Source of the DNA: a virus
Virus record (IMG/VR): IMGVR_UViG_3300030450_003421
Location: 1 to 25,119 of that record
Length of the DNA stretch: 25,119 nt
Reading direction: 5' to 3' (one strand)
In this document: positions 1 to 25,119 of the stretch, piece by piece
How positions within the stretch are numbered: the first letter of the stretch is position 1
How the letters are laid out: each line of letters opens with the position of its first letter
The notes under the pieces: generated by a model
The model's database searches: none
Told to the model about the DNA's origin: nothing
What the model saw: the letters and a program-made list of their open reading frames with translations, nothing else
Translations under genes and position numbers: made by a program

Positions 1-64
1 TATAAATTTTAGCATTATTTGGATGCTGTATACGATCTATATGTTGAAATCTTTTCTTTTTCAT
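1..64 (-). CDS. Hypothetical protein, N-terminal fragment (runs off left edge)
   Basis: An ATG at 64-62 opens a frame that stays open for 21 codons to the window edge. The peptide starts MKKKRFQHIDRIQHPNNAKI and is basic. Its start overlaps the TAA of the tail hub gene by one base (TAATG). An excellent ribosome-binding site, GGAGGAGGTG, lies just upstream inside the last glycine codons of that gene. The overlap implies translational coupling to the tail genes, so this is probably another tail or late protein. The fragment is too short to assign a function. Confidence 0.7.
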   Translation of the reverse strand, partial: MKKKRFQHIDRIQHPNNAKIY

Positions 65-3000
65 TATATTTCACCTCCTCCTAAAATATAATTCACAATC
101 AAAACAAGGTCAGCTACATTAATTTCTTCATTTTGATTAATATCTCCAAGCTCTTGTATTATAGCAGCGGCTACAGGGTCATCAGCTGAAGATCCACCTA
201 GTAAATAATTTACAAAGATAACTATATCAATTGTATTTACAACTCCATCTTGATTAAGGTCTCCCATTGTTCCATTTGTTATTAATTCGTCAAGGTCTAT
301 ATCTTCGTCTTCTTGGCTTTCATAATGTTCGCTCCACCAGGCTGCATTTAAAATATTTGATAATGCAAGCAAATCTCCTGTTCCAATAATATTTGGGTAA
401 CCACCAATATCTGCTAATTTTTTTTGCTGCGAAGTTATATACTGATATTCATTATTTAAATATTTTTCCAGTATATTAAAATCTTCATAGTTTAATTGTC
501 CAAAATCTTCACCATCAGCTTTTTGAAAGTAAGTTCTTGATAAGCTGCCTGTGTAATGTGTAACATTTGATGTCAATGAGTGCATTTGAATACAAGTAAC
601 CTTAACTTTTTTAATAGACTTTTTTGTAGATGTTACCATAAAATATGGAAGTATAGTTTGACCATTCCTAGTATAAGACTCAGTATAATCTTGATTAAGT
701 ATTTTTAAATCACCTAAAACTTTGTTAAATCTAATTATATCTCCAGTTTCTAAATTAAAATATTTAAGAGGAAGATCCATTTCTATAACTACATGGACAT
801 TGCAATTTTGCAAATATAGAAAATTTCTTAAAGCTATAGCTGAAGCTTCATCTCGTATAAAATCACTTTCAAATTCCAGTACATTAGAGTCTCTTTCTAA
901 TCCATAAGATTTATATTGATACCCCTCTTCATATCCTGTCATATCATCAAATTCTTGAGTTCCTATCCAAGTATCTATAACTGAAGAAGCCATAATGCCA
1001 TCACCGTTTCCAAAAAAATCATATCCATCACAGTATCCTGTTTCCCTTTGGTATTTATCTGTAGCATAATCTTTTTTATATTTAACATTAACTAGTGTAT
1101 ATATATCTGTATTTAATGTTGTTGAAATTGCAAAATCTTGAACATCTTTACTTTCTATAAGCTGATCGTGTGAATTATATCCAGATTCAATTGGAACAAA
1201 TGAAAACTTATTATTATTTCCTCTGTAAACAGGAAAAAATGTTGAATTTGTAGCAATATCTTGCATTAATCTTTTAGCTTCTATTTTGTCTTTTACAGAA
1301 AAAGCATGAGATATATCACTATACTCTCTAACAGTTGACCAATTATTAATATCAACTACATTATAAGCATTTAATTCTTTTTCTAAAAAGTGATATATTA
1401 TATCCATTGGATTGCTTATTAAAGGGTAATTATCTGCTAAAATATCATTAGTATACTTATACCTTTCCTCTCCATTTGCATCAACATAAAAGTCATTAGG
1501 GTTATTTGCTCTTCCATTAATATCAATATAAAAATCAGAGTCAAAAACATTTTCAAACAATATATACTGCATTAATCCAATTGAATGAATTTTTGAATTA
1601 AGGTAAAGTGTTGAGAGCCATTCTTCCGAGAAAATACCACCTAAATCATCATGCCTACTTAATGTGTAATGCAAAGTTAAAGCATTGAAGCTATCAGGTG
1701 ATGACCATGATGGAAACCAATATTTTGAGGGGTCAGAACCTTCTGATGCAAATAAATTTTCTTCATTGTTAGGATTATCTACAGAAGACCACATCCTTGA
1801 TGATGTTTGATTTAAAAGGCTATCCCCTCCTCCTCGTATTCCATATTTAAATCCTGATTCGTTACCATAAGAAGATTGTTCAAATAAATTCACAGATAAA
1901 CCAGGCATATAAGCAAAATTTATGCCTTCAAAAATTTGAACATCATCTTGTTCTATTGTGTTTATATCTGAAGCAGACAAAATTAAGTTAAAAAAAGCAT
2001 TGGTGCGTACATTACTAACATTTTCATTTTGATTAAAATCGCAAACTATTTTTCCAAACGCATAAGTTAATGTATCAAAAGCATCTGTTGCTCCCAAATT
2101 GTCAAATGGATAAGATATAATTACCGTTTCACCAAAATCACTACTTTCTATTCCAGAGTCTATAGCTAATTCAATATTACTTTCAGGTACTATATAAGAG
2201 TAGCTGTGATCTTCCCCACTTTCTTGCGTCTCTCCTGCAAGAGCGAACCATCCTCCTTTTGGAATTCGAGCATAGTATGGCATAATAGTGTAAGGAAGTA
2301 TTTCATTCATACTGTCAGGAACTACTGGCATTTTACCTTCTGTTGCATGACCATCGTATGTTATAGCTATTCCTGCAGGTAATCCTTCTGGAAAAAACAT
2401 AGCTCCTGATGTCTTGTTAAATGGATTTCTATGACCATAAAATCCATCTGGGGCAATGTTTCTAGAAGGTTTCCAAAAAGTAGAAGAAGGTATCGATCCG
2501 CTATTCATTGGTGTATTATCTAATGTAGATGAGCCTCCAGTAACTGTTGCTCTATAATTAGCTTGTAAAAAAGGACTTTGCCCCTCGTAATTATTGTAAG
2601 GATTGCGAAACCCTGAAGATGCTCCAAACACAGTATAACTATTGGTTTCTCTAATTGTTGGTTTTATTATTCCTGGAAGTTCAAACAAATATGGCTTACC
2701 AGTACCGTCATCATATATATTTAAAAATAAACCAGAACCCCCATCATCTAGCCAAGAACTATCTGTCTGTGCTATTGATGCCCATTGACCTATATATAAA
2801 TATTGTATATTATTAGCATTGTAAGATGTTTGCCAAGGCTCATGCTCGTCTTCTAATGTTTTTAATCTAAATCTGTATAAATATGCAGGATAAGAAGCAT
2901 GCTTAGTTCTTTCTATATTCACATAACCACTACCTTCCTCGTCAAAAAAATAAGTTTTAAAAGCATCAAATCTGTCTTGAGTTATACTTGGGTCATATTC

Positions 3001-4614
3001 ATCAAGCCAACTTTGGTCATATCCTTGTTCTTGTTGCATTATATATCTGCTAAAATTATACGCCCAATATTGATTAAATAAAGCTGCACTCATATATGGC
3101 TGCTGACAATATGCGTTTGGAAGTTCATCAGAGTTTATAGCATCAGGTTTGTTGCTTGTAATAAACAAATCTAAGCTTAATGGATCAGAGTTTGAATTAA
3201 AGCCATTATTTATTAAATATTCACCAGCACGATTAATTACATCAGCTGTTGAAGGTTGATTAAGATAGCAAGCATTTCTTGATGTTAATTGTTCTGCTGT
3301 ACTATGGGATAAGCACCAGGCAGTTACAAACCATTCAAAGATGGGGGTATACTCTTGATAGTCATCAAAAGATCTAGGATAAAAAACTCCTCTGTAAGAA
3401 GCTATGTTTATTACCTCTTCAAATGTCTGAAATCCAGCAATTTCAAATCCATCTTCGGATGTAAATGTTCCAACAAGCTCATCATCTGGTAAAATTGAAT
3501 GAGATGTTAAATAGTTGCCTTCTGTATTTTTTATTAAAAATTTATTTGTAGAGTCTGGGGTATCTATAGAAGCTTCCAATGCTAAAAAAGGAGAGTCATC
3601 ATATATTTTCATGCTATTGACAGGCACACTATTATCATATAAAATTGCATCTGAGTTGACGCTTGCAAAGTTTACAGCTTCATTTGGCATAGCAACTCTT
3701 ACACATTGCAGCATATTGTTTGCTGGAGGATTTTCAGGATGATCGACATAAAATTTCTTGCGAATTATAACTGAATGTTCGTCAATATCAAATTGGTCTG
3801 TTAACCTAAACCCGTAGCCGCCAGCCTCAGGAACTATATCTTGATTAATCTCTGGTAAAACATTAAAATAATTGTCTTTATATAAGTATAAAGGACTATA
3901 AATTTCGTTATAATTATTTATAGTCATTAATTGCGATCCAGATATTCCTATTCCATTTACATCAATAGGAGAACTTGCAGATAAAACATTATCACAAATA
4001 ATATGATACTTATTAATATTGTCAGCACTTTTAAAAATAACTGAAGGAGCTTTGTCAATAGACCCATATGCAATAGGTATAGGAACATCCTTATATTTTA
4101 AACTAAAAGCATCATCTGCAAATCCTAAATTTGCAATTGGAACTTCTTTATTTATAACGGATTCTGTTAAGTCTTCTAAAACTATCCTTACAGTATTTAT
4201 GTTTAATTTAAAATCATAAAAAACGCCTGTGTAAACCAATATTAAATCCTCAAAAACTCTACAAGATTGAGATTTTAAATAAACTTTAACCTCTCCTCCA
4301 GCATAATTAAGTAAAGAATTACTTAAATTACCCTCTCTTGAGTAATCACTTAGGCTTATTGTTAAATTTGAAATTTTAAAGTTTCTTGATTTAAGATCTA
4401 TAGACTCATTTATAGAGTTTATTTTAAGAGCATAGTCTTTAAACTCTACAACTTCACCAGTCTCCTCTACCTTAATAACTTCTTTTATGGTCGATATATA
4501 AATATTTTCATGAAGGGAAGCATTTTTAGGTTTTATAACAACTACAGGATATATACTCGTATGATTACTTTCTATATCATTTTTAAATTTAATATTTTGA
4601 GTTAAATCAAGCAC
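64..4614 (-). CDS. Large tail hub / tail-tip protein with C-terminal dockerin-like domain
   Basis: This 1516-residue protein directly follows the tape measure gene, where siphophages encode the tail hub and host-recognition protein. The start is GTG at 4614-4612, overlapping the tape measure TAG by one base (TAGTG). The N-terminal ~200 residues look like a hub beta-domain, including a surface-like IPIAYGSID segment. Near residues 1280-1330 a stretch containing YFNLETGDIIRFNKV matches the 'xxGDxI' style of gpJ or gp27-like hub domains. The central ~800 residues are rich in Tyr, Asn, Ser and Trp and were not recognised; they may form a receptor-binding or carbohydrate-binding insertion. The last 66 residues hold two EF-hand/dockerin-type repeats, listed separately. 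The hub role rests mainly on position and size; the length is unusually large for a protein without obvious internal repeats. Confidence 0.75.
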   Translation of the reverse strand: MLDLTQNIKFKNDIESNHTSIYPVVVIKPKNASLHENIYISTIKEVIKVEETGEVVEFKDYALKINSINESIDLKSRNFKISNLTISLSDYSREGNLSNSLLNYAGGEVKVYLKSQSCRVFEDLILVYTGVFYDFKLNINTVRIVLEDLTESVINKEVPIANLGFADDAFSLKYKDVPIPIAYGSIDKAPSVIFKSADNINKYHIICDNVLSASSPIDVNGIGISGSQLMTINNYNEIYSPLYLYKDNYFNVLPEINQDIVPEAGGYGFRLTDQFDIDEHSVIIRKKFYVDHPENPPANNMLQCVRVAMPNEAVNFASVNSDAILYDNSVPVNSMKIYDDSPFLALEASIDTPDSTNKFLIKNTEGNYLTSHSILPDDELVGTFTSEDGFEIAGFQTFEEVINIASYRGVFYPRSFDDYQEYTPIFEWFVTAWCLSHSTAEQLTSRNACYLNQPSTADVINRAGEYLINNGFNSNSDPLSLDLFITSNKPDAINSDELPNAYCQQPYMSAALFNQYWAYNFSRYIMQQEQGYDQSWLDEYDPSITQDRFDAFKTYFFDEEGSGYVNIERTKHASYPAYLYRFRLKTLEDEHEPWQTSYNANNIQYLYIGQWASIAQTDSSWLDDGGSGLFLNIYDDGTGKPYLFELPGIIKPTIRETNSYTVFGASSGFRNPYNNYEGQSPFLQANYRATVTGGSSTLDNTPMNSGSIPSSTFWKPSRNIAPDGFYGHRNPFNKTSGAMFFPEGLPAGIAITYDGHATEGKMPVVPDSMNEILPYTIMPYYARIPKGGWFALAGETQESGEDHSYSYIVPESNIELAIDSGIESSDFGETVIISYPFDNLGATDAFDTLTYAFGKIVCDFNQNENVSNVRTNAFFNLILSASDINTIEQDDVQIFEGINFAYMPGLSVNLFEQSSYGNESGFKYGIRGGGDSLLNQTSSRMWSSVDNPNNEENLFASEGSDPSKYWFPSWSSPDSFNALTLHYTLSRHDDLGGIFSEEWLSTLYLNSKIHSIGLMQYILFENVFDSDFYIDINGRANNPNDFYVDANGEERYKYTNDILADNYPLISNPMDIIYHFLEKELNAYNVVDINNWSTVREYSDISHAFSVKDKIEAKRLMQDIATNSTFFPVYRGNNNKFSFVPIESGYNSHDQLIESKDVQDFAISTTLNTDIYTLVNVKYKKDYATDKYQRETGYCDGYDFFGNGDGIMASSVIDTWIGTQEFDDMTGYEEGYQYKSYGLERDSNVLEFESDFIRDEASAIALRNFLYLQNCNVHVVIEMDLPLKYFNLETGDIIRFNKVLGDLKILNQDYTESYTRNGQTILPYFMVTSTKKSIKKVKVTCIQMHSLTSNVTHYTGSLSRTYFQKADGEDFGQLNYEDFNILEKYLNNEYQYITSQQKKLADIGGYPNIIGTGDLLALSNILNAAWWSEHYESQEDEDIDLDELITNGTMGDLNQDGVVNTIDIVIFVNYLLGGSSADDPVAAAIIQELGDINQNEEINVADLVLIVNYILGGGEI
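67..264 (-). other. Dockerin type I-like / EF-hand calcium-binding domain within the tail hub
   Basis: Residues 1451-1516 of the hub contain two ~23-residue repeats. The first reads GDLNQDGVVNTIDIVIFVNY and the second GDINQNEEINVADLVLIVNY; each is followed by (L/I)LGG. The first matches the dockerin consensus GDxNxDGxxNxxDxxxxxxY closely, with calcium-ligand positions D, N, D, N and D. In the second the third ligand is Asn and the usual Gly is Glu, so it may bind calcium more weakly. The repeats are separated by ~16 residues rich in Ala and Asp. In cellulosomes such domains bind cohesins; in bacteria and archaea similar pairs also act as calcium-stabilised termini. Which applies here is unknown. 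Confidence 0.8.
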
Positions 4615-7073
4615 TAACCAATTCCAATGTCAGCACCCCTTCGGATAGCTTGTTTAATTTTTGGAATTGCTTCTTCTGTTATAAACTCTTCTGATAACAC
4701 ATTTCCAGAAAAGGAAATATTAACAGAAGCTTGCTCACCGCCTTGATTAATTCTATTGGAAGTTTCAATTCCTACAGTATCCCCAACAAGTCCTCCATTT
4801 CTGTATCTTCCTTGATCAACGCCTGCTCTAATATTGTCTATTAGTCCCTTCCCAGCAAAGCCAAATCGCCACCCCTCACGACTTGTTTCACTTATATCAG
4901 TTGTTAGATTGTTGATTTTTTCCATATTTTCAATTCCAAGCCTAGCAACTGCTTCTCTCCTCATTACAAATTCACCTCTTTCTGCCTCAATCATAGTTCC
5001 GCCTTGCTCATGCCTATTTCCCCCAACAACACCACCATATCTCATAGTAGGAGGCTGCTGTGCATTTATTGTAGCTACCTGAGCAAGACCATTAGCAATA
5101 ATCATTGGAATCATCCACCAGAAAGAAGGATTACCAGCCTCAGCCACTCCTTTAGCTGTAGCCATTACAGCTTCACCTTTTTGTAGTAACTGTTTGTTCT
5201 TGAATTGTTTTTTAATCTCTTCATTAGCAGCTTTTGTTTCTTCTTCTTTTTGTGTTTTAAACTGTTTAGTAACTGCTTCTTCCATCCTTTGCTTTGATAT
5301 ATCTGTAGCCCTTTTATATGCCCATGTATTCCTTATTCTATCAAGCTCTCTTTCCTCTGCCTCATCTATAATTTCTATTCTAGCGTCTGCTAATGCTCTT
5401 TCTTGCTCAATATTTGAGTCGAAAAGCTCTTTTAGTGCTTGTACTTGATCTTTAATAAATTTATTTCTTAGTTTTACTGCTTCTGCCATTTCTTTTTCAA
5501 GTTTTTTGCCACTTTCTAAAGAATCATAGTAACCATCTATTTCCACAGCTCTTTCTTCTAAAAGATCTCTGTCTTCCTTGCTTAATTTATTTAATTCATT
5601 TCCAAATTTTAATTCTAATTTTTGCAAAGTAGTTAATTTTTTTAGCTTTCTAATCTGTTTTCCAGTTGCTTTTTCTCTGCCTAGTATATCTTTTGTAGTA
5701 AGTTTTTCTAAGCTTGCAGATAGTTGAAGTGTATGTAGTTGCTTATCAAGAGTCTTTATGTATTCATTTGCAGACTCATCAAGTTTTTCTTGAGCTATTA
5801 ACTGATTGTTCATTATTGTTTCATTATTTTTTTGAGCTTCTACATATTTATTAACCCAAGCTGTACTTTCTTCGAAATTGCTTGCTTTCGCAAATTGCAA
5901 TGCTTTTTTTGTCATTATATCTAAATCTTCTTGTTTAGTAAAAGATTTAAGGCTTTCCCCAGTATCTACAAATTCTTGCCTAATGTTGGTCATCAGCTTT
6001 TTCATGGTAAACTCAGTATTAACTACACTATCCTCTATATTATCTATAGCTTCTCGTGTTAACACCCAAGTCTTATCATTAAATATCATATCTGAAAAGT
6101 TTGTCCAATGCTTAGCAACTAATCCTATACGCTCTCCTATTTTAGGGAAAAATCCTAATGTTTTTTCAGCAATTATAGCTAGACCATTAAGAATTCCACC
6201 TATTGCAGCCAGCGTTGGTTGAAGAAGCTCTCCTGTATGCCTTCCAGCATCACCCAAATTATTTAGAGCCTTAGTCCATTGATTGCTTCCATAAGTTCCT
6301 CTCAATGCAGCTTTAGCAGCTCCACCAAACTCTCTGTTTAATTCTTTAAATATTACATTTTGAGCAGATATTATATCACCTTGTTCTTGGAACTGTTTAA
6401 TCATTTTAACTTGAGTAGCACTAAATGAAACCCCAATTCTTCGTAAGGCAGTATATCCTTTAACTGGGTCGTTTATAGCTTTGCCTATCTGTATAGTTGC
6501 CTGATTTAAATCTTGACCAAATACAGCAGAAAGGTCTAAAGCAGCTAGTGAAGCTTTTTCAAATTGAGATCCTACTATATTTGTAAATGTTAAAAGCCTT
6601 GCTTGCATTTCCATTATTACAGTATTTGCTACTGCAAAAGATTGCTGATAAGAATTAGCCATATTTTCAAGTTGTAAGGCTGATTTTCCTGCTGCCATAC
6701 CAGTTGAGCTTAATATAGCATTAATCTTACCCTGTAGTCCTATAAATTTATTATATTGTTTGACTAAAGCTCCAATGGCTTTTGATACTACTCCAAAGGC
6801 AAAAGCAACAATAAGCATCCTAGATCTCATTTTAGACATAGTTCTGCCAAACTTAGATAGAATGTCATCTCCTTTTTCTGCATTTCTACTAAACTTACGA
6901 AAAGATTCTCCGTATTCTTTATTTGCTTTAGCACCATCTTCAGTATTCTTGTTAGCTTCAATCTGTCTTGCAGCAAGTCTATTCATTGCCTTAGATAAAG
7001 AATTTAATTGAGCAGTTAACTTAGGAGCTCCTTTTCCTGAAAATTCAATCGTTAATTGTTCTACAGTAGCCAT
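4614..7073 (-). CDS. Tail tape measure protein
   Basis: This 819-residue protein would fix tail length during assembly and is expected to pass through the tube during DNA ejection. The N-terminus is Lys/Ala/Asn-rich helix. A hydrophobic segment (MLIVAFAFGVVSKAIGALV) lies near residues 85-105 and a second (SFWWMIPMIIANGLAQ) near 650-665. The region around 370-640 is strongly helical and charged. Residues ~677-723 carry the Gly-rich signature common near the C-end of tape measure proteins: GGVVGGNRHEQGGTMIEAE followed by RGEFVMRREAVARLG. It follows the chaperone pair (TAGATG junction, no gap) and precedes the tail hub, the standard siphophage order. By the rule of thumb of ~1.5 angstrom per residue, the tail would be roughly 120 nm. 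Confidence 0.92.
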   Translation of the reverse strand: MATVEQLTIEFSGKGAPKLTAQLNSLSKAMNRLAARQIEANKNTEDGAKANKEYGESFRKFSRNAEKGDDILSKFGRTMSKMRSRMLIVAFAFGVVSKAIGALVKQYNKFIGLQGKINAILSSTGMAAGKSALQLENMANSYQQSFAVANTVIMEMQARLLTFTNIVGSQFEKASLAALDLSAVFGQDLNQATIQIGKAINDPVKGYTALRRIGVSFSATQVKMIKQFQEQGDIISAQNVIFKELNREFGGAAKAALRGTYGSNQWTKALNNLGDAGRHTGELLQPTLAAIGGILNGLAIIAEKTLGFFPKIGERIGLVAKHWTNFSDMIFNDKTWVLTREAIDNIEDSVVNTEFTMKKLMTNIRQEFVDTGESLKSFTKQEDLDIMTKKALQFAKASNFEESTAWVNKYVEAQKNNETIMNNQLIAQEKLDESANEYIKTLDKQLHTLQLSASLEKLTTKDILGREKATGKQIRKLKKLTTLQKLELKFGNELNKLSKEDRDLLEERAVEIDGYYDSLESGKKLEKEMAEAVKLRNKFIKDQVQALKELFDSNIEQERALADARIEIIDEAEERELDRIRNTWAYKRATDISKQRMEEAVTKQFKTQKEEETKAANEEIKKQFKNKQLLQKGEAVMATAKGVAEAGNPSFWWMIPMIIANGLAQVATINAQQPPTMRYGGVVGGNRHEQGGTMIEAERGEFVMRREAVARLGIENMEKINNLTTDISETSREGWRFGFAGKGLIDNIRAGVDQGRYRNGGLVGDTVGIETSNRINQGGEQASVNISFSGNVLSEEFITEEAIPKIKQAIRRGADIGIG

Positions 7074-7523
7074 CTATTTTTCCTTTTTGCTTTTTTCTAT
7101 CATAGCTTTTTCTTTCTTTGCCATTGCTTTTCTAATTATAAAATATCTATCAACCCATAATGCAGGCTGCTTACCATAATCTCCCTCATAAGGAGGAACA
7201 TTGTTATCTTTACAATACAAATATCTTTGTATATCTTTTTGTATTTCTTTATCTACTACAATATTCTTACATGAAAAAAAAGGTAATTGAGCATTTATTG
7301 ATTGTGCGACATCAAACTCATTACCTTTTTCATTGTTTTCATATACTTCCTCTATTAATAAATCAACAACATTCCAAACATCTTCCTTGCATGTAAATGT
7401 CTTTGATTTTCTTTTACCATCTATAAGTATAGGTATTGTTGCTTTATAGGGAAAATCATGATAAGGGCAGCCTCCACAGCTATCCCCAAGTATATTTAGT
7501 TCTACTTGGAGGCTTTCCCTTCC
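7074..7523 (-). CDS. Tail assembly chaperone, T-like extension made by -1 frameshift
   Basis: A 149-codon frame lies between the G-like gene and the tape measure gene and ends in TAG directly abutting the tape measure ATG. It is open in the -1 frame relative to the G-like ORF. It has no usable start: the first in-frame ATG is only ~20 codons from the end. The frame is open only from just after a TGA near 7548, so fusion must happen in the short overlap before the G-like TAG at 7504-7502. Visible features are a CGGC cysteine cluster (DSCGGCPYHDF), two further Cys (TCKEDVW, SCKNIV), a C-terminal VPPYEGDYGKQPALWVDRYF block and a very Lys-rich end. If the slip is at the G-run, the fusion is about 235 residues. 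Position, phase and lack of a start match the conserved G/GT arrangement of long-tailed phages. Confidence 0.8.
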   Translation of the reverse strand, partial: GRESLQVELNILGDSCGGCPYHDFPYKATIPILIDGKRKSKTFTCKEDVWNVVDLLIEEVYENNEKGNEFDVAQSINAQLPFFSCKNIVVDKEIQKDIQRYLYCKDNNVPPYEGDYGKQPALWVDRYFIIRKAMAKKEKAMIEKSKKEK

Positions 7524-7780
7524 CCCGTAAAAAACATTGATTGTAGCTCAGTAAATAGTGAAGTTTTATCTTCTAAAGATAAAGATAAAATTTGTTTATC
7601 TGAAGAATCTTCTAAGCATGTTCTAAACCACTTAGTCATGGTTGAGTGCATCATTTTTACTCCATGAGTGTTTCCATCTTCTCCAGTTTCATAAACAACA
7701 CTATCTAAAAGATCATCTCTTTCATCTAAGCTAACATTCTTTATTTTAAGCTTTTTACCACTTTTTAGTTTAATTTCCAT
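7502..7780 (-). CDS. Tail assembly chaperone, G-like protein
   Basis: This 92-residue protein starts MEIKLKSGKKLKIKNVSLDE. A strong SD (GAGGGAG) lies a few bases before the ATG at 7780. In siphophages the short product (G) and its frameshifted extension (GT) coat the tape measure protein and recruit tail tube subunits. Here the gene sits between the tail tube gene and the tape measure gene, as expected. The region after residue ~55 is helical and hydrophobic (QILSLSLEDKTSLFTELQSMF), and the last codons encode FFTGEGKASK, which overlap the T-like frame. The first residues resemble the start of the 64-residue protein at 8991 (KIKLKNG), which may be coincidental. The assignment rests on context and the overlapping frame rather than sequence identity. 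Confidence 0.75.
   Translation of the reverse strand: MEIKLKSGKKLKIKNVSLDERDDLLDSVVYETGEDGNTHGVKMMHSTMTKWFRTCLEDSSDKQILSLSLEDKTSLFTELQSMFFTGEGKASK
7520..7534 (-). promoter_or_regulatory. Candidate -1 ribosomal frameshift site (T6 and G5 runs)
   Basis: Near the end of the G-like gene the zero-frame codons read ATG TTT TTT ACG GGG GAA GGG AAA GCC TCC AAG TAG. Two runs would let a P-site tRNA slip back one base and still pair: the second TTT within T6 (7534-7529), and GGG within G5 (7526-7522), where GGG re-pairs fully and the A-site Glu tRNA would meet GGA. A lambda-type GGGAAAG heptamer is also present at 7519-7513 but is out of phase for simultaneous -1 slippage. The exact slip point is therefore uncertain. 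Confidence 0.55.
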
Positions 7781-7804
7781 AAGCTCCCTCTCTTATTTTA
7801 ATTA

Positions 7805-8797
7805 CTAAGTTATATCAACAGTCACAAGTTCAAGTGAACCATTATCAACAGCTTTTACTGAAACATCAAGCATCATCATGTCGCCTTCAGAAAGTGCACA
7901 ATTTGTATATACTGCTTTTTTTGTTAAAATGCCAAAACTGTTATCATTCACTATTTGAAAAGCAGCGGTACTAGAGTTACTTCCTGTCTGTGTATCATAC
8001 TCGTTTATCATACCTTTTGTATTTCCATCATATTTTATTTGTGCATCTCCTGTAACTGAACATTCTGCACCTCTACCTACTATAGCATACCCTGTGGTAG
8101 ACTGTCCAGCAAAAACAGCAGGATGGTCTATTGTAAGACTAAAAGAGTTTAATACAACTTCTTTATCCATAACCTGTATATCTGATGCACTTGAAAGTTT
8201 AGGCATATCAGTATTTACATAAGCAGTTATAGTTGGTTCTGCTGTCGAAGCTAAATCAGGTTTTTTCCCAGTTTGTAGGGTAGCACTCCATTTATATCTG
8301 CCCCCTTCAGTAGTCATATCAGAAGATATTACAAAATTAGTTACAACACATCCAAAAAACTCCATACCTTGTTGATTAGTTACATCAGAAGGCTGAAAAA
8401 CAACTGTCAATGATGAACAATCATTTGTGACTGCATCTCCATATTTTTGCTCTGTTCCTGTATGATTTGAATCTATAATACCATTTTGAGTTGATGTATT
8501 ATTAGTTATATTTCTTAATAACTGCTCATGTGCAGCATCATTATGTAATGTTCCTGACAAAGAAATCTCAGTTACTCTCATTATATTATCTTGAAAAAAA
8601 TCTTCATCCTTAAATGTTCTTCCTACCCCACTTCTAACATCTAGTGATTGATTAACATTCAATGTTGGAAATCCAATAGAATCAACATCTAATTGTAGCA
8701 ATGTAGAGCCTATTGCTGTAGCCCCAGCATTGGTAGCATCTGATAATACTCCCACCTTCCATTCTTTAGGGGAAAATACTTTTGCATTTGTTGCCAT
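7805..8797 (-). CDS. Major tail tube protein
   Basis: A 330-residue beta-rich protein, low in Cys and rich in Thr, Ser, Asp and Asn. It lies directly upstream of the tail chaperone genes, where the tail tube subunit is normally found. Recognisable tube-like stretches are EISLSGTLHNDAAHEQLLRN near residues 75-95, KWSATLQTGKKPDL near the middle, and LNSFSLTIDHPAVFAG followed by a CSVTGDAQIKYDG strand pair. It would polymerise as stacked hexameric rings forming the tail lumen. The length fits siphophage tube proteins that carry an extra surface domain. The start ATG overlaps the TAA of the preceding 64-residue gene (TAATG), with AAGGAG just upstream in that gene. Confidence 0.75.
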   Translation of the reverse strand: MATNAKVFSPKEWKVGVLSDATNAGATAIGSTLLQLDVDSIGFPTLNVNQSLDVRSGVGRTFKDEDFFQDNIMRVTEISLSGTLHNDAAHEQLLRNITNNTSTQNGIIDSNHTGTEQKYGDAVTNDCSSLTVVFQPSDVTNQQGMEFFGCVVTNFVISSDMTTEGGRYKWSATLQTGKKPDLASTAEPTITAYVNTDMPKLSSASDIQVMDKEVVLNSFSLTIDHPAVFAGQSTTGYAIVGRGAECSVTGDAQIKYDGNTKGMINEYDTQTGSNSSTAAFQIVNDNSFGILTKKAVYTNCALSEGDMMMLDVSVKAVDNGSLELVTVDIT

Positions 8798-8991
8798 TAT
8801 TTATTCTCCTTACTTTTACTTTTATTTTTCAATGCTGATTCCACAACATCTATATCGTCTTTTATTAAATCTGGAACAGAATTAACTTCTATTGACTTGC
8901 CATCATTTAGGTCTGCCCAATCATCAGCAGAGCATCCACAGCTTTTCCAATTATTTGGCAATACTACTCCATTTTTTAGTTTTATTTTCAT
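8797..8991 (-). CDS. Small hypothetical protein between tail terminator and tail tube genes
   Basis: A 64-residue protein, MKIKLKNGVVLPNNWKSCGC onward, with a CGC motif, an acidic middle and a Lys-rich tail. The ATG at 8991 is chosen over an in-frame ATG at 9027 because a perfect AGGAGA lies 5-6 bases before it. The upstream start would also overlap the previous gene by 28 bases. It ends TAATG into the tail tube gene, so it is translationally coupled to that gene. No family was recognised. Its position suggests a tail-assembly accessory. Confidence 0.7.
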   Translation of the reverse strand: MKIKLKNGVVLPNNWKSCGCSADDWADLNDGKSIEVNSVPDLIKDDIDVVESALKNKSKSKENK

Positions 8992-8999
8992 AAGTTCTC

Positions 9000-9452
9000 C
9001 TAACCTATATTTCCTAAGTGTTGACATTTATATGCCCATTCTGTTACATAAACTCCAGATTCTTCATCTGAGTTTAATTCTGTACTCTCAAATCTACAAT
9101 TAAAAGCATTACTGTTATCTGCATCAGAGCCTTTATCTAATGTCATAGCCACATTGTCGTGTATAAGTGCCTCAATCCTTGAGACATACCTAAGTATATG
9201 ATCTAATGCAGATTCTTTAACATTAACCTCTGCAAATATAAATCTTACTGTAATAGAAAATTCTCTTGTTTCTGAGGTAGCATTATATTCTGATAATACA
9301 CTTCCAGTTGGGATTAGCTGCAGAGCTTGGTTAACACCCTTAGGTACATTATTCCCTTTATAAACAGGTAGAGCTCCTTTAAATTCTGTTTCCAAAATAG
9401 ACTCTAACTTGTCTAAAATATTCTTCCAATTGTTTGTAAAAGTTACTGCCAT
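9000..9452 (-). CDS. Probable tail terminator / tail completion protein
   Basis: A 150-residue alpha/beta protein. The N-terminal helix (NNWKNILDKLESILETEF) is followed by strands and a long central helix (VKESALDHILRYVSRIEALI). This arrangement, together with its place between the head-tail connector and the tail tube gene, fits gpU-like tail terminators, which cap the tube as a hexameric ring and dock it to the head. The RFIFAEVNVKES segment and the C-terminal VYVTEWAYKCQHLG strand are consistent with that fold. Identification is by context and secondary-structure pattern, since no strict motif exists for the family. A generic minor tail protein is the alternative. Confidence 0.55.
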   Translation of the reverse strand: MAVTFTNNWKNILDKLESILETEFKGALPVYKGNNVPKGVNQALQLIPTGSVLSEYNATSETREFSITVRFIFAEVNVKESALDHILRYVSRIEALIHDNVAMTLDKGSDADNSNAFNCRFESTELNSDEESGVYVTEWAYKCQHLGNIG

Positions 9453-9474
9453 TTTCTATAATTTCCAAATTTGG

Positions 9475-10722
9475 TTATCTTCTTGTCATCCTTACTGAAT
9501 TGATAGCAGAATTATCTACTTCTTCTTGCCATCCTGCTACTTCTATTTCCCATTCATTGGTTGCAGTAGCTACAGAAGTTTTACTCTCTCCTCCGAATCT
9601 TATTTGTAATCCACCTGCTAGAGTTTGGTAATCTCCATTAATTTTTTCTGCAGTAACAACTTGATTCCCCTGTTGATTACCTAGCTTATCTCCATCTTTG
9701 ACCCACACAGAGTAAGTAGCTGTTCCATCCATTGCTCCACCAGCTACTATTAAAACCCTAATAAGGTCAAATGAACCTGACCATCTTCCTCTTGTGTCTA
9801 CAGGTCTTATACTTCCTGAGGTATATGATACATCTCTTATAATTCCTTTAGAAGAATCTCCTGTTGTTTGCCATGATAGGGCTGCAGAACCTTTATTTAA
9901 AGCATCTATGTTACCCATTGCATCTTCCATTAAAGCATTTGCTATTTCTGATGTTGGGTCATGACTTCTAATAAGGAATGTAGCTGCTATAAGTGCAGTT
10001 GTTCTTACTATTATATAATCAAAGTTACCTTCTTTATCTTTTAATTGTTCTTTAGGTAGATTAGGATCAAGTTTAGCATCTAAGTATCTACTAGCATTAG
10101 CTGTAATTCTTGTAATTAAAGTAGAGAAATCTTCCCCTGCCTCTAAAAGAAAGTCATTTGGGTCTCCTGAATTAGCCACTAATAATAATAAATCCAAATC
10201 ATCATCATATACAAAAGTTAAACAATCTAACCCTCCTGATGTAACATTTCCAAGGTCGCTACTTTCGTTTATAATTATATAAACATTTGCATCATCAGCA
10301 TGTGCTACTGCTGAAGTATCAAATAAACCTCTATTTGATAGAGTGGTTGTTATTGCATTGGTAGAAACAGCAGTAACTCTTATATATTCACTATCTATTT
10401 TAATAATATCATCTATTTCAACTGAATGTCCAGCATCTAGATTAAATTCTACAGTAGCATCTGTCATTGCTCCATTTAATACTCCATGAATAGTTGAACC
10501 ACCTCCTGTAAAAGTTGTTTTAAGTACTTTAGCTCCATCAAAAAACAAAGAGCTAACTAGTCCTGTGTTATGTGCATGGTAAATGTCAATAGTATCTCCA
10601 CTATCAAAACCATCTATTCCTATCTGCCAACCATATAAAGCTCTTTTACTATCAAATGAATCTACTTGAGGAAATACATCCTTTAATTGTCTATGTGTAC
10701 AATATGTTGGTGCTGTTGCCAT
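9475..10722 (-). CDS. Head-tail connector (gp6-like adaptor) with inserted beta domain
   Basis: A 415-residue protein. The N-terminus YCTHRQLKDVFPQVDSFDSK resembles connector/adaptor proteins that bind below the portal. A helical region at residues ~198-275 (SRYLDAKLDPNLPKEQLK, then IVRTTALIAATFLIRS and ANALMEDAMGNIDAL) looks like the gp6-type helical bundle. Between them, residues ~98-155 form a beta insertion with the pattern IDDIIKIDSEYIRVTAV, then NRG and VAHADDANV. A close relative of this insertion occurs in the 516-residue neighbour. The C-terminal ~130 residues are beta-rich (RWSGSFDLIRVLIVAGGA, WEIEVAGWQEE) and were not recognised. The start is ATG at 10722, overlapping the stop of an 18-codon ORF. 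The protein probably forms the neck ring between portal and tail. Confidence 0.6.
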   Translation of the reverse strand: MATAPTYCTHRQLKDVFPQVDSFDSKRALYGWQIGIDGFDSGDTIDIYHAHNTGLVSSLFFDGAKVLKTTFTGGGSTIHGVLNGAMTDATVEFNLDAGHSVEIDDIIKIDSEYIRVTAVSTNAITTTLSNRGLFDTSAVAHADDANVYIIINESSDLGNVTSGGLDCLTFVYDDDLDLLLLVANSGDPNDFLLEAGEDFSTLITRITANASRYLDAKLDPNLPKEQLKDKEGNFDYIIVRTTALIAATFLIRSHDPTSEIANALMEDAMGNIDALNKGSAALSWQTTGDSSKGIIRDVSYTSGSIRPVDTRGRWSGSFDLIRVLIVAGGAMDGTATYSVWVKDGDKLGNQQGNQVVTAEKINGDYQTLAGGLQIRFGGESKTSVATATNEWEIEVAGWQEEVDNSAINSVRMTRR

Positions 10723-10778
10723 TACCTACCTCGCTTCTTTTTTTTCTTTTTATATTTTTTTACTTTTTTATAAGGCAT
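10722..10778 (-). CDS. 18-residue lysine-rich mini-ORF
   Basis: An ATG at 10778, one base after the TAA of the 516-residue gene, opens 18 codons giving MPYKKVKKYKKKKKKRGR. It ends TAATG into the connector gene. Twelve of the 18 residues are Lys or Arg. The ORF fills the whole intergenic gap with coupled junctions at both ends, which is more than chance spacing would give. It has no SD of its own and would depend on reinitiation. It could be a nucleic-acid-binding micro-protein, a translational leader that modulates the connector, or a chance frame in an A-rich spacer. Confidence 0.4.
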   Translation of the reverse strand: MPYKKVKKYKKKKKKRGR

Positions 10779-10779
10779 A

Positions 10780-12330
10780 TTAGTTCATTGCTATTACTTT
10801 AATTTTAGCATTTAATTTTTGATTTGTACTTCTACCCCCTACTGCTGTTATATGATTATGACCATTAGTAGTAGAAACATTAGTACCACCACTATGTGCA
10901 GATAAATATGTTGCACTTACAACAAATTCGGCATTAGCTGCAGCAGTAAAGTCTATAGCTCCAGTTTCATAGTTTATACTTCCAGTTCCTGCTCCTATAA
11001 AATTACCATTTCCATCATCATACATAACAGATCCTATATTAGGTCTCTCTTCATAAGTTACTCTATCAAATAAAGTATCATCAGGTAGTTCGGCAGCTAT
11101 TGCAGTTTGAACACTTCCTACTGCAGGTATTCTTCCTACACCCCATATATCAGTATCACCACCACTAGAATCACCTAAAGCTATAGCTGAAGTTGATAAG
11201 TGAGAACCTGATGTAAATCTTACATCCCCATTAACTATCCCAACAGTTACCTTTTTTCCAAAAAGATTTGAACTTGTAGTGTAGTATTGAGTATCAAAAA
11301 CATCTTGTATTTTACTTAAAACTCCATTCTTGCCACCAAAATTAGTATTACTTGAGTCAGTAGTAAGATCTAAATCATAAGCACTACCTCCATCAACTGT
11401 TATAGTAAACTGATAAGCTGTAGATGCAGCAAGCCCTGTATTGGTGTTAGCTGTAATTCCAGATAAACCTAATTCTTGATAACCTGAATTATAAAATTTA
11501 AAACACACAGATCCTGGAACAATTCCATCTGAAATAACATTGCTAGTCCTTCCATATCCAAAAAAGTTCATAGCTTTAAACTTGCCATCTTTATTTGTTT
11601 GTGCAACTGTATGTTTATTATAATTATTATAAGCATTAAAAAATGGAAATCTAACATCTGCGTCATCTGCATGCGTTGCTGCTGTTGATCCATGAGTGCC
11701 TCTTATTACAGTTAATGTACTATTAGCTAGGTCAGCACCTGTGCCTATTGCAGTTACTTCCATTATTTCATTATCTACACGAATTAAATCACCTCTTTTA
11801 AAGAATTTAGAATGACCGTCTTCTAAATTAATAGTTGTTAAAGTTGCATCAGAAGCAATAGTTGCACTTGTTGCAGTATCTACATCCGCAGTAGAGTCTG
11901 TATATTCATTAGAATTAGGAGCAACATTAGATATTGAAGTAGCATTAGCCCCTGAAGCATCAGCATTATATCCAATTAACCTTCCATTTGGCAGGTAAAT
12001 AAAATCTCCAGCAGGCAAAAGCATAGTGGCATACCTTGTTACAGTAGCTCCACCTCCTGTGTCTACAGAATTTGCATCATCAGTATTAGAGTTATTCTTC
12101 CACTCTTGGTATGTAAACTGTATTTCTGCACCTACATTACTTTCGTTATAAATACATAATGCTTTTATATTACTAACTGTATTCGCCCCTTTAGTTGTGC
12201 TTACTGTTAGTAAATTAATAAACCCATCAGTATTATCAACTTCTTGCATGTTTTCAAATTTAGTATTAAAAACTTTTTGTCTTGCAAAAGTGTTGCCATT
12301 AATTGTTAAATTTATATTCCCTGTCGCCAT
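10780..12330 (-). CDS. Virion structural protein with flagellin-IN-like segment
   Basis: A 516-residue Thr/Ser/Asn/Gly-rich beta protein starting MATGNINLTINGNTFARQKV, with AGGAG 6 bases before the ATG. Residues ~170-235 hold a module shared with the connector: GDLIRVDNEIMEVTAI, then VIRGTHGSTAATHADDADV. Residues ~299-405 contain YQFTITVDGGSAYDLDL, a KIQDVFDTQ helix, then VTVGIVNGDVRFTSGS. That order (short strand pair, helix, 'g-v-r-f-t-S' strand) is reminiscent of the flagellin/hook 'IN' motif. The C-terminal part (GSINYETGAIDFTAA and VVSATYLSA) is beta-sandwich-like. It is probably a head or neck decoration protein or an upper-tail fibre protein. The precise role is unknown. Confidence 0.55.
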   Translation of the reverse strand: MATGNINLTINGNTFARQKVFNTKFENMQEVDNTDGFINLLTVSTTKGANTVSNIKALCIYNESNVGAEIQFTYQEWKNNSNTDDANSVDTGGGATVTRYATMLLPAGDFIYLPNGRLIGYNADASGANATSISNVAPNSNEYTDSTADVDTATSATIASDATLTTINLEDGHSKFFKRGDLIRVDNEIMEVTAIGTGADLANSTLTVIRGTHGSTAATHADDADVRFPFFNAYNNYNKHTVAQTNKDGKFKAMNFFGYGRTSNVISDGIVPGSVCFKFYNSGYQELGLSGITANTNTGLAASTAYQFTITVDGGSAYDLDLTTDSSNTNFGGKNGVLSKIQDVFDTQYYTTSSNLFGKKVTVGIVNGDVRFTSGSHLSTSAIALGDSSGGDTDIWGVGRIPAVGSVQTAIAAELPDDTLFDRVTYEERPNIGSVMYDDGNGNFIGAGTGSINYETGAIDFTAAANAEFVVSATYLSAHSGGTNVSTTNGHNHITAVGGRSTNQKLNAKIKVIAMN

Positions 12331-12341
12331 TCTAACTCCTT

Positions 12342-13130
12342 TTACCTTAAATGATATTTGATTGTTGCATTAATTGTGAAGTCTGAATTTACTGAATCAG
12401 ACTCAAAGAAAAATAATAAAGCTTTTCCTGCATCTACATCTGCGGTTGATATAGTCATTTGATTATAATACGATTGCTCATATCCAAGACCAGACACAGC
12501 AGAAGAATAAGCAATAACAGCTCCACTAGATAAATCTCCGCCTGTTGAGGAGTTTCCTGTATCTATTGTGTAACTCATTAAATGAGTTCTAGCGGTATCT
12601 GAACCTGCAGCATCTCCCCCATGAAACCATAATATTCTATCAATAGTTATATTATCTGGAACATACCATAAAACTCCAACCATATCATCTGCATTATCTG
12701 ATATAGTAAATGATGTTGCAGGATCTGTACTTGTTCCTCCCCCAACAAGTGCTTGTGTTTGTATGCTATTAAAAGGAACTGCATAGTGTGTATTTGCAGA
12801 CGCTCCAGCCCAAACACTATTTCCACTACCTACTCCAAAATATGCGTATTGCGTATTTACAGTATGTTGCCCTATGCCAGCCTTCACTAAATCATTAGTA
12901 GAGTCTACAGTAACAAGAGCATTACCACTCGCATCATATATAACAGTATTAGTGGTAGTGTCAACAGAAGGCTGTACTTTTAAGTTTCTTTGAGATAGAT
13001 ATAATGGAGTAGTATCACCGTCACCACAAGTAATCTGTTTAATAGAAACACCTAATCCTGTATTACTATTACTTGTATGAAGAATATCTTTATAAACATC
13101 CTTAATACTATTCCCTGTAAAACTAGCCAT
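12342..13130 (-). CDS. Putative virion surface / fibre protein
   Basis: A 262-residue protein rich in Ser, Thr, Gly, Asp and Asn with few charged helices. After an N-terminal MASFTGNSIKDVYKDILHTS segment it is nearly all predicted beta strand. A C-terminal domain contains VGVLWYVPDNITIDRILWFH and ALLFFFESDSVNSDFTINAT, consistent with a jelly-roll or carbohydrate-binding fold. It sits between the fibre-like 488-residue protein and the 516-residue structural protein. The ATG overlaps the TAA of a 45-codon gene (TAATG), indicating coupled expression. It could be a head decoration or an exposed receptor-binding protein. No specific family was recognised. Confidence 0.5.
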   Translation of the reverse strand: MASFTGNSIKDVYKDILHTSNSNTGLGVSIKQITCGDGDTTPLYLSQRNLKVQPSVDTTTNTVIYDASGNALVTVDSTNDLVKAGIGQHTVNTQYAYFGVGSGNSVWAGASANTHYAVPFNSIQTQALVGGGTSTDPATSFTISDNADDMVGVLWYVPDNITIDRILWFHGGDAAGSDTARTHLMSYTIDTGNSSTGGDLSSGAVIAYSSAVSGLGYEQSYYNQMTISTADVDAGKALLFFFESDSVNSDFTINATIKYHLR

Positions 13131-13267
13131 TATTTACCTTCTTTCTTGTCCTTTTCTTTACTATCATCTGATTTTAAATATTGAATCACTCCCAAGCATT
13201 GATATAAAGCACTCTTTAACTTTTCTGCTTGCTCTTCATATTTTTTTATTTCTTTTTCTTTATCCAT
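13130..13267 (-). CDS. Small coiled-coil hypothetical protein (45 residues)
   Basis: An ATG at 13267 preceded by AAAGGGGG gives a 45-residue protein, MDKEKEIKKYEEQAEKLKSA onward, ending in TAA that overlaps the next ATG. The first ~35 residues show heptad-like spacing of hydrophobics between Lys and Glu, suggesting one short coiled coil. The C-terminus is Lys/Glu/Asp-rich. It may be a trimerisation helper or chaperone for one of the flanking surface proteins. It is supported by its SD, by a tight junction on the downstream side, and by codon use like its neighbours. Confidence 0.65.
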   Translation of the reverse strand: MDKEKEIKKYEEQAEKLKSALYQCLGVIQYLKSDDSKEKDKKEGK

Positions 13268-13287
13268 TCTTGCCCCCTTTTATTACA

Positions 13288-14754
13288 TTAACTATATATT
13301 GCAAAATCTGTTGTGGCTTCAGGTAGAGCTACTACTTTCATAATAAAATCACAATACCTGCCCGAAGCATTTCCTCCCCAATTTAAAAATGCTGTTGTAA
13401 AATTTGTTTTTGCTCCAAACCAATATTTATAAGTTGTCCCAGCTGTCAATCCTGTTATAGTCCAATATACCTGCCTTATCTGATCATCAGTTTCATCATC
13501 AAGACCAACTACTACTTCATATTGAACTCCTATTGAATTATATGTTGCGTTATCTGACAAGCCAAAATATTTATATCTACTGCTAGTTGATGAATTTACA
13601 TACACCTGAACCATTAACTCTACTTTTCCACTTGGCGGAGCTACAAAACTAACATTCATATCAGAATGAGGAACTGCGTATGAAGTAGTTAAAGTATATG
13701 ATGCATGTGAAGAGTCTTCTCCAATACTTCTATATCCAATTATTGTTCCAGCATATGCAGAATTTGCAACTGAATATTCATTTCCTCCGCTACCTATTTT
13801 ATACGAAATTTTATCTGCTTCTATAGTTACTCTCTGATTGCCTTCATCTAAAATTAACATTTCATCTGCACCTACGACAAATTCTAATACATCATCTGAA
13901 GTTTCTTCTATGTATGTATGAGTTCCTCCATCAAAATATAATCCCCAGGTTGCTGGTATGTTCAGCCTTGTTGTAGCTTCGCTTACCTGTAAGCCTAAAA
14001 CAGAACCTACATAGAAATCTAATACATCATCCGATGATTCTGCTATATATGTATGTCCACCTACACCATCAAAACTAGCTTTATGAGTTGCAGGAATTGC
14101 TATTTCATCTGAATCTACTATAAACCTTGTAGACCCATCCTCTTGGAAATCAATATGATTATCTGTTGATGCGTCTAAAGAGAAATCATTCTTAAAAAAT
14201 ATTTCTCCATCTTCCTTTAATAAAAGAACTTCAGTATTGTTTAAGTAAAAGTACATCCAATCAGAACCTGCTGCATCATCTACTTCTATATAGTCTTGAC
14301 TATCAGCACTATCAAATATTAATTTATGACCTTTTGTTAATAATAAATCACTATCATAGGCAGTTATAGACTCAACAGCTAAAGCCCCTTGCGTAAATCT
14401 TGCTATCTGTGCTCCTCCAACATAAAAATCTAAATGATTTATATTAGTTCCACTTGACGCAGATATATAGGTGTTGCCAGTAAATAAAGAATCTGAATTA
14501 TTATTTAATACTAACTTTTGAGTATCATCTATATACAAGCCACCTGTGGCTCTAATATTTCCAATTAACTGTTCAACTTCTAGATCAGTATTAATTTTTG
14601 TTTTATCCTTAGATAATTCTACTCCTGTTGGCTCACCCCCAACAAGTAAAGTTTTGAGTTCTGAATCCAGATTTGAATCGTTTAATAAACCTAAAGGGTT
14701 TTTCTTCTTTGGTTCAAAATCTTCTACTTTACTCTTTGATAAACTTCTTAACAC
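13288..14754 (-). CDS. Tail-fibre-like protein with ~45-residue beta repeats
   Basis: A 488-residue protein with a GTG start at 14754 overlapping the TAG of the 49-residue gene, and AAGGA upstream. The N-terminal ~70 residues are charged and probably virion-attaching. Residues ~94-315 contain about four degenerate repeats of 40-46 residues. The clearest two are GHTYIAESSDDVLDFYVG (233-250) and THTYIEETSDDVLEFVVG (278-295). This 'TYIxExSDDVLxFxVG' pattern is widespread in marine phage fibre and needle-like proteins and suggests a trimeric beta helix. The C-terminal ~150 residues form a different beta domain (GKVELMVQVYVNSSTSSRYK, VYWTITGLTAGTTYKYWFGA), probably exposed and ligand-binding. It may be a side fibre or neck appendage rather than the central tip, given its distance from the hub gene. 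Confidence 0.7.
   Translation of the reverse strand: MLRSLSKSKVEDFEPKKKNPLGLLNDSNLDSELKTLLVGGEPTGVELSKDKTKINTDLEVEQLIGNIRATGGLYIDDTQKLVLNNNSDSLFTGNTYISASSGTNINHLDFYVGGAQIARFTQGALAVESITAYDSDLLLTKGHKLIFDSADSQDYIEVDDAAGSDWMYFYLNNTEVLLLKEDGEIFFKNDFSLDASTDNHIDFQEDGSTRFIVDSDEIAIPATHKASFDGVGGHTYIAESSDDVLDFYVGSVLGLQVSEATTRLNIPATWGLYFDGGTHTYIEETSDDVLEFVVGADEMLILDEGNQRVTIEADKISYKIGSGGNEYSVANSAYAGTIIGYRSIGEDSSHASYTLTTSYAVPHSDMNVSFVAPPSGKVELMVQVYVNSSTSSRYKYFGLSDNATYNSIGVQYEVVVGLDDETDDQIRQVYWTITGLTAGTTYKYWFGAKTNFTTAFLNWGGNASGRYCDFIMKVVALPEATTDFAIYS
13810..14475 (-). repeat. Degenerate ~135-base repeats encoding the fibre shaft
   Basis: Within the 488-residue gene about four units of ~40-46 codons recur. 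The best DNA match is between the segments near 13885-13935 and 14020-14070, both encoding a TYI-E-SDDVL-F-VG core. The repeats are in frame and differ at many third positions, so they are old, selected protein repeats rather than a recent duplication. Confidence 0.65.
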
Positions 14755-14903
14755 TATTTCCTTTTTATTTTATTAACAATGGGCTCTATAAGCATATCCC
14801 ATATAATATCATCTTTTGGTGTAGGACTTAATTTAATTGCTTTCTCAACTACATACAAACCTAATAAAAACCATTCCCAGTTAGCTGTAATAAGTTCAAA
14901 CAT
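14754..14903 (-). CDS. Small membrane-associated protein, possible holin-like (49 residues)
   Basis: The ATG at 14903 follows directly on the TAA of the upstream coiled-coil gene (TAAATG), with GGAG a few bases earlier. The protein begins MFELITANWEWFLLGLYVVE, giving one short hydrophobic segment (about residues 9-24). A conserved-looking SPTPKDDIIWDMLIEPIVNK helix and a basic C-end follow. Size, single membrane segment, basic tail and position downstream of the endolysin among other tiny membrane genes fit a holin or holin accessory. A structural role is possible. Its TAG overlaps the GTG of the fibre-like gene. Confidence 0.6.
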   Translation of the reverse strand: MFELITANWEWFLLGLYVVEKAIKLSPTPKDDIIWDMLIEPIVNKIKRK

Positions 14904-15170
14904 TTATTTCTCCTTTTTTTCTAATTTTTTTAATCTTTTTTCTAGCCCCTCTACAGGAGGATGGCTATCTTTTTTTAATATAGCTACATCTTTCTCTAGC
15001 TCTTCAATATACCTGCCCTGCTTGGTAACTGTCCTTTGTAAGTATTTAATTTGAACATCCAATTCATTAGGCTTATTAACATACTTATCAATTTTTTTTA
15101 AATCAATTTTATATTTTATAGCCTTAATAACTCTTTTAGCTACTATCTTTCCAACCCAAACAGGTATCAT
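14904..15170 (-). CDS. Coiled-coil protein with amphipathic N-terminus (88 residues)
   Basis: MIPVWVGKIVAKRVIKAIKY forms a positively charged amphipathic helix, followed by a long coiled coil (about residues 35-68; LDVQIKYLQRTVTKQGRYIE) and, after a SHPPVEG break, a second Lys/Glu-rich helix. There is no cleavable signal peptide or lipobox, so it is not a typical spanin. It lies between a 26-residue membrane peptide and the 49-residue holin-like gene with abutting junctions (TAAATG) on both sides. It is possibly a peripheral membrane component of the lysis or superinfection machinery. The function was not recognised. Confidence 0.6.
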   Translation of the reverse strand: MIPVWVGKIVAKRVIKAIKYKIDLKKIDKYVNKPNELDVQIKYLQRTVTKQGRYIEELEKDVAILKKDSHPPVEGLEKRLKKLEKKEK

Positions 15171-15251
15171 TTATTTATCTCCAAATATCATATAATAACC
15201 TAAAGTAAAGAACATTATAAATCCTAACACAAATGCTCCAAACTCAGTCAT
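15171..15251 (-). CDS. 26-residue single-span membrane peptide
   Basis: An ATG at 15251 overlaps the TGA of the XhlA-like gene (ATGA) and opens 26 codons ending in TAA that abuts the next ATG. The peptide MTEFGAFVLGFIMFFTLGYY plus MIFGDK is a single hydrophobic helix with almost no soluble part. The double coupling and the clean membrane span make it more credible than a random short frame. It could be a pinholin-like or antiholin peptide. It may regulate or assemble with the adjacent XhlA-like protein. Confidence 0.55.
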   Translation of the reverse strand: MTEFGAFVLGFIMFFTLGYYMIFGDK

Positions 15252-15457
15252 TTTTGCAATCCGAGCCAAGTCAATACAATTCCAATTAAAGCAGATAAAG
15301 TTATTCCTGTTGTTTTTATAGCAGTAATATCATTTTCAGCTTTATTTAATCTTCCGTTAACTCTTTCAAGATGACTGTAGTTCTTGTCAACCTTTTCTTT
15401 TATATATTCAAGATGGGTCATAACCTCATCTCTATATTCATTTACATTTTTTTTCAT
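15248..15457 (-). CDS. XhlA-like protein (coiled coil plus C-terminal membrane span)
   Basis: A 69-residue protein. Residues ~6-48 are a charged coiled coil (MTHLEYIKEKVDKNYSHLER) and residues ~50-67 a hydrophobic helix (TGITLSALIGIVLTWLGLQK). This topology and size match the haemolysin XhlA family of phage lysis cassettes, in which XhlA works with a holin and endolysin. The start overlaps the stop of the MscS-like gene (ATGA), and its own TGA overlaps the start of the 26-residue membrane peptide. The cassette context strengthens the call; no enzymatic motif is expected in this family. Confidence 0.65.
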   Translation of the reverse strand: MKKNVNEYRDEVMTHLEYIKEKVDKNYSHLERVNGRLNKAENDITAIKTTGITLSALIGIVLTWLGLQK

Positions 15458-15816
15458 TTATCTTTGCAGTCATCCCATTTTTTTAAGTCTAGCATAGGTA
15501 GTGGTTTTTCTATTAAATGATCCTTTAATTTATCATTTTGTATTGCTACTTTATTTCCACCTTTTACAAATGGCTTCCCATCTGCACAACCTATTTCATA
15601 GACAAATAGTATCGTTTTCCATAAACCAACTCTAACTACTCTAGCTGGTCTATCATCAAATATAATTACATCATCCGTATTTAAATCATCACCTGCAAAT
15701 ACTTTAATAGCTTCTATTGCAGTCTCAAGAGTGTTTCTACCTAATATAAAAACAAATGCAACTGCAACCATCCAGCCATATTGACCTATTAAATTTTCTA
15801 TCGCCTGTTGCTCCAT
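15454..15816 (-). CDS. Miniature MscS-like membrane protein in the lysis cassette
   Basis: A 120-residue protein. One membrane helix (about residues 14-26, GWMVAVAFVFILG) continues into an amphipathic helix (NTLETAIEAIKVFAG, 28-42). A small beta domain follows (44-105): LNTDDVIIFDDRPARVVRVG, LWKTILFVYE, GGNKVAIQNDKLKDHLIEKP. In MscS channels the pore helix TM3 is followed by 'GDxVxxxxxxGxVxxI', a Thr-containing strand, then 'xxIPNxxL'. Here 'TDDVIIFDDRPARVVRVG', 'KTILFVYE' and 'VAIQNDKL' fall in the same order and spacing. It lacks TM1/TM2 and the MscS C-terminal alpha/beta domain. It is the first of five overlapping small genes after the endolysin and phosphoesterase, so a pore-forming lysis role is inferred. 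A stand-alone beta-barrel domain that only resembles MscS is the alternative. Confidence 0.6.
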   Translation of the reverse strand: MEQQAIENLIGQYGWMVAVAFVFILGRNTLETAIEAIKVFAGDDLNTDDVIIFDDRPARVVRVGLWKTILFVYEIGCADGKPFVKGGNKVAIQNDKLKDHLIEKPLPMLDLKKWDDCKDK

Positions 15817-15828
15817 TTATCCTCATAT

Positions 15829-16608
15829 CTAACCTTCTATTAACTCCCCCCACAGACTTGTTCTTCCTCTTATAATTTCTACTACTTCTACTTTATAATC
15901 TCCATTGCCAAAAAAATCTATTATAGCAAATGCATGATTCCAATTAGTAAGCCTTCCGCTTAACCAATCTTCATCTGCTTCTATATCTTTTAAGCAGCCC
16001 AAACTCCAACCACTTATAGTACCGCCTGCATTTGTCTTTGTATGCCTTTGCAGGTCATGAGTATGACCATACATAATACTTTCACCATATACATCTAAAT
16101 GTTTAAATGAATGATATTTAGATACAAACTTTCCATGCGTAAAATTTATTTTTCCTATTTTTAAAAGCTTTTTTCTATTATAAGGATGGTATTCATATCC
16201 TCTTTTCTTTAACTTTAAAGCACTTTCTGTCATATAGTGATCTAAATAAGGATACCTTGTAACAAACTTATCTAACCAAACTTCATGATTTCCTTGTACA
16301 AAATGTCTTTCTTTGCAATTTACTTTGTCAAGATATTTGTCAATCTGATCCATTCCACTATTGACATTTTCAACATCTTTATCTAAAAGAGGAATTAAGT
16401 CTTCCATTGGTTTAGCAGACCTCCCCTTCCAATAGTGAGTACTAAAATGCTCCCATTCTCCCGTATCTCCCAAATCAATATATATATCAGGTTTTACAAT
16501 CTCTATTGCCTTACATACTACATTGATAGCTTTTTGGTCGTGTATTGGGAAGTGCTTATCAGGGGTTACAATTGCTCGTTTGACTATACCCCTATCTTTC
16601 AAAGCCAT
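15829..16608 (-). CDS. Calcineurin-like metallophosphoesterase
   Basis: A 259-residue protein with the full metal-binding set of the family: D17-x-H19 (TPDKHFP), GD at 47-48 (DLGDTGEWEHF), GNHE at 106-109 (VQGNHEVW), His158 (FTHGK) and GHTH at 181-184. These ligands hold a dinuclear metal centre that hydrolyses phosphoester bonds. The substrate cannot be deduced; phage members include nucleic-acid, nucleotide and protein phosphatases. It lies between the endolysin and the membrane-protein cassette on the same strand, an unusual place for a DNA-metabolism enzyme, which hints at a late function. The start at 16608 has an AAGGG-type SD 5-6 bases upstream. The protein appears intact. Confidence 0.88.
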   Translation of the reverse strand: MALKDRGIVKRAIVTPDKHFPIHDQKAINVVCKAIEIVKPDIYIDLGDTGEWEHFSTHYWKGRSAKPMEDLIPLLDKDVENVNSGMDQIDKYLDKVNCKERHFVQGNHEVWLDKFVTRYPYLDHYMTESALKLKKRGYEYHPYNRKKLLKIGKINFTHGKFVSKYHSFKHLDVYGESIMYGHTHDLQRHTKTNAGGTISGWSLGCLKDIEADEDWLSGRLTNWNHAFAIIDFFGNGDYKVEVVEIIRGRTSLWGELIEG

Positions 16609-16659
16609 ATAATTCCCTTGTATTTTTGATAATAATTTAGTATAGAATTTAGAAAAATC

Positions 16660-17070
16660 CTAATCAGAGGAAACTGACTTAACTATCTCGCTAAGTTCTT
16701 TTGCTCTGTTGGGTGTTTGCTTTGCCCATAAAGAGTCAAGCATCTCAACAGAAGCTTCTTCATATTGCTCTGTTTCCAAGTAGTATATTGTTTTTTTAAA
16801 TTTTGAAAAACCTGAAAGACCAAGCTGATAACACATATTAGTAATAACAAACTTAATTTCATTTGGACTCTCTTGAAACCAAGGAAATGCTATCAATATT
16901 CTTTCTAGTAATTTTTGTATTTTTTTCATAAGTATAAGCTCTGCTACATTTTCATCTAAAACTAAATCTTTTATAGCAAACCCATATCCTATAGTGTCAT
17001 ATCCTTCTGTACATTTATAAACTTTTGACCTAAAGCCTTCGTGTTTTTTTATGCTTTCTAAAATATTCAT
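16660..17070 (-). CDS. Endolysin, T4-lysozyme-type muramidase (GH24)
   Basis: A compact 136-residue lysozyme that would hydrolyse the beta-1,4 bond between MurNAc and GlcNAc. The N-terminus MNILESIKKHEGFRSKVYKC plus TEGYDTIGYGF carries the signature E11-8 residues-C20-5 residues-T26 followed by IGYG. That is exactly the T4 lysozyme spacing, but with Cys instead of Asp at position 20. The C-terminal part has the usual helical lobe and the SLWAKQTPNRAKELSEIV block. There is no signal peptide or SAR segment, so release needs a holin; candidates lie just downstream. T4 lysozyme is ~164 residues, so this form is ~28 shorter but keeps both lobes. AGGGG precedes the ATG. Confidence 0.88.
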   Translation of the reverse strand: MNILESIKKHEGFRSKVYKCTEGYDTIGYGFAIKDLVLDENVAELILMKKIQKLLERILIAFPWFQESPNEIKFVITNMCYQLGLSGFSKFKKTIYYLETEQYEEASVEMLDSLWAKQTPNRAKELSEIVKSVSSD

Positions 17071-17084
17071 ATATCCCCTATAAA

Positions 17085-17114
17085 ATAAAGGGGCAGACTA
17101 AGCCACCCCTTTAT
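17085..17114 (-). terminator. Hairpin terminator after the major capsid gene
   Basis: A perfect 9-bp inverted repeat (ATAAAGGGG / CCCCTTTAT) encloses a 12-base loop. Read on the minus strand it lies ~25 bases after the capsid stop codon and is followed by TTTTAT. It probably lowers read-through from the highly expressed capsid gene into the endolysin and lysis genes. Confidence 0.65.
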
Positions 17115-17138
17115 GTATTGTTTAATTGCTACTGATTA

Positions 17139-18197
17139 TTAAGTTTTGCTATCAGTCAATGCAATCACTCTTCTATTACCTGCAGAGTCAGCAGTTCTAC
17201 AAACAGCACCATATAATGAGTCAGCAGATATTAAGTCTGACATATATGTGTGTTGGTAAGACTGTTTAACATTTGCATCTTGAATAGCCCAATATAAAGC
17301 ACTATCATGAATTGCAAAGCCTCTCAAGTAATCATCATCAGTTGATGCACCAGTATCAAAACCATCCCATGCAGTATGAATACCTGCTCCTGCTGCTGCT
17401 GCAACAGAGCCAACATCCATGAATGCACTATTAGATGCAATAACAGGCATACCAAGTAAACTTCCAACAATTCCTTTTCCACCTTGTAGATCAGAATTTA
17501 AACCTGCAAGACCTTGTGTCCAAGAATTCCCAAAATTACTTGTATTTGCTAATGAACCATAAGCTGTTGGACTTAATACTATTTTCCATCCATCTACACT
17601 TCCTGTTTCACCTGCAATAATTCCCATTAAAGATGCCAAGTGTGCTGGAGTTAATGCGTCTCCAACTTCAACATTCATAGTTGCATTAGCGTTTACACCA
17701 TCGCCACCTCCTAATACGGATGTTAGTTTAGCAACTACTGTGTACATTAAGTGATTATCTACTGCTTTAGCAATAGCATATCCTAATTGACCTGAATATA
17801 CACTAAACATATCATAAGCTGCTTGAACTTTTACTGCATCAGGCAACCATAATGGTGCTGCATAGTGTTGATCTATTACAAGTTCAGTATCTACACCTGT
17901 ATCACTACCTGAAACATCTACTTCTAATACTTCAGCATTTTGTGTTACAGCTTTTACTGTTGGAACGCCAACATGAGGTAATCTAATTTTATCCCCACCT
18001 TGTGCTTTAGCAATGCCTGATAAGTCAGTACCACATTGCGTCATAACTGTGTTTTTATTAAAAGATTCTAATATTGCTTGAGCCCAAATCTCAGGCACAA
18101 ACTCCAATGCAAGTGTATCATTGTTAGCTCCCATGGTAGAGGAACTATCAACACCACCTATCAGTACATTAGAACCCAAAGGGTCTGTTAAAGCCAT
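17139..18197 (-). CDS. Major capsid protein (HK97-fold)
   Basis: A 352-residue protein immediately downstream of the scaffold gene. The N-terminal region LALEFVPEIWAQAILESFNK followed by GDKIRLPHVG is typical of the N-arm and E-loop start of HK97-fold capsid proteins that are not processed by a cognate protease. WKIVLSPTAYGSLANTSNFG, GKGIVGSLLGMPVIASNSAF and RGFAIHDSALYWAIQDANVK correspond to the P- and A-domain segments usual in the family. It has a good AGGAGAA site before the ATG and the relatively ordered codon use expected of an abundant virion protein. No head protease gene is visible nearby, so maturation may proceed by scaffold exit only. Confidence 0.9.
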   Translation of the reverse strand: MALTDPLGSNVLIGGVDSSSTMGANNDTLALEFVPEIWAQAILESFNKNTVMTQCGTDLSGIAKAQGGDKIRLPHVGVPTVKAVTQNAEVLEVDVSGSDTGVDTELVIDQHYAAPLWLPDAVKVQAAYDMFSVYSGQLGYAIAKAVDNHLMYTVVAKLTSVLGGGDGVNANATMNVEVGDALTPAHLASLMGIIAGETGSVDGWKIVLSPTAYGSLANTSNFGNSWTQGLAGLNSDLQGGKGIVGSLLGMPVIASNSAFMDVGSVAAAAGAGIHTAWDGFDTGASTDDDYLRGFAIHDSALYWAIQDANVKQSYQHTYMSDLISADSLYGAVCRTADSAGNRRVIALTDSKT

Positions 18198-18217
18198 TTT
18201 TTTCTCCTATTTAATTT

Positions 18218-18739
18218 CTATTTAATTTTAAATTGCTTAACAATATTAGCCCAGTTGTTCCTTCTTTCATCTTCTGTCATTTGATTCAAAGGTTTCATAT
18301 TCATTGAATCTCTTGCCTTTCCAATAACTTCTGGAGCATTTGACTTAATACTGTTAACTTTACTCGTAACATATTCAAGAGTTTCTAAATCTAATTTAGA
18401 CAAAGATTCCCTATCTTCTTCAGGATGAGATTGAATCAAAGCTTCTCTTTTAACTTCCTCATACTTAGTCCACTTTTCAGCATTAGCAGTCAAATTGTCG
18501 ATCTTAGAAGATGCCTGTTCATATAAGGTTTTAAAATCTTCTTTTTCTTTTAATTTAACTTCTTCCTGCTTTGCAAACTGTTTTTGTAATTTAGATAATT
18601 GAGACTCTGCATCCTGAGCTCTTTTTCTATACTTTTTGCTTTCTGCAATATACTGCTCATTAGAGCTATCTTGAGTAGTTTCTGTAGCAGGACTTTCACT
18701 TACTGTTTCTGTAGCTGCTTGTGTTTTATCTTCGGACAT
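18218..18739 (-). CDS. Head scaffolding protein
   Basis: A 173-residue, highly charged, almost entirely helical protein just upstream of the capsid gene. It opens with a Thr/Ser/Glu-rich disordered stretch. A coiled coil follows (AESKKYRKRAQDAESQLSKL, QFAKQEEVKLKEKEDFKTLY), and the C-terminal segment (TEDERRNNWANIVKQFKIK) is short and basic, as in scaffolds that bind coat protein through their C-end. The start is set at the ATG at 18739 because GGAGGA lies 4 bases before it. The in-frame ATG at 18751 has no SD and itself supplies part of that GGAGG. The protein would guide procapsid assembly and leave before packaging. Confidence 0.82.
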   Translation of the reverse strand: MSEDKTQAATETVSESPATETTQDSSNEQYIAESKKYRKRAQDAESQLSKLQKQFAKQEEVKLKEKEDFKTLYEQASSKIDNLTANAEKWTKYEEVKREALIQSHPEEDRESLSKLDLETLEYVTSKVNSIKSNAPEVIGKARDSMNMKPLNQMTEDERRNNWANIVKQFKIK

Positions 18740-18751
18740 ACTGTCCTCCAT

Positions 18752-18826
18752 TTTATATTAAAAGTTCTGTATTTTTACAATTTTTGCAAAATACTAATAG
18801 ATAACTTAAATTAATTATAGGGAATA
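18752..18826. promoter_or_regulatory. Divergent promoter region between scaffold and large terminase
   Basis: This 75-base A+T-rich gap separates the minus-strand late block from the plus-strand packaging operon. A candidate minus promoter is TTGTAA (18780-18775), 17 bases, TATAAA (18757-18752). A candidate plus promoter is TTGCAA (18784-18789), 17 bases, TAAATT (18807-18812), followed by an AGGG SD before the terminase ATG. Both are partial sigma-70-like matches in A+T-rich DNA, so they are suggestive only. Confidence 0.35.
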
Positions 18827-20149
18827 ATGCAAATTTTGGAAAATTCACTACAAGAATATAAACAAAAATGGTTTGACTTTATGGACTACAGTCCTCATTA
18901 TGGTCAAAAAAAGTTGCACTTTCCCGACAAGACTACAGCAAGGTTTTTTGTTATGGTTTGCGGAAGAAGGTTTGGTAAAACTACTGCATCTGCTATGGAG
19001 GCAACATTTTATGCTTCACAGCCAAATAAAAGAATATGGCTTGTAGGACTGTCTTATGATAAAGCCGATTTAATGTTTAGAGAAGTTTGGCAAAAAATGG
19101 TAGTTGGTCATTCCAATGATATTATAAGAGCTTCAGAAAAAGAAAGAGTTATAAAATTTAAATGGAATACCACAGTAGAAGCAAAATCAGCAGACAACCC
19201 CGATTCACTAGTTGGTGAGGGGTTAGATCTTCTTATTATAGATGAAGCTGCTAAAGTAAAAAGAAAAATTTGGGATATGTATTTATCCCCAACATTATCC
19301 GATAGAAAAGGGAAGGCTATATTTATCACAACTCCAGAAGGTTTTAACTGGGTATATGATTTGTATCTCCTAGGGAAAGATGATGAATTATGGGAATCCC
19401 ACCAAGCTCCCTCATGGGACAACCATTTTGCCTTCCCTCTCGGAAAAAGCGACCAATTTCTTCTTGAAAGAAAGAGGAATATGGCTAAAGAGGTGTATGA
19501 ACAAGAGTATGGAGCTAAGTTTACCTCTTTTGCAGGTCGTGTTTATCCGTTTGAAAGAGATTTAGATGTAGGTAAGTTTCCTTACAATCCAAACTTTCCT
19601 ACTTTTTGTAGTATAGACTTTGGTTATCGTATGCCTGCTGTTGGATGGTTTCAAATTCATAGAGTAGGTGGTATTTGGCATATAAATATGATAGATGAGA
19701 TAATTCATGAAACAAATATTAAAACAGATACCTTAACAGATAAGATACTATCAAAAAAATACAATGTTAGAAGATATTATGGAGATCCTGCTGGTATGCA
19801 AGCTCAAGGACAGTCAGGACTAGGAGATATTGAGATATTTAGACGAAAGGGTATAAAAATCTTTACAAAGAGGGATAAAGTATCAAGAAGTATAGCTTCG
19901 GGAGTATCTCATGTGAGAGGATTTATAGAAAATGCACAAAATGAAAGATTTTTTCATATAAATGAAAAATGTACAGGCATTATGATGGATTTAGAGAACT
20001 ATCGCTACCCTGAGCCTAAAGAAGGGGCAGATTTAAAGCCAGAACCAGTTAAGGATGGCTATCACGATCATGGATGCGATATGATACGATATTTTTTTAT
20101 AAACCAGTTTCCAATTAAAAACAGAGAATTCAAAGTGAGGACAAGATGA
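18827..20149 (+). CDS. terL: Terminase large subunit
   Basis: A 440-residue packaging motor ATPase and nuclease. Walker A is CGRRFGKTT (residues 45-53), Walker B LLIIDE (135-140) with catalytic Glu140, and the coupling motif ITTPEG is at 167-172. The C-terminal RNase H-like nuclease carries Asp264 (SIDFGY), Asp320 (YYGDPAG) and Asp418 (DHGCDMIRYFF). All key residues are present and the length is normal. It is the first gene of the plus-strand packaging operon, and its TGA overlaps the portal ATG (ATGA). The small terminase gene is not adjacent upstream as usual but lies 3' of the operon on the other strand. Confidence 0.95.
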   Translation: MQILENSLQEYKQKWFDFMDYSPHYGQKKLHFPDKTTARFFVMVCGRRFGKTTASAMEATFYASQPNKRIWLVGLSYDKADLMFREVWQKMVVGHSNDIIRASEKERVIKFKWNTTVEAKSADNPDSLVGEGLDLLIIDEAAKVKRKIWDMYLSPTLSDRKGKAIFITTPEGFNWVYDLYLLGKDDELWESHQAPSWDNHFAFPLGKSDQFLLERKRNMAKEVYEQEYGAKFTSFAGRVYPFERDLDVGKFPYNPNFPTFCSIDFGYRMPAVGWFQIHRVGGIWHINMIDEIIHETNIKTDTLTDKILSKKYNVRRYYGDPAGMQAQGQSGLGDIEIFRRKGIKIFTKRDKVSRSIASGVSHVRGFIENAQNERFFHINEKCTGIMMDLENYRYPEPKEGADLKPEPVKDGYHDHGCDMIRYFFINQFPIKNREFKVRTR

Positions 20150-21456
20150 TAAATATGACAGTAGAAGAAATAATAAAACAGTCAGTTAAAGAAATGAAGC
20201 AACACAACCAAAAGATGCGAAGATTATGGGTTAGAAAGATGCTTAATTACTATGGAGGCAACGGAACAAACCAATATATTGAAAATTATTTTAATTCTGC
20301 TGCTTTTAGAGAAATTCCCTGCTATAATGCTAATTTCACTAGAAGATTTATAAATAAAATGAGCAGAATTTATACAGTTGGCACATCTAGGAATGTAAAT
20401 AACAAATATAATGAGCTAACTATTAAGAAAGATGCTAGAATGAAGCATGTTGAAAGAATGACTCGCTTAATGGGGACTGTTGCAACTCAAGTTATATATA
20501 AAGAAGAATATGGAAAGCCATGCTTTGATTATAGACCAGTTTATTATTTTGATGTTCATTTAAGCGATGCATTTACGCCAAACGCTATAATGTACCCACT
20601 TTTAATGCAACCTGATGATATTTCCTATATAGAGAAATGTGAATGGGCTTATTGGGATGAGTCTATTTATGCTCTTTACGATGAAGATGGTAATATTATA
20701 GAGGAATATGAGCATGGATATGGTGTTTTGCCTTTTGTATTTACTCACAGAGAAGAGCAAATAGATGAATTTTTTGTAGACGGTGCTAATGATATTGTTG
20801 ACTGCAACGAACAGGTAAACATTGCTATGACTGAAATGCAGTTAGGTCTTAGATTTCAAATGTTTGGGCAGCCATATATGACAGGTGTAGATTCTGATAA
20901 AAGAATAGAAAGAGCAGGTTCTAACCAAATAATTGACCTTCCAGAGGGTGCAACATTTGATATTGTATCTCCACAGGGCAATATTGAGTCAGTTATTGAA
21001 AATATTAAATTCCAAGTTGATCTTGTAGCCCAAAATAATCATTTGTATGTCCAATTTGCGCAAGATGGGGGTGAAACTCCTAGCGGCATTGCTTTGAAAA
21101 TCAAAGATCTCGAAAGATTTGAGGACTATCAAGATGACTTGGAGTTATGGAGAATGTATGAGCATGAATTTTATCATGTAGAAAGAGAAATAGCTGCTTA
21201 TAACAATATTAAACTTCCAGAAACTTTAAAATTAGACTTTAAAGAGCCTGAATATCCTAAAACAGTACAAGACCAAATACTTTTAGATGAGCATAGACTA
21301 AAACACCATATGCTAGATGAAGTTGACCTACTTATGGAGTACAATAATGATTTATCTCGCAAGGAAGCCGAAAAAGTAGTTGAAAAAAACAAGGAAGCTA
21401 TGGAAGACAAACACTTACAAGATATGGAAGAAGCCGAATACGGAGATGATGAGTAA
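20146..21456 (+). CDS. Portal protein
   Basis: A 436-residue protein directly after the large terminase. It would form the dodecameric ring at one capsid vertex through which DNA is packaged and ejected. Supporting segments are an N-terminal MLNYYGGNGTNQYIENYF region, the wing strands around NAIMYPLLMQPDDISYIEKC, and EHGYGVLPFVFTHREE, a typical 'GxxPfVxf' portal motif. The helical stem region DGANDIVDCNEQVNIAMTEM follows, then GGETPSGIALKIKDLERFED, typical of SPP1/HK97-like portals. The C-terminus is highly acidic and helical. ATG at 20146 is used (overlapping the terminase TGA); a second ATG three codons later is possible. It ends TAATG into the next gene. Confidence 0.9.
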   Translation: MINMTVEEIIKQSVKEMKQHNQKMRRLWVRKMLNYYGGNGTNQYIENYFNSAAFREIPCYNANFTRRFINKMSRIYTVGTSRNVNNKYNELTIKKDARMKHVERMTRLMGTVATQVIYKEEYGKPCFDYRPVYYFDVHLSDAFTPNAIMYPLLMQPDDISYIEKCEWAYWDESIYALYDEDGNIIEEYEHGYGVLPFVFTHREEQIDEFFVDGANDIVDCNEQVNIAMTEMQLGLRFQMFGQPYMTGVDSDKRIERAGSNQIIDLPEGATFDIVSPQGNIESVIENIKFQVDLVAQNNHLYVQFAQDGGETPSGIALKIKDLERFEDYQDDLELWRMYEHEFYHVEREIAAYNNIKLPETLKLDFKEPEYPKTVQDQILLDEHRLKHHMLDEVDLLMEYNNDLSRKEAEKVVEKNKEAMEDKHLQDMEEAEYGDDE

Positions 21457-21947
21457 TGTTTGATTTAAAGCTTAAAACTACAGCAACTTTTAGTTTTTCC
21501 AAATTAAATCATAATTTGGATAGAATTATTAAAGAGGCTGCATCTGGGAGTGCAGAGAATGTAGCTAAACGATTAAAAGAAAATATAGACGGTCAGAAAT
21601 TTGATGAATTAACTGAAACTACAAAAAGGCTAAGAAAAAGTGCAGGCTATAATACATTCTATCCATCTATAAAACCTAAAGACACAACTACTATACTAAA
21701 AGCTACTGGAAAACTATACGATTCTATAAAAGCGACAGATAAAGGGGTTTCATTTAATCATTATGGACATTGGCATGTTACTGGGGAAAAAGGAAGACCT
21801 TTAAGAAATTGGATGCAAGGAACTGTAGGTGTTGCTAAAGGAGGTAAGCAGCAAATAGTAAGAGGCGAACAATTAAGAAGATTACAAGAAGACATTAAAA
21901 AGTCTTTTAAGATACCAAAAATAACTTTAAGAGAAATGAAATTTTAA
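21456..21947 (+). CDS. HK97-gp10-like / virion morphogenesis head-tail joining protein
   Basis: A 163-residue protein coupled to the portal gene (TAATG). The pattern LKATGKLYDSIKATDKGVSF, then NHYGHWHVTGEKGRPLRNWM matches the core of gp10-like and Mu gpG-like proteins ('L..tG.L..Si', then 'Ya..h..G....R.f'), which take part in head-tail joining or tail completion. The N-terminal half is a helical region with EAASGSAENVAKRLKENI, and the C-terminus is basic. It is unusual that this protein is encoded with the portal on the plus strand, apart from the other neck genes on the minus strand. Confidence 0.6.
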   Translation: MFDLKLKTTATFSFSKLNHNLDRIIKEAASGSAENVAKRLKENIDGQKFDELTETTKRLRKSAGYNTFYPSIKPKDTTTILKATGKLYDSIKATDKGVSFNHYGHWHVTGEKGRPLRNWMQGTVGVAKGGKQQIVRGEQLRRLQEDIKKSFKIPKITLREMKF

Positions 21948-22144
21948 TGAATGAAAAGGAATTTCAAGAAATGCTTAAAATATTTAACCGTTTGGTCGAA
22001 TTAATTGAAAAATTTAAGGGAGATCTAAAAGAAGAAGATGAGTTTGTTATTTTAGAAACCCCATTAATGATACCCCCTGAAATATATGATGAAATGTGTG
22101 AAACCCTGGATCAGGATTCTATAACTTTATTCGGAATTACTTAG
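21947..22144 (+). CDS. Small acidic hypothetical protein
   Basis: A 65-residue protein, MNEKEFQEMLKIFNRLVELI onward, with an N-terminal helix and an acidic C-half (LMIPPEIYDEMCETLDQDS). The start overlaps the stop of the preceding gene (TAATG), so it is the last gene of the packaging operon. Its last 18 bases overlap the 3' end of the convergent small terminase gene. No family was recognised. It is supported by the coupling and the consistent operon structure. Confidence 0.65.
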   Translation: MNEKEFQEMLKIFNRLVELIEKFKGDLKEEDEFVILETPLMIPPEIYDEMCETLDQDSITLFGIT

Positions 22145-22780
22145 TCTTTCTGCTTTTATAATACTTCTTTCCCATTCTTTTCTTTGACCTGGAGTCGGTC
22201 TTTTATTTTTTAATGGCTCTATACCTGCAGCTTTAGCTCTAACTCTCCACTTATACCAATTCTTTTGTTTTGCATTTCTTTCAGCCCTCTTAATAGCATC
22301 TTTAGTTGCAACCTTTTCCCTTTTAACCCTATCATTTTGGTTTTCAGTATTCCTAGGTGGCAAATCATCAAAATTATCCTCTAAGACAACAGCAGCATCA
22401 ATTATATCTTCATCTTCCACTATTTCAGCATCAGGTACATTCTTTAAGAATTTTTCAAACGGAGAATCAATCGTAACATTAATATTCTTAACTAATTTGC
22501 CGCTATGTTCCAGTATAAGCCGCCCCGCTTGTACATTGCCCTCTTTAGCCTCTCTTATCATTGCATCAAGCACTTGAGGTATCTCCAAACCAAACTGAGT
22601 CATATACCGATCATACACAGCATCAACAAATTCTGGGGTCGCCTTCCACTTAGCTATAGCAGACTTTGAAACACCTACTTTATCAGCTACTTGCTGAAGC
22701 GACAATTCAGGGTTGAACGCTAAAAGCTCAACAGCTAATGTCTTTGCAGGGTTTTTCTTTAATTTAGTAATATTGCTCAT
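22127..22780 (-). CDS. terS: Terminase small subunit
   Basis: A 217-residue DNA-recognition subunit that would mark the packaging start site for the large terminase. Residues ~26-50 (LSLQQVADKVGVSKSAIAKW) are a helix-turn-helix followed by TPEFVDAVYDRYM, the layout of the phBC6A51-type small terminases. A helical oligomerisation region (ALDAMIREAKEGN-like, ~70-100) and an acidic linker follow. The long, very basic C-terminus (RVKREKVATKDAIKRAERNA) may bind DNA or the large subunit. The gene is convergent with the terL-portal operon, which is atypical. The start ATG at 22780 has no SD; a promoter-like sequence ends 5 bases upstream. Confidence 0.8.
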   Translation of the reverse strand: MSNITKLKKNPAKTLAVELLAFNPELSLQQVADKVGVSKSAIAKWKATPEFVDAVYDRYMTQFGLEIPQVLDAMIREAKEGNVQAGRLILEHSGKLVKNINVTIDSPFEKFLKNVPDAEIVEDEDIIDAAVVLEDNFDDLPPRNTENQNDRVKREKVATKDAIKRAERNAKQKNWYKWRVRAKAAGIEPLKNKRPTPGQRKEWERSIIKAERLSNSE

Positions 22781-22785
22781 ATGTA

Positions 22786-22814
22786 AATATAAGCTTTTTA
22801 AACTTATTTTTCAA
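22786..22814 (-). promoter_or_regulatory. Candidate promoter for the small terminase gene (possibly leaderless)
   Basis: On the minus strand TTGAAA (22814-22809) is followed after exactly 17 bases by TATATT (22791-22786), a good sigma-70-like pair (5/6 and 5/6). The small terminase ATG begins only 5 bases after the -10 element. Initiation at the usual ~7 bases downstream would therefore give an mRNA starting at or beside the AUG, which agrees with the absence of an SD. Confidence 0.5.
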
Positions 22815-23208
22815 ACTTCTATGGATTTTTTATTTTGAAACTTACTTTTTGTATTTTGTGTGGATTATAACCCCAACGGATATAGAATAAGTCATACGTA
22901 TACAGGGGGGGTTTCTGGTCTTATCCTGTTAGACCCTTGTATTGATACCTAAATTAAAAAAAGTCCTTAAAAAAGGGTGTTTTAAGACTTCAAAATTTAA
23001 ATAAGTGGTATTAATTACCCGATTAAATAAATACTTTCAATTCATTGTAAATAATACATCATAAAAAAAGTGCTCTATCTTTTCGAAGAAAAAGAAAAAA
23101 ATTTTTTTTAATTAAATTTACAGTTTGTAAATAAATTGTTTTGTTTTTAAATAAATAATCCTTAATATATAGAGTTGACAAAAGAGTAAATAAAAAGAGG
23201 GTTTTAAA
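22815..23208. other. Non-coding divergent region with hairpins and a G7 run
   Basis: No convincing gene is seen in this ~394-base stretch between the small terminase and the first early gene. It contains an ATACGTAT palindrome (22894-22901) and a run of seven G (22905-22911), exceptional in this A+T-rich DNA. A hairpin GGTCT/AGACC lies at 22917-22921/22931-22935. A CTTAAAA/TTTTAAG hairpin lies at 22966-22972/22980-22986. Near 23080-23125 there are long A and T tracts that may curve the DNA. Its place beside the small terminase gene and between divergent blocks suits a packaging site (cos or pac), a replication origin, or a control region. Confidence 0.5.
23141..23168 (+). promoter_or_regulatory. 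Candidate early promoter
   Basis: TTGTTT (23141-23146), 16 bases, TAATAT (23163-23168) is a plausible sigma-70-like promoter about 40 bases before the first early gene. It would drive the plus-strand run of small genes. The surrounding DNA is so A+T rich that chance matches are common. Confidence 0.3.
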
Positions 23209-23424
23209 ATGATTGATAAAGAATTAAGAGTTGAAATAATAGATAGGACTAATGAATTTTTCTTAGATAACGGAAAATGTCTAAATGATAAGGTTTACTT
23301 GTGTGAATGGTATGATTCTTTCGTTTATGGAGACACTCCAGAAGAAGTTTTAAAAAAGATGTTAAAAATAAATTCTGTAAATATTGAAAAGATTTTAGAT
23401 TTTTTAGATGAACAAGGTTATTAA
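23209..23424 (+). CDS. Small acidic hypothetical protein (early region)
   Basis: A 71-residue protein, MIDKELRVEIIDRTNEFFLD onward, with two Cys and a helical C-terminus ending DFLDEQGY. It is the first gene of the early-type plus-strand run. GAGGG precedes the ATG by ~8 bases, in a leader (TAAATAAAAAGAGGG) related to those of the next genes. The domain YGDTPEEVLKKMLKINSVNI is soluble and helical. No family was recognised. Small acidic first genes often encode host-takeover or inhibitor proteins, but nothing in the sequence shows that here. Confidence 0.7.
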   Translation: MIDKELRVEIIDRTNEFFLDNGKCLNDKVYLCEWYDSFVYGDTPEEVLKKMLKINSVNIEKILDFLDEQGY

Positions 23425-23449
23425 AATAAATAAATAAAAAGGAGAAAAA

Positions 23450-23566
23450 ATGGAACCAGGACTTGAATTGATGTTAATGGTGTTAATGTTTCCAGTTGGT
23501 ATATTTGTAATTTGTTTTCTGTTTGTTGGTTTGTTGGTGGTTGTTGAATGGTATAAAAGTAAATAA
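23450..23566 (+). CDS. 38-residue single-span membrane protein
   Basis: ATG at 23450, with AAGGAG 6 bases upstream, opens MEPGLELMLMVLMFPVGIFV and continues hydrophobic through ICFLFVGLLVVVEWY to a short basic end (KSK). One membrane helix spans about residues 9-32. The strong SD within the repeated leader and the clear membrane segment support a real gene. The function is unknown. Candidates include a superinfection or membrane-modifying peptide. Confidence 0.65.
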   Translation: MEPGLELMLMVLMFPVGIFVICFLFVGLLVVVEWYKSK

Positions 23567-23578
23567 AAAGGAGAAAAA

Positions 23579-23743
23579 ATGAAAGTATATAAAGTAACAG
23601 ATGATGTATTTGAAAAAGGTTATTTAATAGGATATTTTACTAAACAAGGTTTTAATAAGTGGTTGAAAGACAGAAATAATGATATGGATTTAAATGAAAG
23701 TGTAAAAGATTATTATTTTGAAGAAATTGTTATAATTAATTAA
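23579..23743 (+). CDS. Small hypothetical protein (54 residues)
   Basis: ATG at 23579 follows the same AAAAAGGAGAAAAA leader as its neighbour. The protein MKVYKVTDDVFEKGYLIGYF onward has alternating hydrophobic residues suggesting two strands, an amphipathic helix (TKQGFNKWLKDRNN), and an acidic C-half ending DYYFEEIVIIN. It fits a small alpha/beta protein. No family was recognised. Confidence 0.65.
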   Translation: MKVYKVTDDVFEKGYLIGYFTKQGFNKWLKDRNNDMDLNESVKDYYFEEIVIIN

Positions 23744-23752
23744 GGAGAAAAA

Positions 23753-23935
23753 ATGACACAAAAACAACAAGTAATACAATATTTTGGAGACACACAGAAC
23801 GAACCGAAACACTTTAAAATCATATCTAAAAAATTAAATATTTTAGTTCCAAACATGAGAAGAATTTTAGGACAGGGTACTTTAAAAGGTATATTTGAAA
23901 GAGTTTCAAAAGGTGTTTATAAATTAAATAAATAA
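23753..23935 (+). CDS. Small winged-helix-like DNA-binding protein
   Basis: A 60-residue protein, MTQKQQVIQYFGDTQNEPKH onward. The order helix (TQKQQVIQYF), helix (HFKIISKKLN), recognition-type helix (VPNMRRILGQG), then a wing ending in GIFERVSKGVYKL matches short winged helix-turn-helix proteins, whose wing commonly reads 'G.f.rv..GvY.l'. It is likely a phage transcriptional regulator or part of one. AAGGAG lies 6 bases before the ATG. It could act on the repeated early leaders or on the divergent region, but that is inference. Confidence 0.6.
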   Translation: MTQKQQVIQYFGDTQNEPKHFKIISKKLNILVPNMRRILGQGTLKGIFERVSKGVYKLNK

Positions 23936-23949
23936 AAAAGGGAGAAAAA

Positions 23950-24234
23950 ATGAGTCAACAACATAAAGTTGGAACACACAAAACAACAACACGAACAGAA
24001 GGAAATACAACGAAGGTCTGTTACCATAGTACGGTGGTATGTTCTTTTAATAATAAAGAAATAAATCTTAATACTGGTGGTTGGTTTACCAGTACCACTA
24101 AAACAAGAATGAACCAAACATCAAATCAATATAATTTAGGTTTTACAGTATACCAAAAAGACTATAATTGGTTTGTTAATTATGATAATAAAATTCATTC
24201 TTTCAATCAAAACAAACTAACAATAAAAAGATAA
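23950..24234 (+). CDS. Conserved-looking phage hypothetical protein (GGW-TTK-RMNQ motif)
   Basis: A 94-residue protein. After a polar Thr/Lys-rich N-terminus it has KVCYHSTVVCSFNNKEINLN, then TGGWFTSTTKTRMNQTSNQ (residues 42-60), then LGFTVYQKDYNWFVNYDNK. The dense run of Gly, Trp, Thr, Arg, Met and Asn looks like a selected active or binding site, and similar arrangements recur in small phage proteins of unknown function. It is soluble, with a small beta fold likely. The GGGAG SD is in the repeated leader. It is the last gene before a strong terminator. Confidence 0.7.
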   Translation: MSQQHKVGTHKTTTRTEGNTTKVCYHSTVVCSFNNKEINLNTGGWFTSTTKTRMNQTSNQYNLGFTVYQKDYNWFVNYDNKIHSFNQNKLTIKR

Positions 24235-24243
24235 TTATAATAT

Positions 24244-24273
24244 AAAACCCCGTGATCTGATCATGGGGTTTTT
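24244..24273 (+). terminator. Strong intrinsic terminator
   Basis: AAAACCCC (24244-24251) pairs with GGGGTTTT (24265-24272). The stem extends inward through a G-U pair and TGA/TCA to a 5-base loop, and is followed on the plus strand by a T-run. It ends the first early transcription unit about 10 bases after the 94-residue gene. The sequence can also act in reverse because the A-run mirrors the T-run. Confidence 0.9.
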
Positions 24274-24293
24274 ATATATAGAAAGGATATAAA

Positions 24294-24554
24294 ATGAAAA
24301 AAGAATTATATATAATAGTGAAAAAATGGTTTAATAAAACATATGGTAATACTTACCATTCAATACAATTTGAATTAAATAATAAAATTGTTCATAGTGG
24401 TTTTAAATATGGTTACGGTACACAATACAAACAAACATTTAAAGAGCTATTTAAAAAAGAGTTTAAAAGAAGAAATATAGAATTATATAATATAAAATAT
24501 ATAATAAATGAAAACTGTTTAAAAAGAGATTTAAATAAAATAGAAAGGATATAA
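24294..24554 (+). CDS. Basic hypothetical protein (86 residues)
   Basis: MKKELYIIVKKWFNKTYGNT onward is Lys/Tyr/Asn-rich and strongly basic (HSIQFELNNKIVHSGFKYGY, then FKELFKKEFKRRNIELY). It starts after the terminator with the leader GAAAGGATATAAAATG. Its own last codons (GAA AGG ATA TAA) recreate the same ribosome-binding motif for the next gene. A beta-hairpin plus helix is likely. The charge suggests binding to nucleic acid or a host acidic surface. No family was recognised. Confidence 0.65.
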   Translation: MKKELYIIVKKWFNKTYGNTYHSIQFELNNKIVHSGFKYGYGTQYKQTFKELFKKEFKRRNIELYNIKYIINENCLKRDLNKIERI

Positions 24555-24555
24555 A

Positions 24556-24654
24556 ATGGATCTGATCATACTAATATTTTCAACAATAATTATAATTATA
24601 TATGAAAATTTAAACTATAATAAAATGGAGAAAAAAAACAATGACACATTTTAA
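24556..24654 (+). CDS. 32-residue single-span membrane peptide
   Basis: ATG at 24556 directly follows the previous stop (TAAAATG) with AAGGATAT as SD. The peptide MDLIILIFSTIIIIIYENLN plus a short charged tail is one very hydrophobic, Ile-rich helix. It overlaps the next gene by 14 bases in another frame. The SD and hydrophobic segment favour a real gene, but its small size and the A+T-rich sequence, which favours Ile codons, leave doubt. Confidence 0.5.
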   Translation: MDLIILIFSTIIIIIYENLNYNKMEKKNNDTF

Positions 24655-24865
24655 CCGTAAAAAATATGATGAAGGAAAAAAATATTATTATTTAGATGTT
24701 GTAAAAGATTGTGATATATGTAATGGGTCTGGTATGGGAATTTGGTCTGGAAATGATTGTAATAAATGTTTAAAAGAAATTGACCTTTCTAAAATGGAAG
24801 TATTTCAACTTGAACAACTTATTGAAAGAATTAAAATTAGAATCAACGTAAAAAGGGAGTTATAA
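24641..24865 (+). CDS. Small zinc-ribbon-like protein (CxxC...CxxC)
   Basis: A 74-residue protein. Cys24 and Cys27 (CDICNGSG) and Cys40 and Cys43 (CNKC) form two CxxC knuckles 12 residues apart, a probable zinc site resembling one DnaJ-type CxxCxGxG repeat. A C-terminal helix (VFQLEQLIERIKIRINVK) follows. Such small phage zinc proteins often bind nucleic acid or partner proteins. GGAG lies ~10 bases before the ATG, inside the preceding overlapping ORF. Confidence 0.7.
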   Translation: MTHFNRKKYDEGKKYYYLDVVKDCDICNGSGMGIWSGNDCNKCLKEIDLSKMEVFQLEQLIERIKIRINVKREL

Positions 24866-24867
24866 AA

Positions 24868-25044
24868 ATGATACACATTAAAAATATAAATACGTTTATG
24901 GACATATTCATTGAGGCAAGGAATATGCTGTCTTATGATATGGAGTTACACAGAAAAGAATATGGAAAAGTGAAGAAAGATGCACCAATTAGATTATTAG
25001 TAAATAAGATGGATTCAATCATAAAAGAAAGCAAAGGAGAATAA
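24868..25044 (+). CDS. Small helical hypothetical protein (58 residues)
   Basis: ATG at 24868, preceded by AAGGGAG in the end of the previous gene, gives MIHIKNINTFMDIFIEARNM onward. It is mostly helical with a basic middle (HRKEYGKVKKDAPIRLLVNK). Its TAA abuts the next ATG, and its last codons (AAA GGA GAA) supply that gene's SD. No family was recognised. The tight spacing supports a real gene. Confidence 0.65.
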   Translation: MIHIKNINTFMDIFIEARNMLSYDMELHRKEYGKVKKDAPIRLLVNKMDSIIKESKGE

Positions 25045-25119
25045 ATGAGTAAAGAAAAAGAATATTATTTTAAATTTAGAGGAGAGGGAATAGGAGTGGA
25101 GGCAGAATCGCTTGAAAGT
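25045..25119 (+). CDS. Hypothetical protein, N-terminal fragment (runs off right edge)
   Basis: ATG at 25045, directly after the previous TAA and with AAAGGAGA as SD, opens 25 codons to the window end: MSKEKEYYFKFRGEGIGVEA and onward. It continues the early gene run. The fragment is too short to identify. Confidence 0.6.
   Translation, partial: MSKEKEYYFKFRGEGIGVEAESLES

Follow-up and report, generated by a model that had tools for sequence, protein, structure and literature searches.

A predicted cohesin-fold protein encoded beside a dockerin-ending presumed tail protein in a lineage of uncultured phages

The Hub Gene and Its Neighbours

The window, the whole stretch of DNA analysed here, is a viral record 25,119 bases long. 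It contains the gene of a 1516-residue protein that ends in a dockerin, together with a tape-measure gene upstream and the first codons of a further gene, referred to as X, downstream (Table 1). The 1516-residue protein is called the tail hub because its gene directly follows the tape-measure gene, which is the sole basis of the name. As to family, no PHROG or Pfam entry names the protein, and searches of PHROG, Pfam and NCBIfam returned zero tail-family matches for it. Two of its 16 aligned relatives touch phrog_3355, a family of unknown function. The neighbouring tape-measure gene (4614-7073) suggests that the protein belongs to the tail module.

Two adjoining structural proteins of the window, encoded at 9478-10722 and 10783-12330, have in common a stretch of the form D-x-E-[YI]-[IM]-x-V-T-A-[VI], after which comes HADDA-[ND]-V. 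Of the pair, the protein encoded at 9478-10722 touches phrog_1101, a tail protein family. Among the relatives, each designated by a locus number, the hub ORF carrying the dockerin has only ~810-900 residues in L104, L123, L128, L134, L136 and L138. In L128 the hub is split into two genes, its N-terminal part having an ORF of its own (614 aa) further upstream, and the same is perhaps the case in L104, L123, L134, L136 and L138.

Table 1. Features of the hub region, with positions in the window
Feature	Position	Strand	Details
Start of gene X	2..64	(-)	21 codons, MKKKRFQHIDRIQHPNNAKIY; cut by the window end; one-base overlap with the hub stop codon (TAATG)
Presumed tail hub / tail-tip protein ending in a dockerin	64..4614	(-)	ORF of 1516 aa, GTG start; tape-measure gene immediately before it
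Dockerin type I module (Doc2)	82..264	(-)	Residues 1451-1511; PF00404 E 6.3e-9, above the cut-off; matched in 16/16 aligned relatives
Second calcium loop	109..144	(-)	Residues 1491-1502, DINQNEEINVAD; D1491 and D1502 invariant in the 16-hub alignment A6
First calcium loop	226..261	(-)	Residues 1452-1463, DLNQDGVVNTID; all ligands canonical; D1452, D1456 and D1463 the same in all 16 aligned hubs
Decayed dockerin-like module (Doc1)	349..504	(-)	Residues 1371-1422; recognisable by comparison with relatives, e.g. DITNDGSIDQFDLNLLEIIF in L004
Tail tape-measure protein gene, upstream neighbour of the hub	4614..7073	(-)	PF06791 E 1.9e-10; phrog_27166 E 4.1e-28

The C-Terminal Dockerin

Dockerins are calcium-binding plugs and cohesins are their sockets, and bacteria build cellulosomes with them. 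The Pfam profile Dockerin_1 (PF00404) matches residues 1451-1511 of the hub, the module termed Doc2, over profile positions 2-57 of 57. With the profile covered almost end to end, an E-value of 6.3e-9 and a score of 36.3 bits against the curated cut-off of 22.9 bits, the match is not a chance one. Dockerins of the PDB were matched at E 3e-4 when the single hub sequence was the query and at 7e-9 when the hub alignment was used. A search at the DNA level placed both dockerin repeats individually above the Pfam cut-off. The closing residues of the hub are GTMGDLNQDGVVNTIDIVIFVNYLLGGSSADDPVAAAIIQELGDINQNEEINVADLVLIVNYILGGGEI. By every test that could be run, this C-terminus is a true dockerin and a member of the family, and the profile match confirms the original prediction that a dockerin-type repeat pair ends the 1516-residue hub.

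Both calcium loops, DLNQDGVVNTID and DINQNEEINVAD, carry D or N at ligand positions 1, 3, 5 and 12. In the second repeat (D-I-N-Q-N-E-E-I-N-V-A-D), all four still have oxygen-bearing side chains (D, N, N, D). The departures of this repeat are an E in place of the conformational G at position 6 and an N, not D, at position 5; this is residue 1495 of the hub, which is D in at least 90% of the relatives. In the nearest relative, L003, the second loop is canonical (DINEDGTVNVFD). The repeat had been described as degenerate at two ligand positions, leaving one strong and one weak site; given the ligands that it retains and the canonical loop of L003, both statements were too strong. The ligand aspartates 1452, 1456, 1463, 1491 and 1502 are invariant in an alignment of 16 hubs, most of them 22-33% identical to the window protein, with the near relative L003 at 78%. 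From these residues, the dockerin of the hub would be expected to bind calcium. The other listed proteins of the window contain no match to the calcium-loop pattern.

A decayed dockerin-like module, Doc1, lies further upstream in the hub. The corresponding stretch of L004, YLTSKQKISADITNDGSIDQFDLNLLEIIF, shows the origin of the window's decayed copy. A Doc1 profile built in this analysis, with the window sequence among its members, matches 30 of the 87 distinct relatives with a complete C-terminus. The top Foldseek match to the structural model of L004 is the double-dockerin 8x39. The first account of the hub C-terminus was right about the Doc2 repeats but missed both Doc1 (1371-1422) and the gene overlapping the hub stop codon.

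Gene X and Gene Y

The 21 residues of X that lie in the window are identical to the start of the complete X gene of L003 (11858-12502). Across the relatives, X has a size of ~130-290 residues. At its junction with the hub, the reading frames overlap, abut or are separated by a gap of a few bases. The protein has a beta-rich N-terminal part, then a short motif, either acidic or rich in tryptophan, and a basic tail, and the C-terminal tripeptide is almost always GGY, GKY or GSY in both main groups of relatives (in L003, for example, at 12494-12502). The X proteins of these two groups form one family (hhalign probability 96.8%). Against Pfam, PDB sequences and PHROGs no usable match was obtained for X, with a weak touch to phrog_14004 (unknown function), and a sequence profile of X returned chance matches alone from the PDB sequences.

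A further gene, Y, adjoins X downstream, and the order hub-X-Y is fixed. The strand switch follows Y or a second Y: the gene, recognised by MAYQ.VGTPRFYID...REVW, is duplicated in L003 (12505-15143) and L009 (15162-18418). Gene Y had no match among the families searched.

Predicted Fold of X

In several phages the hub stop and the X start are in frame, and their natural DNA, with one residue in place of the stop, encodes dockerin and X on one chain. This chain is a modelling device only, and the dockerin was present on it in both AlphaFold2 models, which were made from relatives: L048 (model 1) and L004 (model 2), a member of the distant group 1. Model 1, based on 57 sequences, has a pLDDT of ~90 for the dockerin and 91-97, mostly 92-97, for the X domain. 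X is predicted here as a nine-stranded sandwich with a short helix between strands 6 and 7. Cohesins are jelly-roll sandwiches with nine strands and a helix between strands 6 and 7 (PMC8063739).

In a Foldseek search of model 1 against the PDB the best five matches were cohesins, with a best E of 4.4e-5. With VIA-align, ranks 1-42 were all cohesins (Z 8.6-11.1), the best superposing at 2.6 A over 102 residues, and the best non-cohesin had a Z of 8.3. For X of model 2 the best matches were again cohesins, at Z ~9 with the nearest non-cohesin at 8.1, a margin of about one Z unit. The dockerin of model 2, with pLDDT mostly 77-90, aligned to 8x39 with a Z of 11.4 and 1.3 A over 61 residues. In BFVD, a set of models independent of this analysis, unnamed viral proteins of 140-268 aa matched model 1 with E-values down to 1e-10; judging by length, they would be X proteins on their own.

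No cohesin match was visible at the level of sequence. The Pfam cohesin profile (PF00963) had no match among 47 phage records (E <= 1) or 21 X proteins (E <= 10). An hhalign comparison of X with one cohesin found no similarity, and one of 86 X proteins with 44 cohesin domains, taken from Acetivibrio relatives plus one CipA module, reached a probability of 0.2%. Since the Pfam and profile-profile tests for cohesin failed, X is filed as a predicted cohesin-fold protein and not as a proven cohesin. Conservation was no different between the back sheet of X and the sheet that would bind the dockerin (strands 8-3-6-5); strand 6 is hydrophobic at most positions. Because X is ~45 residues shorter than classical cohesins, the beta-flaps that interrupt strands 4 and 8 of cohesins may be missing from it.

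This lack of sequence similarity to cohesins would also be expected if X were a generic immunoglobulin-like or carbohydrate-binding sandwich whose cohesin likeness is a coincidence of fold. Carbohydrate-binding and YcnI folds do reach Z ~8, and the presence of dockerin and X on one chain could in principle bias the prediction. Such a coincidence is nevertheless improbable: the best cohesins lead the non-cohesins by almost 3 Z units in model 1, cohesins lead for X in model 2 as well, and the order of strands and helix in X is that of cohesins. The unnamed BFVD proteins of X length, modelled independently, match model 1 too.

Dockerin and X across the Relatives

The hub as query retrieved 52 viral loci. 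With the hub alignment the yield was 78 loci, many not retrieved before, and two X queries contributed a further ~20. Among the 87 distinct relatives with a complete C-terminus, Doc2 forms the end of the hub in 81, Doc1 alone is present in five and neither in one. Searched in six frames, 139 phage sequences (1.43 Mb, a partly redundant set) contain 117 dockerin ORFs, and all of them are hubs. The next gene after the hub belongs to family X in 85 of 85 relatives with enough downstream sequence, and no locus has more than one copy of X. Searches begun from X, independently of the hub, return dockerin hubs. Since every relative has X, co-occurrence offers no test by joint loss.

The hubs of L096, L097, L100, L133 and L062 keep Doc1 and lack Doc2, with X still next. 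Four of these five have an unrelated segment in the place of Doc2, and the L062 hub simply stops. The hub of L125 (7329-9275) has no dockerin at all and ends in two WNLIS-type repeats; X is kept in this phage and has an additional N-terminal region of ~100 residues.

No natural fusion of hub and X was present among the collected loci. Outside the window, the unnamed viral protein BFVD A0A516LNX3 (1389 aa) aligns over 174 columns to the joint dockerin and X model, and it might be such a fusion. No match to the hub, dockerin or X proteins was found among the phages of INPHARED. A search for a host or provirus with the hub alignment, covering bacterial and archaeal genomes (GTDB species genomes), gave no relative.

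The hub dockerin had been predicted, among other uses, to recruit a separately encoded protein. Circumstantial support for this is strong, with X, a family of predicted cohesin fold, next to the hub in 85 of 85 relatives with enough downstream sequence; the two proteins would bind each other. The nearly constant place of the dockerin at the extreme C-terminus would also fit a module that, stabilised by calcium, caps the hub structurally, either lacking a partner or touching another virion protein, and X is retained beside the five hubs without Doc2, four of which have a different segment there. Those five hubs nevertheless retain the upstream dockerin-like module, and a cap would leave the cohesin fold of the adjoining gene unexplained, making this reading an unlikely one. 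For the family, burial of the repeats within the core of the hub is unlikely. The C-terminal segment of L004 was modelled as a self-standing dockerin fold, and that of L048 was predicted with high confidence, in models that comprise the C-terminal segment plus X.

The covariation of dockerin and X is no greater than the shared ancestry of the hubs explains (partial correlation ~0.03); their identities correlate only to the extent that both follow hub identity. In L035/L053, a pair of near-identical phages, the dockerins are 55% identical and the X proteins 98% identical. Exchange of the dockerin beside a constant X would fit a permissive socket, and would also fit a dockerin under other selection. 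In cellulosomes, a single cohesin can take many divergent dockerins.

The dockerins, at the exposed end of the hub, diverge faster than its remainder and look swapped among close relatives, as is common for receptor-binding parts. The dockerin could on these grounds be a receptor-binding tip for cohesin modules on the host surface, with X an unrelated tail-tip protein. Some variation of the dockerin is expected in any case, as one cohesin takes many divergent dockerins, and a receptor tip would not predict a cohesin-fold neighbour in all relatives whose sequence extends far enough downstream. Little probability is given to it here.

Proposed Mechanism

Pairing of the hub dockerin with X is the most economical reading: each of these alternatives covers part of the data, and none explains why a dockerin is so constantly accompanied by a cohesin-fold neighbour. 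The dockerin of the hub probably binds the cohesin-fold X, anchoring it to the tail tip with the help of calcium. We infer the binding itself, its place in the virion, its dependence on calcium, a part for it in adsorption and the roles of the X tail and of Y.

Hub and X would be translated from their overlapping or abutting genes, and calcium would bring about the folding of the dockerin. Its two similar helices could then dock onto one face of the X sandwich. The socket would be the cohesin-fold N-terminal domain of X, and docking would fix X at the distal end of the tail. The basic and probably unfolded C-terminal tail of X, whose last three residues are nearly always of the G-x-Y type, could secure the following protein, for example Y. 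Gene Y closes the operon, and its product is a candidate receptor-binding protein.

Comparison with Known Systems

The hub dockerin resembles type I dockerins (PF00404), such as those of Clostridium thermocellum xylanase Y and Doc435, in having two loop-helix calcium repeats within ~60 residues at the C-terminus, and the L004 model aligns to type I dockerins with VIA Z 9.7-11.4. Type I dockerins are carried by enzymes, whereas the phage dockerin is part of a tail protein. In C. thermocellum the recognition positions of the dockerin are a Ser/Thr pair; in the phage dockerins they are mostly N-[VI]-[LVTSIQ]-D. The hubs of group 1 are similar to the double-dockerin 8x39 (Clo1313_0689) in their tandem dockerins, with the difference that the first phage module is without the first calcium loop and the copy in the window is also without most of the second.

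X is like the cohesins (PF00963; 6kgf, 4dh2, CipA, Archaeoglobus 2xdh) in its predicted nine-stranded sandwich and the position of the helix between strands 6 and 7. Cohesins have ~140 residues in comparison to ~95 for the X domain, which has no detectable sequence similarity to them. X also differs from cohesins in occurring as one copy per phage and in having a basic tail, modelled with low confidence, after the domain. The plan of the cellulosome, in which a scaffoldin with several cohesins takes several dockerin enzymes, is not that of these phages, where each locus has at most one X and one plug-bearing protein.

Non-cellulosomal cohesin-dockerin pairs have been described in archaea (Archaeoglobus, ANME) and in bacteria (PMC9012536). 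The phage pair resembles those of Archaeoglobus and ANME in its use outside cellulose breakdown, and is unlike them in being encoded by neighbouring genes of a phage tail operon. No phage-encoded cohesin-dockerin pair was found in a literature search that was thin on subscription papers, and for dockerins in phage tails the same literature held incidental mentions alone.

Significance

Cohesin-dockerin pairs, known from cellulosomes and cells, are among the strongest protein-protein joints. Rupture forces above 120 pN have been reported for them (quoted in PMC6030884). If the reading proposed here is true, the phage pair would be the first joint of this kind in a virion. Two gene families without a name in current databases would gain a testable function, and engineering would gain a compact cohesin scaffold as well as a joint that calcium can switch. 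The locus also illustrates how a single visible domain can point to a hidden partner next door that is missed by sequence search.

For the phages themselves, it seems on balance likely that a widespread uncultured lineage builds its tail tip with a calcium-dependent cohesin-dockerin pair of its own, the cohesin having diverged beyond sequence detection. In some of them the dockerin appears to have been exchanged while the socket stayed constant, which would make the dockerin an interchangeable connector for tail-tip parts. With both halves encoded in adjacent tail genes, such a pair would, if true, represent a new assembly route for the adsorption end of a virion.
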